Origin: Herbaspirillum robiniae
GTDB taxonomy: Bacteria > Pseudomonadota > Gammaproteobacteria > Burkholderiales > Burkholderiaceae_D
Assembly: GCF_002213415.1 (NCBI RefSeq)
Contig: NZ_NJGU01000001.1
Span: 496,001 to 560,000, forward strand
Direction: 5' to 3'
Length of the DNA stretch: 64,000 nucleotides
A program made the translations under genes and the position numbers. How positions within the stretch are numbered: position 1 is the first letter of the stretch; every line of letters starts with the position of its first letter. Positions 1 to 64,000 of this stretch are shown here, in pieces. The notes under the pieces were generated by a model. The model ran no database searches. It was given only the letters and a program-made list of their open reading frames with translations, and was not told where the DNA came from.

Positions 1-945
1 AACGATTACACCGTGATCCTTGCCAGCTATTGCCTGCGCGGTTTCGCCTACCCCCTGTTCTTCTACGGTTTCTACGTGCTGGTCGTGCAGCGTACGCCAG
101 GCCACCGGCTGGCATCCGCCACCGGCTGGATCTGGTCGATGTTTACCATCGGCTACGGCATCTGCGCTTCGTTTCTTGCCGGATTTGCCGTTCCGCGCAT
201 CGGCTTCGAGTCCACCTTGTGGCTGTCGTCGGTGTTTGCGGCGGTGGGCGGCGCAATGGCCGTCTTTCTGATCAAGGAGGCGCCGCCCCCGGCGCGGCTC
301 GTCGCCAGCCGCTGGAGCGAAAAACTGCAAGAGATTGCCAGGGGACTGACGCTGATGATCGAAGACCGAAGCCTGTTCCTGGCGCTGATCGCGCGGGTGC
401 TTTGCAATGTGTCGCTGTTCGGCCTGCCGGTATTCATGCCCATCTATTTCGTCAAACAGCTTGGCTACTCCACCGAAGAGTGGTCGCATATCTGGGGCGT
501 GTTCTTCCTGGTCCAGCCGCTGACCAATGTGCTCTGGGGCATTTGCGGCGACCGCGTCGGCTGGCTGCCGCAGATGCGCTGGGTCGGTTTCTTCGGCAGC
601 GCCTTGAGCACCCTGGCCTTCTACCACCTGCCCTCCGCATTCCCCGGCAACGTCTGGATCGCGATGGGTTGCGCCTTGCTGCTGGCCCTGACCCTGACCT
701 CGTTCGTGCCGATGGGCGCGATCTTCCCGATGCTGGCGCCTGAGCACAAAGGCGCAGCCGTCTCGCTGCAAAACCTGGGAGGCGGCCTGGGCAACCTGAT
801 CGGCCCGGCCGTCGCGACGCTGATGTTCTCGCTCTCCTTGGGCATCGGCGCAGTCATCCTGGCCTTCTCCGTCCTGTATGTGCTGGGCGGCATGCTGACC
901 CTGTTCATCCGCAATCCGCAACCATCCGTCACCGCCACCCCATGA
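1..945 (+). CDS. MFS transporter, probable polyol permease (5' end cut by window)
   Basis: Inner-membrane major facilitator protein. The frame is open to base 1, so the visible 314 codons are the C-terminal three quarters of a usual 410-430 residue transporter, and about 100 N-terminal residues are missing. Many hydrophobic segments alternate with short charged loops, and there is a glycine-rich stretch (NLGGGLGNLIGP) near the end. The overall style recalls the ribitol/arabinitol permease branch (RbtT/DalT). The next gene, a short-chain dehydrogenase, starts within or just after the stop codon, which fits a transporter plus polyol oxidation pair. The substrate is inferred only; another sugar-alcohol or organic-acid MFS remains possible. 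Confidence 0.75.
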   Translation, partial: NDYTVILASYCLRGFAYPLFFYGFYVLVVQRTPGHRLASATGWIWSMFTIGYGICASFLAGFAVPRIGFESTLWLSSVFAAVGGAMAVFLIKEAPPPARLVASRWSEKLQEIARGLTLMIEDRSLFLALIARVLCNVSLFGLPVFMPIYFVKQLGYSTEEWSHIWGVFFLVQPLTNVLWGICGDRVGWLPQMRWVGFFGSALSTLAFYHLPSAFPGNVWIAMGCALLLALTLTSFVPMGAIFPMLAPEHKGAAVSLQNLGGGLGNLIGPAVATLMFSLSLGIGAVILAFSVLYVLGGMLTLFIRNPQPSVTATP

Positions 946-953
946 GGCCCCAA

Positions 954-1700
954 ATGAATTCCCCATTTTCCCTGCAAGACCAGGTTGCGATCGTCACCGG
1001 CGGCGCCTCCGGCATCGGTTATGAAATCGCCCGCCGGCTGCGCGACGCTGGCGCCACCATCGCCCTGGTGGATCGCGATCCCGACGTCTTCCATCAGGCG
1101 CAAACCCTGGGCGACAGGGTCAGCGCTCATCGCTTCGACCTGTCCCGGGTCGATGATCTGCACAGGCTGGCCACGGACATCGCGGATGCCCACGGGCAGA
1201 TCGACATCCTCATCAACAACGCCGGCATCGGCATCCTGGAGCCCGTCGGCGAGGTGCAATTGAGCAGCTGGAACAGCACCATGCTGATCAACCTCACCGC
1301 GCCGTTCTTTCTCGCCCAGCATTGCGCCCGCTTCATGAAAATGCGCGGCGGCGGACGCATCATCAACATCGCCTCGCAAGCCAGCGTCGTCGCACTGGAT
1401 GAGCACGCCGCCTACTGCGCCAGCAAGGCCGGGATGCTGGGCTTTACCCGTGTGTTGGCGGCCGAACTGGGGCCGCACGGCATTACCGCCAACGCCGTTT
1501 CACCCACGGTGGTTGAAACCGCGCTGGGCAGGGTTTACTGGAATGGAGAACGCGCCGCGCAGATGAAACGCAAGATCCCGGTCCGGCGCTTTGCCGCAAC
1601 TGAAGAAATTGCCGCCGCCGTGCTTTACCTGAGCAGCAAGGAAGCCGGCATCGTCAACGGAGAAAACCTGATGGTAGACGGTGGATACAGCGCGATATGA
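954..1700 (+). CDS. short-chain dehydrogenase/reductase (SDR), probable polyol dehydrogenase
   Basis: Classical SDR oxidoreductase of about 250 residues with a Rossmann fold. The cofactor motif TGGASGIG is near residue 15 and the NNAG motif near residue 90. The catalytic Ser lies in IASQAS, and Tyr and Lys in YCASK. The C-terminus MVDGGYSAI is typical of the family. An Asp after the second strand (LVDRD) favours NAD over NADP. Start choice: the ATG at 954 has GAGG six bases upstream. An ATG at 942 overlaps the transporter stop by four bases and would add four residues. Coupling to the transporter suggests oxidation of an imported polyol; the substrate cannot be read from sequence. Confidence 0.85.
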   Translation: MNSPFSLQDQVAIVTGGASGIGYEIARRLRDAGATIALVDRDPDVFHQAQTLGDRVSAHRFDLSRVDDLHRLATDIADAHGQIDILINNAGIGILEPVGEVQLSSWNSTMLINLTAPFFLAQHCARFMKMRGGGRIINIASQASVVALDEHAAYCASKAGMLGFTRVLAAELGPHGITANAVSPTVVETALGRVYWNGERAAQMKRKIPVRRFAATEEIAAAVLYLSSKEAGIVNGENLMVDGGYSAI

Positions 1701-1724
1701 GGTACGCCGCGCTTGCGTTCAACA

Positions 1725-1752
1725 ACATGCCGGGAGCCTTGCCCCGGCATGT
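1725..1752. terminator. hairpin between convergent SDR and mntH genes
   Basis: Perfect 10 bp stem (ACATGCCGGG / CCCGGCATGT) with an 8 nt loop, in the 61 bp between two convergent genes. There is no strong T-run on either side, so termination strength is uncertain. Confidence 0.4.
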
Positions 1753-1761
1753 CTCAATTGC

Positions 1762-3108
1762 CTAGCCGGCAAACACTTGCACCACCAGCCACACATTGGC
1801 CGCGCTGATCGCGGCAAACAGCAGCCATGCCGTCCCCGCCACCCACCACGGATTGACCAGCTCGCCCATCAGGTCGCGCCGGCTGGTCAGGCGGATCAGC
1901 GGATACATGGCGAACGGCAGCTGCAGCGACAGCACCACCTGGCTGGCCACCAGCAGCTTGCCCACCGAGTGCGGGCCCAGCGTCAGCACGCCGACCAGGG
2001 CCGGGATCAAGGCCAGTCCGCGCGTGATGACGCGGCGCTGCCAGCACGGGATCTTCAGCTTGAGGAAGCCCTCCATGATCACCTGCCCGGCGATGGTGCC
2101 GGTGAAGGTCGAACTCTGCCCGGCGGCGAACAGGCCGACGCCGAACAGGATGGCAGCGGCGGCCGAACCTGTGATCGGATCGAGCAGGTGGTAGGCCTCG
2201 TCCAGCTCCGCCACTTGCGTGTTGCCGCTTTGGTGGAAGGCCGAGGCCGCCAGGATCAGGATCGCGGCGTTGATCACCATGGCGATCATCAGCGAGACGA
2301 TGGTGTCGACCCGCGTGTAGCGCACCGCATCGGCCAGCGAGGCCGGGTCGCGCCGCACGCTGCGGGTCTGCACGATGGACGAATGCAGGTAGAGGTTGTG
2401 CGGCATCACGGTGGCGCCGATGATGCCGATGGCGAGATACAGCGGCTCGCGGCTGGAAATCGCCTGCAGCGACGGCACGAACCCCAGCGCCACCGCATGC
2501 CAGTCGGCCTTGACGAAGGCCAGCTGCGCCAGCAGGCAGACCGCGATGGTGATCACGAGGCCGAGGATGATGGCTTCCACCTGGCGAAACCCCCTGCCCT
2601 TGAGGCCAAGCACGATCAGCGTATCGAGCGCGGTCAGCATCACGCCTACCGGCAACGACACTCCCAGCAGCAGGTGGAAGGCCAGCGCGCAGCCGAGCAC
2701 CTCGGCCAGGTCGCAGGCGATGATGGAGAGCTCGGCCAGCACCCACATGCCACGTCCGACGATGGGCGGATAGTGCTCGCGCGAGTGCACGGCCAGATCC
2801 TTGCCGGTGGCGATGCCCAGGCGCGCGCACAGGCACTGCAGCACGATGGCGGCGAGGCTGGACAGCATCACTACGAACAAGAGCTGGTAGCCGAATTGCG
2901 AGCCGGCCTGGATGGAAGTGGCCCAGTTGCCCGGGTCCATGTAGCCGATCGAGACCAGCAGCCCCGGGCCGACGTAGATCTTCAGCTTTTGCCAGACCGA
3001 AGCGGACGGCGGAACGTCGACCGAACCGGCGACTTCAGAGGGACAGAACGGCGCCGTCGCGGTGGTGGGCAAGCCCGGGATGCGCGGCAGTTTGAAGGTG
3101 AATGGCAA
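1762..3108 (-). CDS. mntH: Nramp-family divalent metal (Mn2+) transporter MntH
   Basis: Proton-coupled manganese/iron importer of the inner membrane, 448 residues, a normal length for bacterial MntH. The two family hallmarks are present: DPGN in the first transmembrane segment (GYMDPGNWAT) and the MPH motif of segment 6 (VMPHNLYLHS), both metal-binding. About eleven hydrophobic segments follow a roughly 35 residue cytoplasmic N-terminus. It lies 71 bp downstream of moaE on the same strand and may be cotranscribed, but no functional link is known. I saw no yybP-type manganese riboswitch in the short upstream gap. Confidence 0.93.
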   Translation of the reverse strand: MPFTFKLPRIPGLPTTATAPFCPSEVAGSVDVPPSASVWQKLKIYVGPGLLVSIGYMDPGNWATSIQAGSQFGYQLLFVVMLSSLAAIVLQCLCARLGIATGKDLAVHSREHYPPIVGRGMWVLAELSIIACDLAEVLGCALAFHLLLGVSLPVGVMLTALDTLIVLGLKGRGFRQVEAIILGLVITIAVCLLAQLAFVKADWHAVALGFVPSLQAISSREPLYLAIGIIGATVMPHNLYLHSSIVQTRSVRRDPASLADAVRYTRVDTIVSLMIAMVINAAILILAASAFHQSGNTQVAELDEAYHLLDPITGSAAAAILFGVGLFAAGQSSTFTGTIAGQVIMEGFLKLKIPCWQRRVITRGLALIPALVGVLTLGPHSVGKLLVASQVVLSLQLPFAMYPLIRLTSRRDLMGELVNPWWVAGTAWLLFAAISAANVWLVVQVFAG

Positions 3109-3179
3109 GCGCGGTATTCCTTGTTCTTATCTGTACTTGTCGATGACTGGCCGCCCCTGCGGCCTTGCCTGGCCCATCC

Positions 3180-3632
3180 TTACCTCGCCCATTTGCCCAG
3201 CGCGGCATCATCGCTCTCGCGGGCGTCGACCCAGCGCGCGCCCTCGGGCGTCTGCTCCTTCTTCCAGAACGGCGCCTGGGTCTTCAGGTAATCCATGATG
3301 AATTCGCAGGCTGCAAAAGCCTCGCCCCGGTGCGGCGACGTCACCGCCACCAGCACGATCTGCTCCAGCGGCCGCAGCGGACCGACGCGGTGGATCACCA
3401 GCGCGTCGAAGATCGGCCAGCGCGCACGGGCGTCGGCCACGATCTGCTCCAGCGCGCGCTCGGTCATTTCGGGATAGTGCTCCAGTTCCATCTCGGACAC
3501 GGCGGCGCCGTCATTGAGATTGCGCACGGTGCCGACGAAGGACACCACCGCGCCCACTCCGGGATTGGTCAGGCGCAATTGCGCCACTTCGGCGGAGAGG
3601 TCGAAATCGGCGGTCTGGACGCGTACGGGCAT
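3180..3632 (-). CDS. moaE: molybdopterin synthase catalytic subunit MoaE
   Basis: Large subunit of molybdopterin synthase. With thiocarboxylated MoaD it converts precursor Z (cPMP) to molybdopterin in the cytoplasm. At 150 residues it has the usual length. Family landmarks are visible: VGAVVSFVGTVRN near the N-terminus, LEHYPEMTE, the HRVGPL segment, and the AFAACEFIMDYLKTQAPFWKKE block carrying the catalytic lysines. It is separated from moaD by a methyltransferase and gntP, although moaD and moaE are commonly adjacent in related bacteria. Confidence 0.95.
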   Translation of the reverse strand: MPVRVQTADFDLSAEVAQLRLTNPGVGAVVSFVGTVRNLNDGAAVSEMELEHYPEMTERALEQIVADARARWPIFDALVIHRVGPLRPLEQIVLVAVTSPHRGEAFAACEFIMDYLKTQAPFWKKEQTPEGARWVDARESDDAALGKWAR

Positions 3633-3700
3633 GACGGTTCGGAAAAGTAATGAGAGTCAGCGACAGATTCTACCAGCGGCGTCGTGGCCGCAGACGATCG

Positions 3701-3790
3701 AACGCCGCTGGGTCCCGGCCTGCGCCGGGACCCAGCGGCGTTGATAGTGTGGCGAACGCTGGCGGCTACCGCCCTCGCCACAGGGCGAGG
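3701..3790. repeat. palindromic intergenic element with two hairpins
   Basis: Between moaE and gntP. A perfect 19 bp inverted repeat (3701-3719 with 3724-3742) has a 4 nt loop; each arm carries GCTGGGTCCCGG or its complement. A second hairpin, CCTCGCC/GGCGAGG with a 4 nt loop, lies at 3773-3790. Between them, at 3749-3765, is the 17-mer GTGGCGAACGCTGGCGG, which recurs at 12967-12983. The arrangement resembles a REP/BIME-type dispersed element; it may also terminate gntP transcripts. Confidence 0.6.
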
Positions 3791-3829
3791 ACGAAAGAGC
3801 AGAATACCGCCAGCAGCATGAAGTCCGGC

Positions 3830-5200
3830 TTAGACAAGCAGGCCCCACAGCACCAGCGTCATGCCCAGCCCGATGACCGACACCAAAGTCTGGATCACCG
3901 ACCAGGTCGCCAGCGTCTGCTTCAGGTTCAGGCCGAAATACTCCTTCACCATCCAGAAGCCGGCGTCATTGACGTGACAGAAGAACACCGAGCCGGCGCC
4001 GATGGCCAGCGCCATCAGCGAGTTGTGGGTAGCCGACAGGCCGGCCACCAGCGGCGCCACGATGCCGGCGGTGGCGGTGGTGGCGACAGTGGCCGAACCG
4101 GTGGCCTGGCGCAGCGCCACGGCGATGATCCAGGCCAGCAGGATCAGCGGCATGTGCGTGCCGACGGCCACCTTGGTGATGGTGCCGCTGATGCCGGCGT
4201 CCAGCAGCGTCTGCTTCAGGCCGCCGCCGGCGCCGATGGTCAGCAGCAGGCCGGCGATCGGCGGCAGCGCGCGGCGCAGCGTGGCGCCGACGTCGAAGCG
4301 GCTGGTGCCCTGGCCCCAGCCCAGCACCACCACGGCGAACAGCACGGTGACGGTCAGCGCGATGATGGGCTCGCCGAAGAAGTTCAGCATCTCGTACAGT
4401 TCAGTCTTGGGCGTGACCCAGATGCGCGCCACGGTGCGGCCCAGCATCAGCGCTACCGGCAGCAGGATGGTCACGATCGCCGACAGGAAGCCCGGCTGGT
4501 GCTTCTGCTCGCGCGCGGTGAACAGCTTGCCGATCTGGTCGGGCTCGGCCACGCTCAGGCGCGGCGCCAGGAAATTACCGTACAGCGGACCCGCGATGAT
4601 CACCGCGGGAATCGCAACCACGAAGCCCAGCAGCATGGTGGTGCCGAGGTCGGCGTGCAGCGCGCTCACTGCGATCAGCGGGCCCGGGTGCGGCGGCAGC
4701 AGCGCATGCAGCGTGGTCATGCCGGCCAGCGCGGGGATGGCCACGCGCATGATGGGCAGGTCGGAGCGGCGCGCCATGACGAAGATGATCGGCGCCATCA
4801 TCACCAGGCCGACTTCAAAGAACAGCGGCAGGCCGATCACCAGCGCCACCACCGCCATCATCCAGGGGATGGCGCGGCCGCGCGCATAGCGCAGCAAGGT
4901 GCTGACGATCTTGTCGGCCGCGCCGGACTCGGCCATCAGCGCGCCCAGCATGGCGCCCAGGGCGATGATGATGCCGGCTTCGCCGAGGATGCTGCCGGCG
5001 CCCTTGCTGAAGGCCTTGGCGATTTCTTCGAGCGGGAGGCCGGCGCCGATGCCGGCCACGAAAGTGCCGATCAGGATGGCCAGAAAGGGAGCGATGGACA
5101 GGAAGCTGATCAGTACGACGATGGCCACCAGCGCCACCAGCGTCACCAGCAGCAGCTGCGTGTCCTGGGCCGCCCAGGCGGCCAGTTGGGTTGATATCAC
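3830..5200 (-). CDS. gntP: gluconate/proton symporter, GntP family
   Basis: Inner-membrane permease of the gluconate:H+ symporter family, 456 residues, close to the roughly 450 typical for GntP/GntT. Hydrophobic segments span almost the whole chain; family-like stretches include LLPPHPGPLIAVSAL and HVNDAGFWMVKEYFG near the C-terminus. The open frame extends 100 codons further upstream, but that part is not membrane-like. I chose the GTG at 5198-5200 because it follows a clear GAAGGAAA ribosome site and starts right at the first hydrophobic helix. It interrupts the moa gene series. No gluconate kinase is in view, so a related hydroxy-acid substrate is possible. Confidence 0.88.
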   Translation of the reverse strand: MISTQLAAWAAQDTQLLLVTLVALVAIVVLISFLSIAPFLAILIGTFVAGIGAGLPLEEIAKAFSKGAGSILGEAGIIIALGAMLGALMAESGAADKIVSTLLRYARGRAIPWMMAVVALVIGLPLFFEVGLVMMAPIIFVMARRSDLPIMRVAIPALAGMTTLHALLPPHPGPLIAVSALHADLGTTMLLGFVVAIPAVIIAGPLYGNFLAPRLSVAEPDQIGKLFTAREQKHQPGFLSAIVTILLPVALMLGRTVARIWVTPKTELYEMLNFFGEPIIALTVTVLFAVVVLGWGQGTSRFDVGATLRRALPPIAGLLLTIGAGGGLKQTLLDAGISGTITKVAVGTHMPLILLAWIIAVALRQATGSATVATTATAGIVAPLVAGLSATHNSLMALAIGAGSVFFCHVNDAGFWMVKEYFGLNLKQTLATWSVIQTLVSVIGLGMTLVLWGLLV

Positions 5201-5360
5201 GATGTTTCCTTCTTCAGGTGTGGATGAATGCGCGCCTTGTGGCGTCTTGTGCATCTCCCCTTTGCTCGGGCATGTTTGGCTGCATGCCCTGTCTCCTCCC
5301 AAAGAAACGGATCCGGAGACTGGATCGCGGCTCCCCCCAAGGGAGCCGATGGCGGCCGCG

Positions 5361-6011
5361 TCAGCTCTTGCGCCAGACGCTGGCCAGCCACGGCTGCTGC
5401 TCGCGCGGCAATCCGTCAGGGCGGTAATAATGCCGCAATTCGATAAATCCTGCAGCGGCGAGGTAACGCTGCCAGCCTTCGAGGCTGTGCCACACGCCAT
5501 AGCGCTCGCCGCTCCAGCCCTCGACGTCGTCGCCGCGCGGGTTGGAACTGAACAGGATGCCGTCTTCCTTCAAGGCCGCGTGCAGTTGCCGCAGCACGCG
5601 CGGCAGGTCGGCCGAGGGCACATGGAACAGCGAAGCATTGGCGAACACGCCGTCAAAACGCTGCGCCGGCAGGTCGAGCCGGACGAAATCCTGGTGCAGC
5701 ACTTCGCAGCCGGAAGCCTCGCGCGCCATGCGCACGAACGCTTCGGTGCCGTCCAGGCCGACCGCTTCGTGGCCCAGCCGGGACAGCGTCAACAGGTCGC
5801 GTCCCGGGCCGCAACCGAAATCGAGGATGGAAAACGGCCCGTTGCCCGCCGGACCTGGGCGCATCGACAAGGCGTCCAGCAAGGCGCCGATGTTCTGGCT
5901 GACGTCATGGTCCCAGGTGCCCTGGCGAAACCCTTCGGCATTGCGGCTGTAGTGCCCCAGGGTGCCGGACGAGGCATCGCCTCCCGCGTCGCGCCGGCTC
6001 ATCTCAGCCAC
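5361..6011 (-). CDS. class I SAM-dependent methyltransferase
   Basis: Cytoplasmic small-molecule-type methyltransferase, 216 residues from a GTG at 6011 or 213 from the ATG at 6002. Motif I (ILDFGCGPGRD) binds S-adenosylmethionine, with the acidic residue of motif II in VGLDGTEAF and a motif IV-like FDGVFANASLFHV. It overlaps the moaD stop by a few bases (TGAGATG context), so it is translationally coupled to moeA-moaD. The substrate is unknown. Nothing ties it to molybdopterin chemistry beyond position. Confidence 0.82.
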   Translation of the reverse strand: MAEMSRRDAGGDASSGTLGHYSRNAEGFRQGTWDHDVSQNIGALLDALSMRPGPAGNGPFSILDFGCGPGRDLLTLSRLGHEAVGLDGTEAFVRMAREASGCEVLHQDFVRLDLPAQRFDGVFANASLFHVPSADLPRVLRQLHAALKEDGILFSSNPRGDDVEGWSGERYGVWHSLEGWQRYLAAAGFIELRHYYRPDGLPREQQPWLASVWRKS

Positions 6012-6261
6012 CGGTGACCGGCGGGAAGAAGGCTACCTCGCCGCCCTCGACGATCTCGGTGTCGGCCTCGGTCATCACATGGTCGTAGGCCATGCGCAGG
6101 TTCTTCTCCGGCCCCAGCACCTCGGCCCAGGATCCGCCGCGGCCGATCAGGAAGGCGCGCACGTCGCCCACGGTCTTGACGCTGGCGGGGACGTCGATGA
6201 CTTCGGTGGAGGTCTTCAATGCTTCACGCACGCTGGCGAAGAAGCGCAATTCGATTTTCAT
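6004..6261 (-). CDS. moaD: molybdopterin synthase sulfur carrier subunit MoaD
   Basis: Ubiquitin-fold sulfur carrier, 85 residues, ending in the required Gly-Gly (PPVTGG). The terminal glycine is adenylated by MoeB and thiocarboxylated to donate sulfur in molybdopterin synthase with MoaE. The ATG at 6259-6261 overlaps the TGA of moeA in a TGATG arrangement, indicating coupled translation. The open frame runs far upstream inside moeA but that is a shadow; MKIELRFFASVRE is the normal N-terminus. The downstream methyltransferase overlaps its 3' end. Confidence 0.95.
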   Translation of the reverse strand: MKIELRFFASVREALKTSTEVIDVPASVKTVGDVRAFLIGRGGSWAEVLGPEKNLRMAYDHVMTEADTEIVEGGEVAFFPPVTGG

Positions 6262-7532
6262 CAGAGCAGTTCCTGGAAAGAGATGAACGAGACGATGTCG
6301 CCGGCGGCGATCGTCTTGCCGGGCGGGTTGTCGATCACGCCGTCGGCCCATACGGTGGAGGTCAGCACGTTCGAGCCCTGGCTGGGGAAGAGGTCGAGAC
6401 CGCCCTGGGCGTTGCGGCGCACGCGCAGGAACTCCTGGCGCTTGTCGGCCTTCTTCCAGTCGAAGTCGGCGCGCATGGCCACCGGCTGCGGCAGCGCCGC
6501 CTCGCGCGGCAGGCCCTGCAGGCGCAGCAGGAAGGGACGCACGAACACCAGGAAGGTGACGAAGGACGACACCGGGTTGCCCGGCAGGCCGATGAAGAAG
6601 GCGCGCCCGGCATCGGGTGCAGCGCGGTTCACTTCGCCGAAGGCCAGCGGCTTGCCGGGCTTCATGGCGATCTGCCACATGTTGATGCGCCCTTGCGCTT
6701 CCACCGCCGGCTTGACGTGGTCTTCCTCGCCCACCGACACGCCGCCGCTGGTGATGATCAGGTCGTGCTGCTGCGCCGCTTCGCGCAAGGTCTTGCGGGT
6801 CGCTTCCAGGTTGTCGGGAACGATGCCGTAGTCGCTGATCTCGCAGCCCAGTTTTTGCAGCAGGCCGCGCAGCAGGAAGCGGTTGGAGTTGTAGATGGCG
6901 CCGGGCTTCAAGGCTTCGCCCGGCATCGCCAGCTCGTCGCCGGTGAAGAACACCGCCACGCGCACGCGGCGGCGCACCGACAGCTGGGCCTGCCCGACCG
7001 AGGCGGCCAGGCCCAGCTCCTGCGGGCGCAGGCGCGTGCCCACCTCAAGGATGGTGGAGCCCTGGCGGATGTCTTCGCCGATGTAGCGCACCCATTCTCC
7101 GGCCTTGGGGACATGGCGCACGATGACGTGCTCGCCGTCGGCCTCGCAGGCCTCCTGCATGACCACCGCGTCGGCGCCCGCCGGCATCATCGCGCCAGTG
7201 AAGATGCGCGCGGCGGTGCCCGCCTCCAGCGGCTGGCCTACATGGCCGGCCGGGATGCGCTGCGAGACGCGCAAGCGGGCCTCGCCCGAGGCGCAGTCGG
7301 CGGCGCGCACGGCGTAGCCGTCCATCTGCGAGTTGTCCATGCCGGGCACGTTGATGTGGGCCTGCACGGGCGCGGCCAGCACGCGGCCGCAGGCGTCCAG
7401 CGTGGCGACGGCCTCGGCGCCTTCCACCGGCACGGCGGCGTCGAGCAAGGTGCGAAGCGCCTGCTCCACGCTTTGCAGCGGGGGACGGGACGGTTTGTCG
7501 GAGGAATTCCGGGTGGTGATGTTGGCTGGCAT
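6261..7532 (-). CDS. moeA: molybdopterin molybdenumtransferase MoeA
   Basis: Inserts molybdate into adenylylated molybdopterin. At 423 residues it has family length. Visible landmarks: MDGYAVRAAD in the N-terminal region, IFTGAMMPAGADAVV, then the MoCF-binding domain with FFTGDEL, GAIYNSN and TSGGVSVGEEDHV, and a GLPGNPVSSFVTF block before the C-terminal barrel. The ATG follows CAGGT. It heads the coupled moeA-moaD-methyltransferase series and follows thrC, from which a terminator-like hairpin separates it. Confidence 0.96.
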   Translation of the reverse strand: MPANITTRNSSDKPSRPPLQSVEQALRTLLDAAVPVEGAEAVATLDACGRVLAAPVQAHINVPGMDNSQMDGYAVRAADCASGEARLRVSQRIPAGHVGQPLEAGTAARIFTGAMMPAGADAVVMQEACEADGEHVIVRHVPKAGEWVRYIGEDIRQGSTILEVGTRLRPQELGLAASVGQAQLSVRRRVRVAVFFTGDELAMPGEALKPGAIYNSNRFLLRGLLQKLGCEISDYGIVPDNLEATRKTLREAAQQHDLIITSGGVSVGEEDHVKPAVEAQGRINMWQIAMKPGKPLAFGEVNRAAPDAGRAFFIGLPGNPVSSFVTFLVFVRPFLLRLQGLPREAALPQPVAMRADFDWKKADKRQEFLRVRRNAQGGLDLFPSQGSNVLTSTVWADGVIDNPPGKTIAAGDIVSFISFQELL

Positions 7533-7665
7533 AAATGACCTGTGAATGGCGCCGGCGCGGTGTCGTCCGCGGCCTGCCGCGCTGAGTTCCTGGCGATATA
7601 GCGACCCGACATTCTAATGCAATCGAACGACGGATTCCGGCTTGCCGGGGCTGTGCTCTCGGCCA

Positions 7666-7705
7666 TGAAAAACGCCGCGCGAGCCGTCGTGGCGCGGGCG
7701 GCGTC
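7666..7705 (-). terminator. intrinsic terminator after thrC
   Basis: On the minus strand a GC-rich hairpin (ACGCCGC..GCG paired with CGCGCGGCGT, one bulge) is followed by TTTTTC, about 20 bp past the thrC stop codon. Confidence 0.65.
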
Positions 7706-7722
7706 GAACGGGCGATACCGGC

Positions 7723-9183
7723 TTACAGGCCGGTGTGCTCGGCCACGAAGGACTTCACGCACGCGGCGTCGGCCGGCATCACCTCGAAGCGCTGCGGCAG
7801 CGCCTCGATGTTCTCGAAGCCCGCCGGGCGATCGGCGTCGCGGCCCAGCGCTTCGCGGATGGTTTCGTTGAACTTGGCCGGCAGCGCGGTTTCCAGCACG
7901 ATCATGGTCACGCCCGGGGTCAGGTTCTCGCGCGCCACCTTGATGCCGTCGGCGGTATGGGTGTCGACGGTGATGCCGTAGTTCTTTTCGGCGAAACGGA
8001 TGGTGTCCAGGCGGTCGGCGTGGGTCGAGCGGCCGGAGGCGAAACCGTACTTGATCACGCTGGCGAACTCATCGCCGTCGCTGCCCGGCTTGCCGGTCAG
8101 GTCGAAGCCGCCGGCGGTCTCGACCTTGTGGAACAGCGCCTTGACGCGCGCGGCGTCGCGCCCCAGCAGATCGTAGACGAAGCGTTCGAAGTTCGAGGCC
8201 TTGCTGATGTCCATGCTGGGGCTGCTGGTGTGGTAGGTCTCGGCCGACTTGCGCACGCGGTAGACGCCGGTGCGGAAGAATTCGTCGAGCACGTCGTTCT
8301 CGTTGGTGGCGACCACCAGCTTGTCGATCGGCAAGCCCATCATGCGCGCGATATGGCCGGCGCAGATGTTGCCGAAGTTGCCCGAAGGCACGGTGAAGGA
8401 AACCTTCTGCGCGTTGGAACTGGTGGCGGCCAGGTAGCCGCGGAAGTAGTACACCACCTGCGCCACGACGCGCGCCCAGTTGATCGAGTTGACGGTGCCG
8501 ATCTTCTTGGCGGCCTTGTAGTCGAGGTCGTTGGAGATGGCCTTGACGATGTCCTGGCAATCGTCGAACACGCCTTCGACGGCGATGTTGAAGATGTTGG
8601 GGTCCTGCAGGCTGAACATCTGCGCGGTCTGGAAGGCGCTCATCTTCTTGTGCGGCGACAGCATGAAGACGCGGATGCCCTGCTTGCCGCGCATGGCGTA
8701 TTCGGCCGCGCTGCCGGTGTCGCCCGAGGTGGCGCCGACGATGTTGAGCTCGGCGCCCTTCTTGGCCAGCGCGTACTCGAACAGGTTGCCCAGCAGCTGC
8801 ATGGCCATGTCCTTGAACGCCAGGGTCGGGCCGTTGGACAGGCCTTGCAGCACCAGCTTCTTGCCGTCCTTGTCTTCCAGCGTGCGCAGCGGCGTGATCT
8901 GCGCCGCGTCCTCGCCGGCGCGGGTGTTGCGGTAGACGTCGGCGGTGTAGGTCTTGTGCGCCAGCGCCTTCAGGTCAGCCTCGGGAATGTCGGTGGCGAA
9001 CTTCTTCAACACCTCGAACGCCAGGTCGGCATAGGACAGCTTGCGCCACTGGTCCAGCTCGGCGCCGCTCACCTGCGGGTACTGCGACGGCAGGTACAGG
9101 CCGCCGTCCGGCGCCAGGCCGCCCAGCAGGATTTCGGAAAAGGAAGGAGTGGCAGAGTGACCGCGTGTGGAGACGTATTGCAT
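7723..9183 (-). CDS. thrC: threonine synthase
   Basis: PLP enzyme converting O-phospho-homoserine to threonine, the last step of the pathway that begins with the nearby hom. At 486 residues it matches the long proteobacterial class (type I with N-terminal extension). The PLP lysine is Lys124 in LAFKDMAMQLL. The phosphate-binding GATSGDTGSAA loop follows, and VPSGNFGNICAGH lies mid-protein. The start MQYVSTRGHS is standard. Unlike the compact hom-thrC operons of relatives, a plus-strand gene lies between it and hom, so it needs its own promoter in 9184-9640. Confidence 0.96.
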   Translation of the reverse strand: MQYVSTRGHSATPSFSEILLGGLAPDGGLYLPSQYPQVSGAELDQWRKLSYADLAFEVLKKFATDIPEADLKALAHKTYTADVYRNTRAGEDAAQITPLRTLEDKDGKKLVLQGLSNGPTLAFKDMAMQLLGNLFEYALAKKGAELNIVGATSGDTGSAAEYAMRGKQGIRVFMLSPHKKMSAFQTAQMFSLQDPNIFNIAVEGVFDDCQDIVKAISNDLDYKAAKKIGTVNSINWARVVAQVVYYFRGYLAATSSNAQKVSFTVPSGNFGNICAGHIARMMGLPIDKLVVATNENDVLDEFFRTGVYRVRKSAETYHTSSPSMDISKASNFERFVYDLLGRDAARVKALFHKVETAGGFDLTGKPGSDGDEFASVIKYGFASGRSTHADRLDTIRFAEKNYGITVDTHTADGIKVARENLTPGVTMIVLETALPAKFNETIREALGRDADRPAGFENIEALPQRFEVMPADAACVKSFVAEHTGL

Positions 9184-9644
9184 GACGTGTGAAGGCAGCA
9201 GAAATGCGTGGTATGCGCGTGGTGGCCGGAAAATCGGAAAAGACCGCCATTATAGCGTCCCGCCGCCCTCCCCGATCACATTTGCGGCGCGCCCGGCACT
9301 TGCGGTGCGGACAGCATCAGCATGCGGCGCCGGGCCGCCGATGCCCGGACTTGAGGTCCCGCGCGTGGAAACATTCAGGTGCGGATCAATGCCGCCCCGG
9401 CGCGCGGAGCAGCCCAGGAAGAGCGCACCGTCGTCTTCAAATGAGCCCTGAACGCCGTAGCCGGATTTTGTTTCAATAAAGAAATGAATTTGTCCGCGGC
9501 GACATGAAATAAAACGTTACCACCCTTGAAAGCCCGGCTGGGCCGGGCTATGCTGCGGCACTTCGTGCTTGCGCCCCTCATGGGGAATTCCTGCACGACA
9601 GCCAAATCAAAGACGGCATTCAACTCAAGAAGGATGGAAACGGC
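9184..9644. other. noncoding gap between divergent thrC and adhesin-E-like gene
   Basis: 460 bp with no convincing ORF. It must carry the thrC promoter leftward and the promoter of the secreted-protein gene rightward. The right part (about 9465-9520) is AT-richer than its surroundings. A perfect 8 bp hairpin AGCCCGGC-TGG-GCCGGGCT lies at 9531-9549 in the putative 5' leader of the rightward gene. I could not assign promoter hexamers with confidence. Confidence 0.5.
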
Positions 9645-10082
9645 ATGAAACACAAGATCAAGACCCTGCTCGCGGCGTCCGGCATGTTTGGCGCCTTGCT
9701 GGCGGGCATTCCGGCGCATGCGGAAAACTGGCAATCGCTGGGCGGCTCCGACGAGTCAGAACTGCTGATCGATACCGACTCCATCGTCGAGGCCGGCGGC
9801 ATGCGCGAGGCATGGTCCCTGTGGAACTTCAAGCAGGCGCGTCCCAACACCGGCGATTCCGGCTTCCCCACCCTGAAGTCGTACAAGGACCTGCACCAGT
9901 ACAACTGCAAGGCCGGCACCGTGAAGCTGGTGCGCGAGATCATCTTTGCCGAGAACGACGGCAAGGGCGACAAGCGCGACCACTCCGACGCGCTCAAGGG
10001 CATGGAGTTCTCCAAGCCCAAGCCGATGTCGGTGGGCGACGCGATGCTGCAGGCGGTGTGCGGCTTCGAACTGAAGAAGTGA
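9645..10082 (+). CDS. secreted surface-adhesin-E-like small protein
   Basis: Exported protein of 145 residues with a clear Sec signal peptide: a Lys-rich start, a hydrophobic core (LLAASGMFGALLAGI) and an AHA-E cleavage site near residue 26. The mature part has the pattern WQSLGGSDESELLIDTDSI ... MREAWSLWNF ... YNCKAGTVKLV ... AVCGFELKK. This resembles the Surface-adhesin protein E domain seen in many betaproteobacterial periplasmic proteins of unknown role. Two cysteines may form a disulfide. An AAGGATG ribosome site precedes the ATG. It sits alone on the plus strand between thrC and hom and ends at a strong terminator. The function is not established. Confidence 0.75.
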   Translation: MKHKIKTLLAASGMFGALLAGIPAHAENWQSLGGSDESELLIDTDSIVEAGGMREAWSLWNFKQARPNTGDSGFPTLKSYKDLHQYNCKAGTVKLVREIIFAENDGKGDKRDHSDALKGMEFSKPKPMSVGDAMLQAVCGFELKK

Positions 10083-10121
10083 TCGCTGCCCGCCGCCCCT
10101 GATACGGCGGCGCGCAGATAA

Positions 10122-10150
10122 AAAAACGGAGCCCGAGGGCTCCGTTTTTC
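10122..10150. terminator. bidirectional intrinsic terminator
   Basis: Perfect 12 bp stem AAAAACGGAGCC / GGCTCCGTTTTT with loop CGAG, between the convergent adhesin-E-like gene and hom. It has U-runs on both strands. Confidence 0.92.
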
Positions 10151-10178
10151 ATTGCTTGCATGACTGGGGCAGCGTCAA

Positions 10179-11489
10179 TCAGTTCAGCTCTTCCAGGCGG
10201 ATCTTGGTGACCGCGCCCACCACCGTGGCCAGGGCTTCGATCTTGGCGATGGCCGCCTCGATGTTCTTTTCCTGGGTCTGGTGGGTCAGCATGATGATGT
10301 CGGTCTGTTGCTCGCCTTCGGCCGGCTCCTTCTGCAGCATGGCGTCGATCGAGATCGACGAGTCGGCCAGGATGCGGGTGACGTCGGCCAGCACGCCGGC
10401 CTTGTCGGCCACGCGCATGCGCAGGTAGTAGCTGGTGGTGACTTCAGCCATCGGCAGCACCGGGGTATCGGCCATGGAGCCCGGCTGGAAGGCCAGGTAA
10501 GGCACGCGGTGCTGCTGGTCGGCGGTGGCCAAGCGGGTGATGTCGACCAGGTCGGCGATCACGGCCGAGGCGGTCGGCTCGGAACCGGCGCCCTTGCCGT
10601 AATACAGGGTCTCACCGACGGCGTCGCCGCGCACCACGACGGCATTCATCGCGCCTTCGACGTTGGCGATCAGGCGTTGCGCCGGGATCAGCGTCGGGTG
10701 CACGCGCAGCTCGATGCCCTTCTCGGTCTGGCGCGTGATGCCCAGCAGCTTGATGCGGTAGCCCAGCTGCTCGGCATAGGTGATGTCGCTGGCCTGCAGC
10801 TTGGTGATGCCTTCCACGTGCGCGCGGTCGAACTGCACCGGGATGCCGAAGGCGATCGAGGCCATGATGGTCAGCTTGTGGGCGGCGTCCACGCCTTCGA
10901 TGTCGAAGGTCGGGTCGGCTTCGGCGTAGCCCAGGCGTTGCGCCTCCTTCAACACGACGTCGAAGTCCAGGCCCTTGTCGCGCATCTCCGAGAGGATGAA
11001 GTTGGTGGTGCCGTTGATGATGCCGGCGATCCACTGGATGCGGTTGGCGGTCAGGCCTTCGCGCAGCGCCTTGATGATGGGGATGCCGCCGGCCACGGCC
11101 GCCTCGAACGCAACCATCACGCCCTTCTCTTGCGCCGCCTTGAAGATCTCGTTGCCGTGCGTGGCGATCAGCGCCTTGTTGGCGGTGACCACGTGCTTGC
11201 CGTTGGCGATGGCCTTGAGCACCAGTTCCTTGGCGATGCCGTAGCCGCCGATGAGCTCGATGACGATGTCGATGTCGGGATCGTTCACCACCAGGTTGGC
11301 GTCGTTGACAACCTTGACTTCTCCATTCGTCAGTTCGGTGGCGCGCTCGGTGTTGAGATCGGCCACCATGGTAATTTCAATGCCTCGGCCGGCGCGGCCG
11401 GCAATCTCTTCCTGATTGCGCTTGAGAACATTGAAAGTACCGGAACCCACGGTGCCGATGCCGAGCAAACCTACTTTGATGGATTTCAT
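10179..11489 (-). CDS. hom: homoserine dehydrogenase
   Basis: NAD(P)-dependent reduction of aspartate semialdehyde to homoserine, the branch point to threonine and methionine. It has 436 residues from the ATG at 11487-11489 (MKSIKVGLLG); a longer open frame upstream is unlikely. Domains: Rossmann domain with GLLGIGTVGSGTF at the start, catalytic domain with AAVAGGIPIIKALREGLTANRI and the NGTTNFIL motif, and a C-terminal ACT domain (YYLRMRVADKAGVLADVT onward) for feedback by threonine. It lies 67 bp after alaA, across a terminator-like hairpin. Confidence 0.96.
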   Translation of the reverse strand: MKSIKVGLLGIGTVGSGTFNVLKRNQEEIAGRAGRGIEITMVADLNTERATELTNGEVKVVNDANLVVNDPDIDIVIELIGGYGIAKELVLKAIANGKHVVTANKALIATHGNEIFKAAQEKGVMVAFEAAVAGGIPIIKALREGLTANRIQWIAGIINGTTNFILSEMRDKGLDFDVVLKEAQRLGYAEADPTFDIEGVDAAHKLTIMASIAFGIPVQFDRAHVEGITKLQASDITYAEQLGYRIKLLGITRQTEKGIELRVHPTLIPAQRLIANVEGAMNAVVVRGDAVGETLYYGKGAGSEPTASAVIADLVDITRLATADQQHRVPYLAFQPGSMADTPVLPMAEVTTSYYLRMRVADKAGVLADVTRILADSSISIDAMLQKEPAEGEQQTDIIMLTHQTQEKNIEAAIAKIEALATVVGAVTKIRLEELN

Positions 11490-11508
11490 ATTGTCTTCGT
11501 GGTTGGTG

Positions 11509-11544
11509 AAAAATGCCGCCGTGCCCAAACCCTGAGCACGGCGG
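11509..11544 (-). terminator. intrinsic terminator/attenuator between alaA and hom
   Basis: On the minus strand a 9 bp perfect stem CCGCCGTGC/GCACGGCGG with an 11 nt loop is followed by CATTTTT. The T-run ends only about 20 bp before the hom ATG, leaving no room for a separate promoter after it. Confidence 0.75.
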
Positions 11545-11556
11545 GTACTGCAAGTC

Positions 11557-12786
11557 TTACGCGGTGCCGTGGCGGCGGCGATAGCCTTCGAGGAAGTGGG
11601 CGATGCGGCCCATGGACTCGGTCAGGTCGTCGGTGTTGGGCAGGAACACCACGCGGAAGTGGTCGGGCGTGGGGCAATTGAAGCCGGTGCCCTGCACGAT
11701 CAGCACCTTCTCCTCGGCCAGCAGCTCGTAGGCGAACTCCTGGTCGTCCTTGATCGGATAGATTTCGGGATCCAGGCGCGGGAACATGTACAGCGCCGAC
11801 TTCGGCTTCACGCAGGTCACGCCCGGGATGTCGGTCAGCAGCTTGTGCGCCAGGTCGCGCTGCTTGGCCAGGCGGCCGTTGGGCGCGACCAGGTCGTTGA
11901 TGCTCTGGTAGCCGCCCAGCGCGGTCTGGATCGCATACTGGCCGGGCGCGTTGGCGCACAGGCGCATCGAGGCCAGCATGTTGAGGCCTTCGATGTAGTC
12001 GCGCGCATGCTTCTTCTCGCCCGAGACCACCATCCAGCCGGCGCGATAGCCGCAAGAGCGATAGTTCTTGGACAGGCCGTTGAAGGTGATGAACAGCACG
12101 TCGTCGGCCAGCGAGGCCAGCGAGGTGTGGGTGTTGCCGTCGTAGAGCACCTTGTCGTAGATCTCGTCGGCCAGGATGATCAGCTGGTGCTGGCGCGCGA
12201 CCTCGATGATCTCCTTTAACACCTCGGTCGAATACAGCGCGCCGGTGGGGTTGTTGGGGTTGATGACCACGATCGCCTTGGTGTTGGGCGTGATCTTCTT
12301 CTTGATGTCGGCGATGTCGGGCTGCCAGCCTTGCTGCTCGTCGCAGACGTAGTGCACCGGCGTGCCGCCGGACAGGCTGACGGCCGCGGTCCACAGCGGG
12401 TAGTCGGGCGACGGCACCAGCACTTCGTCGCCGGTGTTGAGCAGCGCGTTCACGCTCATGACGATCAGCTCGGAGGCGCCATTGCCCAGGTAGATGTCGT
12501 CGATGGTGACGCCTTCGATCTTCTTCTGCTGGGTGTAATGCATGACCGACTTGCGCGGCGCGAACAGGCCCTTGGAATCGGTATAGCCGGAGGCGTTGCC
12601 CATGTTGCGGATCATGTCCTGCACGATCTCGTCGGGCGCGTCGAAGCCGAAGGCGGCCAGGTTGCCGATGTTGAGCTTGATGATCTTGTGGCCCTCTTCC
12701 TCCATCTGACGCGCTTTTTCCAGCACGGGACCACGAATGTCGTAACACACATCTGCCAGCTTCTTGGATTTCTGAATCGGTCGCAC
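11557..12786 (-). CDS. alaA: alanine-synthesizing aminotransferase AlaA-like (class I/II)
   Basis: PLP aminotransferase making alanine from pyruvate and glutamate. At 409 residues it looks collinear with E. coli AlaA (YfbQ) from the start (CYDIRGPVLEKA) to the end, by memory of that sequence. Lys240 in NGLSKNYRS is the PLP lysine, with INPNNPTGALYS and LADEIYDKVLYD as other fold I landmarks and RVVFLP near the substrate-binding Arg. It lies upstream of hom-thrC as in many Burkholderiales. Its promoter should be in the divergent gap to the right. Confidence 0.92.
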   Translation of the reverse strand: MRPIQKSKKLADVCYDIRGPVLEKARQMEEEGHKIIKLNIGNLAAFGFDAPDEIVQDMIRNMGNASGYTDSKGLFAPRKSVMHYTQQKKIEGVTIDDIYLGNGASELIVMSVNALLNTGDEVLVPSPDYPLWTAAVSLSGGTPVHYVCDEQQGWQPDIADIKKKITPNTKAIVVINPNNPTGALYSTEVLKEIIEVARQHQLIILADEIYDKVLYDGNTHTSLASLADDVLFITFNGLSKNYRSCGYRAGWMVVSGEKKHARDYIEGLNMLASMRLCANAPGQYAIQTALGGYQSINDLVAPNGRLAKQRDLAHKLLTDIPGVTCVKPKSALYMFPRLDPEIYPIKDDQEFAYELLAEEKVLIVQGTGFNCPTPDHFRVVFLPNTDDLTESMGRIAHFLEGYRRRHGTA

Positions 12787-13191
12787 AGCTCTTCCTCTAC
12801 ACGTTTCGGGACGGCCTCCGGGAAACCGTCCCCTCCTGCGCGCCGCCGGATCCGGAACCTTTCGGATTCCGGCGTCTCCATCTCGGCGCGTTCATATGAT
12901 TTGCTTCCGGTGCCTTTCGGCAATTTTCTGCATCGCCGCCGTCCCGTTGCAGCGCAACGCAAACCGGTGGCGAACGCTGGCGGACACGCTTGCAAAGGCG
13001 CTTGGCCAGCCGGCCGGGAACCGGCCATTTTGCCCAAAGCTGTCCATTTTATCAATCAAATAGGCGCGCGCCCGAGATGGAAACGGCTACAATGCTGCAC
13101 TTTACGACCAGATTGCTGCAATGCATGTCGGAATGACATCGCGGCCGCGCCGCCTACCGCTCTTCCGGCTGCCTTCGCAGCCCATCTTGCG
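12787..13191. other. divergent promoter gap between alaA and Mth938-like gene
   Basis: 405 bp without a supported gene. An ORF on the plus strand crosses it but its start lies inside alaA in antisense, so I reject that extension. It contains a copy of the 17-mer GTGGCGAACGCTGGCGG at 12967-12983, also found in the palindromic element near 3749. An AT-richer stretch (13040-13095) includes TACAAT at 13088-13093, a possible -10 for the Arn-side genes, but without a good -35. Confidence 0.4.
12967..12983 (+). repeat. second copy of intergenic 17-mer
   Basis: Exact copy of the 17 bases at 3749-3765, again in a noncoding gap and in the same orientation. No flanking 19 bp palindrome accompanies this copy. 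Confidence 0.6.
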
Positions 13192-13572
13192 ATGAAGCTT
13201 CACACAACCGAAACCAAGCAGTACCAGACCGTGACCGCCTACGATGAGGACGGCGTCGAGCTGAACGCGATCCGCTTCACCGACAGCCTGCTGGTGCTGC
13301 CCGAGAGCGATCCCGTGCCGTGGCCGGTGGCCAGCTTCGAGGCGCTGACCGCAGCCGACTTCGAACGCATCGACGCCACCGCCCCGGACGTGGTGATCCT
13401 GGGCACCGGCGAGCGCCAGCGCTTCGTCCATCCCAAGCTGACCGCGGTGCTGACCGCGCGCCGCATCGGCGTGGAATGCATGGACAACCAGGCGGCCTGC
13501 CGCACCTACAACATCCTGATGGCCGAAGGCCGCAAGGTGGCGCTGGCGCTGATCATTGCGCCCAAAAACTGA
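13192..13572 (+). CDS. Mth938/NDUFAF3-like domain protein
   Basis: Small cytoplasmic protein of 126 residues. MKLHTTETKQYQTVTAYDED matches the start of Mth938-domain proteins, and the family core is DVVILGTGERQRF followed by GVECMDNQAACRTYNILMAEGRKVALALI. Mitochondrial relatives (NDUFAF3) assist complex I assembly; the bacterial role is not defined. The start is the ATG at 13192; the much longer open frame upstream lacks protein-like character. It is 55 bp upstream of arnT and probably cotranscribed, a neighbourhood I recall from other betaproteobacteria. Confidence 0.85.
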   Translation: MKLHTTETKQYQTVTAYDEDGVELNAIRFTDSLLVLPESDPVPWPVASFEALTAADFERIDATAPDVVILGTGERQRFVHPKLTAVLTARRIGVECMDNQAACRTYNILMAEGRKVALALIIAPKN

Positions 13573-13627
13573 TTCCGCGCTTTGCCGCGACAAGAAACCC
13601 AAGAACACGCACAAGGAACCGCCGTAA

Positions 13628-15352
13628 ATGCGCGAACTGTATAAATCGAAGGCGTTCATCTGGACGCTGCTCATCCTGTTTCTGCTGGTCTGGTTCTGGA
13701 TGCTGGGGGCGCGCACCCTGGTGCCGACCGATGAAGGCCGCTACGCGGAAATGGCGCGCGAGATGGTCGCCACGCAGGACTGGATCACGACCCGCCTGAA
13801 CGGCATCAAGTACTTCGAGAAGCCGCCGCTCCAGACCTGGATGAACGCCGTCACCTTCGAGCTGTTTGGCCTGGGCGAATGGCAGGCGCGGCTGTGGACC
13901 GGCCTGTGCGGCCTGCTGGGCATCGGCCTGGTGGCCGTGACCGGCACCCGCGTGTTCAGCGGCCGCGTGGGCTTCTACGCCGCGCTGGTGCTGGCATCGA
14001 GCTTCTTCTGGGCCGGCATGGGCCACATCAACACGCTGGACATGGGCCTGACGGGCATGATGACCATCTCGCTGTGCGCCTTGCTGATGGCGCAGCGCGA
14101 CGGAGCCTCGCGCGACATCCAGCGCAACTGGATGCTGCTGTGCTGGGCCGGCATGGCGCTGGCCGTGCTGTCCAAGGGCCTGATCGGCATCGTGCTGCCG
14201 GGCGCGGTGCTGGTGCTCTACACCCTGTTCTCGCGCGACTGGGCGATCTGGAAGCGCCTGCACCTGTTCAAGGGCCTGCTGCTGTTCTTCGCCATCGCCA
14301 CGCCGTGGTTCGTCGCGGTGTCGCTGAAGAACCCGGAGTTCCCGCAGTTCTTCTTCATCCACGAGCACTTCCAGCGCTTCACCAGCAAGATCCACAGCCG
14401 CACCGGCCCGTGGTACTACTTCATCCCCATCCTGGTGCTGGGCATCGTGCCGTGGCTGGGCGTGTTCTTCCAGGGACTGTGGCAAGGCGTGCGTGAAGAG
14501 CGCGACACCGCCGGCTACAACAGCCTCAACGGCGGACGTTTCCAGCCGAAGAAGATGCTGCTGATCTGGGCCGCCTTCATCTTCGTGTTCTTCAGCATCT
14601 CGGACTCCAAGCTGCCGTCCTATATCCTGCCGATCTTCCCGGCGCTGGCCCTGCTCATCGCCTGCTACCTGGAGCGCGCCGACTACAAGGCACTGGCCTG
14701 GGCCGGTTCGCTGGTGGCCGTGCCCAGTGCGGTGGCGCTGGCCTTCATCCCGCGCGTGCCGTCGCTGGCCAAGGACGCGTTCTCGCTGCCGCTGGTGGAG
14801 GCGCATGTCCCCTACATCTACGCCGGCACGCTGATCTTCTTCATCGGCGGCGTCGCCGCCATCCGGCTGGCGCGCCAGCACAAGGATGCCGCGGTGACCG
14901 CGCTGGCCGCGACCGCCTTCCTGGCGGGCCAGGTGCTGATGCTGGGCCACGACCCACAAGGCCGCTATTCGGCCGGCGTCGACTACGTGCCGGCGCTGCA
15001 GGCCGAGCTCAAGCCCGAGACCCCGATCTACCTGGTCGGCCGCTACGAGCAGGCGCTGCCCTTCTACCTGCAGCGGACCATGACGCTGGTGCAGCATGCC
15101 GACGAGATGGAGTTCGGCCTGAAGCAGGAGCCGCAGCTGTGGCTGCCGACCGTGGATGCCTTCGTCGCCCAATGGGTGGCCGACCATACCGCCGGCAAGA
15201 AGGACATCGCCATCATCAATCCGGACATCTACAAGCAGCTGGTCGAGCGCAAGCTGCCGATGCGCCTGATCGGCCAGGATCCGCGCCGCGTGATCGTGGC
15301 CAATGACCCGGCGCCGGAAGCCGCCGCCGGCGGCAAGAAGGCGGCGCAATGA
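13628..15352 (+). CDS. arnT: lipid A 4-amino-4-deoxy-L-arabinose transferase (ArnT/PMT family)
   Basis: Inner-membrane glycosyltransferase (GT83) that moves aminoarabinose from undecaprenyl phosphate to lipid A on the periplasmic face, lowering affinity for polymyxin. It has 574 residues, slightly longer than the E. coli protein (about 550). After the first membrane helix comes the periplasmic PTDEGRYAEMAREM motif with the metal-binding Asp, then about a dozen hydrophobic helices, the KPPLQTWMNA loop, and a soluble C-terminal domain of about 100 residues. The next gene overlaps its end by four bases (ATGA). The neighbours complete the Arn pathway, which supports this over other PMT-family roles. 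Confidence 0.92.
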   Translation: MRELYKSKAFIWTLLILFLLVWFWMLGARTLVPTDEGRYAEMAREMVATQDWITTRLNGIKYFEKPPLQTWMNAVTFELFGLGEWQARLWTGLCGLLGIGLVAVTGTRVFSGRVGFYAALVLASSFFWAGMGHINTLDMGLTGMMTISLCALLMAQRDGASRDIQRNWMLLCWAGMALAVLSKGLIGIVLPGAVLVLYTLFSRDWAIWKRLHLFKGLLLFFAIATPWFVAVSLKNPEFPQFFFIHEHFQRFTSKIHSRTGPWYYFIPILVLGIVPWLGVFFQGLWQGVREERDTAGYNSLNGGRFQPKKMLLIWAAFIFVFFSISDSKLPSYILPIFPALALLIACYLERADYKALAWAGSLVAVPSAVALAFIPRVPSLAKDAFSLPLVEAHVPYIYAGTLIFFIGGVAAIRLARQHKDAAVTALAATAFLAGQVLMLGHDPQGRYSAGVDYVPALQAELKPETPIYLVGRYEQALPFYLQRTMTLVQHADEMEFGLKQEPQLWLPTVDAFVAQWVADHTAGKKDIAIINPDIYKQLVERKLPMRLIGQDPRRVIVANDPAPEAAAGGKKAAQ

Positions 15353-15720
15353 ATCTCGCGACCTTCGGATTCATCTTCGCCGGCATTTGCCTCAACGCGG
15401 TGGCGCAGCTGCTGCTCAAGGCCGGCACCAACGCCGTGGGCGCGATCCACCTGACCGCCGACAACTGGTTCGCCACGGGCCTGAAACTTGCTACCCAGCT
15501 GCCCATCATCGGCGGCCTGTCCTGCTATGTGATTTCGGTGGTGGTGTGGATCATCGGCCTGTCGCGGGTGGACGTGACCATCGCCTACCCGCTGCTGTCG
15601 CTGGGCTACATCATCAACGCCGTGGGCGCCTGGTATTTCCTCGGCGAAGCGGTGTCGATGCAGCGCATCCTGGCCATCGGCGTGATCATCGTCGGCGTGG
15701 TCTTGCTGACAAGAAGCTGA
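15349..15720 (+). CDS. EamA/SMR-type flippase subunit, ArnE/ArnF-like
   Basis: Four-helix small membrane protein of 123 residues, overlapping arnT by four bases (ATGA coupling). Position and size match ArnE/ArnF, which in enterics form a heterodimer flipping undecaprenyl-phosphate-aminoarabinose to the periplasm. Helix patterns: GICLNAVAQLLLKAG, a second helix around residue 55 (SCYVISVVVWIIGLSRVDVTI, a typical EamA stretch), then AYPLLSLGYIINAVGAWYFLGE and a final helix ending in RS. Only one such gene is present, so it may act as a homodimer or with a partner elsewhere. Confidence 0.82.
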   Translation: MNLATFGFIFAGICLNAVAQLLLKAGTNAVGAIHLTADNWFATGLKLATQLPIIGGLSCYVISVVVWIIGLSRVDVTIAYPLLSLGYIINAVGAWYFLGEAVSMQRILAIGVIIVGVVLLTRS

Positions 15721-15799
15721 TTTACAATAGCGCCGCGCGCGACAACATGTCCCCGCGCGGCTGCCCTATCCGACCATTCGCCAGACCTGAAACACGACC

Positions 15800-16921
15800 A
15801 TGAGCCTGCCTTTCCTGCCCTTCTCCAAACCCACCATCGACGAGCCGACCATCGCCGCCGTCGCCGACGTGCTGCGCTCGGGCTGGATCACCAGCGGCCC
15901 CAAGGTGCAGGCATTTGAAAAGGCCTTGTCCGAGTACCTGGGCGGCCGCATCGTGCGCACCTTCAACTCCGGCACCTGCACGATGGAGATCGCGCTGCGC
16001 ATCGCCGGCGTCGGCCCGGGCGACGAAGTCATCACCACCCCGATCTCCTGGGTGGCCACCGCCAACGTGATCCTGGAAACCGGCGCCACCCCGGTGTTCG
16101 CCGACATCGACCCGATCACCCGCAACATCGATCTCGACAAGCTGGAAGCCGCCATCACCCCGCGCACCAAGGCGGTGATCCCGGTCTACCTGTCGGGCCT
16201 GCCGGTGGACATGGACCGCCTGTACGCCATCGCCAACAAACACAAGCTGCGCGTGGTGGAAGACGCCGCGCAGGCGCTGGGCTCGACCTGGAACGGCAAG
16301 CGCATCGGCGCCTTCGGCGACTTCGTGTCGTTCAGCCTGCAGGCCAACAAGAACATCACCAGCTCCGAAGGCGGCTTCCTGGTGCTCAACAACGCCGAAG
16401 AGGCGAAGCTGGCCGAAAAGTACCGCCTGCAGGGCGTGACCCGCAGCGGTTTCGACGGCCTGGAAGTGGATGTGCTGGGCGGCAAGTTCAACATGACCGA
16501 CGTGGCCGCCGCCATCGGCCTGGGCCAGTTCGCGCATATCGACGCCATCACCGCGCACCGCAAGGAGCTGGCGCGCCATTACTTCGCCACCTTCGGCGAC
16601 GGCTTCGAGGCCGAGTTCGGCGCCCAGCTGCCGGTGGCCGACTTCGAGAACTCCAACTGGCACATGTTCCAGCTGGTGCTGCCGGAGCGCATCACGCGCG
16701 CCGCCTTCATGGAAAAGATGATGGAAAAGCAAGTCGGCATCGGCTACCACTACCCGGCCATCCACCTGCTGAAGCTCTACCGCGACCGCGGTTTCAAGGA
16801 GGGCATGTTCCCGGTGGCCGAGCGCGTGGGCCAGCGCATCGTCTCCTTGCCGATGTTCAATGCAATGAGTAAAGATGACGTAGTGCGTTCGGTCGAAACG
16901 GTAAAATCGGTACTGCGTTGA
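15800..16921 (+). CDS. arnB: UDP-4-amino-4-deoxy-L-arabinose--oxoglutarate aminotransferase
   Basis: PLP sugar aminotransferase of the DegT/DnrJ/EryC1 family converting UDP-4-keto-arabinose to UDP-L-Ara4N in the cytoplasm. At 373 residues it is close to the usual 380. Lys184 in QANKNITSSEGG is the internal aldimine lysine. Other landmarks are LRSGWITSGPKVQAFE, FNSGTCTMEIALR, ISWVATANVIL and VEDAAQALGS. It starts 79 bp after the flippase gene. Within an Arn locus the assignment is firm; without context it could be another 4-amino-sugar transaminase. Confidence 0.93.
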   Translation: MSLPFLPFSKPTIDEPTIAAVADVLRSGWITSGPKVQAFEKALSEYLGGRIVRTFNSGTCTMEIALRIAGVGPGDEVITTPISWVATANVILETGATPVFADIDPITRNIDLDKLEAAITPRTKAVIPVYLSGLPVDMDRLYAIANKHKLRVVEDAAQALGSTWNGKRIGAFGDFVSFSLQANKNITSSEGGFLVLNNAEEAKLAEKYRLQGVTRSGFDGLEVDVLGGKFNMTDVAAAIGLGQFAHIDAITAHRKELARHYFATFGDGFEAEFGAQLPVADFENSNWHMFQLVLPERITRAAFMEKMMEKQVGIGYHYPAIHLLKLYRDRGFKEGMFPVAERVGQRIVSLPMFNAMSKDDVVRSVETVKSVLR

Positions 16922-17054
16922 TTTTGTATCAATTTTCCGTTTAAATTCGGCACAATCCGTTTTATTCGCATTTCGTTTCAAGCGGGCCTGAATGTCGCGA
17001 CACCAGCCGGTCGCCGCGGCTTCGGGCCTTTGACATATTTCGTACCAGCCATTG

Positions 17055-18011
17055 ATGAAACCAGAACTGTCCGTCGTCATCCCGGTTTACAACGAGGAAT
17101 CCGGCCTCGCCAAGCTGTTCGAGCGCCTCTACCCGGCGCTGGATGCATTGGGTTACAGCTATGAAGTCATCTTCGTCAACGACGGCAGCCGCGACCGTTC
17201 GGCCGGCATCCTGGCGGAACAGTATCGCATTCGTCCGGACGTGACCCGCGTGGTGCTGTTCAACGGCAACTACGGCCAGCACATGGCCATCATGGCCGGC
17301 TTCGAGGCGACCCGCGGCGAAGTCGTGGTGACGCTGGACGCCGACCTGCAGAACCCGCCCGAGGAAATCGGCAACCTGGTGGCCAAGATGCGCGAGGGCT
17401 ACGACTACGTCGGCTCGATCCGTCGCAAGCGCCAGGATTCGGCATGGCGCACCTATGCCTCCAAGGCCATGAACCGCCTGCGCGAGAAGCTCACCCGCAT
17501 CAAGATGACCGACCAGGGCAACATGCTGCGCGCCTATGGCCGCAACGTGATCGATCTGGTCAACAAATGCCAGGAAGTCACGACCTTCGTGCCGGCGCTG
17601 GCCTACACCTTCGCGCGCAAGCCTACCGAGATCATCGTCGAGCATGAGGAGCGCTCGGCCGGCGAATCGAAGTATTCGCTGTATAGCCTGATCCGCCTTA
17701 ACTTCGACCTGGTGACCGGCTTCTCGCTGGTGCCGCTGCAGTTCTTCTCGTTGCTGGGCATCCTGCTGTCGTTCGCTTCGGCGGCGCTGTTCATCCTGAT
17801 CGTCTTCCGCCGCCTTCTGATCGGCGCCGAAGTCGGCGGCGTGTTCACGCTGTTCGCGATCACCTTCTTCCTGATGGGCGTGATCCTGTTCTCGATCGGC
17901 CTCTTGGGCGAATACATCGGCCGCATCTACCTGCAGGTGCGCGCGCGCCCGCGCTACGTGGTGCAGGCCATCCTCGAACAATCCTCCGAAGAGGACAAGC
18001 AGACATCATGA
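17055..18011 (+). CDS. arnC: undecaprenyl-phosphate 4-deoxy-4-formamido-L-arabinose transferase
   Basis: Membrane-bound GT2 glycosyltransferase attaching formyl-aminoarabinose to undecaprenyl phosphate on the cytoplasmic face. It has 318 residues. The GT2 N-terminus has LSVVIPVYNEESG and FVNDGSRDRS, with DAD in VVTLDADLQNPPEE; two C-terminal membrane helices lie at about 230-290, followed by EYIGRIYLQVRARPRY. The ATG at 17055 directly follows an in-frame TTG and has no obvious ribosome site. An AT-rich 130 bp gap separates it from arnB, and its stop overlaps the next gene. Confidence 0.92.
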   Translation: MKPELSVVIPVYNEESGLAKLFERLYPALDALGYSYEVIFVNDGSRDRSAGILAEQYRIRPDVTRVVLFNGNYGQHMAIMAGFEATRGEVVVTLDADLQNPPEEIGNLVAKMREGYDYVGSIRRKRQDSAWRTYASKAMNRLREKLTRIKMTDQGNMLRAYGRNVIDLVNKCQEVTTFVPALAYTFARKPTEIIVEHEERSAGESKYSLYSLIRLNFDLVTGFSLVPLQFFSLLGILLSFASAALFILIVFRRLLIGAEVGGVFTLFAITFFLMGVILFSIGLLGEYIGRIYLQVRARPRYVVQAILEQSSEEDKQTS

Positions 18012-18925
18012 ATGCCGTCGTATTCGCCTACCATGACGTTGGAGTGCGCTGCCTGAAGGTGTTGCTGGCGCGCGGCGTGCAGGTGTCGCTGGTGGTCACG
18101 CACGAAGACAGCGCCACCGAGAACATCTGGTTCGGCTCGGTGGCCGGGCTGTGCCGCGACAACGGCATCCCGTTCATCACGCCGTCCGACCCGAAGTCGC
18201 CGCAACTGCTGGCCCAGGTGCAGGCCGCGCAGCCGGACTTCATCTTCAGCTTCTACTACCGCCACATGCTGCCGGTCGAAGTGCTGGCCACGGCCAGGCA
18301 CGGCGCCTACAACATGCACGGTTCGCTGCTGCCCAAGTACCGCGGCCGGGTGCCGATCAACTGGGCGGTGCTGCACGGCGAGACCGAGACCGGCGCCACG
18401 CTGCACGAGATGACCATCAAGCCCGACGCCGGCGCCATCGTGGCCCAGACCGCCGTGCCCATCCTGCCGGAAGACACCGCCTACGAAGTCTTCGGCAAGG
18501 TGGTGGTGGCCGCCGAGCAAACTCTGTGGAACGTGCTGCCGGCCATGCTTTCCGGCCAGACGCCCAACATGCCCAACGATTTGTCCAAGGGCAGCTATTT
18601 CGGCGGACGCAAGCCGGAAGACGGCCGCATCCAGTGGCGCCGCACCGCGCGCGAGGTCCATAACCTGGTGCGCGCGGTGGCGCCGCCCTACCCCGGCGCC
18701 TTCGAGGAAATCGCGGGTGATAAAATTACGGTCACGAGAACCCGACTGGTTCCGCCGTCGGCCCACCCCGCCCTGCAGAAGGCGCACGGCATGCAGGACA
18801 AGTTCTTCGAAGGAGGCAAGCTCTACGCCCGTTGTGGCGATGGCAACTTCCTTCAGATATTGGGCATCCAGATCAATGATCAGGATGTCTCGCTCAACAA
18901 TTACCTGAAATACATGGCCTCCTGA
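18008..18925 (+). CDS. arnA: UDP-L-Ara4N formyltransferase (stand-alone ArnA N-terminal enzyme)
   Basis: 10-formyl-THF-dependent N-formylation of UDP-L-Ara4N. In E. coli this is the first half of bifunctional ArnA; here it is a separate 305 residue protein. The formyltransferase catalytic triad is at the E. coli positions: Asn102 and His104 in YNMHGSLLPKYRGR, and Asp140 in IKPDAG. The C-terminal subdomain ends GIQINDQDVSLNNYL. The ATG overlaps the arnC stop by four bases. The partner decarboxylase follows 26 bp downstream. Confidence 0.92.
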   Translation: MNAVVFAYHDVGVRCLKVLLARGVQVSLVVTHEDSATENIWFGSVAGLCRDNGIPFITPSDPKSPQLLAQVQAAQPDFIFSFYYRHMLPVEVLATARHGAYNMHGSLLPKYRGRVPINWAVLHGETETGATLHEMTIKPDAGAIVAQTAVPILPEDTAYEVFGKVVVAAEQTLWNVLPAMLSGQTPNMPNDLSKGSYFGGRKPEDGRIQWRRTAREVHNLVRAVAPPYPGAFEEIAGDKITVTRTRLVPPSAHPALQKAHGMQDKFFEGGKLYARCGDGNFLQILGIQINDQDVSLNNYLKYMAS

Positions 18926-18951
18926 AGTCGGCCATTCACCTAGCTCTCATC

Positions 18952-20007
18952 ATGAAAAAAGTCCTCATTCTCGGCGTCAACGGCTTCATCGGCCATCACC
19001 TGTCCAAGCGCATCCTGGAAACCACGGATTGGCACGTCTACGGCATGGACATGATGACCGACCGCATCACGGACATCCTGGAAAACGAGTCCTACAAGTC
19101 GCGCATGCACTTCTTCGAAGGCGACATCACCATCAACAAGGAATGGGTCGAATACCACGTCAAGAAGTGCGACGTGATCCTGCCCCTGGTGGCCATCGCC
19201 ACCCCGTCGACCTACGTCAACAAGCCGCTGCGCGTGTTCGAGCTGGACTTCGAAGCCAACCTGCCGATCGTGCGTTCGGCCGCCAAGTACGGCAAGCACC
19301 TGGTGTTCCCGTCGACCTCCGAGGTCTACGGCATGTGCCATGACGAAGAGTTCGACCCGGAAGAGTCCGAGCTGATCTGCGGCCCGATCAACAAGCCGCG
19401 CTGGATCTACTCCTGCGCCAAGCAGCTGATGGACCGCGTGATCTGGGGCTACGGCATGGAAGACAACCTGAACTTCACGCTGTTCCGCCCGTTCAACTGG
19501 ATCGGCGCCGGCCTGGACTCGATCCATACGCCCAAGGAAGGCAGCTCGCGCGTGGTGACCCAGTTCTTCGGCCACATCGTGCGCGGCGAGAACATCTCGC
19601 TGGTCGACGGCGGCCAGCAGAAGCGCGCCTTCACCTACATCGACGACGGCATCGACGCGCTGATGAAGATCATCGCCAACGAAGGCGGCGTAGCCTCCGG
19701 CAAGATCTACAACATCGGCAACCCGACCAACAACTACTCGATCAAGGAACTGGCCGACATGATGATCAAGCTGGCCGCCGAGTATCCCGAGTACGCCGAC
19801 AGCGTCAAGAACGTGAAGCTGGTCGAGACCACCTCCGCCGCCTACTACGGCAAGGGTTACCAGGACGTGCAGAACCGCGTGCCCAAGATCACCAACACCT
19901 GCGAAGAACTGGACTGGAAGCCGAGCACCACCATGGCCGACACCCTGCGCAACATCTTCGACGCCTACCGCAGCCAGGTGGCCGAAGCGCGCGCGCTGGT
20001 CGACTGA
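18952..20007 (+). CDS. arnA: UDP-glucuronate decarboxylase (stand-alone ArnA C-terminal enzyme)
   Basis: NAD-dependent oxidative decarboxylation of UDP-glucuronate to UDP-4-keto-arabinose, the first committed Arn step. It is a 351 residue extended SDR: NAD-binding LGVNGFIGHHLSKRIL, a substrate loop PSTSEVYGMC carrying Ser and Glu (Ser123, Glu124), and catalytic Tyr153 and Lys157 in WIYSCAKQLMDR. FRPFNWIGAGLDSI is highly characteristic of the ArnA decarboxylase rather than other epimerases. The UDP-glucose dehydrogenase needed to supply UDP-glucuronate is not in the window. A terminator follows. Confidence 0.93.
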   Translation: MKKVLILGVNGFIGHHLSKRILETTDWHVYGMDMMTDRITDILENESYKSRMHFFEGDITINKEWVEYHVKKCDVILPLVAIATPSTYVNKPLRVFELDFEANLPIVRSAAKYGKHLVFPSTSEVYGMCHDEEFDPEESELICGPINKPRWIYSCAKQLMDRVIWGYGMEDNLNFTLFRPFNWIGAGLDSIHTPKEGSSRVVTQFFGHIVRGENISLVDGGQQKRAFTYIDDGIDALMKIIANEGGVASGKIYNIGNPTNNYSIKELADMMIKLAAEYPEYADSVKNVKLVETTSAAYYGKGYQDVQNRVPKITNTCEELDWKPSTTMADTLRNIFDAYRSQVAEARALVD

Positions 20008-20030
20008 TCGACATCGCCCGGGCCGCATGC

Positions 20031-20059
20031 AAACCGCGCTTCGGCGCGGTTTTCTTTTT
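20031..20059 (+). terminator. intrinsic terminator after arnA decarboxylase gene
   Basis: 9 bp stem AAACCGCGC / GCGCGGTTT with a stable TTCG tetraloop, followed by TCTTTTTC. It lies between the decarboxylase gene and arnD, so arnD may depend on readthrough or its own promoter. Confidence 0.88.
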
Positions 20060-20279
20060 CCGGCGGCAAACGGGATTGTCTTTTCGCCAAGCCGCATGCG
20101 GGCTTCTGTTGCGCGCCCGGGCGACAATGCTGCACAGCTGCATATTGTCCTATCCGGCCCGCAATGCTAGTCTCGCACTATGAGCGGCGTTGCCGGCGCG
20201 ACAAGCGCCGGCGCGCCTCCGACCACATCATCGCAGCAGCAAGCGGCGCCACGCCGCTTCTTCATCCGGTTCAGCTACA

Positions 20280-21221
20280 TTGCCCAAACTTACACTCAAG
20301 ATCGACGCCGATACCTACCGCGGCACCCGCGTGGGCGTTCCCAACCTGATCAGCCAGTTGCGCCGCCACGGCGCCGGCGCCACCTTCCTGTTTTCGCTGG
20401 GCCCTGACCATACCGGCTGGGCCTTGAAGCAGATCTTCCGCCCGGGCTTCTTCAGCAAGGTCTCGCGCACCTCGGTGGTCGAACACTACGGCCTGAAGAC
20501 GCTGATGTACGGCACCCTGCTGCCCGCGCCCGACATCGGCAAGACCTGCGCCGAGTACATGCGCGAAGCGCACCAGGCCGGATTCGAATGCGGCATCCAT
20601 ACCTGGGACCACCGCGTCTGGCAGGACGACGTGCGCACCGCGGACGCGCAATGGACGCAGGAGACCATGCAGCAGTCCTACGGCCGCTACCACGACATCT
20701 TCGGCCATGCCCCCGTCACGCACGGCGCAGCCGGCTGGCAGATGAACGACCACGCCTTCGTGCAGCTGGACCAGTTCGGCATCGCCTATTCGTCCGACGG
20801 CCGCTCGCAACTGCGCGAGGACGGACGCCTGGCCGATCCGGATGCCGGCCCGCACCGCCTGTCGGCATTCGGCAAGCCCTTGTCCTGCGTGCAGCTGCCG
20901 ACCACGCTGCCGACGCTGGACGAGATCCTCGGCCGCACCATCCGCGGCAAGCTGATCGACAGCGGCAACGCCGCCGAACTGCTGCTGGAATTGACCAGGC
21001 AGCCGCGCGACCACGTCTTCACCCTGCATGCGGAACTTGAAGGCCAGAAACTCGCCCCCATTTTCGAACGACTGCTGGCCGGCTGGCGCGCGCAGGGATA
21101 CGAGCTGGTGTCCATGGGCGACTACTACGACAGCGTCAGCAACGACGTGCTGCCCATCCTGCCGGTGAGCTGGGGCGAACTGCCCGGCCGTTCCGGCGAG
21201 ATGATCGTGCAGGCGATGTGA
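20280..21221 (+). CDS. arnD: 4-deoxy-4-formamido-L-arabinose-phosphoundecaprenol deformylase
   Basis: Polysaccharide-deacetylase-fold enzyme removing the formyl group from undecaprenyl-phosphate-Ara4FN before flipping. It has 313 residues with a TTG start at 20280: LPKLTLKIDADTYRGTRVG aligns residue for residue with the E. coli ArnD start (recalled), including the metal Asp. No ATG exists in frame nearby; an alternative TTG at 20190 adds 30 low-complexity residues. IHTWDHRVWQD carries the metal histidines, and GAAGWQMNDHAF and FTLHAELEG are further motifs. It is separated from the other arn genes by a terminator. Confidence 0.9.
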   Translation: MPKLTLKIDADTYRGTRVGVPNLISQLRRHGAGATFLFSLGPDHTGWALKQIFRPGFFSKVSRTSVVEHYGLKTLMYGTLLPAPDIGKTCAEYMREAHQAGFECGIHTWDHRVWQDDVRTADAQWTQETMQQSYGRYHDIFGHAPVTHGAAGWQMNDHAFVQLDQFGIAYSSDGRSQLREDGRLADPDAGPHRLSAFGKPLSCVQLPTTLPTLDEILGRTIRGKLIDSGNAAELLLELTRQPRDHVFTLHAELEGQKLAPIFERLLAGWRAQGYELVSMGDYYDSVSNDVLPILPVSWGELPGRSGEMIVQAM

Positions 21222-21284
21222 CGCCGCACCGCGGCAGCAGGCAAAAAAACAATCCTCGAACAACCGACATACTGGGGCGCCACT

Positions 21285-21761
21285 TTGACCGACAGACCAA
21301 CCATCCTGAACATGACCGTGCCTGAGTTCTCCGCCGCCATGACCAGCGGCAAGACCTTCCATCTCGCCGACTACAAGGGCAAGAACCTGGTGCTGTATTT
21401 CTACCCGAAGGACAACACGCCCGGCTGCACCACCGAGGGCATGCAGTTCCGCGACCTGCACCCGCAATTCCAGGGCCTGAACACCGAAATCTTCGGCATC
21501 AGCCGCGACAGCCTGAAGTCGCACGAGAGCTTCAAAGGCAAGCTGGGCATGCCGTTTGAACTGATTTCCGACCCCGATGAAACACTGTGCACCATGTTCG
21601 ATGTCATGAAGATGAAAAACATGTATGGCAAGCAAGTGCGCGGCGTCGAGCGCAGCACGTTTGTGATTGACGGATCGGGCAAAGTGGTGAAAGAATGGCG
21701 TGGAGTCAAGGTTCCAGCCCACGTGGATGAAGTGCTGGCCTTCATCAAAACCATGGCCTGA
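21285..21761 (+). CDS. bcp: thioredoxin-dependent peroxiredoxin, BCP/PrxQ type
   Basis: Reduces hydroperoxides in the cytoplasm. It has 158 residues from a TTG at 21285 (GGGG ribosome site), a normal BCP length; an ATG nine codons later would shorten the N-terminus. The peroxidatic Cys is in DNTPGCTTEG. The resolving Cys five residues later in E. coli BCP is replaced by Met, so this is a 1-Cys or atypical enzyme; the only other Cys is in ETLCTMFD. The conserved GVERSTFVID and EWRGVKVPAHVDEVL follow. It lies 63 bp after arnD. Confidence 0.92.
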   Translation: MTDRPTILNMTVPEFSAAMTSGKTFHLADYKGKNLVLYFYPKDNTPGCTTEGMQFRDLHPQFQGLNTEIFGISRDSLKSHESFKGKLGMPFELISDPDETLCTMFDVMKMKNMYGKQVRGVERSTFVIDGSGKVVKEWRGVKVPAHVDEVLAFIKTMA

Positions 21762-22214
21762 GACAGCCGCCAAAAGCGCAGCCGGGGTCGGGAAATCCGC
21801 TCACCGGAGAGCCTACGAGGCTCATGCGCCGCCGATAAGGCATGCTGATCACGGGCTGCGTCAGGATTGCCTGGCAAGCGATTCTGCCGCGTTCGTCAAA
21901 TATGCGGTCAATTGATACAAGCCATTGAATTCAAACAGGAAAACGTTTGTTGAAAGCCGTTTCTGGTTTAGGCCGAAGGCCTGCCGAAACGGCTTTTTTA
22001 CTTTTCAGTTTGCCGTCGGCCCTAATCAAGCCCTTGCCCACCCTGCCTGCAGCCCGGTCGCGATGCCTCGCAGCGGCGCGGCAGGCACGCGCAAGGTCTT
22101 CATTAGAACCCGCGGCGCCACTCCTCTGTCGTTTTTCCCTTCGCTGTTCGCTGTATTGCACCACCTGTTCGCTCTGACAAAGCGGTATTTTCTTCATTTA
22201 CTACCGAGGTCCTG
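21762..22214 (+). other. 453 bp bcp-phoH intergenic region
   Basis: No protein gene is supported. It has three parts: a 190 bp GC-mixed stretch with short stems (for example GAGCCTACGAGGCTC at 21809-21823), the compound terminator hairpin at 21953-22000, and a 210 bp leader before phoH with pyrimidine-rich runs. The first part plus the hairpin could be a long bcp 3' UTR or a small RNA. I recognise no known RNA family or PHO box. Confidence 0.45.
21953..22000 (+). terminator. compound intrinsic terminator
   Basis: Outer 11 bp stem AAAGCCGTTTC / GAAACGGCTTT encloses an inner stem AGGCC/GGCCT (21970-21982) and is followed by TTTTAC. It lies 190 bp past the bcp stop, much further than usual, so it may end a separate noncoding transcript. 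Confidence 0.8.
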
Positions 22215-23912
22215 ATGCCCCTGCCCAAAATGCCGAGCAAACCAGCTTCGCTGCTGTCTCCCGAGGACTATCCCAAGGCCGAACGCAATAAACCTGTCAA
22301 ACCGAACATCACTCTCGTAGAAACACCGGCGCCGGCCAAAACCGAAGCCGTCGCAGTCGCCGCAGTTGCCGTGCCCGTAGCCAAAGTCGCCGAGCCGCGC
22401 GCGCGCGTGCCCGGCAAGAGCGCGCTCACCGAAAAACCCAAGGCCGCGCCCAAGAGCGCCGAGACGCGCGCCAAATCCACCACCAGCCGCATCGCCGACA
22501 AGCTGGGCGTGTCCAAGCTGTTCGTGCTCGACACCAACGTGCTGATGCATGACCCGACCTCGCTGTTCCGCTTCGAGGAACATGACGTCTACCTGCCCAT
22601 GGTCACGCTGGAGGAGCTGGACAACCACAAGAAGGGCATGTCCGAAGTGGCCCGCAACGCGCGCCAGATCTCGCGCTCGCTGGACGCGCTGGTGTCGGAC
22701 ATCGCCGAGGACGCGATCGACCTGGGCATCCCGCTGGCCAAGCTGGGCAACAAGGACGCCAAGGGCCGCCTGTACTTCCAGACCAAGCTGCAGAATGCGG
22801 CGTTGCCGGAAGGCCTGCCCGAAGGCAAGGCCGACAACCAGATCCTGGGCGTGGTGCGCGCGCTGGACCAGCAATATCCGGATCGCCCGGTGGTGCTGGT
22901 GTCCAAGGACATCAACATGCGCCTCAAGGCGCGCGCCATCGGCCTGCCGGCTGAAGACTACTTCAACGACCACGTGCTGGAAGACACCGATTTGCTGTAC
23001 TCGGGCATCCAGCAGCTGCCGGACGATTTCTGGAACAAGCACGGCAAGGGCATGGAGTCGTGGCAGGAAAGCCGCCACGGCACCAGCTTCACCTACTACC
23101 GCGTCACCGGCCCCTACGTGCCTTCGCTGCTGGTGAACCAGTTCGTGTTCATCGAACCGAAGAACGGCGAACCACCCTTCTACGGCCAGGTCACCCAGAT
23201 CAACGGCAAGACTGCCGTGCTGCAGACCCTGCGCGACTACGGTCATTCGAAGAACAGCGTCTGGGGCATCACCGCGCGCAACCGCGAGCAGAACTTCGCG
23301 CTGAACCTGCTGATGAACCCGGAGTGCGACTTCGTCACCCTGCTGGGCCAGGCCGGTACCGGCAAGACCCTGCTGGCGCTGGCCGCGGGCCTGGCGCAGG
23401 TGCTCGAAACCAAGCTCTACAACGAGATCATCGTCACCCGCGTGACGGTGCCGGTGGGTGAAGACATCGGCTTCCTGCCGGGTACCGAAGAAGAGAAGAT
23501 GGGCCCCTGGATGGGCGCCTTCGACGACAACCTCGAAGTGCTCAACAAGTCCGACGGCGACGCCGGCGAATGGGGCCGCGCGGCGACGCAGGACCTGATC
23601 CGCTCGCGCATCAAGATCAAGTCGCTCAACTTCATGCGCGGACGCACCTTCGTCAACAAGTTCCTGATCATCGACGAAGCGCAGAACCTGACGCCCAAGC
23701 AAATGAAGACCCTGGTCACCCGCGCCGGCCCCGGCACCAAGATCATCTGCCTGGGCAACATCGCGCAGATCGATACGCCGTACCTGACCGAAGGCTCCAG
23801 CGGCCTGACCTACGTGGTCGACCGCTTCAAGGGCTGGTCGCACAGCGGCCACGTGACGCTGGCGCGCGGCGAACGTTCGCGCCTGGCAGACCATGCGAGC
23901 GATGTGCTGTAA
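22215..23912 (+). CDS. PIN domain-PhoH ATPase fusion (PhoH2 type)
   Basis: Cytoplasmic 565 residue protein joining an RNase-type PIN domain to a PhoH P-loop ATPase, as in PhoH2/YlaK proteins with RNA helicase and ribonuclease activity. Residues 1-95 are an Ala/Pro/Lys-rich linker. The PIN domain begins KLFVLDTNVLMHDP (Asp106 acidic site) and continues through LEELDNHKKG and VSKDINMRLKA. PhoH Walker A is GQAGTGKTLL near residue 378, and Walker B is FLIIDEAQN near 483 followed by GNIAQIDTPYL. It converges on the pit gene across a terminator. PhoB control is possible but no PHO box was seen. Confidence 0.9.
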   Translation: MPLPKMPSKPASLLSPEDYPKAERNKPVKPNITLVETPAPAKTEAVAVAAVAVPVAKVAEPRARVPGKSALTEKPKAAPKSAETRAKSTTSRIADKLGVSKLFVLDTNVLMHDPTSLFRFEEHDVYLPMVTLEELDNHKKGMSEVARNARQISRSLDALVSDIAEDAIDLGIPLAKLGNKDAKGRLYFQTKLQNAALPEGLPEGKADNQILGVVRALDQQYPDRPVVLVSKDINMRLKARAIGLPAEDYFNDHVLEDTDLLYSGIQQLPDDFWNKHGKGMESWQESRHGTSFTYYRVTGPYVPSLLVNQFVFIEPKNGEPPFYGQVTQINGKTAVLQTLRDYGHSKNSVWGITARNREQNFALNLLMNPECDFVTLLGQAGTGKTLLALAAGLAQVLETKLYNEIIVTRVTVPVGEDIGFLPGTEEEKMGPWMGAFDDNLEVLNKSDGDAGEWGRAATQDLIRSRIKIKSLNFMRGRTFVNKFLIIDEAQNLTPKQMKTLVTRAGPGTKIICLGNIAQIDTPYLTEGSSGLTYVVDRFKGWSHSGHVTLARGERSRLADHASDVL

Positions 23913-23997
23913 GTGACTGCGCGCGGGCCTGCCCGCGCGCAGTTGCATCGTTGCCACCCTCTCCCTTCCGGCGGCGGCAACGCATGCTGCAGAAACG

Positions 23998-24026
23998 AAA
24001 AAGCCACCTTGCGGTGGCTTTTTCTT
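23998..24026. terminator. bidirectional terminator between phoH-like gene and pit
   Basis: Perfect 11 bp stem AAAAAGCCACC / GGTGGCTTTTT with loop TTGC, with T-runs in both directions between convergent genes. Confidence 0.92.
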
Positions 24027-24050
24027 TGGCTGGCGCTGCTTGCGGCAGCA

Positions 24051-25064
24051 TCAGAGGATCTGCACGCCCACCCACCAGGCGATCGCCGCCACGAAGGCCG
24101 ATGCCGGAATGGTGAAGATCCAGGCCCAGACGATGTTGCTGGCCACGCCCCAGCGCACCGCCGACATCTTCTGCGACGCGCCCACGCCGACGATGGCGCC
24201 GGTGATGGTGTGGGTGGTCGACACCGGGATACCCAGCGCGGTGGCGATGAACAGCGTGATGGCGCCGCCGGTTTCGGCACAGAAGCCGCCCACCGGCTTC
24301 AACTTGGTGATCTTCTGGCCCATGGTCTTGACGATGCGCCAGCCGCCGAACAGCGTGCCCAGGCTGATGGCGCAGTAGCAGGAGATGATCACCCACATCG
24401 GCGGCGCTTCGGCCGTGGTGCTCGAATAGCCGGCGGCGATCAGCAGCATCCAGATGATGCCGATGGTCTTCTGCGCGTCGTTGCCGCCGTGGCCGAGGCT
24501 GTACATCGAGGCCGACAGCAACTGCAGCCGCCGGAACCAGCCGTCGATCTTGCGCGGCGTCGAGCGGAAGAATATCCACGACACCACCAGCATCATCAGC
24601 GAGCCGAATATCAGGCCCAGCAGCGGCGACAGCACGATGAAGAGGATGGTCTTGAGCAGACCCGACGAGATCAGGGCGCCGGTGCCGGCCTTGGCCACGG
24701 CCGAGCCGACCAGGCCGCCGATCAGCGCATGCGAGGACGACGACGGAATGCCGTAGTACCAGGTGACCAGGTTCCAGAAGATGGCGCCGATCAGCGCGCC
24801 GAAGACCACGTAATGGTCGACCACGGAAGGCTCGATGGTGCCCTTGCCCACCGATGCCGCCACGTGCAGCTGGTGGAACACGAACACCGCCGCCAGGTTG
24901 AAGAATGCCGCCATGGCCACCGCCGTCTGCGGCCGCAGCACGCCCGTGGAGACCACGGTGGCGATGGCGTTGGCAGCGTCGTGGAAGCCGTTCATGAAGT
25001 CGAACAGCAGCGCCAGGACGATCAACAGCGCGAGGATGTGTAAGCTGATTTGAACTGTATGCAT
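24051..25064 (-). CDS. pit: low-affinity inorganic phosphate transporter (PiT family)
   Basis: Proton- or metal-phosphate symporter of the inner membrane, 337 residues. The PiT signature GFHDAANAIATVVST is in the first helix and repeats as YSLGHGGNDAQKTIGI in the second half, the inverted-repeat hallmark of the family. ISTTHTITGAIVG and PSSSSHALIGGLVG are the other conserved pair. The start MHTVQISLHI at 25064 is preferred over a longer frame entering the upstream gene. It lies 62 bp after the DUF47 gene with which PiT transporters are typically paired. Confidence 0.93.
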   Translation of the reverse strand: MHTVQISLHILALLIVLALLFDFMNGFHDAANAIATVVSTGVLRPQTAVAMAAFFNLAAVFVFHQLHVAASVGKGTIEPSVVDHYVVFGALIGAIFWNLVTWYYGIPSSSSHALIGGLVGSAVAKAGTGALISSGLLKTILFIVLSPLLGLIFGSLMMLVVSWIFFRSTPRKIDGWFRRLQLLSASMYSLGHGGNDAQKTIGIIWMLLIAAGYSSTTAEAPPMWVIISCYCAISLGTLFGGWRIVKTMGQKITKLKPVGGFCAETGGAITLFIATALGIPVSTTHTITGAIVGVGASQKMSAVRWGVASNIVWAWIFTIPASAFVAAIAWWVGVQIL

Positions 25065-25126
25065 GAGAGAACCGTTGTTGGAGACCGGAGCGGCGGCACC
25101 GATGAAGGGCCGCCGCGACGCCTGCG

Positions 25127-25753
25127 TCAGGCGTTTTCGACGATGATGCCTTCGATGATGTTGGCCACGTCTTCGCAGCGGTCGGTGACGGTTTCCAGGA
25201 TCTCGTAGATGGCCTTGAGCTTGATCAGCGTGCGCACGTCCGGTTCGTCGCGGAACAGCTTGGACATGGCCGCGCGCATCACGTGGTCGGCGTCGGACTC
25301 CAGGCGGTCGATCTCCTGGCAGATGGCCAGGATCTGGCGCGAGTTGTCCATGTTGTTGAGCAGGCCGACGGCGGCCTGGACCTTCTCGGCACAGGCCAGG
25401 CACAGCTCGGCCAGGCGCTTGGCTTCAGGCGTGATGGCCTTGATGTCGTACAGTGAAATGGTCTGGGCGGCATCTTCCAGCAGGTCGAGGATGTCGTCCA
25501 TGCGGGTGATCAGCTGGTGGATGTCGTCGCGATCGAGCGGGGTGATGAAGGTCTTGTGCAGCAGGTCGATGGCGTTGTGCGTGACCTTGTCGGCCTGCTT
25601 CTCGACGGTTTCAATGGCGTGCACGCGGATTTCGAGGTCATCGAAATTGGTCATCAGCGCAACCATTTCCTTCGCGCATTTGACCGCCAATTCTGCATGC
25701 TGATTGAAAAGGTCAAAGAATTTGCCTTCGGTCGGCATCAATCGTCCAAACAT
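25127..25753 (-). CDS. DUF47 PhoU-like Pit accessory protein
   Basis: Cytoplasmic all-helical PhoU-domain protein of 208 residues (DUF47, Pit accessory protein). It begins MFGRLMPTEGKFFDLFNQHAE, has repeated amphipathic helices, and ends with the acidic-rich EILETVTDRCEDVANIIEGIIVENA typical of the family, whose members bind metal and regulate the paired Pit transporter. GAGAGAGTG precedes the ATG. It is cotranscribed with pit. A 7 bp inverted repeat lies in its leader. Confidence 0.92.
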   Translation of the reverse strand: MFGRLMPTEGKFFDLFNQHAELAVKCAKEMVALMTNFDDLEIRVHAIETVEKQADKVTHNAIDLLHKTFITPLDRDDIHQLITRMDDILDLLEDAAQTISLYDIKAITPEAKRLAELCLACAEKVQAAVGLLNNMDNSRQILAICQEIDRLESDADHVMRAAMSKLFRDEPDVRTLIKLKAIYEILETVTDRCEDVANIIEGIIVENA

Positions 25754-25776
25754 GTTTCACTCTCTCGTTATGAATC

Positions 25777-25793
25777 GCGCTTGCATCAAGCGC
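25777..25793 (-). promoter_or_regulatory. inverted repeat in DUF47-pit leader
   Basis: GCGCTTG-CAT-CAAGCGC, a perfect 7 bp repeat 24 bp upstream of the DUF47 gene ATG. It could be a small RNA hairpin or an operator; nothing identifies the binder. Confidence 0.35.
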
Positions 25794-25950
25794 CGTTTCG
25801 AACCGGACGGCTCACCTCCCTGGCTTGCCCTGTCCGTCTCGCGCGCCCCACCACCACGGTTTGGCGCCTTACATGACACGAGCGGCACAGCGCCGCCCGT
25901 GGTTTCTGCGCGGCGGCGCGAAGCTCCCTGCGCCGCCTGAAAAAGCCGGA

Positions 25951-27396
25951 TCAGTCGCCGCCGTAGGGCTGCGCCAGATTGCCGATGTAGTTGTCGTACT
26001 TGGTGTACATGCCCAGGAACGACAGGCGAATGCTGCCGATCGGGCCGTTACGCTGCTTGCCGATGATGATTTCAGCCGTTCCCTTGTCCGGCGAATCCGG
26101 ATTGTAAACTTCATCGCGGTAAATGAACAAAATGACGTCGGCATCCTGCTCGATGGCGCCGGATTCGCGCAAGTCGGACATCACGGGACGCTTGTTGGGA
26201 CGCTGTTCCAGCGAGCGGTTCAGCTGCGACAGCGCGATCACCGGGCAGTTGAGTTCCTTGGCCAGGCCTTTCAGGCTTCGCGAGATTTCCGAGATTTCGG
26301 AGGCGCGGTTTTCGGAGGAACTGCCGCCGTTGCCCGACATCAGCTGCAGGTAGTCGATGATGATCAGGCCCAGCTTGCCGCACTGGCGCGCCAGCCGGCG
26401 CGAGCGGGCGCGCAATTCGATCGGCGACAGGGCCGGCGTCTCGTCGATGTAGAACTGGGCGTCGTTCATCTTCTGGATGGCGTGCGTCAGGCGCGGCCAG
26501 TCTTCATCCAGCAGGCGGCCGGTACGCAGGCGGTGCTGGTCCAGGCGACCGACCGAGCCCAGCATACGCATGGCCAGCTGGGCACCGCCCATTTCCATGG
26601 AGAACACGGCCACCGGCAGGCCGCTGTCGATGGCGACGTTTTCGCCGATGTTGATCGAGAACGCCGTCTTGCCCATCGACGGGCGCCCGGCCACGATGAT
26701 CAGGTCGCCCGGCTGCAGGCCGGACGTCATCTTGTCGAGGTCGATGAAGCCGGTGGGCACGCCGGTGATGTCGCTGGAGTTGTCGCGGTTGTAGAGCTCG
26801 TCGATGCGCTCCACCACCTGCGTGAGCAGCGGCTGGATTTCCATGAAGCCCTGCGATCCGCGCGAGCCTTCTTCGGCGATCGCGAAAATCTTGGATTCGG
26901 CCTCGTCCAGCATGGACTTGACGTCCTTGCCCTGGGGATTGAAGGCATCGCCGGAAATCTCGTCGGCCACCGTGATCAGTTTGCGCAGGATGCCGCGGTC
27001 GCGCACGATCTCGGCGTAACGGCGGATGTTGGCGGCCGACGGCGTGTTTTGCGCCAGCGCGTTCAGGTAGACCAGGCCGCCCACTTCCTCGGCCTTGCCG
27101 CTGGTGGACATGGCTTCGTAGACGGTGATCACGTCAGCCGGCTTGGTGCTGTTGATCAGCTTGACGATGTGTTCGAAGATGATGCGGTGGTCGTAGCGGT
27201 AGAAGTCGTCACCGCTGACGAAGTCGGCGATACGGTCCCAGGCCGCGTTGTCCAGCAGCAGACCGCCCAGGACGGACTGCTCCGCCTCGATGGAATGCGG
27301 CGGCACGCGAAGAGCATCGATCTCGGGATCGGAGGACTCTTTCGGGCCGCGGAAAAACTCTTTTTTGGCGCGGGACGATTCTTTCATGGCGCGCAT
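25951..27396 (-). CDS. dnaB: replicative DNA helicase DnaB
   Basis: Hexameric 5'-3' helicase of the replication fork, 481 residues (478 from the second ATG). The N-terminal domain starts VPPHSIEAEQSVLGGLLLDN. The RecA-like domain has Walker A IVAGRPSMGKTAF, Walker B LIIIDYLQLMSG and the arginine-finger segment KELNCPVIALSQLNRSLEQR, and the protein ends in a normal C-terminus. The first 25 residues are a charged, serine-containing extension. It follows rplI on the same strand, but a strong terminator lies between them. Confidence 0.97.
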   Translation of the reverse strand: MRAMKESSRAKKEFFRGPKESSDPEIDALRVPPHSIEAEQSVLGGLLLDNAAWDRIADFVSGDDFYRYDHRIIFEHIVKLINSTKPADVITVYEAMSTSGKAEEVGGLVYLNALAQNTPSAANIRRYAEIVRDRGILRKLITVADEISGDAFNPQGKDVKSMLDEAESKIFAIAEEGSRGSQGFMEIQPLLTQVVERIDELYNRDNSSDITGVPTGFIDLDKMTSGLQPGDLIIVAGRPSMGKTAFSINIGENVAIDSGLPVAVFSMEMGGAQLAMRMLGSVGRLDQHRLRTGRLLDEDWPRLTHAIQKMNDAQFYIDETPALSPIELRARSRRLARQCGKLGLIIIDYLQLMSGNGGSSSENRASEISEISRSLKGLAKELNCPVIALSQLNRSLEQRPNKRPVMSDLRESGAIEQDADVILFIYRDEVYNPDSPDKGTAEIIIGKQRNGPIGSIRLSFLGMYTKYDNYIGNLAQPYGGD

Positions 27397-27570
27397 TATA
27401 ACCTGCTGGGATTGAGCCCGTTCCGGGCCGTACGGCTATTTTGCATGTGCGGTGGAAAGCCTTGCCGGAAGCGGCCTCCCGCCGAAGGATGCAAACCGGC
27501 CGACAAGGTCGCCGGCCGTATCGGCGATCGGATGTTTCCGGTGAAAACTATTTCCCCGCCAGGCGAGGCG

Positions 27571-27608
27571 GCAATAAAAAAGCCAGGCGAACCCGGCTTT
27601 TTTATTGC
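27571..27608. terminator. strong intrinsic terminator of the rpsF-rplI operon
   Basis: Perfect 14 bp stem GCAATAAAAAAGCC / GGCTTTTTTATTGC with a 10 nt loop, 27 bp past the rplI stop. T-runs lie inside the distal stem in both orientations. Confidence 0.9.
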
Positions 27609-27634
27609 AAAACGAATTGCAGCAAGCGTGATGC

Positions 27635-28087
27635 TTAGGCTTGCTCGCCCTTCACGGCGATGGTCACGTCGACCACCACGTCGGTGTGCAGAGCAACCGA
27701 CACCGGGTGCTCGCCAACGATCTTCAGCGGGCCGTTCGGCAGGCGAACTTGCGACTTCTCGACAGCAAAGCCCTTCTTGCCCAGCGCGTCAGCGATGTCG
27801 AAGTTGGTCACGGAACCGAACAGACGACCGTCAACGCCGGCCTTCTGCGAGATTTCCACGGTGGCGCCGTTCAGCTTTTCGCCTTGGGCTTGCGCTGCTG
27901 CCAGCTTCTCGGCGGCAGCCTTTTCCAGCTCTGCGCGCTTGGCTTCGAATTCGGCGATGGCCGTTTCGGTAGCGCGGCGTGCCTTGCGCTGGGGGATCAG
28001 GAAGTTGCGTGCGAAACCGTCCTTGACGCGGACCACATCACCCAGGCCGCCGAGATTAACGATTTTTTCCAACAGAATAACTTGCAT
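27635..28087 (-). CDS. rplI: 50S ribosomal protein L9
   Basis: Elongated two-domain protein binding 23S rRNA near the L1 stalk. It has 150 residues, the standard size. The N-terminal domain is [25 protein letters not shown] with FLIPQRKA, followed by the long central helix (residues 41-75, Ala/Lys/Glu rich) and a C-terminal domain from [18 protein letters not shown]. It is last in the rpsF-priB-rpsR-rplI operon, 26 bp after rpsR. Confidence 0.98.
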
Positions 28088-28113
28088 GTTTTTCTCCTAT
28101 TTCTCGGCGACGA

Positions 28114-28398
28114 TTACGCGTTGTGCAGATCGGTGTACGGCAGCAGAGCCAGGTAACGAGCGCGCTTGATGGCGGTGTCGACCTGACGTTGATAGTGTGC
28201 CTTGGTACCAGTCAGACGTGCCGGCATGATCTTGCCGTTTTCCTGAACGAAGTCCTTCAGGGTGTCCACGTCCTTGTAATCGACCTGTTCAACGCCGGCG
28301 GCGGTGAAACGGCAGAATTTCTTGCGCTTGAACAGCGGGTTTTGCTGTTGGCGCTTGTTTTTCAGCTTGCTTTTATCGAACTTTTTACCGAATGCCAT
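28114..28398 (-). CDS. rpsR: 30S ribosomal protein S18
   Basis: Small-subunit protein binding the central domain of 16S rRNA together with S6. It has 94 residues, with a basic N-terminal tail ([27 protein letters not shown]) longer than the 75 residue E. coli form, then the conserved core [34 protein letters not shown]. It is third in the ribosomal operon. Confidence 0.98.
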
Positions 28399-28450
28399 TT
28401 TTGGCTCCTGTATCTAAAATTGGGTGAGATCTTGTCGGCCTGATATCGGC

Positions 28451-28744
28451 TCAACCGACGGGATCAAAATCAATGATGTGAAACACGACGCTCTTGCTGT
28501 TGCGATTCCTGCGGGCGAGAAATCCGGAAAACCGGAACATGCCGCCCAGCGAAGCCTTGTTGAGCCTGCCGGAAATTTCCCCGGCGGCCATCGCCGCGAT
28601 CTCGAATTCGACCTGGCGATTGATACCCGCTTCCATCTGCTCCGACTGGTGCTGCAACCTGGCAGTCACGATCGGGATACCGGCCGGCGTATAACGCAAT
28701 ACATCACGTTCTGCCAGGCTGGCGATGACTTGAAGCTGGTTCAC
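28451..28744 (-). CDS. priB: primosomal replication protein N (PriB)
   Basis: Single-stranded-DNA-binding OB-fold protein assisting PriA-dependent replication restart. It has 97 residues: LRYTPAGIPIVTARLQH, VEFEIAAMAAGEISGRL and GGMFRFSGFLARRNRNSKSVVFHI match the family. The start is GTG at 28742-28744; an in-frame TAG three codons upstream excludes a longer form, and the ribosome site (GGAG) is unusually close to it. Its place between rpsF and rpsR is the classical arrangement. Confidence 0.94.
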   Translation of the reverse strand: MNQLQVIASLAERDVLRYTPAGIPIVTARLQHQSEQMEAGINRQVEFEIAAMAAGEISGRLNKASLGGMFRFSGFLARRNRNSKSVVFHIIDFDPVG

Positions 28745-28768
28745 TCTCCGCTATGAATCGCAGCGCAA

Positions 28769-29134
28769 TCAGGCTGCCGGTGCTTCGGTACGGCTCTTGG
28801 CCGCGTCTTCCTTCTGCACTGCCTTCAGGATCGGGGAAGGACCGGTTTCGGCCTTCTTCATCTTGACGGTCAGGTGACGCAGGACAGCATCGTTGAACTT
28901 GAAACCGGTTTCGATTTCGGCCAGCGTTTCGCTGTCGACTTCGATGTTCAGGCAGACGTAATGAGCCTTGGCCAGCTTTTGGATCTGGTAGGCCAGTTGA
29001 CGACGGCCCCAATCTTCGACACGGTGCACCTTGCCGCCGCGGGTGGTGACGATGCCCTTGTAACGCTCGATCATCGCCGGCACTTGCTCGCTTTGGTCCG
29101 GATGGACGATAAATACGATTTCATAATGACGCAT
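28769..29134 (-). CDS. rpsF: 30S ribosomal protein S6
   Basis: First gene of the operon, 121 residues. Ferredoxin-like S6 starts [44 protein letters not shown] and [10 protein letters not shown] follow. The tail (about 25 residues, [13 protein letters not shown]) is not the poly-Glu form of E. coli. A good AAAGGAG ribosome site precedes the ATG, and a sigma-70 promoter lies about 75 bp upstream. Confidence 0.98.
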
Positions 29135-29208
29135 GTAGACTCCTTTTGGACTATTGACAAAACGCCCACCCCGGCGTCAAGACGGGTGTGGGAAGAGGAA
29201 AGCCGGCA

Positions 29209-29237
29209 ATCATACAAGATTTTCGAGGAAACGGCAA
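29209..29237 (-). promoter_or_regulatory. sigma-70 promoter of the rpsF operon
   Basis: Reading leftward: TTGCCG (29232-29237), a 17 nt spacer, then TATGAT (29209-29214), near-consensus with optimal spacing, giving a leader of about 70 nt before the rpsF ATG. Confidence 0.75.
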
Positions 29238-29363
29238 TTGGAACCGCCGTCGGCTGAGGCTCCGCAGAGACATCAGGGCGCATCCGACCTCCTCCTCGCA
29301 GGTCGACCCGCCTAATTTATATATGGATAGCCCGATTTGATGGGCCAATGACGCATGTTGCCG

Positions 29364-29397
29364 TTGACACAAAGATTGCACCTGTATAAAAATACAG
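29364..29397 (+). promoter_or_regulatory. lexA promoter with LexA (SOS) box
   Basis: TTGACA at 29364-29369 is a consensus -35. The SOS box CTGTATAAAAATACAG at 29382-29397 has perfect CTGT-N8-ACAG arms and covers the -10 region (TATAAA at 15 nt or TAAAAA at 17 nt spacing). Occupancy by LexA would block polymerase, giving autorepression. It lies 44 bp upstream of the lexA ATG. Confidence 0.93.
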
Positions 29398-29440
29398 ACT
29401 GTTCATCCACACAGCCTTCCTTTTGAGAAAGGCCCACGAC

Positions 29441-30097
29441 ATGCTCAAACTCACCGCGCGCCAGGAACAGATCCTCAACCTGATCAAGAACGCCATCGAG
29501 AACACCGGCTTCCCCCCGACGCGCGCCGAGATTGCCTCCGAGCTCGGCTTTCGCTCCGCCAACGCGGCCGAAGAGCACTTGCAGGCGCTGGCCCGCAAAG
29601 GCGCCATCGAAATCTCCCCCGGCACATCCCGCGGCATCCGCCTGCGCGAGTCCGGCGCCGCCGGCCCGGCGGCCGCGCGCCAGATGGCACTGCCCCACCC
29701 CGCCCTGATGCAGCTGAGCCTGCCGCTGATCGGCCGGGTAGCCGCCGGCTCGCCGATCCTGGCGCAGGAGCATGTCGAAAAAACCTATCAGGTGGATCCT
29801 GCGCTGTTTTCGGCCAAGCCCGACTATTTGCTGAAGGTGCGCGGCATGTCCATGCGCGACGCCGGCATCCTGGAAGGCGACCTGCTGGCGGTCAGGAAAA
29901 TCGACCAGGCCCGCAATGGCCAGATCGTGGTCGCCCGCCTGGCCGACGACGTGACGGTCAAGCGCTACCAGAAGACCGGCTCGACCATCACCCTGCTGCC
30001 GGAAAATCCCGATTTCAAACCCATCGTGGTCGACCAGAACGAAGAAGACTTCGCGCTGGAAGGCTTGGCAGTAGGCCTGCTGCGCAGCTGGAACTGA
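29441..30097 (+). CDS. lexA: LexA repressor, SOS regulator
   Basis: Transcriptional repressor and self-cleaving serine peptidase, 218 residues from the ATG at 29441. The N-terminal winged helix-turn-helix is [20 protein letters not shown] with recognition region [20 protein letters not shown]. The cleavage site is Ala102-Gly103 (RVAAGSP). Catalytic Ser137 (RGMSMRDAG) and Lys174 (VTVKRYQK) are in place. A perfect SOS box in its promoter shows autoregulation. A strong terminator follows. Nearby SOS genes such as sulA or imuA were not seen. Confidence 0.98.
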
Positions 30098-30170
30098 CGA
30101 CAATGACGCGGCAGGCACCGCTGCAGTTCTTGCCTTCGCCCGCCGAAAAGGCAAGACTGGATGCTGAAAC

Positions 30171-30206
30171 GCAAAAAACCTTCGCTCAAAACGAAGGTTT
30201 TTTGCT
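30171..30206 (+). terminator. intrinsic terminator after lexA
   Basis: Perfect 14 bp stem GCAAAAAACCTTCG / CGAAGGTTTTTTGC with a 7 nt loop, 74 bp past the lexA stop. Confidence 0.9.
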
Positions 30207-30305
30207 TTCTGTTCACGCATTCGCCGTGAACACCGCGCCCATATCATTGCATACTGAAAAAATATGTCCGGTGCGCCGGGCCGCCATTAGATAAGGACCC
30301 TCCCG

Positions 30306-32282
30306 ATGTCGACGCGCAAGAGCAGCAACAAGAACACCCCAAAATCCGCCCCGGCGCCGGGCAAGCATCAACTCCAGGACCTGCTCGATGTGCGTCGCTG
30401 CCTGGACCTGCTGGACAACCGCAAGATCGACGAGGCCAAGGCCTTGTGCGCCAGCGTACTGAGCCGCGCCCCCAATCTCGTCTTCGCCAACAATGCGCGC
30501 GGCCTGATTGCCATGCAGGAAGGGATTTTCAGCGAAGCTGAACTATATCTGCGCAAGGCCGTGGCGGCCGATCCGGGAAACCCCGAATACATTACCAACC
30601 TCGCCAATTCGACCCTCAAGCAGGATCGCATCGAGGACGCCATCAAACTCTATGAACAGGCGATTTCCCTGGACAAGGAAAATCGCGATGCGCGCATCGG
30701 ACTGGCCAACGCCCTGCACGAAAAGAACGATCCCGATGCGACGATCGCCTATTTCGAAGACGCGGTGCGCCGCGAACCCGAAGCCCCCGGCCCGCTTTCG
30801 CACCTGGGACGCGCCCTGATCGAGGCCAAGCGCTACGATGAGGCAGTGGCGACCATCCTCAAATCGCTTGAGCTGCAGATCAATTTCGCCCCCTCGCATA
30901 CCGCCCTGGGCGAGGCCTTCCACGCCATGAAAATGTTCAAGGAGGCCCTGGAATCGCACAAGACGGCGCTGCTGCTGGATCCGCAAGACGTTTATGCGCA
31001 CAACAAGATTGCCGACACCTACATCGAACTCAAGCAAGTAGAACAGGCGCATGAACACTATCAGCGCATCATCGAAATCGCCCCCAAGGATCCGAACAGC
31101 TACATCAAGCTCGCCTCCAGCCTGTTCTCCGCCCTGGATCGCTTCGACGACGCCATGGCCCTGTTCCGGAAGGCGCTGGAGATCGACCCGAAGTATGCGC
31201 TGACCTACAACAACATCGGCGCGATCATGCATGACCACGGAGATACGTGGGAAGCGCTCGACTATCTCTACAAGGCGCTCGAATTGCGCCCCAATTACTT
31301 CACCGCCAAGCACAACCTGGCACTGGCGCAGCTCCTGCACGGAGACCTGAAAGCCGGATGGGAAAGCCATGAGAGTCGCCTGGTCGTTAAAGAGCGCGCA
31401 CATGTCTATCGGCTGATCCACAAACTGTTTGGAATCGTGCCCAAATGGGATGGCAAGTCATCCCTTGCCGGCAAACACATCTTACTGATGCACGAGCAGG
31501 GTTTCGGCGACAGCATCCAATTCCTGCGCTATGTCAGGCTGCTGCAGGAGCAAGGCGCCCGCGTCGCGGTCCACGTCAAGGATCCGCTCTACCGGCTGTT
31601 CCAGTCCCTCACCCCGGAAGTCACCCTGATCCGCGAAAAGGACCCGCTGCCGCCCTGCGACTGCTCCTATGTGCTGATGAGCCTGCCCTATGCACTGGGC
31701 ACGAACACCGTCGACGACATCCCCTCCTACCCTTCATACCTGAAGGCCGATCCGCAGTTGTCGACCATCTGGCAGGAGAAGATTTCGACACTGACGAAGC
31801 ACCCCGACAACCTGCGGGTTGGCATCGTATGGGGTGGCAACCCCGAACACGGCAACGATCGCCGCCGGTCAATGCCCATCGACAACATCTTGCCCTTACT
31901 GCAGATCCCGGGCGTCGAGTTCTATTCGTTGCAAAAGGGCAAGCCGCTGGAAGACCTCAAGGCCCTTCCCCCAGGCAACGTGATCCACAACCTGGGCGAT
32001 GAATGCCAGGACTTTGCCGACACTGCAGCCGCCATCAGCGCCCTCGACCTGGTGATCAGCGTTGACACCTCGGTCGTGCACCTGGCAGGCGCCCTTGGAC
32101 ACCCCACCTGGACGCTCCTGGCCCGCACACCGGACTGGCGCTGGCTGATGGACAGGGAGGACTCGCCCTGGTACCCCAGCATGCGCCTGTTCCGGCAGCC
32201 ATCCGCGGGCGACTGGAAATCCGTCATACAAAAAATGACCCCTGAACTGGCCGCCCTGCGCGATCAAAAGGCGAAGAAATAA
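30306..32282 (+). CDS. TPR protein with C-terminal glycosyltransferase-like (GT-B/heptosyltransferase-type) domain
   Basis: Cytoplasmic 658 residue protein. After a Lys/Ser-rich start, residues about 25-345 contain eight or nine 34-residue tetratricopeptide repeats, recognisable by spaced A..Y/F..A..P such as EALDYLYKALELRPNYFTAKHN. The C-terminal part, about 390-640, looks like a GT9/GT41-style domain: HILLMHEQGFGDSIQFLRYV, VGIVWGGNPEHGNDRRRSMP, VEFYSLQKG, and DLVISVDTSVVHLAGALGHPTW at the nucleotide-sugar site. It is a single gene directly upstream of fliC, bounded by terminators. Position suggests flagellin O-glycosylation; this is inferred, not shown. Confidence 0.8.
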   Translation: MSTRKSSNKNTPKSAPAPGKHQLQDLLDVRRCLDLLDNRKIDEAKALCASVLSRAPNLVFANNARGLIAMQEGIFSEAELYLRKAVAADPGNPEYITNLANSTLKQDRIEDAIKLYEQAISLDKENRDARIGLANALHEKNDPDATIAYFEDAVRREPEAPGPLSHLGRALIEAKRYDEAVATILKSLELQINFAPSHTALGEAFHAMKMFKEALESHKTALLLDPQDVYAHNKIADTYIELKQVEQAHEHYQRIIEIAPKDPNSYIKLASSLFSALDRFDDAMALFRKALEIDPKYALTYNNIGAIMHDHGDTWEALDYLYKALELRPNYFTAKHNLALAQLLHGDLKAGWESHESRLVVKERAHVYRLIHKLFGIVPKWDGKSSLAGKHILLMHEQGFGDSIQFLRYVRLLQEQGARVAVHVKDPLYRLFQSLTPEVTLIREKDPLPPCDCSYVLMSLPYALGTNTVDDIPSYPSYLKADPQLSTIWQEKISTLTKHPDNLRVGIVWGGNPEHGNDRRRSMPIDNILPLLQIPGVEFYSLQKGKPLEDLKALPPGNVIHNLGDECQDFADTAAAISALDLVISVDTSVVHLAGALGHPTWTLLARTPDWRWLMDREDSPWYPSMRLFRQPSAGDWKSVIQKMTPELAALRDQKAKK

Positions 32283-32300
32283 CAAAAAGATAATTTTTGC

Positions 32301-32334
32301 AAAGGCCGCATGCCCTGGCATGCGGCCTTTTGCT
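32301..32334 (+). terminator. intrinsic terminator after TPR-glycosyltransferase gene
   Basis: Stem AAAGGCCGCATGC / GCATGCGGCCTTT (13 bp, 4 nt loop) followed by TGCTTG, 18 bp after the stop. It isolates the gene from fliC. Confidence 0.85.
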
Positions 32335-32374
32335 TGTCGCATCAGGATTTTCCTGATCACAACAAAAAATTCCC

Positions 32375-32401
32375 TAAAGTTTTTCCAAACCGGGTCGAAA
32401 A
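32375..32401 (+). promoter_or_regulatory. degenerate second sigma-28-like site upstream of fliC
   Basis: TAAA (32375-32378), N15, GTCGAAAA (32394-32401). The context CCCTAAAGTTTTTCCAA is nearly identical to CCCTAAACTTTTTCCAA of the real promoter 101 bp downstream, so this looks like a duplicated and decayed copy. The -10 matches only 5 of 8 bases. Confidence 0.35.
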
Positions 32402-32475
32402 AGGATTTGCTTGGAATTTAAAAGCACGCAGTTTTAGTTCGGAAAGCCTTGAAAAAGATTTTTTGCCACAAGCCC

Positions 32476-32502
32476 TAAACTTTTTCCAAGACTGCCCGAT
32501 AA
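32476..32502 (+). promoter_or_regulatory. sigma-28 (FliA) promoter of fliC
   Basis: TAAA at 32476-32479, a 15 nt spacer, and CCCGATAA at 32495-32502 (7 of 8 to GCCGATAA). It predicts a roughly 90 nt leader ending in AGGAG before the fliC ATG. Class III flagellar control is expected. Confidence 0.88.
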
Positions 32503-32602
32503 CGCATACAACAGAGGTTGAAACGCCTGGGGCTCATGGGTAGAAGACCAAAGTTAAGCACTGAAACTCGGATCATCGGTCTCAAATCTTAGGAGAATTA
32601 AC

Positions 32603-33691
32603 ATGGCATCAGTCATCAATACCAACATTGCGTCGCTTAACACGCAACGCAATCTGAACACCTCGCAGTCCTCGCTGAATACCTCGATCCAGCGCCTGTC
32701 CTCCGGTCTGCGCGTCAACAGCGCGAAGGACGACGCCGCCGGCCTGGCAATCGCCGACCGCATGAACTCCCAGGTCCGCGGCCTGGCAGTTGCTCAACGT
32801 AACGCCAACGACGGTATCTCGATGGCGCAAACCGCTGAAGGCGCTCTGGCGACCGTCGGCGACAACCTGCAGCGTATGCGTGAACTGGCTGTTCAAGCTT
32901 CGAACGGCACCAACAGCGCACAAGACCGCAAGACCCTGAACGACGAATACAAGCAACTGTCCGACGAAGTGTTCCGCGTGCTGAACGGCACCACCTTCAA
33001 CGGCCAAAACCTGTTCACCGGCGTGGGCCAAGGCGCATCGGCCGGTACCGGTTCGACCTCGGGCTCGGCATCGGCTTCGCTGACCTTGTCCTTCCAAGTC
33101 GGCGCCAACGTCACCGACAACAAGCTGAACGACCAGATCACCATCACCCTGGACGACCTGTCGAACAACGGCACTATCGCCGATGTGATCGGCACCACCG
33201 CCAAGGGCCTGATCGGTCTGGGCAACACCACCCAGGTCAGCTCCGCACAGGTGACCTACACCTCGGCCAAGGCTGCTCTGGACAACCTGTTCGCCACCGG
33301 CTCGACCCTGACCGCTGACGCACTGGCTTCCTCGGCCGTGACCCTGCAAACCGCCGTCGACAGCGCCAAGCTGGCTCTGGACAAGGCTGTTGCCGATCCG
33401 ACCGCTCAAAGCGATGCACAAAAGGCGATCAAGAACCTGGACAAGGCCATCAGCCTGATCTCCTCCAAGCGCGCTGAGTTCGGTGCTGTTCAGAACCGCT
33501 TCAACGCCGTGATCAGCAACTTGCAAGTGTCGAGCGAGAACATCACCGCGTCGCGCAGCCGTATCATGGATACCGACTACGCTGCAGAAACTGCAAACCT
33601 GACCCGTGCGCAGATCCTGCAACAAGCTGGTACCGCGATGCTGTCGCAAGCGAACTCGGCACCGCAGTCGGTCCTGTCGCTGTTGAAATAA
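32603..33691 (+). CDS. fliC: flagellin FliC
   Basis: Filament subunit of 362 residues, a short flagellin. The conserved N-terminal D0/D1 (MASVINTNIASLNTQRNLNT, RLSSGLRVNSAKDDAAGLAI) and C-terminal D1/D0 (SSENITASRSRIMDTDYAAETANLTR ending SVLSLLK) enclose a variable region of about 150 residues rich in Gly, Ser, Thr and Ala, plausible for O-glycosylation. Only one flagellin gene is visible. It has a sigma-28 promoter, a strong AGGAG site and a stem-loop after the stop. Confidence 0.97.
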   Translation: MASVINTNIASLNTQRNLNTSQSSLNTSIQRLSSGLRVNSAKDDAAGLAIADRMNSQVRGLAVAQRNANDGISMAQTAEGALATVGDNLQRMRELAVQASNGTNSAQDRKTLNDEYKQLSDEVFRVLNGTTFNGQNLFTGVGQGASAGTGSTSGSASASLTLSFQVGANVTDNKLNDQITITLDDLSNNGTIADVIGTTAKGLIGLGNTTQVSSAQVTYTSAKAALDNLFATGSTLTADALASSAVTLQTAVDSAKLALDKAVADPTAQSDAQKAIKNLDKAISLISSKRAEFGAVQNRFNAVISNLQVSSENITASRSRIMDTDYAAETANLTRAQILQQAGTAMLSQANSAPQSVLSLLK

Positions 33692-33712
33692 GCAGGATAG
33701 CTAGGTAGGATG

Positions 33713-33750
33713 ACGTGCGGAGGATAGGCAATATTCTCCGCACGTTCCTT
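33713..33750 (+). terminator. stem-loop after fliC
   Basis: 10 bp stem ACGTGCGGAG / CTCCGCACGT with a 13 nt loop followed by TCCTTTA. The U-run is imperfect, so partial readthrough into flaG is likely. Confidence 0.55.
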
Positions 33751-33769
33751 TAAGGAAGGGAGTAACACC

Positions 33770-34126
33770 ATGTCGATTGCCCCACTTAATATAACAGCAG
33801 CAGGGGACTCCGGCACCGCATATGCGCTGCCCCAGACCTCCAAGCCAGACCCAGTGGTGTCGACCGTTGCACCGGCGGCAACCCCGGAAGCGCGCCGTGC
33901 GACCGAAAGCGATGTCAGCGACGCCGTAGGCAAGCTGAACGATTTCGCCGCTGCGAACGCTTCGGCCCTGAACTTCTCCAAAGATCAGGACACCGGCAAA
34001 ACCATCGTGAAAGTTGTCGATACGGCAACCGATACGGTGATTCGTCAGATTCCAAGTGAAGAAGCAATTGCCATTGCAAAGTCGATCGACAAGATGCAAG
34101 GGCTGTTGATCAACCACAAGGTTTGA
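33770..34126 (+). CDS. flaG: FlaG family flagellar protein
   Basis: 118 residues. A disordered Ala/Pro/Thr-rich N-terminus is followed by the FlaG core: VGKLNDFAAANASALNFSKDQDTGKTIVKVVDTATDTVIRQIPSEEAIAIAKSIDKMQGLLINHKV. Family members influence filament length, and the gene normally sits between fliC and fliD, as here. A strong AAGGAAGGGAG ribosome site precedes the ATG. The biochemical role is not well defined. Confidence 0.92.
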   Translation: MSIAPLNITAAGDSGTAYALPQTSKPDPVVSTVAPAATPEARRATESDVSDAVGKLNDFAAANASALNFSKDQDTGKTIVKVVDTATDTVIRQIPSEEAIAIAKSIDKMQGLLINHKV

Positions 34127-34360
34127 GTCTGGTACGAACTGCAGTGGCACGAAGAGCGTCATGCGCCAATGCCCGTTTTCTGGCAGGTGTTGCGCATGAT
34201 AGTTTCGTCTACCCCAGTTCATAACGGATTCATGCATTAAGTATTCATCCCGCACAGCGTCAATAGATTGCACCGACGCCGTACTTGAGAGCCAATTCCT
34301 CTTGACCGCGGCGCAGCCCGCACAACGCTGTGCGCAACGCACAGATTCAGGAGTGAACAA

Positions 34361-36436
34361 ATGGCGACTTCCACCGGCACCATTTCCACCTCGGCAGGTC
34401 CTTTAGACGTTTCCACCCTGGTCAGCCAGCTGATTTCTGCTGAAAGCCAGTCGCAACTGACTCCCCTGACGACCCAGGCGAGCAGCTACAACACCCTGAT
34501 CTCTGCGTACGGCAACCTCAAGAGCGCCCTGTCGACTTATCAGTCGGCCGTCAAAGGCCTGACCGAAGCCAGCTTCAGTTCGCAAAAGAGCTCAGTCAAC
34601 AACGCCGGCACCGGCACCAATCTGACAACCGACCCGTTCACGGCCGACGTCAACAGCGACGCCTCCACCAAGATCGTGGCCCAGAAGATCCAGTCGGCCG
34701 GCATCGCCAGCGGGACCACCTTCAATGCCGGCGACTCCATCGCCATCAAGATCGGCACCAATTCCCCGGTATTCGTTACGCTCCAGGCCAATGCAACGCT
34801 GTCCGGCGTGCGCGATGCAATCAACGCAGCCAGCGCCGGCGTCACTGCCTCCGTCGTCACCGACGGCAGCGGCGATCACCTGGTGCTGGAGTCCAATACC
34901 GGCGGCACCGCCAATACGATCAAGGTCACGGCCAACAACACCCTGTCCGGTTTTGCGTACGATCCCTCGGGTTCGACCCCGAGCACGATGACCCAGACCC
35001 AGGCACCGCGCGATGCGACCAAGGCTGCCTCCGGCACTTATTCGGTGTCGGTGTCGCAACTGGCTCAAACGCAAAAGCTGAGCTCGGCCGGCATCACCCC
35101 TGGCACAACCTTCGAAAACGGTCTGCTGGCGATCAAGACCGGCACCGGCTCGACCACCATCATCAAGCCCGCCACTAACACCCTGCAAGGCGTGCGTGAT
35201 GCAATCAATTCCAGCGACGCCGGCGTCAACGCCACCATCGTCAGCGACGGCACGAACGACCATCTGGTCATTACCGCCAAGGACAGCGGCGCGGCCAACA
35301 CGATCAAGATCACCGGCACCGGCAACTACTCGGTATTCTCGTTCGACCCCAGCGGCTCGGTCACCTCGCCCAACGTGGCCACAGGCCAGACCTACGCTTC
35401 CGGCTCGCTGAGCCTCAAAGTCGGCGACACCACCGTCGCGATCAACCCGACCGACCTGAACAATAGCGGCGCGATTGATCTCAACGACATCATGACGTCG
35501 ATCAACAACGCCAATGCGGGCGTGACCGCCAGCATCAGCAACGACGGCACCAACGACCACCTGGTCCTGACCCCTACCGGCTCCAACGCCACCAGCGCCG
35601 TGTCGCTGACGGGCGCCGGCGACTATTCCGGCCTGACCATGGGCGCGATGGGCCAGTTGCTCAAGGCGCAAGACGCCAAGCTGTCGATTGACGGCGTGGC
35701 CGTGACCAGCCCCAGCAACAAGGTCGAGAACGTGATTTCCGGCGTGACGCTGAACCTTGCCAAGGTGACCACGTCCGCAGACAACTTCACCCTCAACATC
35801 TCGAACGACACCTCGGGCGTGACGACGGCCGCCAACACCTTCGTGTCGGCCTACAATACGCTGGCCAAGGCGATCTCGGACCTGACCAAGCAAACCCCGT
35901 CCACTACGCTGGGCGAATCCACCAACTCCTCGCCGCTGGCCAGCGAATCGTCGGTCCAGACCATTCTGAGCCAGTTGCGCAATACCATGTTCAGCTCGGT
36001 CGACGGCGGCAACGGCATCAGCACGCTGTCCGACATCGGCATTTCCTTCCAGAAGGACGGCACCCTGGCATTGGACGCCACCAAGCTGTCGACCGCCGCC
36101 ACCAATAATTTCGCCGGCATCGCCAACCTCTTCAGCGCGACCGACCCGGACACGACCAACACCACGTCGTCCAAAAATGGTATCGTCACAAAATTGCAGT
36201 CGCTGCTGGACGGCCTGTTGAGCGACAGCGGCCTCATTGCTACCAAGACGAACGGCCTGCAAGCCAGCCTGAAGATCAATCAGGATCGCCAGACTGCGGT
36301 GCAAGCGCGCCTGACGAACATGAAAGACGCGTACACCAACCAGTTCAACCAACTCAACGTTACGCTGGCCAGCATGCAGGCGACGCAAAGCTATCTGACC
36401 CAACAGTTGGCCAACCTGCCGAAGGTTGGCAGCTGA
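34361..36436 (+). CDS. fliD: flagellar filament cap FliD (HAP2), enlarged by three repeat modules
   Basis: Caps the growing filament and folds exported flagellin. At 691 residues it is far longer than the usual 450-480. The N-terminal FliD domain (DVSTLVSQLISAESQSQLTPL) and C-terminal D1/D0 coiled segments (from about residue 480 to QSYLTQQLANLPKVGS) are standard. Between them are three hook-IN-like repeats at about 118-204, 248-332 and 342-428, each with GVTAS/GVNAT..DG..DHLVL followed by an NTIK/SAVS strand. AGGAG precedes the ATG. It is followed by its operon partners fliS and fliT. Confidence 0.95.
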   Translation: MATSTGTISTSAGPLDVSTLVSQLISAESQSQLTPLTTQASSYNTLISAYGNLKSALSTYQSAVKGLTEASFSSQKSSVNNAGTGTNLTTDPFTADVNSDASTKIVAQKIQSAGIASGTTFNAGDSIAIKIGTNSPVFVTLQANATLSGVRDAINAASAGVTASVVTDGSGDHLVLESNTGGTANTIKVTANNTLSGFAYDPSGSTPSTMTQTQAPRDATKAASGTYSVSVSQLAQTQKLSSAGITPGTTFENGLLAIKTGTGSTTIIKPATNTLQGVRDAINSSDAGVNATIVSDGTNDHLVITAKDSGAANTIKITGTGNYSVFSFDPSGSVTSPNVATGQTYASGSLSLKVGDTTVAINPTDLNNSGAIDLNDIMTSINNANAGVTASISNDGTNDHLVLTPTGSNATSAVSLTGAGDYSGLTMGAMGQLLKAQDAKLSIDGVAVTSPSNKVENVISGVTLNLAKVTTSADNFTLNISNDTSGVTTAANTFVSAYNTLAKAISDLTKQTPSTTLGESTNSSPLASESSVQTILSQLRNTMFSSVDGGNGISTLSDIGISFQKDGTLALDATKLSTAATNNFAGIANLFSATDPDTTNTTSSKNGIVTKLQSLLDGLLSDSGLIATKTNGLQASLKINQDRQTAVQARLTNMKDAYTNQFNQLNVTLASMQATQSYLTQQLANLPKVGS

Positions 36437-36466
36437 AGCATCAATCCGCGAACATAGGAGAAAGTC

Positions 36467-36931
36467 ATGTTCGGAAGCATGAAGCGTGGCGCGAACGCCT
36501 ACGCAAACATCGGGGTCGAGACCGGCGTGCTCGCCGCCAGCCCGCACAAGCTGATCAGCATGCTGTTCGACGGCGCGCTGGTGGCCATTGCGCTGGCCAA
36601 GAAATATATGGCCGAAGGCGATATCAAGAACAAGGGCGAGTCCATCACCAAGGCCATCCTCATCATCGACAACGGCTTGCGCGCCAGTTTGAACAAGAAC
36701 GTGGGCGGCGACCTGGCGCTGAACCTGGATTCGCTGTATGAATACATGAGCCGTCGCCTGTTCGAAGCGAACGTGAACAACAATCCCGCCATCCTGACCG
36801 AGATCCACGGCCTGCTGGACGAGATTCGTTCTGCATGGGAGCAGATCGGCCCCAATGCCGCGCCCGCACCGGCGCAGATGTCCGCGACGGCAGCGATGGA
36901 CGCCCTCCAAAACAGCTTTGCGAAAGCCTGA
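36467..36931 (+). CDS. fliS: flagellin export chaperone FliS
   Basis: Cytoplasmic four-helix chaperone that holds the flagellin C-terminus before export. It has 154 residues with characteristic YANIGVETGVLAASPHKLISMLFDGALVAI, the paired helix EGDIKNKGESITKAILIIDNGLRASL and YEYMSRRLFEANVNNN. The Ala/Pro-rich last 25 residues are longer than in E. coli FliS. It is 30 bp after fliD and immediately before fliT. Confidence 0.95.
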   Translation: MFGSMKRGANAYANIGVETGVLAASPHKLISMLFDGALVAIALAKKYMAEGDIKNKGESITKAILIIDNGLRASLNKNVGGDLALNLDSLYEYMSRRLFEANVNNNPAILTEIHGLLDEIRSAWEQIGPNAAPAPAQMSATAAMDALQNSFAKA

Positions 36932-36933
36932 AC

Positions 36934-37263
36934 ATGAACGGTGACCACGTCATCGCCATCTACGAGTCAATCTCCAAATTGACCGACGACATGTTGGCCG
37001 CCGCGCGCGCTGCCGACTGGGACCTGCTGGCCACGCTGGAAGCGCAATGCGGCAAGCACATTGCGAATCTGAAGAATTTTGAAGATAACGTTTCCCTCTC
37101 CGATGCGCATCGCAACCGCAAGGTCGATATCATCAGGAAGATCCTGGAAGACGACCGCGACATCCGGAACCTGACGGAGCCGGGCCTGCGCAAGCTGTCG
37201 GCCCTCATTCAAAGCAACCAGACCGAACAGAAGCTGCTCAATACCTACGGCATGGGTAGCTGA
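36934..37263 (+). CDS. fliT: flagellar export chaperone FliT
   Basis: Small helical chaperone of FliD, 109 residues, also able in enterics to bind FlhDC. It is recognised by size, the fully helical pattern (IAIYESISKLTDDMLAAARAADWDLLATLEAQC) and place directly after fliS. The start ATG at 36934 lies two bases after the fliS stop; a longer frame reading through fliS is a shadow. Sequence conservation in this family is low, so context carries weight. Confidence 0.85.
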   Translation: MNGDHVIAIYESISKLTDDMLAAARAADWDLLATLEAQCGKHIANLKNFEDNVSLSDAHRNRKVDIIRKILEDDRDIRNLTEPGLRKLSALIQSNQTEQKLLNTYGMGS

Positions 37264-37265
37264 TC

Positions 37266-38438
37266 ATGCTGCCGCGGGCCGACATCGCGACCGCCGTCCA
37301 GCCCGTCAATTCAGTCGAGGCGGCAACTGCGGTCGTTTCAGTCGCCGACACCAAGCAGGAAGCCTTCAGCCGCCTGGCGCAGATCGCCATCGGGCAGCAG
37401 ATGGCCGGGCGCATTCTCTCCACGTTCAATGACGGCACCTACCTGGTGCGCATCGCCAATACGGCCGCGCGCATGGTGCTGCCGGCCAATGCCCGCACGG
37501 GCGACTCCCTGATCCTGACGCTGGTATCGAAAGATCCCCGCCCTACCTTTGCCGTCAAGGAAGGCAGCCTGCGCCCGGACGAGGAAAGCGCCGCGGTATC
37601 GCTGAGCAAGGCCGGCAAGGCCATGCAGAAGGACCTGAAGTCGCTGGAGTTCGTCACCCGCGACGGCGCCGGCCAGATTGCCGAAAATGAAGAAATCCCG
37701 GTCGACGCCCAAGCCAAGGGACGCCAGGCGCAGTCGAACAGCCCTTCCAGCACCACCACCACGCTGAGCAACGCCGGCAAGCTGATCGACAGCCTGCTGC
37801 AGGCCTCGCAGCAGGGCAACGTCGCCAACCACGTCAGCTCCCCCGCCGCCCTGCTACCCAAGCCCGGCATGCCGACCGACCAGATGGCCAACGCCCTGCA
37901 TGACGCCATCACCTACAGCGGCGTTTTCTACGAGTCGCACGTCTCTGCCTGGGCCGAAGGACGGCGCCCGGCCGAGGAGCTCATGAAGGAGCCGCAGGCC
38001 CAGGTCGGCCGCCAGAACGGCGGCGACGTCAACCTGCTGAGCCAGAACGATCCCGCGCAAAGCCAGCTCGGCCAGATCATCAACCTGCAGTTGAATGCGC
38101 TCGAGCAACAGCGCCTGGTCTGGCACGGCGAAGTCTGGCCGGGCCAGCAGATGGAATGGGAAATCAACCAGGAACACGGGGACGGCAAGCAACAGACGCC
38201 GGATGGCGAACCGACCCCGCCGACCTGGCAAAGCGTGGTGCGCTTCAACTTCGCCCATCTTGGCAGCGTATCGGCCACGATCCGCCTGATCGGCGAGCAG
38301 ATCCACGTCCAGGTCAAGGCCGACAATGAAACCGCCACCGCCGCCTTGCGCGGCAACACCGCCATGTTCGCCGACGCCATGTCGGCCGCCGGCACTTCTC
38401 TGGACTCGCTGATCGTCAAGCAAGATGGAGAAGCCTAA
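37266..38438 (+). CDS. second FliK-like hook-length-control domain protein
   Basis: 390 residues. The C-terminal 150 residues resemble the FliK C-terminal domain: LQLNALEQQRLVWHGEVWPGQQMEWEI, VRFNFAHLGSVSATIRLIGEQIHVQVKADN and ALRGNTAMFADAMSAAGTSLDSLIV. The N-terminal half is Ala/Ser-rich and probably flexible. It starts 2 bp after fliT and overlaps the next gene (FlhB C-domain) by 14 bp, so the two are coupled. The canonical FliK is encoded separately at 45798. A ruler or switch role with the small FlhB-like protein is inferred. Confidence 0.78.
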   Translation: MLPRADIATAVQPVNSVEAATAVVSVADTKQEAFSRLAQIAIGQQMAGRILSTFNDGTYLVRIANTAARMVLPANARTGDSLILTLVSKDPRPTFAVKEGSLRPDEESAAVSLSKAGKAMQKDLKSLEFVTRDGAGQIAENEEIPVDAQAKGRQAQSNSPSSTTTTLSNAGKLIDSLLQASQQGNVANHVSSPAALLPKPGMPTDQMANALHDAITYSGVFYESHVSAWAEGRRPAEELMKEPQAQVGRQNGGDVNLLSQNDPAQSQLGQIINLQLNALEQQRLVWHGEVWPGQQMEWEINQEHGDGKQQTPDGEPTPPTWQSVVRFNFAHLGSVSATIRLIGEQIHVQVKADNETATAALRGNTAMFADAMSAAGTSLDSLIVKQDGEA

Positions 38439-38769
38439 CATCCCCCTGCAGAATGCGGTCGCGCTCGCCTACAACGCCAGCAAAGCCGCCCCCACCGTCG
38501 TGGCCAAGGGCAGCGGCCTGGTCGCGGAGGCCATCATTGCGCGCGCGCGTGAAAGCGGCGTCTATGTCCATGAATCAAAGGAGCTCGTTTCGCTGCTGAT
38601 GCAGGTCGAACTGGACCAGCAAATTCCCCCGGCGTTGTATCGCACCGTCGCAGAACTATTGGCTTGGTTATATCGTATTGAAAATATGCAATTAGCTGAG
38701 CCAGTAATGTATGATACGGGGTTAAATTACATAAAAAATTCCTCCGGGGAAGGCGATCCAATTCGCTGA
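38425..38769 (+). CDS. stand-alone FlhB C-terminal-domain protein (FhlB-type)
   Basis: 114 residue soluble protein equivalent to the cytoplasmic half of the export-gate switch FlhB. AVALAYNASK aligns with the strand after the NPTH autocleavage site, then APTVVAKGSGLVAEAIIARARESGVYVHESKELVSLLMQV, and LDQQIPPALYRTVAELLAWLYRI. The chain begins where the cleaved fragment of FlhB would begin, and NPTH itself is absent (PLQN). It overlaps the FliK-like gene. Its last 110 bp are strikingly AT-rich compared with the surroundings. Full-length FlhB is not in the window. Confidence 0.88.
   Translation: MEKPNIPLQNAVALAYNASKAAPTVVAKGSGLVAEAIIARARESGVYVHESKELVSLLMQVELDQQIPPALYRTVAELLAWLYRIENMQLAEPVMYDTGLNYIKNSSGEGDPIR
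38732..38759 (+). promoter_or_regulatory. possible weak sigma-28 site before the PilZ gene
   Basis: TAAA (38732-38735), 16 nt, then GGCGATCC (38752-38759), 5 of 8 to the consensus -10; AAAA with N15 also fits. It lies 32 bp before the PilZ gene, inside an AT-rich segment. Enteric ycgR is sigma-28 controlled, which motivates the call. Confidence 0.25.
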
Positions 38770-38791
38770 ATTCGACGTACACGACGCACAG

Positions 38792-39547
38792 ATGGCAACT
38801 CAGAACCAGACCGACGACGACAGCCCATTCCGGGTTCATTCACGGAGGGAGATCGTTTCCCTGCTCACCAGCATGATGGAAAAGAATCAGCTGCTGAGCC
38901 TGCTGATCAAAGGCGGGTCGGAATCCGTCATCACGTCGATTCTCGAAGTCGACGAAGATGATGGCGCGCTCATCATCGACGCCGCCCCCAGCACGATGCT
39001 CAACGAGAGCATCGTCGCCAGCAACCGCATTGCCTTCGAAGCGCTGTACAACAGCATCCGCATCACCTTCGTGGTCGACAAGGCGCGCAAGGTGGAATAC
39101 CAGAACCGCCCGGCGCTGCGGATCGACATCCCCGCCAGCCTGGTTCGCCTGCAACGCCGCGAATACTTCCGCATTCCGACGCCGATCGCCAAGCCGCTGC
39201 GCTGCACCTTCCGCATTACCCAGCCGGACGGCTCCTTCATCACCATCGTCACCCTGCTCAACAACATCAGCGCGGGCGGCGTGGGCATCACCGATGAAAA
39301 GAAGATCCTGCCGACCACCCAGGGCGTGATCTATGAAGATTGCCAGCTGGAACTGAGCGACAACACCCTGGTATCGGTCAAGCTGCAGATCCGCGACTGC
39401 AAGGAATTCAAGATGACCAACGGCAAGACGGTCAACCGCTTCGGCTGCCAGTTCATCGATATCCCGCGCGCGGTACTGGGCGCCATCCAGCGCTTCATCA
39501 CCAAGCTGGAACGCGAACAGAACGCCAAGGCCTCCGGCATGATGTGA
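38792..39547 (+). CDS. ycgR: flagellar brake protein, YcgR/PilZ c-di-GMP receptor
   Basis: Binds cyclic-di-GMP and then slows or biases the flagellar motor through FliG/MotA. It has 251 residues: an N-terminal YcgR domain (residues 12-110), then a PilZ domain. Both ligand motifs are intact: RxxxR as Arg123 and Arg127 in LQRREYFRIPTP, and N/DxSxxG as Asn158, Ser160 and Gly163 in NNISAGGVG. It is last in the fliD-to-PilZ series and followed by a terminator. The motif preservation makes c-di-GMP binding likely. Confidence 0.93.
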   Translation: MATQNQTDDDSPFRVHSRREIVSLLTSMMEKNQLLSLLIKGGSESVITSILEVDEDDGALIIDAAPSTMLNESIVASNRIAFEALYNSIRITFVVDKARKVEYQNRPALRIDIPASLVRLQRREYFRIPTPIAKPLRCTFRITQPDGSFITIVTLLNNISAGGVGITDEKKILPTTQGVIYEDCQLELSDNTLVSVKLQIRDCKEFKMTNGKTVNRFGCQFIDIPRAVLGAIQRFITKLEREQNAKASGMM

Positions 39548-39570
39548 GCCCGGCGCTCCGTCAACAAAAC

Positions 39571-39597
39571 AAAAAGCCCGCAATCGCGGGCTTTTTT
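39571..39597. terminator. bidirectional terminator between PilZ gene and fliE
   Basis: 11 bp stem AAAAAGCCCGC / GCGGGCTTTTT with loop AATC, with T-runs both ways between convergent genes. Confidence 0.92.
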
Positions 39598-39686
39598 GCT
39601 GCAAGATCGTTGCACCTACAGCAACAAAATCTCTTCAAGAGAACTGCCGACGCCACCTTGGCGAAGGAATTCCGAAATAAATTCGA

Positions 39687-40043
39687 TCACACCTGCATTG
39701 TCATGATGTCGCGATAAGCGGACACCAGCTTGTTGCGCACCTGGATGCTGGTCTGGAAGGAAATGCTGGCCTTCTGCGAAGCAATCATCACGTCCGACAG
39801 GTTGATGTTGTCGTCACCCATGGCAAAGGCCTGCGACATCTTCGAGGCTTGCTGCTGGGAATCATTGACGTTGTCGATCGCGCCTTTCAGCACATCGGCA
39901 AAATCCACCCGCGGCGCGGCCTTTTCGGCCTTGACGCCGGCCTGGACCGGATCGACCGCGCCCTGCGCCCGCGCTGCCGCAGCCTTCAGCTGCGCCACCA
40001 TTGCCTCAATCCTGCTGGTATCAATTACACTCTCGATTGCCAT
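39687..40043 (-). CDS. fliE: flagellar MS ring-rod junction protein FliE
   Basis: Connects the MS ring to the proximal rod and helps open the export gate. It has 118 residues. A variable N-terminus is followed by the conserved FADVLKGAIDNVNDSQQQASKMSQAFAMGDDNINLSDVMIASQKASISFQTSIQVRNKLVSAYRDIMTMQV, which ends in the standard FliE C-terminus. The ribosome site is GAGGTAGGA. It is transcribed divergently from fliF, an arrangement common in this group. Confidence 0.96.
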   Translation of the reverse strand: MAIESVIDTSRIEAMVAQLKAAAARAQGAVDPVQAGVKAEKAAPRVDFADVLKGAIDNVNDSQQQASKMSQAFAMGDDNINLSDVMIASQKASISFQTSIQVRNKLVSAYRDIMTMQV

Positions 40044-40297
40044 TTCCTACCTCGTGGATTCGATTTTTTTCGATGCTCGGTCATGCAGTTCGCAATGCCG
40101 GTTTGTACACGAGCACCTTAACACCATTGCATTTACAACTCGCAACAATAAGCGGGGAATTTGCCATTCTGTTCGGGCGATCAAATTCCAGCGTCCAACG
40201 GACAATCCACACTGAGCAAAAAACCTATCAAGGGCAGGCAAGCAGTGAATAAAGTCATTATCAACCCGGCAACCGAGGGTACGCCAGAGGGGAAATC
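40044..40297. promoter_or_regulatory. divergent fliE-fliF control region
   Basis: 254 bp containing promoters for two flagellar operons. It includes AT-richer stretches and, near fliF, TAAA-N15-GCAACCGA (40243-40269), which matches the sigma-28 -10 at too few bases to call. I found no clear sigma-54 (GG-N10-GC) or FlhDC site by eye. The fliF ribosome site is AGAGGGGA. Confidence 0.5.
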
Positions 40298-42082
40298 ATG
40301 GCGGTAGCAGCCGACGGTACGATGACCAGCGACGCGAACAACCCGGCCAGCGAGAACGCCTCCACGGACGGCGTCGCCTCCCAGCAGCCCGCCCAGGGCG
40401 GCGTGGTCGGCTATGCGCGCTCGCCGCAAGGCCGCCGGGTGTTGCTCATTGTCGCTGCGGCAGCCACCATTGCCCTGATGATCGGCATCTGGATGTGGAG
40501 CCAGAAGGTCGAATACCGCGTCCTGTTCTCCAACTTCAATGATCGCGACGGCGGCGCCATCGTGGCTTCGCTGCAGCAGATGAACGTGCCCTACAAGTAT
40601 TCGGACGGCGGCACGGCCATCCTGGTGCCTGAGAACATGGTGCACGACGCCCGCCTGAAACTGGCGGCGCAAGGCCTGCCCAAGGGCGGCAACGTCGGTT
40701 TCGAGCTGATGGAGAACCAGAAGCTCGGCATTTCCCAATTCCTCGAACAGGTCAACTTCCAGCGCGCCCTCGAAGGTGAACTGGCGCGCTCGGTGCAGTC
40801 GCTGTCGTCGGTGCAGAACGCCCGCGTGCACCTGGCGCTGCCCAAGGCGTCGGTATTCGTACGCGACCAGCAGAAACCGACCGCCTCGGTGGTGCTGAGC
40901 CTCTACCCCGGCCGCTACCTCGACCAGCAGCAAGTCAGCGCCATCATCCACCTGGTGGCCAGCAGCGTGCCCGAGCTTTCGCCCAAGGCCGTCACCATCG
41001 TCGACCAGAACGGCAACCTGCTCTCCGACACCACCAAGCAGGCGCAAACCAATACCCTCGATCCGACCCAGCTGAAGTATGTCCAGGACATTCAGCAGGA
41101 CATCGTCAAGCGCGTCGAATCGATCATCGCCCCCATCGTCGGCAGCGGCAACGTGCGCGCCGAAGCGACCGCCGACATCGACTTCTCGCGCAGCGAACAA
41201 GCGTCTGAAGCCTACAAGCCCAACCAGACGCAAGACACCGCGGCGGTGCGCAGCAAGCAGAGCAGCGAAGCCAACAGCGCCTCCAACGGCACTTCCGGCG
41301 TTCCTGGCGCGCTGACCAACCAGCCCCCTGCCCCGGCCACCGCCCAGATCGTCAACCCGGCCGCCGCCAACGCGCCGGGTCAGGCGGGCGCTGCCGCGAC
41401 TCCCAATGGCGCGGCGCCGGCCCCGGCTTCCAGCGGCAATTCGCGCAAGGACGAGACCGTCAACTACGAAGTCGACAAGACCGTGCGCTACACCCAGCAA
41501 CCGATGGGCGGCGTGCGTCGCCTGACCGTGGCCGTGGTGGTGAACTACAAGCGCACCATCGACAACACCGGCAAGATCGTGATGCGTCCGCTGACCGAGG
41601 CCGAACGCAACCAGATCAGCGACCTGGTCAAGGAAGCGATGGGCTACAGCAAGGATCGCGGCGATTCGCTCAACGTGGTCAACACCCAGTTCAGCACCGA
41701 CCTCGAACCGGAACTGCCGCTGTGGAAGCAGCCGGGCATGATCGAGCTGGCCAAGGAAATCGGCAAGTACGTGCTGCTGGCCGCCGTGCTGCTGTACCTC
41801 TACTTCGGCGTGCTGCGCCCGATCATCTGGAAGCTGTCGGGCCGCGAAGAACGCGAGCGCCTGGCCAAGGAAAAGGCCGAGGCCGAGGCCGCCGCGGCAG
41901 CCGCCGCAGTCGCCGCCGGCTTCGATCCGGACGATCCGGACGCCATCGTCAACCTCTCCGGCGAGCCGGAACTCGACGACCGCGCACAGTACAAGGCGAA
42001 CCTCGAAACCGCCAAGCAGTGGGCCAAGAACGATCCCAAACTGGTGGCAAGCATCATTAAGGGCTGGGTGAACAATGAGTAA
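40298..42082 (+). CDS. fliF: flagellar MS-ring protein FliF
   Basis: Builds the MS ring in the inner membrane on which rotor and export gate assemble. It has 594 residues. The first membrane helix is VLLIVAAAATIALMIGIWMW (about residues 50-69), then the ring-building motifs with YRVLFSNFNDRDGGAIVASL and GFELMENQKLGISQFLEQVNFQRALEGELARS. An Ala/Pro-rich disordered loop follows at about 340-390, a second helix near 490 (YVLLAAVLLYLYFGVLRPII), and a C-terminal tail NDPKLVASIIKGWVNNE that binds FliG. Its end overlaps fliG by 8 bp. Confidence 0.98.
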   Translation: MAVAADGTMTSDANNPASENASTDGVASQQPAQGGVVGYARSPQGRRVLLIVAAAATIALMIGIWMWSQKVEYRVLFSNFNDRDGGAIVASLQQMNVPYKYSDGGTAILVPENMVHDARLKLAAQGLPKGGNVGFELMENQKLGISQFLEQVNFQRALEGELARSVQSLSSVQNARVHLALPKASVFVRDQQKPTASVVLSLYPGRYLDQQQVSAIIHLVASSVPELSPKAVTIVDQNGNLLSDTTKQAQTNTLDPTQLKYVQDIQQDIVKRVESIIAPIVGSGNVRAEATADIDFSRSEQASEAYKPNQTQDTAAVRSKQSSEANSASNGTSGVPGALTNQPPAPATAQIVNPAAANAPGQAGAAATPNGAAPAPASSGNSRKDETVNYEVDKTVRYTQQPMGGVRRLTVAVVVNYKRTIDNTGKIVMRPLTEAERNQISDLVKEAMGYSKDRGDSLNVVNTQFSTDLEPELPLWKQPGMIELAKEIGKYVLLAAVLLYLYFGVLRPIIWKLSGREERERLAKEKAEAEAAAAAAAVAAGFDPDDPDAIVNLSGEPELDDRAQYKANLETAKQWAKNDPKLVASIIKGWVNNE

Positions 42083-43070
42083 CGACGGCGTTCAAAAAGG
42101 TGCCATCCTGATGCTGGCGCTGGGCGAAGACGAGGCCGCCGAGGTCATGAAGTATCTCGGCCCCAAGGAAGTCCAGAAGCTGGGCGCGGCGATGTCGGCC
42201 CTGAAGAATGTCAGCTTCGAGGAAATCAACGCTGTGCTGTCCGATTTCGTCGAAGAAACCGGACAGGCGTCCTCGCTGGGCCTGGACTCCGACGAATACA
42301 TCCGCAGCGTGCTGACCAAGGCGCTGGGCGACGACAAGGCCACGTCCCTGCTCAACCGCATCCTGGGCGGCCGCGATGCTTCCGGCATCGAGGCGCTCAA
42401 GTGGATGGACGCGCAGTCGGTGGCCGAACTCATCCGCAACGAACACCCGCAGATCATCGCCACCATCCTGGTTCACCTCGAGCGCGACCATGCCTGCGGC
42501 ATCATCAATCATTTCACGGAACGTCTGCGCAACGATACGATCCTTCGTATTGCAACCCTGGACGGCGTGCAGCCGGCCGCGTTGCGTGAGTTGAATGACG
42601 TTCTGACAAAACTGCTGACCGGCAACGAGAGCTTGAAGAAGCAACAGATGGGCGGTATCCGTACCGCTGCCGAGATCCTGAACTTCATGTCCGGCGAGAA
42701 CGAGACCTCGGTCATGAACAACCTGCGCGGCTACGACGAGGACATGGCGCAGAAGATCATGGACGAGATGTTCGTGTTCGAGAACCTGATCGACATCGAC
42801 GGCCGCGGCATCCAGCTGCTGCTGCGCGAAGTCCAGTCCGAATCGCTCATCGTCGCGCTCAAGGGCGCCTCGCAGGGCCTGCGCGACAAGATCTTCGCCA
42901 ACATGTCGCAGCGTGCGGCCGAGATGATGAAGGAAGACCTGGAGTCCAAGGGACCGGTTCGCCTGTCCGAAGTGGACGCGCAGCAAAAGGCCATCCTGCA
43001 GATCGTGCGCCGCCTGGCCGACGAAGGCCAGATCGTGCTGGGCGCCAAGGGCGAGGATGCGTTCGTCTGA
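42075..43070 (+). CDS. fliG: flagellar rotor-switch protein FliG
   Basis: C-ring protein contacting the stator and FliF. It has 331 residues, the usual length. The N-terminal domain is GAILMLALGEDEAAEVMKYLGPKEVQ, the middle domain has the EHPQIIATILVHLERDHA (EHPQ) motif, and the C-terminal domain contains FVFENLIDIDGRGIQLLLREV, with charged torque residues and RAAEMMKEDLESKGPVRLSEV. It is translationally coupled to fliF by the 8 bp overlap. Confidence 0.98.
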   Translation: MSNDGVQKGAILMLALGEDEAAEVMKYLGPKEVQKLGAAMSALKNVSFEEINAVLSDFVEETGQASSLGLDSDEYIRSVLTKALGDDKATSLLNRILGGRDASGIEALKWMDAQSVAELIRNEHPQIIATILVHLERDHACGIINHFTERLRNDTILRIATLDGVQPAALRELNDVLTKLLTGNESLKKQQMGGIRTAAEILNFMSGENETSVMNNLRGYDEDMAQKIMDEMFVFENLIDIDGRGIQLLLREVQSESLIVALKGASQGLRDKIFANMSQRAAEMMKEDLESKGPVRLSEVDAQQKAILQIVRRLADEGQIVLGAKGEDAFV

Positions 43071-43134
43071 TGCGCCTGGCCTGTTGTCGCACTGCCTCGG
43101 GCATGCCGGTTTGAGTTGGAGTTAATGTAGAGCC

Positions 43135-43839
43135 ATGCGTGCGAAGATCATTCCCAAGGAAGAAATGACGCCCTACCAGCGCTGGGAGCTGGCGTCTTTC
43201 AACGAGCAGGGAGAACCCGAGCCGGAACCCGCGCCGATCGTCGAGGAAGAGTTCGACGAAGAACCGCCGCCGGTGCCGCAGCTCACTGCCGAGCAGCTCG
43301 ACGCGATCCGCGAAGCCGCCCGCCAGGAGGGCTTTGCCGAAGGCCGCCAGCACGGTCTCGAGGCCGGCCGCGCCGAAGGCTACATGGCCGGGCTGCAGCA
43401 AGGCCAGAAGGAAATCAACGAAGTCATCCAGCACTTCCGCCAGATTGCGGTCAACTTCAGCACTGAAGTGTCCCAATGCAGCGAAAGCATGGCGCCAGAA
43501 ATGCTGGACCTGGCGCTAGATCTCTCCAAGGCCATGCTCAAGACCGCGCTCAACGTGCGCCCCGAGCTCATCCTGCCGACGGTCTCCGCCGCCATCCATT
43601 CCCTGCCCGGCCTGCAACTGCCGGCCACCCTCACGCTCAACCCGGAAGACGCCGCGCTGGTGCGCGAGCACATGGGCGAAGAGCTGAGCAAGCACGGCTG
43701 GAAGATCGAGGAAGACATGCACGTGCTGCGCGGCGGCTGCCGCGTCGAAACCCGCACCAACCAGATCGACGCTACCGCGCAGACGCGCTGGAAGCGCCTG
43801 GCCGAGTCGCTGTCCCAGCAGCTCGACTGGCTGGATTAA
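43135..43839 (+). CDS. fliH: flagellar assembly protein FliH
   Basis: Peripheral regulator of the FliI ATPase and link to FliN. It has 234 residues: an acidic, Pro/Glu-rich N-terminus with the conserved YQRWELASF stretch, then the glycine-spaced helix [25 protein letters not shown] (GxxxG-type repeats typical of FliH). The C-terminal domain contains [28 protein letters not shown]. It is in order between fliG and fliI. Confidence 0.93.
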
Positions 43840-43867
43840 CCCATGCAAATGTGAACGGGAGACCCGC

Positions 43868-45274
43868 ATGAACTCCCCGATGCCTTCCCACAGCAGCCTC
43901 TGGCAAGCCTACCTGCACAACTGCCGCAGCCTGGTGGACATGGCCGAGCCGACCCAGACCGCCGGCCGCATCACGCGCGTGGCCGGCCTGGTGATGGAAG
44001 CGGTCGGCCTGAAGCTGCCGGTGGGCAGCCCGTGCAACGTCCCGCTGCCCAACGGCATGATGATCGAAGCCGAAGTAGTCGGCTTCCAGGACGATCGCCT
44101 GTTCCTGATGCCGCAGAGCGACGTCGAAGGCATCGTCCCGGGCACCCGCGTATTTCCCGTCGAGCCGGTCAAGCCGCCGCCGCGCACCGGCCCCATCACC
44201 TTCACCCCGCGCCGCGCCGATGAGCACAGCCGCCGCCTGCCGGTCGGCGACGAGCTGCTGGGTCGCGTGCTGGACGGCGCCGGACGTCCGCTGGACGCCT
44301 ACGGCCCGCTGCACACCGAACGCTCGGCGCCGCTGGCCGTGCGCGCCGCCAACCCGCTGGGCCGCGCGCCGATTCGCGACATCCTCGACACCGGCATTCG
44401 CACCATCAACTCCATGCTCACCGTCGGCCGCGGCCAGCGCATGGGCCTGTTCGCAGGCTCGGGCGTGGGCAAGAGCGTGCTGCTGGGCATGATGGCGCGC
44501 TACACCAGCGCCGACGTCATCGTGGTCGGCCTGATCGGCGAGCGCGGCCGCGAAGTGAAGGAATTCATCGAGCAGATCCTCGGGCCGGAAGGCCTCGCCC
44601 GCTCGGTGGTGGTGGCCGCGCCGGCCGACACGCCGCCGCTGATGCGCCTGCAAGGCGCCGCCTATTGCACCTCGATCGCCGAATATTTCCGCGACCAGGG
44701 CAAGGACGTGCTGCTGATCATGGATTCGCTGACCCGCTATGCGATGGCCCAGCGCGAGATCGCCCTGGCCATCGGCGAACCGCCGGCCACCAAGGGCTAT
44801 CCGCCTTCGGTGTTCGCCAAGCTGCCGGCGCTGGTCGAACGCGCCGGCAACGGCGACGAAGGCGGCGGCTCCATCACCGCCTTCTACACCGTGCTGACCG
44901 AAGGCGACGACCAGCAGGACCCGATCGCCGACGCCGCGCGCGCGATCCTGGACGGCCACATCGTGCTCAACCGCCAGCTGGCCGAGTCCGGCCACTATCC
45001 GGCCATCGACATCGAACAGTCGATCAGCCGCGCCATGCACAGCATCACCGACGACGATCACCAGCGCCGCGCGCGCCACCTGAAGCAGCTGTACTCCCGC
45101 TACCAGCGCAGCCGCGACCTCATCAGCGTAGGCGCCTATGCGGCCGGCAGCGACCCGGTTCTGGATGAGGCAATTGCCATGTTGCCAAGAATCGAAGCGT
45201 TTTTGCAGCAAGGGATTCATGAGCAGGCCGATGTATCAGAGAGCTTGAGGCAACTTACCGCTCTATTCGGTTGA
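43868..45274 (+). CDS. fliI: flagellar export ATPase FliI
   Basis: Hexameric ATPase of the flagellar type III export apparatus, related to F1 beta. It has 468 residues. Walker A is AGSGVGKS (196-203), with [12 protein letters not shown] following. Walker B is [41 protein letters not shown], and [19 protein letters not shown] is family-specific. It begins 28 bp after fliH and precedes fliJ. Length and motifs distinguish it from virulence-type homologues mainly by context. Confidence 0.98.
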
Positions 45275-45311
45275 TTGAGCACCTGCACGCAAAAATATAA
45301 TCAAAACTATC

Positions 45312-45752
45312 ATGGCTACTCCCTCCGCACTTGAGACGCTGATCGAATTGGCGACCAAAGAGACCGACGATGCGACCAAACGCCTCGGCCGGGCTATCCG
45401 CGTGAGCGAGGAAGCGCAGCAGAAACTTGCCATCCTGGAACAATATCGCGACGATTACGCGGCCAGGTTCCAGGACACGCTGACCAACGGCCTGACGGCG
45501 CTGAGCTATCGCAATTTCCAGCTCTTCATCGAGAAGATCGATACCGCCATCGACGGCCAGCACGCCGTGGTACGCAGCTCGCAGCAGAAAGTGGCTGAAG
45601 CGCGCAGCGTCTGGCAGGCCTGCGAACGCAAGCGCATGTCCTACGACACGCTGGCGGCGCGCGCCAAGGAAAAGGAATTGCAGAAGGAAAACAAGCGCGA
45701 CCAGAAGGCCATGGATGAACATGCCTCGCGCATCACCTTCTACAAACGATAG
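45312..45752 (+). CDS. fliJ: flagellar export chaperone-escort/stalk protein FliJ
   Basis: Small antiparallel coiled-coil that inserts into the FliI ring like the F1 gamma subunit. It has 146 residues, nearly all helical and charged, with heptad patterns throughout (LETLIELATKETDDATKRLGRAI; KRMSYDTLAARAKEKELQKENKRDQKAMDEHAS). It is recognised by size, coiled-coil nature and position between fliI and fliK. Confidence 0.93.
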   Translation: MATPSALETLIELATKETDDATKRLGRAIRVSEEAQQKLAILEQYRDDYAARFQDTLTNGLTALSYRNFQLFIEKIDTAIDGQHAVVRSSQQKVAEARSVWQACERKRMSYDTLAARAKEKELQKENKRDQKAMDEHASRITFYKR

Positions 45753-45797
45753 GCAACGACGAAGCAACAACCAGTTACCTGACCGACAGGCTCAATC

Positions 45798-47060
45798 ATG
45801 AATACATCCCTGCCGCTGCTGAACGTGATCACCGGCTCCCAGGCCGCCAACGGTTCGCGCTCGTCCAATCCGGCCGACAGCTTCAGCGCCGATGTGCCGT
45901 TCAACCAGGTCCTCAACAGCCAGGTCAGCAACCGCAACAGCGAAAACCAGTCGCAGGACAAGCAGCGCGCCGCCGACCAGACGGCGCAGCCCAGCCAGCC
46001 TGCGCAAAGCGCTGCCAACGGCAGCAAGCCCGCCTCCACCGACTCGGCCCAGAAAAAGCAGGATGCCGACAAGGACGACGACCAGGCCGACGACGACGGC
46101 ACCGCCACCCAAGCCTCGGCCGAACTGCTGGCGCTGGTAGCCAACCTCGAGCAGAACGCCGTCAAGCCGGTCACCAGCGGCAAGGGCGAAGATACCGACG
46201 CCGACCTGCTGGCCCAGGCCAAGCGCAGCGGTCCGCAGCTTTCGCTCAAGGGCGACGACCAGCCGCTGGCGCTGGACGGCAAGGACAAGAAGATCGATTT
46301 CGCCGCCCTGCAAAGCAGCGTCAACGCCAAGAAGGAAGCGGCGCCCGACCTGGCGCAGCAGCAAACGTCCGACGCAGCGGCGCGCGCCGCCAAGAGCGAC
46401 AAGCCGGCGATCGATGTCTCCGCCGACGCCAAGACCGCGCCCAAGGACGACGCCGGCGCATTGAGCGCCCGCGCCCAGGCCGCCAAGCTCGCCCCCGAGA
46501 TGACCATGGTCAAGCAGGATGCGCCGCAGGCCACACCGGTTCCGGTCGTCATGCCCGCCATGCAGCAGGCGCTCGCCGCCAACCAGACGCAGGCCGTGTT
46601 CGGCGCCGCCTATAGCGACAAGATCCAGCCCAACGTCGGCAGCGCCGGCTGGGACCAGGCCGTCGGCCAGAAGGTGACCTGGATGGTCAGCGGCGGTATC
46701 CAGAGCGCTTCGTTGACGCTCAATCCGCCCGACCTCGGTCCGATGCAGGTGGTGCTTTCCGTGCACAACCAGCAAGCCGACGCCACCTTCATCACCGCCC
46801 AGCCCGAAGTGAAGCAGGCGCTGGAAGCGGCCATGCCCAAGCTGCGCGAAATGATGGAACAGGCCGGCATCCAGCTCGGCCAAGCCACCGTCAATACCGG
46901 CATGCCCAACCAGCAGCAGAACGCCAACGGCCAGCAGGCGCGCGGCAGCTCTTCGCGCGGCACCTTCGGCAAGGATGACGAGGACGACGTCGCCATCGCG
47001 GCTGCGGGCGCCGCCACCGTCACCCAGAGCGGCGTCGGACTGGTGGACACCTTCGTCTGA
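45798..47060 (+). CDS. fliK: flagellar hook-length control protein FliK
   Basis: Secreted molecular ruler that switches export specificity at FlhB. It has 420 residues. The first 260 are low-complexity (Ala, Asp, Gln, Lys, Ser) and probably extended. The C-terminal domain has the hallmark ASLTLNPPDLGPMQVVLSVHNQQADATFITAQPEVKQALEAAMPKLREMMEQAGIQLGQATV, followed by a Gln/Asn/Gly-rich tail. It is last of the fliF-fliK run; a sigma-28 promoter follows for fliL. Confidence 0.95.
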   Translation: MNTSLPLLNVITGSQAANGSRSSNPADSFSADVPFNQVLNSQVSNRNSENQSQDKQRAADQTAQPSQPAQSAANGSKPASTDSAQKKQDADKDDDQADDDGTATQASAELLALVANLEQNAVKPVTSGKGEDTDADLLAQAKRSGPQLSLKGDDQPLALDGKDKKIDFAALQSSVNAKKEAAPDLAQQQTSDAAARAAKSDKPAIDVSADAKTAPKDDAGALSARAQAAKLAPEMTMVKQDAPQATPVPVVMPAMQQALAANQTQAVFGAAYSDKIQPNVGSAGWDQAVGQKVTWMVSGGIQSASLTLNPPDLGPMQVVLSVHNQQADATFITAQPEVKQALEAAMPKLREMMEQAGIQLGQATVNTGMPNQQQNANGQQARGSSSRGTFGKDDEDDVAIAAAGAATVTQSGVGLVDTFV

Positions 47061-47145
47061 CCAGACCATGCCGCGCCGGCACGACGGCAAGATGGCTCGC
47101 AACAAAAAAAGCACTCGGGGAATAGCTTTATCGTCTGCGCAAGAC

Positions 47146-47172
47146 TCAACAATAAGAATTCTTTGCCGATAA
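47146..47172 (+). promoter_or_regulatory. sigma-28 (FliA) promoter of fliLMNOPQR
   Basis: TCAA (47146-47149, 3 of 4), 15 nt spacer, and a perfect GCCGATAA (47165-47172), 48 bp before the fliL ATG, in the 159 bp fliK-fliL gap. In enterics the fliL operon is driven mainly by FlhDC with some sigma-28 input. Confidence 0.82.
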
Positions 47173-47219
47173 GCACACATCCAAGCAATACGCGCTGACG
47201 AACTGAAAGGAAACAGTAG

Positions 47220-47738
47220 ATGGCAACAAAAGGAAAAGCCCCGGCCAAGGGAGCTGAAGCGGACGCAGCACCGGCGAAATCCAGCAAGAAGATGCTGTTC
47301 ATCATCGTCGGCCTCGTGCTGGTGCTGGTGATCGGGGGCGCCGCGGCCTTCTTCATGATGGGCGGCAAGAAAAAAGGCGGCGAAGAAGAGCACGCGGAAG
47401 AAAAGTCTGAGGCCAAGGCGCCCACCTTCGTGGTCATCGAACCGTTCGTGGTGAACCTGCAGCAGGAAACCGGCGACCAGTACCTGCAAGTGGCGATGAC
47501 GCTGCAAGTAGCCGACGGCGCGACCGCCGAGGCGCTCAAGCTGTACATGCCGCAGGTGCGAAGCCGCCTGCTGATGGTGCTGTCGAGCAAGAAAGCATCC
47601 GAACTGCTGACCAACGAAGGCAAGCGCAAGCTGACCGACGAAATCGTCGACCAACTGGGCGAGCCGTTCTCGGGCAAGGGCAAGGGACCGCAGATTACCG
47701 ACGTCTTCTATACGTCCTTCGTCATCCAGCAGCAGTAA
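47220..47738 (+). CDS. fliL: flagellar basal body-associated protein FliL
   Basis: Single-pass inner-membrane protein surrounding the stators. It has 172 residues: a Lys/Ala-rich cytoplasmic tail, one helix MLFIIVGLVLVLVIGGAAAF (about 26-45), a charged linker, and a periplasmic SPFH-like domain with TFVVIEPFVVNLQQETGDQYLQVAMTLQVA and VRSRLLMVLSSKKASELLTNEGKRKL, ending DVFYTSFVIQQQ. Its AAAGGAAA ribosome site lies behind the sigma-28 promoter. It heads the fliLMNOPQR operon. Confidence 0.95.
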   Translation: MATKGKAPAKGAEADAAPAKSSKKMLFIIVGLVLVLVIGGAAAFFMMGGKKKGGEEEHAEEKSEAKAPTFVVIEPFVVNLQQETGDQYLQVAMTLQVADGATAEALKLYMPQVRSRLLMVLSSKKASELLTNEGKRKLTDEIVDQLGEPFSGKGKGPQITDVFYTSFVIQQQ

Positions 47739-47763
47739 GCGCAGTCTGAAGAGTTAGACAAAC

Positions 47764-48765
47764 ATGGCCGAGCACTTTCTATCACAGGAAGAAGTCGATG
47801 CCCTTCTAAAGGGCGTGACGGGAGACGAAGACGAAGAAAAGGTCGTCGAAGAAGCTCCTGGTACGGTACGTACCTACAACCTGGCAACGCAGGAACGCAT
47901 CGTCCGCGGACGCATGCCGACGCTCGAAATCATCAACGAGCGCTTCGCCCGTCTGTTCCGGATCGGCCTGTTCAACTTCATCCACCGCACGGCCGAGATC
48001 TCGGTCGGGCCGGTGAAGGTGTCCAAGTACAGCGAGTTCATCCGCAACCTGGTCGTGCCGACCAACCTGAACCTGGTCCATATCAAGCCCTTCCGCGGTA
48101 TCGGGCTGGTGGTGTTCGACCCGCAGTTCGTGTTCATGCTGGTCGACAACATGTTCGGCGGCGACGGTCGTTTCCACACCCGCATCGAAGGTCGTGAATT
48201 CACGCCCACCGAGCAGCGCATCATCATGCGCGTGCTGGAAATCACCTTCGAGAACTACGCCAAGTCCTGGGAGCCGATCTACCCGATCGAATTCGAGTTC
48301 ATCCGTTCGGAAATGAACACGCAGTTCGCCAACATCGCCACGCCGAACGAAGTGGTGGTCTCGACCACCTTCACCATCGAGCTTGGCCCCGTGTCGGGCG
48401 AAATTCACATTTGCACGCCCTACTCGATGATCGAGCCGGTGCGTGACCGCCTCACCAGCAGCATGCAGGGTGAGGCGCTGGAGGTCGACAAGCGCTGGAT
48501 TCGCCTGATGAAACAGCAGATCCAGACCGCTGAAGTCGAACTGATCGTCAATTTCGGCACCGCCCGTGTGACCTTTACCGACCTGCTCAACATGCAGGTC
48601 GGCGACGTGATCCCGCTGCAAAGCAGCCAGACCGTCAATGCACAGGTCGACGGCGTGCCCGTGATGGAATGCAGCTACGGCCAGTCCAACGGCCAATACG
48701 CCCTGCGCGTCGAGAAGCTGCTGTCCATCACACAGGAAACACCAGAAAGCTTTCAAGGAGAGTAG
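47764..48765 (+). CDS. fliM: flagellar motor switch protein FliM
   Basis: C-ring protein that binds phospho-CheY. It has 333 residues. The N-terminal CheY-binding helix is HFLSQEEVDALLKGV. The middle CheC-like domain contains LEIINERFARLFRIGLFNFIHRTAEI and GIGLVVFDPQFVFMLVDNMFGGDGRFH. The C-terminal SpoA domain contains VTFTDLLNMQVGDVIPL. It is 25 bp after fliL and 2 bp before fliN. Confidence 0.98.
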   Translation: MAEHFLSQEEVDALLKGVTGDEDEEKVVEEAPGTVRTYNLATQERIVRGRMPTLEIINERFARLFRIGLFNFIHRTAEISVGPVKVSKYSEFIRNLVVPTNLNLVHIKPFRGIGLVVFDPQFVFMLVDNMFGGDGRFHTRIEGREFTPTEQRIIMRVLEITFENYAKSWEPIYPIEFEFIRSEMNTQFANIATPNEVVVSTTFTIELGPVSGEIHICTPYSMIEPVRDRLTSSMQGEALEVDKRWIRLMKQQIQTAEVELIVNFGTARVTFTDLLNMQVGDVIPLQSSQTVNAQVDGVPVMECSYGQSNGQYALRVEKLLSITQETPESFQGE

Positions 48766-48767
48766 TA

Positions 48768-49223
48768 ATGGCTGATGAGAACGTAGAAGGTCAAGCCGCG
48801 GCGGAAGATGATCCGTGGGGCGCGGCAATGGCCGAACAGACGCAAGCCGAAGCAACACAGAAAAAAGGCCAGATGGAGGACGAGCAAGGCATCGCCGCCA
48901 CCGCGGCCCAGGCCACCGTGTTCAAGGATCTGAGCTCGGCCGACATCCAGACCAACACGCCCAACGACATCGACTTCATCCTCGACATCCCGGTCCAGCT
49001 GACCGTGGAGCTGGGACGCACCAAGATCGCCATCAAGAACCTGCTGCAACTGGCGCAGGGCTCGGTGGTGGAACTCGACGGCATGGCCGGCGAACCGATG
49101 GACGTGCTGGTCAACGGCTGCCTGATCGCCCAGGGCGAAGTGGTGGTGGTCAACGACAAGTTCGGTATCCGTCTGACCGACATCATCACGCCGGCAGAAC
49201 GCATCCGCAAACTGAACCGCTGA
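48768..49223 (+). CDS. fliN: flagellar motor switch protein FliN
   Basis: SpoA-domain C-ring component and FliH docking site. It has 151 residues from the ATG at 48768 (AAGGAG upstream, two bases after the fliM stop); the longer frame inside fliM is a shadow. An acidic N-terminal extension with DDPWGAAMAEQ is typical of betaproteobacterial FliN. The core is FILDIPVQLTVELGRTKIAIKNLLQLAQGSVVELDGMAGEPMDVLVNGCLIAQGEVVVVNDKFGIRLTDI. Confidence 0.98.
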   Translation: MADENVEGQAAAEDDPWGAAMAEQTQAEATQKKGQMEDEQGIAATAAQATVFKDLSSADIQTNTPNDIDFILDIPVQLTVELGRTKIAIKNLLQLAQGSVVELDGMAGEPMDVLVNGCLIAQGEVVVVNDKFGIRLTDIITPAERIRKLNR

Positions 49224-49242
49224 TCGGGACGGCCGCGATTTG

Positions 49243-49785
49243 ATGAAGCGCCTTTCCGCCGCATCCCATCCAAACCGCCCAAGGCGGACGCCGGCCAAAC
49301 CGGCGTCCGCCCTGCTGTTTATGGGCGGCATATTCCTTCTTGCGCCGGCATGGGCGCAGACGGCTGCAGCGCCCGCCGCTCCCGCCGCGGCAGCCATGCC
49401 CTCGTCATCCGGCAGCGTCTTCACCATGCTGTTCGGCCTGATTGCCGTGCTGGCGCTGATGGTCGGCATCGCCTGGCTGTTCAAGCGCTTTGGCTTCGCG
49501 CAGAACTTGTCGGGCAATGCCGCGGCCAAAGTGGTCGGCGGCGTCAGCGTAGGCACGCGCGAGCGCGTTATGGTGATCGAGGTGGGCGAGCAATGGATCG
49601 TGGTCGGCGTCGCGCCGGGTCGCGTCAACGCGCTGGCCACCATGCCGCGCCAGGAGCACGTGGCGCCCCAGCAGGGCAACGCGGGCGCTCCGGCGTTCGC
49701 CTCCTGGCTCAAGCAAACCATGGACAAACGTAACGGCGGCGCCGCAGGCGGCAACCGCACAGGCAATGATGGCAGCACAACCTAA
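49243..49785 (+). CDS. fliO: flagellar biosynthetic protein FliO
   Basis: Membrane protein that stabilises FliP during export-gate assembly. It has 180 residues from the ATG at 49243 (a TTG directly before it is also possible). An N-terminal hydrophobic segment ends in PAWAQ and may be a signal sequence, then an Ala/Pro stretch, a membrane helix [22 protein letters not shown], and a basic cytoplasmic domain with [24 protein letters not shown], the FliO hallmark. It overlaps fliP by 20 bp. Confidence 0.93.
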
Positions 49786-50602
49786 CCCGCAAGGGAATCT
49801 TCTTCCGGCCTCTTCGGCCCCGCGCAATCCGGCCCGGCAGTTGCTGAAACAGGGCGCCGCGCTGCTGCGCTCCGGCCGTTTCTGGATCCTGCTGCTGCTG
49901 TGCCTGCCGCTGGCGGCCTCGGCCCAGCAAGGCATCCCCGCACTGAACAGCACGCCCGCGCCCGGCGGCGGCACGAACTATTCGCTGCCGATCCAGACGA
50001 TGCTGCTGCTCACGTCGCTGTCGTTCATCCCGGCGGCGCTGCTGATGATGACCTGCTTCACGCGCATCGTGATCGTGCTGTCGCTGCTGCGCCAGGCCCT
50101 GGGCACGCAGTCCACGCCGCCGACCCAGGTGCTGGTCGGACTATCGCTGTTCCTGACCTTCTTCGTGATGGGCCCGGTGTTCGACCGCATCTACACCGAG
50201 GCCTACCAGCCCTTCTCGGAAAACAAGATCCAGATGATGGAAGCGCTCGACAAGGGCGCCGCCCCGCTGAAGGAATTCATGCTCAAGCAGACCCGCCAGG
50301 CCGACCTGGCGCTGTACGTCAAGCTCTCGCGCGGCCCCGAACTGCAGGGCCCGGAAGACGTGCCGCTGCGCCTGCTGGTGCCGGCCTTCGTCACCAGCGA
50401 GCTCAAGACCGCGTTCCAGATCGGCTTTGCGATCTTCATTCCCTTCCTCATCATCGACATGGTGGTGGCCAGTATCCTGATGTCCATGGGCATGATGATG
50501 ATGTCGCCGGCCATCGTGTCCCTGCCCTTCAAGCTCATGCTCTTCGTCCTGGTGGACGGCTGGCAGCTGCTGATCGGCTCCCTCGCACAAAGTTTTTACT
50601 AG
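49766..50602 (+). CDS. fliP: flagellar export gate protein FliP
   Basis: Core of the FliPQR export pore. It has 278 residues, longer than the usual 245 because of about 30 extra N-terminal residues before the signal-like helix ([17 protein letters not shown]). The conserved core is [43 protein letters not shown], then [41 protein letters not shown] and [24 protein letters not shown]. The pore Met-loop is visible. An ATG one codon later could also serve. Confidence 0.97.
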
Positions 50603-50611
50603 GAGAGCGAG

Positions 50612-50881
50612 ATGACTCCTGAAAGCGTCATGACACTGGGCCGCCAGGCCATGGAAGTCACCCTGCTGATCGCCGCGCCGATGCTGTTTACGGCGCTGAT
50701 CATCGGCCTGCTGGTCAGCATCTTCCAGGCGGCCACCCAGATCAACGAGCAGACCTTGTCGTTCATCCCCAAGCTGGTCGGCGTGTTCCTCGCGCTGATC
50801 ATCGCCGGTCCGTGGATGCTGACGATCATCCTGGACTACATGCACACGATGTTCTCCGGCATCCCGGCGATGGTCCAGTAA
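50612..50881 (+). CDS. fliQ: flagellar export gate protein FliQ
   Basis: Two-helix hairpin protein of the FliPQR complex, 89 residues, the usual length. ESVMTLGRQAMEVTLLIAAPMLFTALIIGLLVSIFQAATQINEQTLSFIPKLVGVFLALIIAGPWML is a near-ideal FliQ sequence. It begins 10 bp after fliP, with AGGAGAG upstream. Confidence 0.98.
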   Translation: MTPESVMTLGRQAMEVTLLIAAPMLFTALIIGLLVSIFQAATQINEQTLSFIPKLVGVFLALIIAGPWMLTIILDYMHTMFSGIPAMVQ

Positions 50882-50931
50882 GGCCGCGCCCTGCCGTCCC
50901 CCGTGGCGGCGCGCCGGCAACTTCTCCTTTC

Positions 50932-51735
50932 ATGCTCACTTTCACCAGCCAGCAGCTCTACGCCTGGGTCGCCATGTTCATCTGGCCGGCCACGCGCGTG
51001 CTGGCCCTGATCGCCACCGCCCCGCCGTTCGGCAGCGCCAGCGTGCCGATGTTGGTGAAGGTGCTGCTGGGTCTGGCCATCTCCACGGTGATCGCGCCGG
51101 ATGTGCCGGTTCCGGCGGCGCTGGACCCGACCTCCATGGCCGGCATCCTGATCCTGCTGCAGCAACTGCTGATCGGCGCGTCGATGGGGCTGGCCATGCG
51201 CGTCGTGTTCGCCGCGGTCGAAGCCGCCGGCGAACTGACCAGTTCCACCATGGGCCTGTCCTTCGCCGCGTTCTTCGATCCGCAAACGCAGGGCCGCACG
51301 TCGGTGGTCAGCCAATTGTTCTCCTTGCTGGCGACGATGGTGTTCCTGAGCCTGAACGGGCACCTGATCCTGCTGCAGGTCATGGCCGAAAGCTTCCATA
51401 CCCTGCCCATTTCGGCGGCGCCCATGACCACCGAGGGCTTCCACCAACTGGCCCTGTGGGGGGCGAAACTGTTCAGCATGGGATTGCAGATGTCGCTGCC
51501 GCTGCTGATCGCCCTGCTCATCACCAACTTCGCGCTGGGCATCCTGACCCGGGCGGCGCCGCAGCTGAACCTGTTCGGCATCGGTTTTTCGATCACGATG
51601 CTGGCCGGCTTCGTGCTGATCGGTTTCGGCCTGCCCTATATGCTCACGCCCATGCAGCGCTTCCTGTCCGACGGTATCGAGATGGTCCGCCTGCTCGGCA
51701 GCGTGCCGTCGGTCAATGCCCTGCCCAAACCGTGA
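50932..51735 (+). CDS. fliR: flagellar export gate protein FliR
   Basis: Third gate component, 267 residues with six hydrophobic segments. The ATG at 50932 gives MLTFTSQQLYAWVAMFIWPATRVLALIATAPPFGSASVP, the usual start; a longer frame reaching into fliQ is not used. AAGELTSSTMGLSFAAFFDPQTQGRTSVVSQL is the conserved FliR loop. It lies 50 bp after fliQ. flhB, often next, is absent here; exporter genes follow instead. Confidence 0.97.
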   Translation: MLTFTSQQLYAWVAMFIWPATRVLALIATAPPFGSASVPMLVKVLLGLAISTVIAPDVPVPAALDPTSMAGILILLQQLLIGASMGLAMRVVFAAVEAAGELTSSTMGLSFAAFFDPQTQGRTSVVSQLFSLLATMVFLSLNGHLILLQVMAESFHTLPISAAPMTTEGFHQLALWGAKLFSMGLQMSLPLLIALLITNFALGILTRAAPQLNLFGIGFSITMLAGFVLIGFGLPYMLTPMQRFLSDGIEMVRLLGSVPSVNALPKP

Positions 51736-51925
51736 ACCAAGATGTCGCTCATAGCCAATCAGGTAACTTCATGCAAACTTCAATCAACTGCGTTTAATAT
51801 CCTTTTACAGCGCAGAAACTGAAAATTTACACAATTTGACATCTGCCCCGGGCCCCGACAGGCACACTTGCGCCCTGAGCTGTCAGCTCTCTTGCACCAC
51901 CTGCCCTTTCCTTTTTCCGCTTCGC

Positions 51926-53143
51926 ATGAATATCAGCCAGTTCCGCAAGCCGAAGTACCTCGTCTCAGCCATCCTCGTCGTCGCCATTGCCGGGTTCATC
52001 GCATACAAAGTCCTGACGCCGCCTCCGCCGCCGTCCTATCTCACCGCCACGGCTACCGTCGCCGACATCCAGGACGCCGTCCTGGCCAGCGGCACCGTCA
52101 AGGCCTACAAGCAGGTCAGCGTCGGCGCCCAGGCCTCGGGCCAGATCAAGTCGCTCAAGGTAGCCCTGGGTGACCAGGTCAAAAAAGGCCAGCTGGTCGC
52201 CGAGATCGACGCGCTGACCCAGGAAAATTCACTGCGCACGCAGGAGTACAACCTGCAAAACCTGCAGGCGCAGCTGCGCTCCAAGCAGGCGACGCTGAAG
52301 CAGGCGCAGCTGGCCTATGAACGCCAGAAGCTGATGCTGTCCGGCGACGCCAGCTCGCGCGAGAGCTTCGAAAGCGCCGAAGCCACGCTCAATACCACCA
52401 GGGCCGACATCGAGGCGCTGCAAGCACAGATCAGCGCCGGCCGCATCGCCGTCGACAATGCGCGGGTGACGCTCGGCTACACCCGCATCACCTCGCCCAT
52501 CGACGGCCAGGTGGTCGCCATCGTGGCGCAGGAAGGCCAGACGGTGAACGCCGCCCAGAGCACGCCGACCATCATCAAGGTCGCGCGCATGGACACCGTG
52601 ACCGTCAAGGCGCAGATTTCGGAAGCCGACGTGGTGCGGGTCAAGCCAGGCCAGCAGGTCTACTTCACCATCCTCGGCGACCCGGATCACCGCTACGACA
52701 CCACGCTGCGCGCCATCGAGCCGGCGCCGGACTCCATCCTGCAGGACGACACCTCGACCACTTCGACCAGCACCAGCTCGAGCAGCAGCTCCAGCTCGAC
52801 GGCGATCTACTACAACGGCCTGCTGGACGTGCCCAACAAGGACGGCAAGCTGCGCATCTCGATGACCACCCAGGTCAACATCGTGCTCTCGGGCGCCAAG
52901 GACGCGCTGATCGTTCCCTCGACCGCCCTGGGCGACAAGCAGCCTGACGGCTCCTACTTCGTGCGCGTGCTCGATGCGCAGGGCCATGCGCAGCCGCGCA
53001 AGGTGAAGATCGGCATCAACACCAACGCCCGGGTCCAGATCACCGAAGGCCTCAAGGCCGGCGAGCGCGTGGTGACCGGCACCGCCACCCCGGGCACGGC
53101 AGACTCCTCGTCCGAGCATCACGGCCCGCCGCCGATGATGTGA
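51926..53143 (+). CDS. macA: macrolide exporter periplasmic adaptor MacA-like
   Basis: Membrane-fusion protein of a MacAB-type ABC exporter. It has 405 residues from the ATG at 51926; a longer frame upstream is unlikely. The N-terminal anchor helix is [20 protein letters not shown]. The lipoyl domain halves are [32 protein letters not shown] and [28 protein letters not shown], flanking an alpha-hairpin (about 105-180), then beta-barrel and membrane-proximal domains. A Ser/Thr tract of about 20 residues follows LQDD. The tail ends in HHGPPPMM. It begins an operon after fliR. Confidence 0.92.
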
Positions 53144-53153
53144 GGAACCGGCC

Positions 53154-55121
53154 ATGACGACTGCCCTGCTTCAATTGCGCGGCCTGCGGCGCGACTTTCC
53201 CGCAGGCGAAGACACCATCACCGTGCTCAACGATGTCAATCTGGACATCAACGCCGGCGAGATGGTGGCCATCGTCGGCGCCTCCGGATCCGGCAAGTCC
53301 ACGCTGATGAACATCCTCGGCTGCCTGGACAAGCCCAGCGCCGGCAGCTATCGCGTGGCCGGCCGCGAAACCGGCGAGCTCGATCCCGACGAACTGGCCC
53401 AGCTGCGGCGCGAGCATTTCGGCTTCATCTTCCAGCGCTACCACCTGCTGTCGGACCTGGATGCCACCGGCAACGTCGAGGTGCCGGCCGTCTATGCCGG
53501 GCAGGATCCGCAGCAGCGCCGCGCGCGCGCCGAGCAATTGCTGGCGCGCCTGGGCCTGGCCGAACGCACCCATCATCGCCCGGGACAGCTCTCCGGCGGC
53601 CAGCAGCAGCGCGTGTCGATCGCGCGCGCCCTGATGAACGGCGGCGACGTGATTCTGGCCGACGAACCCACCGGCGCCCTGGACAGCCACAGCGGCCATG
53701 AGGTGATGAACATCCTCAAGGAGCTGCACGCCGAAGGCCACACCATCATCATCGTCACGCACGACATGCAGGTGGCGGGCAACGCCCAGCGCATCATCGA
53801 AATCAGCGACGGCGTGATCATCGCCGATCGCGCCAGCACCTCGCCCGGCGCCGCCACGACGGTGCGCGGCGAGGGCATGCGCCGCGCCGAGAAGCGCAAG
53901 CAGTCCTCGCCCTGGCGCGCCTCGCTGGATCGCATGAAGGAAGCTTTCCGCATGTCGCTGCTGGCAATGAACGCGCATCGCCTGCGCAGCTTCCTGACCA
54001 TGCTGGGCATCATCATCGGCATCGCCTCGGTGGTCTCGGTGGTGGCGCTGGGCAGCGGCTCGCGCGAACGCATCCTCTCCGACATCAGCTCGATGGGCAC
54101 CAACACCATCGACATCTTCCCCGGCTCCGGCTTTGGCGACATGAAGTCCGCCGCCATCCGCACCCTCACGCCCGCCGACGCCCAGGCGCTGGCCGAGCAG
54201 AACTTCGTGGACAGCGTCACGCCCAGCGTGGCCACGTCCTCCTCGGCGCGCTACGGCAACATCTCGGTGACGGCCACCATCAACGGCGTGGGCGACCAGT
54301 ATTTCCGCGTGCGCGGCCTGAAGATGGAACAAGGCAAGAGCTTCGATCCGGACGGCATCCGCGTCCACGCCCAGGAGGTGGTGATCGACTCCAACACCTA
54401 TGAAAAGCTGTTCCCCGGCAAGGGCAATGCGCTGGGCGAGGTGATCTTCCTCGGCTCGGTGCCGTGCCGCGTGATCGGCGTGACGCAAAAGCGCGAGAAC
54501 GGCTTCGGCAACAACAGCGCGCTCAACGTCTGGGTGCCCTACACCACGGCGATGAGCCGGGTCATCGGCCAGCGCTACCTCTCCGGCATCACCGTGCGGG
54601 TGAGCGACAAGGTGCCCAGCGCGGCGGCCGAAGAAGGCATCGTCAAGCTCATGACGCTGCGCCACCGGATCAAGGACTTCTACGTCTTCAACACCGACAG
54701 CATCCGCCAGACCATCGAGAAGGCCACCGCCACCATGACGCTGCTGGTGTCGATGATCGCGCTGATCTCGCTGGTGGTGGGCGGCATCGGCGTGATGAAC
54801 ATCATGCTGGTATCGGTCACCGAACGCACGCGGGAAATCGGCGTACGCATGGCCGTCGGCGCGCGCCAGGGCGACATCATGCAGCAGTTCCTGATCGAGG
54901 CCGTGCTGGTCTGCCTGGCCGGCGGCCTGATGGGCGTGCTGCTGGCGATGGGCTTCGGCGCGCTGTTCTCGCATTTCGTCAACAACTTCAACATGATCTA
55001 TTCCAGCGCCTCGATCATCAGCGCCTTCGCCTGCTCGACCCTGATCGGGGTAATCTTCGGCTTCCTGCCGGCGCGCAACGCGGCCCGCCTGAACCCTGTC
55101 GACGCCCTCGCCCGCGAATGA
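53154..55121 (+). CDS. macB: MacB-like ABC exporter (ATPase-permease fusion)
   Basis: Inner-membrane homodimeric mechanotransmission ABC transporter exporting peptides, toxins or macrolides from the periplasm through a TolC-type channel. It has 655 residues. The N-terminal nucleotide-binding domain has Walker [10 protein letters not shown] (42-50), signature [15 protein letters not shown] and Walker [14 protein letters not shown]. After a basic linker comes helix 1 ([24 protein letters not shown]), a large periplasmic domain, and three C-terminal helices with [27 protein letters not shown]. It overlaps the next gene by four bases (ATGA). Confidence 0.95.
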
Positions 55122-56578
55122 ACCTGCACGCCATGAATCCCTCGCCCCACACGTCGCGTCCCGCGATCCATCGCCTGGCCGCCGCCGTCTGCGCCGCATG
55201 CGCCATCAGCCTGCTGGCCGGCTGCGCCGCAGTCGTACGCACGCCCTACGAGGCGCCGCAGACGCAAACGCCGTCCGCCTGGACCAAGACCGGCACGGTC
55301 GCCGAAGTCACCGCCGACCATTGGTGGCGGGAGTTCGGCGACGCGGAACTGGAGCGCCTGATCGACGAGGCACTCAGCAAGAACAACGACCTGGCCGCAG
55401 CCGGCATCAAGGTGCGCAAGGCGCAACTGCAGGCAGGCCTGGCCGCCGATGCGCGCATCCCGGCCCTGGGCGCCAAGGTCTCCAGCACCGGCACCAAGGC
55501 GCTCGGCAACGGCAGCGGCGTCACCAGGACCAACAACAACGCCGTCACGCTGACCTATGAAGCCGACCTGTGGGGACGCCTGGAAGCCAACTACGACGCC
55601 AAGCGCTGGGAGGCGCTGGCCACCGAACAGGATCGCGAAAGCACGGCCCTCTCGCTCATCGGCACCACCGCCAACCTGTACTGGCAGGGCGCCTATTACA
55701 ACCAGCGCATCGTGCTGGCCCAAGAAAGCATCGCCTACGCGCAGAAGACGCTGGATCTGGTGCGCACCCAATACGGCGCCGGCGCGGTTTCCTCGCTGGA
55801 GGTGCTGCAGGCCGAACAGAGCCTGATCACCCAGCAATCTTCCCTGGCGGACTTGGCGCGGCAGCGCGTGGAAAACGACAATGCGCTGTCCATTCTCTTC
55901 GACAGCCCGCCGGGAAAGACCATCGCCCTGCCGGCCCGCCTGCCGCAACAGGCGCTGCCGGATCTCGCGGCCGGACTGCCGGCCGAACTGCTGGCGCGCC
56001 GGCCCGACCTGCGCGCGGCGGAACTGCGCCTGCGCGAATCGCTGGCGACCGTCGACACCACCCGCGCCGCCTACTATCCCAAGGTCGCGCTGACCGGCTC
56101 GCTGGGCAGCAGCAGCGCCGCGCTGCTGAGACTGGTGCAGAATCCGTTCGCCTCGCTGACGGCGGATCTGACGCTGCCGTTCCTGCAATGGAACGAGATG
56201 AAGCTCAACGTGAAGGTGTCGCAGGCCGACTATGAGATCGCCGTCACGAACTTCCGCCAGACGCTCTACTCGGCCTTCAGTGACGTTGAAAACGCGTTGT
56301 CGGCGCGGCGCCAGTATGCCGAGCAGGAGACGCTGCTGCAGCGGAACCTGAAGGCGGCGCAAGATGCGGAAAGGCTCTTCGAACTGCGCTATCGCGCCGG
56401 CTCCGTCACCCTGCAATCCTGGCTGGACCAGCAGGACAAGCGGCGCACGGCCGAGAACTCGCTGGCCGACGTGCGCTTGAGCCGCCTGAAGAACCAGATG
56501 ACGCTGTACCAGGCCCTGGGCGGCGATGCGCGCGTTCCGACAGCCGCGCCGCCAGAGCAGCAAGCCGCCGCATATTGA
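55118..56578 (+). CDS. NodT-family outer-membrane efflux lipoprotein
   Basis: TolC-like outer-membrane channel of the RND/ABC NodT class, 486 residues. A signal peptide ends in the lipobox SLLAGC, so Cys would be lipidated. The mature protein has two duplicated OEP repeats: [40 protein letters not shown] in the first half and [37 protein letters not shown] in the second. The ATG overlaps the macB stop, completing a MacA-MacB-channel operon. A terminator follows. Substrate unknown. Confidence 0.93.
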
Positions 56579-56613
56579 GGCGCGCGCGCTCTCTTCGAAC
56601 ATGCGCGGAAAAT

Positions 56614-56645
56614 AAAAAAGGCGAACCTCGGTTCGCCTTTTTTTG
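56614..56645. terminator. bidirectional terminator between NodT gene and flgL
   Basis: Stem AAAAAAGGCGAAC / GTTCGCCTTTTTT (13 bp, 4 nt loop CTCG) with T-runs both ways. It ends the exporter operon rightward and the flgKL transcript leftward. Confidence 0.92.
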
Positions 56646-56673
56646 CGCCTGGCTGCGACTGCAGCCTGCCGTC

Positions 56674-57807
56674 TTACTTCAGGTAGTTCAGCAGGGTCAG
56701 GCTGCTGGTGGACACAAACACCTTTTGCGCCGCCGACAAGTAGGTCTGCTTCAGCGTCAGGTCGCTGATCAGCTCGCTGACGTCTGCGGTATTACGACCC
56801 AGCATGTCGTTGATGCTGGCGGTGTAGTTCTGATCCTTCACCTTGCCGGCGGCATCCAGGCTGTCCAGCTCGTTCTGGCGCGAGCCGACCGAGGCGCTGA
56901 CGGTGCCGACGTTGTCGATCATCGTATTGAAGGCGCCGTTGAAAGTGGCCAGCTTGCGCGTCAGGCTGGCCTGGCTGCCGGCGACCGGGGTACGCGCGGC
57001 ATCGGCGGCATCCGACTTCAGCTTGGCTGCTGCAGCAGCCGAGAAGTTGGCGGCATAGTTCGGGTCCGAAGGATCGGTGGCATCCAGGGTTGCCTGGGCA
57101 GTCTTGTAGGCCTGGATCGGGAACTGGCCCGAACCGGCAGGATATTCGAAGGTGTTGGCCGCTTGCTCATCCGCCTTGTTGGCCGCTTCCGTCACGGGCA
57201 CCGACAGCACGCTGATCAGGTTGTTCATGGTCTGGAAGATGTCCTGGCCATTGCCCTGGAAGATCGCCTGGCCGGACGCACTGATATCCATCTGGCGGGT
57301 CGAGTCCACCTGCAGCGACATGGTGCCCTGGTCGCCGTTGTAGACCGCGTTGCCGTTGCCGTCCAGCGTGAACGGCTGGGTGGTGCTCTTGAAGCCGGAG
57401 AACAGGTAGTTGCCCTGGCCATCGGTGGCGTTGGCGTAACCCAGCACTTCCTGGAAATTGCTCTTCAATTCGGAGGCCAGGTTGGCGCGCTCCGAGTTGC
57501 TGAAGGCCTGGTTGCCGGCCTTGATCACGTCCGACTTCAGCTTGGTCAGCATGTCGGTAAAGCTCGACAGCGTGCTCGACACCTGGGCCAGCGAACTGTT
57601 GGCGTTCTTGCGGTTGGTCTCGTACTGCGTGTTCAGGGCCTGGGTCTGGGTCATATCCAGCGCGCGGGCGGCGTTCACCGGGTCGTCCGAAGGCACCAGG
57701 ACTTTCTGGCCGGCAGTCACCTGCTGGTTCAGCTTCAGGATCTGGCTTTGCATGTTGGTCAGATCGTTATTGCTGATCTGATACAGCATCTGGGTGCTAA
57801 TACGCAT
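56674..57807 (-). CDS. flgL: flagellar hook-filament junction protein FlgL (HAP3)
   Basis: Joins hook/FlgK to the flagellin filament. It has 377 residues, with flagellin-like termini: MRISTQMLYQISNNDLTNMQSQILKLNQQVTAGQKVLVPSDDPVNAARALDM at the start and SINDMLGRNTADVSELISDLTLKQTYLSAAQKVFVSTSSLTLLNYLK at the end. The central domain has YLFSGFKSTTQPF, common in FlgL. It is 20 bp downstream of flgK and controlled with it. Confidence 0.97.
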   Translation of the reverse strand: MRISTQMLYQISNNDLTNMQSQILKLNQQVTAGQKVLVPSDDPVNAARALDMTQTQALNTQYETNRKNANSSLAQVSSTLSSFTDMLTKLKSDVIKAGNQAFSNSERANLASELKSNFQEVLGYANATDGQGNYLFSGFKSTTQPFTLDGNGNAVYNGDQGTMSLQVDSTRQMDISASGQAIFQGNGQDIFQTMNNLISVLSVPVTEAANKADEQAANTFEYPAGSGQFPIQAYKTAQATLDATDPSDPNYAANFSAAAAAKLKSDAADAARTPVAGSQASLTRKLATFNGAFNTMIDNVGTVSASVGSRQNELDSLDAAGKVKDQNYTASINDMLGRNTADVSELISDLTLKQTYLSAAQKVFVSTSSLTLLNYLK

Positions 57808-57827
57808 GTCGGTCTTCCTCTAGATAC

Positions 57828-60131
57828 TTAGCTGATCACCTGGAACAGCACGTTGAGCATGTCGCTGGCCGCCTGGATGATCTTCGCCGCAGCCTGGTAT
57901 TGCTGCTGGTTCTTGATCATGTTGGCCAGTTCTTCGTCCTGGTTGACGCCCGACTCCGAGGACAGCTCGCCGGTAATCGCCTGAAGACGCGCCTTTTCGG
58001 CGGTGTTGGTGACGTTGATCTCGTTGGTCTTGTTGCCGATGGTGGCGACCAGTTGCGAGTACGAACCCTGATAGCTGGTGTTGCCGATCGTGTTCTTGGT
58101 TTGCAGGCCCGCCAGCAGCAAGGCATTGCGGTTGTCGGACGTACCGCTGGTGCTGGGCGACACGGTGAACTGGTCGCCGGCGGCCGGCTGGCCGGTGACG
58201 GCAAACGTCATGCCGCCCATCGTGTAGGAGTCGCCCGGCACGTACGCCAGGTTGGTCGCACCCGCCGCCACCGTGGTGGTGGTGCCGTCCTTGTGGGTGA
58301 TCACCGCACCGCCCGCAGGAACCGGCGAAGACAGATTGAAGCCCACCGGCGCCGTGGTCGAATAGGTCATCTTCAACGGCGTGGCCAGCGGCGTGGCGAA
58401 ATAACTCGAGCTCACAGACCCGGCACTGATCGTCGCGGTGCCCTTGTTGCCGGCAACCGGCGTGAACTTGAAGTTGTCGCCGGTGGCTGGCGTACCGGAC
58501 AACGTGAAGCTCACGCCGCCGCTGGTGTAGGTAGAACCTGCCGAATACGGAATCGGCGCGCCGGCGGCATAGGTAGTCGACGTGCCGCTGCTGTTGGTGA
58601 CGACGATCGACGGCGCCGGCGTCACGCCGGTCCAGCTCGCTGTCAGGTTCGGACCTGCCGACACGGCGAAGTTGAGGGTCGATCCCTGTACGAAAGTCGA
58701 CGTGTCCAGCGAGGAATTGGAGACAATGCCGCTGCCGGTATTGCCGGTGGTGGTCAGTCCCACGGTACTGGCCGCATTTCCACCGGTGACAATAGGAGCA
58801 GCTGCCGCAATCAACTGCGTGTTGCTCATTGCCATCGTCAAGGCAGCCGCGCCATTGACGGTCGGCTGGACCTTGAAGCTGTCGCCCGCCGCCATGGTGG
58901 GCGCACCCGGCGTCGGCGTGGCGCCGTTCGAATACGTGACGCCATCCACGGTCAGCGGGAAGCCGCCCGCGGCAACGGTGGTCTTGGTGTTGTCGGACAG
59001 ACGGGTCAGCGTGTAATTGGTGCCGTCATAGGACAGCGTGTAGTCGCTGGTGGTCAGCGCCGAGGCATTGGAGATCGTCGCCGTCAGGGCAGCCGTGCCG
59101 CTGTTGCCGGTTTTGCCGATGACCACCGGCGGGGCAACATTGAACATGTTGGTGCCCTGCACGCCATTCTGGTCCAGCCCGAGCTTTTGCTGGTCATTGA
59201 CGGTGGTGCCCAGCACGGTCGCAATACGGCCCAGCGAGTTCTGCGCCGGATCCAGCGTTTCGGTGCGGTACTTCAACAGGCCGCCCAAACTGCCGCCATC
59301 GTAGAAGAAACTGTCGGGAATGATGGAGGTACCGCCGCCTGCCAGCGTATAACCGATCTGCAGACGGGTGAGGTCGTCGCTGGAAGGTGTTGCCACCAAT
59401 GTCGACGGCTGCTCGCCAATGACCAGCGGCTGGCCTGAACCGATGAACACGCTCACCGATCCGTTGTCCTGCGGCACGGTGCTGACCTTGACGTACTTGT
59501 TGATGTTGGCGATCACCTGGTCGCGCTGGTCCAGCAGGTCGTTCGGCGCCTGGCCTCCGCCCGAACCCTGCGCCTTGACGATGGCCTTGTTGAGCTCGGA
59601 GAGCTGGGTCGCGTAGGAATTGAGCGTATCGACCGTCGAGGTGATCTGGTTGTTGACGCTGGTGCGGCTCTGCGCGAGCTGGTCGTTCAGGCTCTGGAAG
59701 CGTGCCACCAGGGTCGACGCCATCGACAGCACCGATTGGCGCGAAGCGTCGGTGTTGGGGTTCGAGGCGAAGTTCTGGACCGACTTGAAGAAGTCCTGAA
59801 GCGCAGGCGACAGGCCGGCATCGCTGTCGGCCAGCAGATTGTTGATCTGCGAAATCTGCGAATAGTAGGAGTCCAGCGAGCTGGCGCTGGTCTGCGAGGC
59901 CAGCTGCTGCTTGACCAGGAAATCGTTATAGACGCGCTTGATCTCTGCAACCTGGGTACCCTGGCCGACGAAACCATAACCGTAGTTGATGCCGCCGGCG
60001 GTAGTTTGCACGACGACCTGACGGTTATAGCCAGGAGTGGTGGCGTTCGAGATGTTGTGGCTGGTGGTGGCTTGCGCCGCCATGGCCGCCTGCAACGCGC
60101 TCTGTCCGATGCTGAAGATGTTTGTTGCCAT
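57828..60131 (-). CDS. flgK: flagellar hook-associated protein FlgK (HAP1), enlarged
   Basis: First junction protein on the hook tip. At 767 residues it is well above the roughly 550 of E. coli. The N-terminus (MATNIFSIGQSALQAAMAAQ, HNISNATTPGYNRQ) and C-terminus (NQDEELANMIKNQQQYQAAAKIIQAASDMLNVLFQVIS) are canonical. The excess is an insertion at about 340-665, very rich in Thr, Gly, Ser and Ala. It contains three copies of a pattern around GDxFxVxP (about 386-424, 524-560, 625-660). A sigma-28 promoter lies 42 bp upstream. Confidence 0.96.
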   Translation of the reverse strand: MATNIFSIGQSALQAAMAAQATTSHNISNATTPGYNRQVVVQTTAGGINYGYGFVGQGTQVAEIKRVYNDFLVKQQLASQTSASSLDSYYSQISQINNLLADSDAGLSPALQDFFKSVQNFASNPNTDASRQSVLSMASTLVARFQSLNDQLAQSRTSVNNQITSTVDTLNSYATQLSELNKAIVKAQGSGGGQAPNDLLDQRDQVIANINKYVKVSTVPQDNGSVSVFIGSGQPLVIGEQPSTLVATPSSDDLTRLQIGYTLAGGGTSIIPDSFFYDGGSLGGLLKYRTETLDPAQNSLGRIATVLGTTVNDQQKLGLDQNGVQGTNMFNVAPPVVIGKTGNSGTAALTATISNASALTTSDYTLSYDGTNYTLTRLSDNTKTTVAAGGFPLTVDGVTYSNGATPTPGAPTMAAGDSFKVQPTVNGAAALTMAMSNTQLIAAAAPIVTGGNAASTVGLTTTGNTGSGIVSNSSLDTSTFVQGSTLNFAVSAGPNLTASWTGVTPAPSIVVTNSSGTSTTYAAGAPIPYSAGSTYTSGGVSFTLSGTPATGDNFKFTPVAGNKGTATISAGSVSSSYFATPLATPLKMTYSTTAPVGFNLSSPVPAGGAVITHKDGTTTTVAAGATNLAYVPGDSYTMGGMTFAVTGQPAAGDQFTVSPSTSGTSDNRNALLLAGLQTKNTIGNTSYQGSYSQLVATIGNKTNEINVTNTAEKARLQAITGELSSESGVNQDEELANMIKNQQQYQAAAKIIQAASDMLNVLFQVIS

Positions 60132-60172
60132 GCTAGGTCGTCGTCCTGAAAGCTTTTAGCGGAATAACCAAG

Positions 60173-60199
60173 TCAACGGCACGCTTTACAAAAACTTTA
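60173..60199 (-). promoter_or_regulatory. sigma-28 (FliA) promoter of flgKL
   Basis: Reading leftward: TAAA (60196-60199), a 15 nt spacer, then GCCGTTGA (60173-60180, 6 of 8). It lies in the 124 bp flgJ-flgK gap, consistent with class III expression of flgKL. Confidence 0.8.
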
Positions 60200-60255
60200 G
60201 ACGATGCAGGCCGAAATTGTTTCCCGGCCGGAACGGATCAGCTTTTGGCGCGCAC

Positions 60256-61227
60256 TTATGCCGACAGGGATTGGCGAATGATGCGCGAGAGCTTCTCGGC
60301 GTAATGCGGGTCGGTCGCGTAACCTGCGCGCTGCAGGCCGTAGGCGAAGCCGTGCGCGTCCTGGGCGCTGGCCAGCACCTTCTCATAACGCGGATTGCTT
60401 TTCAGCAAGTTGGCGTAGTCCTTGAAGGCATCCGCATACGAATCGTAGGCGCGGAATTTTTCGACGCGCTTTTGCGGCTTGCCGTTGATGTATTCGATCG
60501 TGGTCGCTTCGACAACCTTGCCGGTCCAGTTGCCGGTGGCCTTGATGCCGAAGAGGTTGTGCGCCGAACGGCCGTCGCGGGTGACGATTTCCTTCTTGCC
60601 CCAGCCGGTTTCCAACGCGGCCTGCGCCAGCATGAACTTGGCCGGGATGCCGGTGATCTTGCTGGCCATCTCGGCGTCGGCCTGCAGGCGGTTCTGGAAA
60701 GCCTCGACGTGCGCCGGCTTGTTGGAGCTGCGGCGCTGCTTGTTGCGACCGTCCTGGTCGGTGCCCTCGGCCGCCTGCTGGGCGGCGAAGCTCTGGATGA
60801 ACTTGGCGCGGTCGGCCTCGCTCATGTCCTTGACCAGCGGAATGCCCATCGGCAGGCCGTCGTCCTGCTGCTGTCCGTCCAGGTCCTGCGCATCGGGCAG
60901 CTTCTTGGGCAGCGAAGCCGACAGCTGGCGCGTCAGCACATCGGCCAGGCCGATGCCTTTCTGGGCCAGGTTCTGGCTCATCTGCTGGTCCAGCATGGAC
61001 GTAAACATCTTGGTCTGCTCGTTGTCGAACGGACCGTTCTGCGGCGTGGCGTCACGCATGCTCTTCATCATCATGTTCAGGAACAGCGCCTCGAACTGCT
61101 TGGCCGCCCCCTTGATCGCCTCGGGCGAGTTGCCGTTCTGACGGGCGGCTTCGCGCAGGCCGTTCAGCCCATTCGCATCGACGGCCAGATTCTCGGTCGG
61201 ATTGGATGGGTTGATCTTGTTGAGCAT
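60256..61227 (-). CDS. flgJ: rod-cap and peptidoglycan hydrolase FlgJ
   Basis: Secreted bifunctional protein, 323 residues. The N-terminal rod-capping domain (about 30-100) contains AAKQFEALFLNMMMKSMRDATPQNGPFDNEQTKMFTSMLDQQM. A Lys/Gln-rich linker leads to a C-terminal glucosaminidase/muramidase domain (GH73) from about 170. Its catalytic Glu is probably Glu206 in MLAQAALETGWGKKEI, with AHNLFGIKA and FRAYDSYADAFKDYANLL further on. It opens the peptidoglycan for rod passage. It lies between flgI and flgK. Confidence 0.96.
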   Translation of the reverse strand: MLNKINPSNPTENLAVDANGLNGLREAARQNGNSPEAIKGAAKQFEALFLNMMMKSMRDATPQNGPFDNEQTKMFTSMLDQQMSQNLAQKGIGLADVLTRQLSASLPKKLPDAQDLDGQQQDDGLPMGIPLVKDMSEADRAKFIQSFAAQQAAEGTDQDGRNKQRRSSNKPAHVEAFQNRLQADAEMASKITGIPAKFMLAQAALETGWGKKEIVTRDGRSAHNLFGIKATGNWTGKVVEATTIEYINGKPQKRVEKFRAYDSYADAFKDYANLLKSNPRYEKVLASAQDAHGFAYGLQRAGYATDPHYAEKLSRIIRQSLSA

Positions 61228-61346
61228 GGATTACCTTGGTTGAGAGAACGTTTCTTGTCGGATCGTGCAACGGCGCCCTGCCCGCCAGCTTTAATCGTCT
61301 TTTACTCGTCTCGTTAAGCCGCGAAAATAAGCCGCTTGAATCGCTG

Positions 61347-62477
61347 TTAAATCACTTCAAGTTCTGCGCGCAACGAACCGGCCGCCTTCATCGCCTGCAG
61401 GATCGCCAGCAGATCCTGGGGCGTGGCGCCGATGGCGTTGAGCGCCTTGACCACCTCGGCCAGCGAAGCGCCGCCCTTGAGCAGCATGACCTTGCCCGGC
61501 TCCTTGTTGATCGAGATCTGGGCATTCTGCACCGCCGCGGTATTGCCGCCGGCCAGCGCGTTGGGCTGGCTGACCGCGTTGTCGGCCTGGATCACCACCG
61601 ACAGATTGCCGTGCGACACCGCGCAAGTGTCGAGCATCACGCTCTGGTTCATCACTACGGATCCGGTACGGGCGTTGAGGATCACCTTGGCGGCCAGCTT
61701 GCCCGGCGTCACGTCGACGTTCTCCAGCGCGCCCAGGAAGGCCACCCGGTCGCCACTGGAAATCGGCGCGCGCACGCGGATCACGCGGCCGTCCTGCGCC
61801 ACGGCGGTATCGGTGCCGAAGCGCTTGTTCAATGCGTCCACCACACGGCTGGCGGTCGAAAAGTCGTTGTCGTTCAACTCCAGCATCACCATGTCGCCGC
61901 CGCCCAGGGCGCTGGGCACGGCGCGTTCCACCGTGGCGCCGCCCGAGATCCGGCCGGCCGACAGCTGGTTGATGACGGTGCTGCTGCCAGCGGCCGAACC
62001 GCCGGCGCCGCCGACCACGATGTTGCCCTGGGCGATCGCATAGATCTGGCCGTCGGCGCCTTTCAGGGGCGCCATCAGCAGCGTGCCGCCGCGGATGCTC
62101 TTGGCGTTACCGATCGAAGACACGGTGACGTCGATCAACTGGCCGGGCTGGGCGAAGGCAGGCAAAGTCGCCGTCACCATCGCTGCCGCGACGTTCTTCA
62201 ACTGCATATTGCTGCTGGAAGAGCTCGGCACGTTCACGCCCAGCTGCTGCAGCATGCTGATCACGCTTTGCACGGTAAACGGCGTCTGCGTGGTCTGGTC
62301 ACCGCTACCATCGAGGCCGACCACGAGACCGTAGCCGACCAACTGGTTTTGCCGCACGCCCTGGATGCTGGCGAGGTCCTTCAAGCGTTCCGCATGGGCC
62401 GGCATGGCGGCTGCCAGGCACAGGCCGGCCGTAGCCACGGCCGCCAGCGCCTTGCGCGTCAGATGCTTCATGTCCAT
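61347..62477 (-). CDS. flgI: flagellar P-ring protein FlgI
   Basis: Periplasmic P-ring subunit forming the bushing around the rod. It has 376 residues from the ATG at 62475-62477, which follows an AGGAAAGGA site; an ATG eight codons earlier overlaps that site and is less likely. A Sec signal peptide (ALAAVATAGLCLAAAMPAHA) precedes ERLKDLASIQGVRQNQLVGYGLVVGLDGSGDQ, the FlgI signature, and the C-terminus SLAEVVKALNAIGATPQDLLAILQAMKAAGSLRAELEVI is standard. Confidence 0.97.
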   Translation of the reverse strand: MDMKHLTRKALAAVATAGLCLAAAMPAHAERLKDLASIQGVRQNQLVGYGLVVGLDGSGDQTTQTPFTVQSVISMLQQLGVNVPSSSSSNMQLKNVAAAMVTATLPAFAQPGQLIDVTVSSIGNAKSIRGGTLLMAPLKGADGQIYAIAQGNIVVGGAGGSAAGSSTVINQLSAGRISGGATVERAVPSALGGGDMVMLELNDNDFSTASRVVDALNKRFGTDTAVAQDGRVIRVRAPISSGDRVAFLGALENVDVTPGKLAAKVILNARTGSVVMNQSVMLDTCAVSHGNLSVVIQADNAVSQPNALAGGNTAAVQNAQISINKEPGKVMLLKGGASLAEVVKALNAIGATPQDLLAILQAMKAAGSLRAELEVI

Positions 62478-62516
62478 TGCGGTAAATCCTTTCCTAAACA
62501 TTAAACTGCCACTCCA

Positions 62517-63176
62517 TCAGAAAGGAGAAACGCTGAAGAAGAAACGGCCCAGCGAAGACATGAAGTCTGCCATGTCGACGCGGGTATTGGTACGGTATTC
62601 GACCTTGGCGTCAGCCACCAGGGTCGACGAAACGGTATTGCCGGTCTGGATGTTGTCCGGGCTCACGGTGCCGGAGAAGCGCACGTACTCCACGCCCTTG
62701 TCGAGCGCGACCTGCTTCTCGCCGCTGACCACCAGGTTGCCGTTGGGCAGCACCTCGACCACGGTCACGCCGATGGTGCCGGTGAAGGTGTTGCTGGACG
62801 AGGTGGCGCCCTTGTCTTCAAACTTGGCCGACGAAGAGCCGCTGGCCGACAGCTCCTTGATGGAGGTGCCGAAGATGGTCGGCGCGGGCGAAGCGACAGC
62901 GCCGGTCTTGCTGGCCGAACTGCCGGCGGACTTGCCGGCGCTGGTCTTCTCGTTGATCACGATGGTGATCGTGTCGCCCACCAGGCGCGCGCGGCGGTCT
63001 TCCAGCAAGGGGCGATAGGCCGCCGACTGGAAGATGGCGCCCGAGGTGGCCGGCGCATACGAAGCCGGCTGCGGACGCGCGCTCGTCGGTCCCTTGACGA
63101 TGGTATCGGGCACCGTGGTGCAGCCGGCGACGGCAAATGCACCCGCGATGGCGGCCAGTTTCAGCAAGCTGTTCAT
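62517..63176 (-). CDS. flgH: flagellar L-ring lipoprotein FlgH
   Basis: Outer-membrane L-ring subunit. It has 219 residues from the ATG at 63174-63176, which follows AAGGACGAGG. The signal peptide ends with lipobox AVAGC, so Cys is lipidated. GAIFQSAAYRPLLEDRRARLVGDTITIVINEKTSAGKSAGSSASKT is the conserved FlgH core, followed by EVLPNGNLVVSGEKQVALDKGVEYVRFSGTVSPDNI. A longer frame upstream covers the flgG-flgH gap and is rejected. Confidence 0.97.
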   Translation of the reverse strand: MNSLLKLAAIAGAFAVAGCTTVPDTIVKGPTSARPQPASYAPATSGAIFQSAAYRPLLEDRRARLVGDTITIVINEKTSAGKSAGSSASKTGAVASPAPTIFGTSIKELSASGSSSAKFEDKGATSSSNTFTGTIGVTVVEVLPNGNLVVSGEKQVALDKGVEYVRFSGTVSPDNIQTGNTVSSTLVADAKVEYRTNTRVDMADFMSSLGRFFFSVSPF

Positions 63177-63240
63177 ATCTGCCTCGTCCTTCTTCAAACG
63201 CACACTGCGTACTACCAATTCAAACACCTTCAACACGCGA

Positions 63241-64000
63241 TTACAGCTGCGAAATCTTGGCCAGCATCTGGTCGGAGGTGGTGATCGCCTTGCTGTTGAT
63301 TTCATAGGCGCGCTGGGTCTGGATCATGTTGACCAGCTCTTCCACCACGTTGACGTTGGAGGTTTCCACATAACCCTGCCACAGCGCGCCGGCGCCGTTG
63401 GTGCCCGGGGTGTTGGGGTTGGGCGTGCCGGAGGCGGCGGTCTCTACGTAGAGGTTCTCGCCGCGGCTTTCCAGGCCGGCCGGGTTGATGAAGGTGGCGA
63501 CCTGGATGGTGCCGATCTGGGTGGTGGCGGTGGAGCCGGCCTGCATGATCGACACGGTGCCGTCACGGCCCACGGTCAGCTTGGTGGTGTTGAGCGGAAT
63601 GGTGATCGGCGGCTGCAGCGTGTAGCCGCTGGAGGTCACCATCTGGCCCTGGCTGTCGGTCTGGAAGGCGCCGTCGCGGGTGTAGGCGGTGGTGCCGTCC
63701 GGCAGCAGGATCTGGAAGAAGCCCGCGCCCTGGATCGCCAGGTCCTTGTCGTTGTTGGTCTGGTTGACGTTGCCCTGGGTGAAGATGCGCTCGGTGGCCA
63801 CCGGACGCACGCCGGTACCGATCTGCAGGCCCGACGGCAGCTGCGTCTGCTGCGAGGACTGGGCGCCGGGCTGGCGCACGGTCTGGTACAGCAGGTCTTC
63901 GAACACGGCGCGCGAACGCTTGAAACCGTTGGTGCTGACGTTGGCCAGGTTGTTCGAAATCACGTCCAGCTGCGTCTGCTGCGCATCCAGGCCGGTCTTG
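63241..64000 (-). CDS. flgG: distal rod protein FlgG (5' end beyond window)
   Basis: Distal flagellar rod subunit. 252 codons are visible; the frame is open to base 64000 and encodes [39 protein letters not shown], so only about 8-10 N-terminal residues are missing from a roughly 261 residue protein. Conserved [47 protein letters not shown] and the C-terminal [26 protein letters not shown] are present. It leads the leftward flgG-H-I-J run. Confidence 0.96.

Follow-up and report, generated by a model that had tools for sequence, protein, structure and literature searches.

A conserved gene pair encoding a second FliK-like protein and a free FlhB C-terminal domain, and its possible role in flagellar export

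The fliK2-flhB2 locus of Herbaspirillum robiniae and the anatomy of its products

The window analyzed here is a stretch of 64,000 nucleotides of Herbaspirillum robiniae contig NZ_NJGU01000001.1, from a genome of 5.5 Mb in 31 contigs. Its genes of interest are arranged in the order flagellin, flaG, fliD, fliS, fliT, fliK2, flhB2 and ycgR, which are followed by a palindrome and then by fliE on the opposite strand. A plus-strand open reading frame of 658 amino acids (30306-32279) lies upstream of the flagellin gene. The features considered in this work are as follows, with positions given in the window and amino acids abbreviated as aa.

34361..36436, plus strand: fliD (PF07195 and PF02465)
36467..36931, plus strand: fliS (PF02561, 129.7 bits)
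36934..37263, plus strand: fliT, 2 nt upstream of fliK2 (PF05400, 87.5 bits, scored on a longer frame from 36835)
37266..38438, plus strand: fliK2, second FliK-like protein, 390 aa (open reading frame; PF02120, 51.2 bits; AlphaFold2 model; orthologue alignments A2 and A4)
37398..37556, plus strand: predicted OB-like five-strand barrel at the N terminus of FliK2, aa 45-97 (AlphaFold2 model)
37761..38015, plus strand: central helical region of FliK2, aa 166-250 (model helices)
37917..37934, plus strand: motif SGVFYE, FliK2 aa 218-223 (alignments A5 and A4)
38211..38429, plus strand: FliK C-terminal (T3S4) switch domain, FliK2 aa 316-388 (PF02120 match)
38425..38769, plus strand: flhB2, free FlhB C-terminal domain, 114 aa (PF01312 positions 258-335; TIGR00789, 87.3 bits; alignment to 3b0z and 36hu)
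38425..38438, plus strand: overlap of fliK2 and flhB2, 14 nt (open reading frame coordinates)
38488..38493, plus strand: A22-P23 of FlhB2, aligned with Salmonella FlhB A286-P287
38650..38661, plus strand: A76 and L79 of FlhB2, aligned with Salmonella FlhB A341 and L344
38792..39547, plus strand: ycgR-type flagellar brake, the gene downstream of flhB2 (PF07317 and PF07238)
39571..39596, no strand assigned: palindrome after ycgR (terminator-like, minus-strand call only, 11 pairs)
45798..47060, plus strand: canonical fliK (fliK1), before fliL (PF02120, 91 bits)

The open reading frames and the Pfam matches agree with the original prediction that a second protein with a FliK C-terminal domain is coupled, through a 14-nt overlap, to a free FlhB C-terminal domain of 114 aa, and the canonical FliK placed by that prediction at 45798-47060 is confirmed by its PF02120 score. 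This canonical gene takes the slot between fliJ and fliL, outside of which fliK2 is located. The genome has a single full-length FlhB, which is encoded outside the window (C14:571131-572150). A third, weak PF02120 match, at 27 bits below the cut-off, falls in a 172-aa frame on contig 4 (within locus L005, C4:75047-78169); it was rejected by eye as a third FliK and resembles a DUF721/DciA protein. The region 36400-39800 contains six terminator-like patterns compared with 4.3 expected in shuffled sequences, and the palindrome after ycgR is a possible end of the transcription unit. A search of the same region for a sigma-70-like promoter pattern found none.

In sequence, the likeness of FliK2 to FliK is limited to the switch domain, where PF02120 (Flg_hook) matches aa 316-388 with 51.2 bits (cut-off 29.8). 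An NCBIfam search with FliK2 matched no family. The AlphaFold2 model confidently predicts the N-terminal OB-like barrel, and it places helices at aa 169-181, 204-216, 222-230 and 243-250 of the central region, which, predicted jointly with the hairpin that follows, gave no match at E 0.001 or better. Within the SGVFYE motif of this region, S218, G219 and E223 are invariant in the 32 rows of alignment A5, and G219 and E223 reach 90% or more in the 51-row alignment A4. FliK2 thus has the C-terminal switch domain in common with canonical FliK and with injectisome rulers such as PscP, but it differs from them in its predicted OB-like barrel, its helical SGxFYE module, its position outside fliJ-fliL and its coupling to a free FlhB tail. 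The description of FliK2 as ruler-like was not upheld, since the similarity covers the switch domain only and the N terminus is predicted to be an OB-like barrel; together with the conserved SGxFYE center, this leaves the label "ruler" unproven.

FlhB2 matches PF01312 at positions 258-335 only (68.5 bits; cut-off 24.4), and it has neither the N-terminal membrane domain nor the NPTH autocleavage site of an FlhB gate subunit. The predicted absence of NPTH from FlhB2 holds, and an NPxH-like motif was found in none of the 136 entries for free FlhB C-terminal domains (free tails). An NP dipeptide is present just upstream of the domain start in 41/41 full-length FlhB sequences compared with 6 of 135 free tails, in which it was sought within seven residues. 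In the sequence alignment, P7 of FlhB2 corresponds to P270 of Salmonella FlhB, before which we take the cleavage of the Salmonella protein to fall. FlhB2 had been predicted to begin where cleaved FlhB begins; its start is indeed near this point, but as P7 aligns with P270, Met1 lies about 6 residues earlier. The last third of flhB2 (38641-38769) is AT-rich, with 42% GC compared with 63% for the window, and this tail is not conserved.

With the C-terminal cytoplasmic domain of FlhB (3b0z, 3b1s), FlhB2 shares the domain itself and the aligned pocket positions, but it differs in being a separate soluble product, in lacking NPTH, and in the segment PPLARALY of full FlhB, which in the alignment is replaced by P-(E/D)-L-V-x-L-L in free tails. 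Conservation was tabulated from 135 free-tail rows, two of which are repeats, and 22 full-length FlhB sequences. Among the free-tail rows, the alanine at A22 is conserved at 0.90, and P23, A76 and L79 are each conserved at 1.00. We assume that the corresponding A286, P287, A341 and L344 line the subunit-binding pocket of Salmonella FlhB, for which Evans et al. in 2013 are reportedly the source. In the accessible part of PMC8983047, gate-recognition motifs are described to bind a hydrophobic pocket on FlhB-C, and a text search for A286 and L344 in this paper found neither.

The retention of the four positions in nearly all free tails, together with this pocket binding, is consistent with a docking chaperone, in which cytosolic FlhB2 would bind the gate-recognition motif of unchaperoned rod or hook subunits and FliK2 would load or unload it. 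The same residues may, however, be conserved merely as part of the fold core; we regard this role as rather unlikely. Equally doubtful in our estimation is a decoy function, whereby FlhB2 would titrate canonical FliK, or FliK2 would shield the tail of the gate, so that the switch is delayed and FlhB2 never enters the gate. Such a function would make use of the fact that both halves of the known contact between FliK-C and the FlhB tail exist as a separate pair, but it does not account for the retention of the pocket positions, the conservation of the OB-like barrel or the SGxFYE module.

Conservation of the pairing

A FliK-C frame lies directly upstream of the free tail, on the same strand, in 118 of the 136 free-tail entries and in 116 of the 133 distinct loci; these proportions are rates among free tails and not among all bacteria, because loci were picked as the best free-tail matches. 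The distinct loci result from merging three pairs of entries with identical DNA (L006/L036, which represent the window, L012/L108 and L052/L067). Two additional free tails (L008 and L030), both with a partner, were kept outside the count of 136, as each has an open frame longer than 300 aa. The pair spans eight phyla. Given an adjacent FliK-like gene in 118/136 entries, the pairing is not a matter of chance. The original prediction had staked its case in part on a conserved pairing across genomes, and in this survey of co-occurrence the pairing is kept.

Among 80 genomes of the order to which the window belongs, 57 have any match to FlhB2, comprising 51 with a free tail and 6 with full-length FlhB only, according to a count by hand. 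In the best 30 loci of this order, one of which is the window itself, a FliK2-like frame was identified directly upstream in every case (phmmer). The best 30 loci from 200 genomes of the phylum include 21 adjacent pairs. Named genomes were scanned as well, and the 80 loci with the best matches were retained; 78 of these are free tails, of which 70 are paired, and two are full-length FlhB proteins (L107 and L126). The fliK2 and flhB2 genes overlap in 70 of the 112 loci for which a start was found, the commonest spacings being an overlap of 4 nt (17/112) and the 14-nt overlap also present in the window (16/112).

Two of the 118 pairs depend on weak FliK-C matches (L097, E 0.001; L143, E 0.002). 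When ten upstream proteins from several phyla were compared with PF02120, four passed the cut-off, three scored below it, and three (L097, L121 and L143) were unmatched. The upstream protein of L121 has a barrel-like N terminus by eye and no Pfam match, and this locus is among the 18 entries without an adjacent FliK-like gene (L026, L044, L046-L049, L051, L052, L055, L056, L066, L067, L070, L075, L079, L089, L121 and L130). Of these, L079 and L130 start near a contig edge. For seven of the nine unpaired loci within L036-L065 (genomes G349, G245, G217, G269, G206, G229 and G249), the C-terminal part of a FliK profile has a match on the contig of the free tail, at a distance of about 4-12 kb, and these matches may represent canonical FliK. 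In L026, the FliK2-like frame is split across two frames. A single open frame in this locus (L026:559-1464) contains both the FliK-C and the FlhB-tail domains, which is probably the result of a frameshift or assembly fault and possibly a fusion.

Relatives, gene order and the link to the flagellum

A single branch separates 87 free tails from 41 full-length tails with a support of 99/95 and in 98% of 200 bootstrap trees, and the same branch has a support of 83/98 (84%) when copies from Bacillus, Clostridia, Pseudomonas and Cupriavidus are added; both trees are built on 83-84 columns only, with the free rows thinned from 135 to 87 and then to 74, and in both the bootstrap remained unsettled. 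In the second tree, the five rows nearest to the FlhB2 of the window are two from the order to which the window belongs, a Betaproteobacteria bin, Noviherbaspirillum (L145) and Undibacterium (L098), as would be expected of a betaproteobacterium in the Burkholderiales.

Members of the YlqH/FlhX/HP1575 family (TIGR00789, flhB_rel), which we take to be COG2257, likewise consist of a free FlhB C-terminal domain without the membrane part and without NPTH. The score of the window FlhB2 (87.3 bits) is below the model cut-off of 117.35, compared with 123 for the Bacillus free tail found in the place of YlqH, which falls on the same side of the branch between free and full-length tails. Among other free tails, that of Sulfurihydrogenibium passes with 120.2, and L076 (110.8), L054 (94.6) and the Pseudomonas copy (72.7) fail. 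The tree nevertheless places FlhB2 among the YlqH/FlhX free tails, despite its score under the curated cut-off.

The tail thus represents known YlqH/FlhX proteins, and it is the partner FliK2 that is poorly described. In the accessible parts of surveys of Actinobacteria and Campylobacterota flagella (PMC10746217, PMC9321776), FlhX is included but listed by itself, and a Nitratiruptor "flhX-fliK" is named in passing (PMC9321776). A literature search that covered mainly open-access papers returned no title or abstract opening about the fliK2-flhB2 pair.

Copies from Bacillus, Pseudomonas, Acetoanaerobium and Cupriavidus were obtained from a search of plasmid records. In Bacillus velezensis NZ_CP083716.1, the gene order is ylqF, ribonuclease HII, a gene for a 567-aa protein, the free tail and sucC, with sucCD as neighbors. 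The free tail, annotated as "FlhB-like flagellar biosynthesis protein", overlaps the preceding gene by 4 nt, and the two genes presumably occupy the place of ylqG-ylqH, the 567-aa protein being, on our assumption from the gene name, YlqG. This protein resembles FliK2 in its position, the 4-nt overlap, a barrel-like N terminus by eye and a weak FliK-C match (E 5.9e-4, and E 2.9e-6 with a cross-phylum FliK2 profile, among the frames of four loci), but it differs in its length and in having no match to PF02120 at E 0.5. The record annotates its gene (L186:3298-5001) as "glycosyl transferase" yet it matches the FliK2 profile, and this name is likely wrong.

In a Pseudomonas aeruginosa record, a 492-aa protein annotated as FliK (PF02120, 67.4 bits) overlaps by 4 nt with a 111-aa FlhB-tail protein, and the pair adjoins cytochrome c maturation (ccm) genes. 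This record is a 180-kb "plasmid" (NZ_CP133752.1, 142536-152769; L188), of which the stretch with the ccm genes and the pair looks chromosomal. Acetoanaerobium and Cupriavidus metallidurans records also contain a FliK-C frame upstream of a free tail. Three chromosome-sized Escherichia coli records gave a single match apiece at E 1e-5 or better, which corresponds to the annotated flhB; a free copy was thus not seen in these records.

In 30 of the 70 paired named loci, fliS is located 1.7-2.6 kb upstream of the pair, usually with fliD and sometimes with fliT detected as well. Elsewhere, the flagellar genes found some way from the pair are fliM/fliN in Hydrogenedentota and in one uncultured bacterium, fliL in Nitrospinota, and flgI in a Syntrophaceae and a "Deltaproteobacteria" bin, and the Sulfurihydrogenibium pair comes after apparent ribosomal-protein and rpoA genes, as judged by eye. 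In the remaining paired named loci, a search with the proteins of the window, which distant relatives and short loci may escape, detected no flagellar gene. The position of the pair in the window had suggested a second specificity switch, perhaps dedicated to the filament-cap stage and tied to fliD-fliS-fliT, and the 30 loci share this position after fliS. All 30 loci, however, are titled betaproteobacteria or "Proteobacteria bacterium", and the pair is sited elsewhere in other phyla, in Bacillus and in Pseudomonas, though the free tails are all on one side of the branch; the proposal therefore fits the betaproteobacterial gene order only, and we consider it very unlikely.

The occurrence of free tails is associated with that of the flagellar FlhB. 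In Nitrospirota, a free tail accompanies full FlhB in 39 of 79 genomes, compared with 0 of the 38 genomes without full FlhB (Fisher P 3.4e-9, ignoring relatedness); this set contained 118 genomes, for which 95% completeness was asked, and its center, G370, was left out. Many flagellated genomes lack the pair (40/79 in Nitrospirota), so it is not essential to the flagellum. In the order of the window, 51/51 genomes with a free tail have at least one further match to FlhB2. With the FliK2 profile, eight genomes without FlhB2 were unmatched (three) or gave a short C-terminal match only, as canonical FliK would (five). Among four genomes with FlhB2, the profile matched strongly over its full length in two, partially beside the free tail in one, and in G152 at the C terminus only, about 4 kb away; as above, these comparisons take genomes without regard to relatedness.

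A free tail is present in all 24 of the genomes reached through named loci, which contain two PF02120 matches (15 genomes), one (7) or none (2). Four of them (G370, G377, G378 and G381) have neither FlhA nor full FlhB, exceptions that may reflect gaps in draft bins. A non-flagellar role, or a relic, is the least probable reading, for although these 4/24 genomes and the Bacillus neighbors ylqF, ribonuclease HII and sucCD could be taken to indicate it, a free tail is absent from all 38 Nitrospirota genomes without full FlhB (G370 apart), and the further match accompanies the free tail throughout the order of the window.

A possible role of the pair at the export gate

Our preferred reading, to which we assign a probability of only about 0.4, is that fliK2 and flhB2 work as a single unit, an ancient accessory pair of the flagellum that supplies or withholds an exchangeable FlhB tail. 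Similar adjoining pairs in many distantly related bacteria indicate that the pair is probably old, and it is probably an overlooked part of the hook-to-filament switch. FlhB2 would reproduce the cleaved FlhB tail in soluble form, FliK2 would combine a FliK switch domain with a preceding OB-like barrel and helical SGxFYE module, and the Bacillus counterpart of the pair would be YlqG-YlqH, with YlqH in the family also called FlhX. The overlap of the genes suggests that both proteins would be made together by translational coupling. The switch domain of FliK2 would then hold FlhB2, in the manner in which FliK-C is believed to contact the tail of FlhB at the gate, and the resulting complex would give an exchangeable FlhB tail to the FlhB stub at the export gate, or withhold it. 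In this way it could tune the duration of the early (rod/hook) mode, or refill a gate that has lost its tail too soon.

By its title, a paper by Wand et al. from 2006 reportedly describes the free tail HP1575 of Helicobacter pylori as a "spare part" that allows export after deletion of the FlhB tail. This support would come by analogy from another lineage. For Salmonella, the accessible part of a 2026 study (PMC13344023) describes that FlhB keeps its tail during early assembly and secretion and loses it in a FliK-dependent manner at hook completion to give the late mode, and that early export fails when the tail is absent. The earlier view of FlhB2 as a mimic of the already switched fragment has to be revised in the light of these data: as loss of the tail gives the late mode, a free tail resembles a part of the early mode or the ejected piece. 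From the Salmonella results (PMC13344023), the title of Wand et al. and the anatomy of both proteins, we infer that FliK2 and FlhB2 form a soluble complex. What the data show is the conserved pairing, its association with a flagellar FlhB and the domain composition of the two proteins, with the cleavage motif lost, the pocket positions kept and the N terminus of FliK2 folded in the model; a contact between FliK2 and FlhB2, docking of FlhB2 at the gate and an effect on switching are proposed.

An extension of this proposal is a reversible switch, in which FliK2 would bring FlhB2 to a gate with an ejected tail, reload it and thereby restore rod/hook export. It might serve the repair or rebuilding of flagella, and we consider it improbable. 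If it proves true, the irreversible switch of Salmonella would be a special case, in a lineage without the pair.

In conclusion, the transition of the flagellar export gate from hook to filament subunits is a long-standing question, on which there is detailed work in Salmonella. Across the genome sets of this survey, soluble copies of both halves of this switch are kept adjacent to one another in several phyla, Bacillus and Pseudomonas included, in both of which genes are routinely deleted. If the fliK2-flhB2 pair acts on the gate, it would account for the YlqH/FlhX family, which is known from annotation, and for a partner that is sometimes misnamed, as in the Bacillus record, and it would provide a direct handle on the exchangeability of the FlhB tail.
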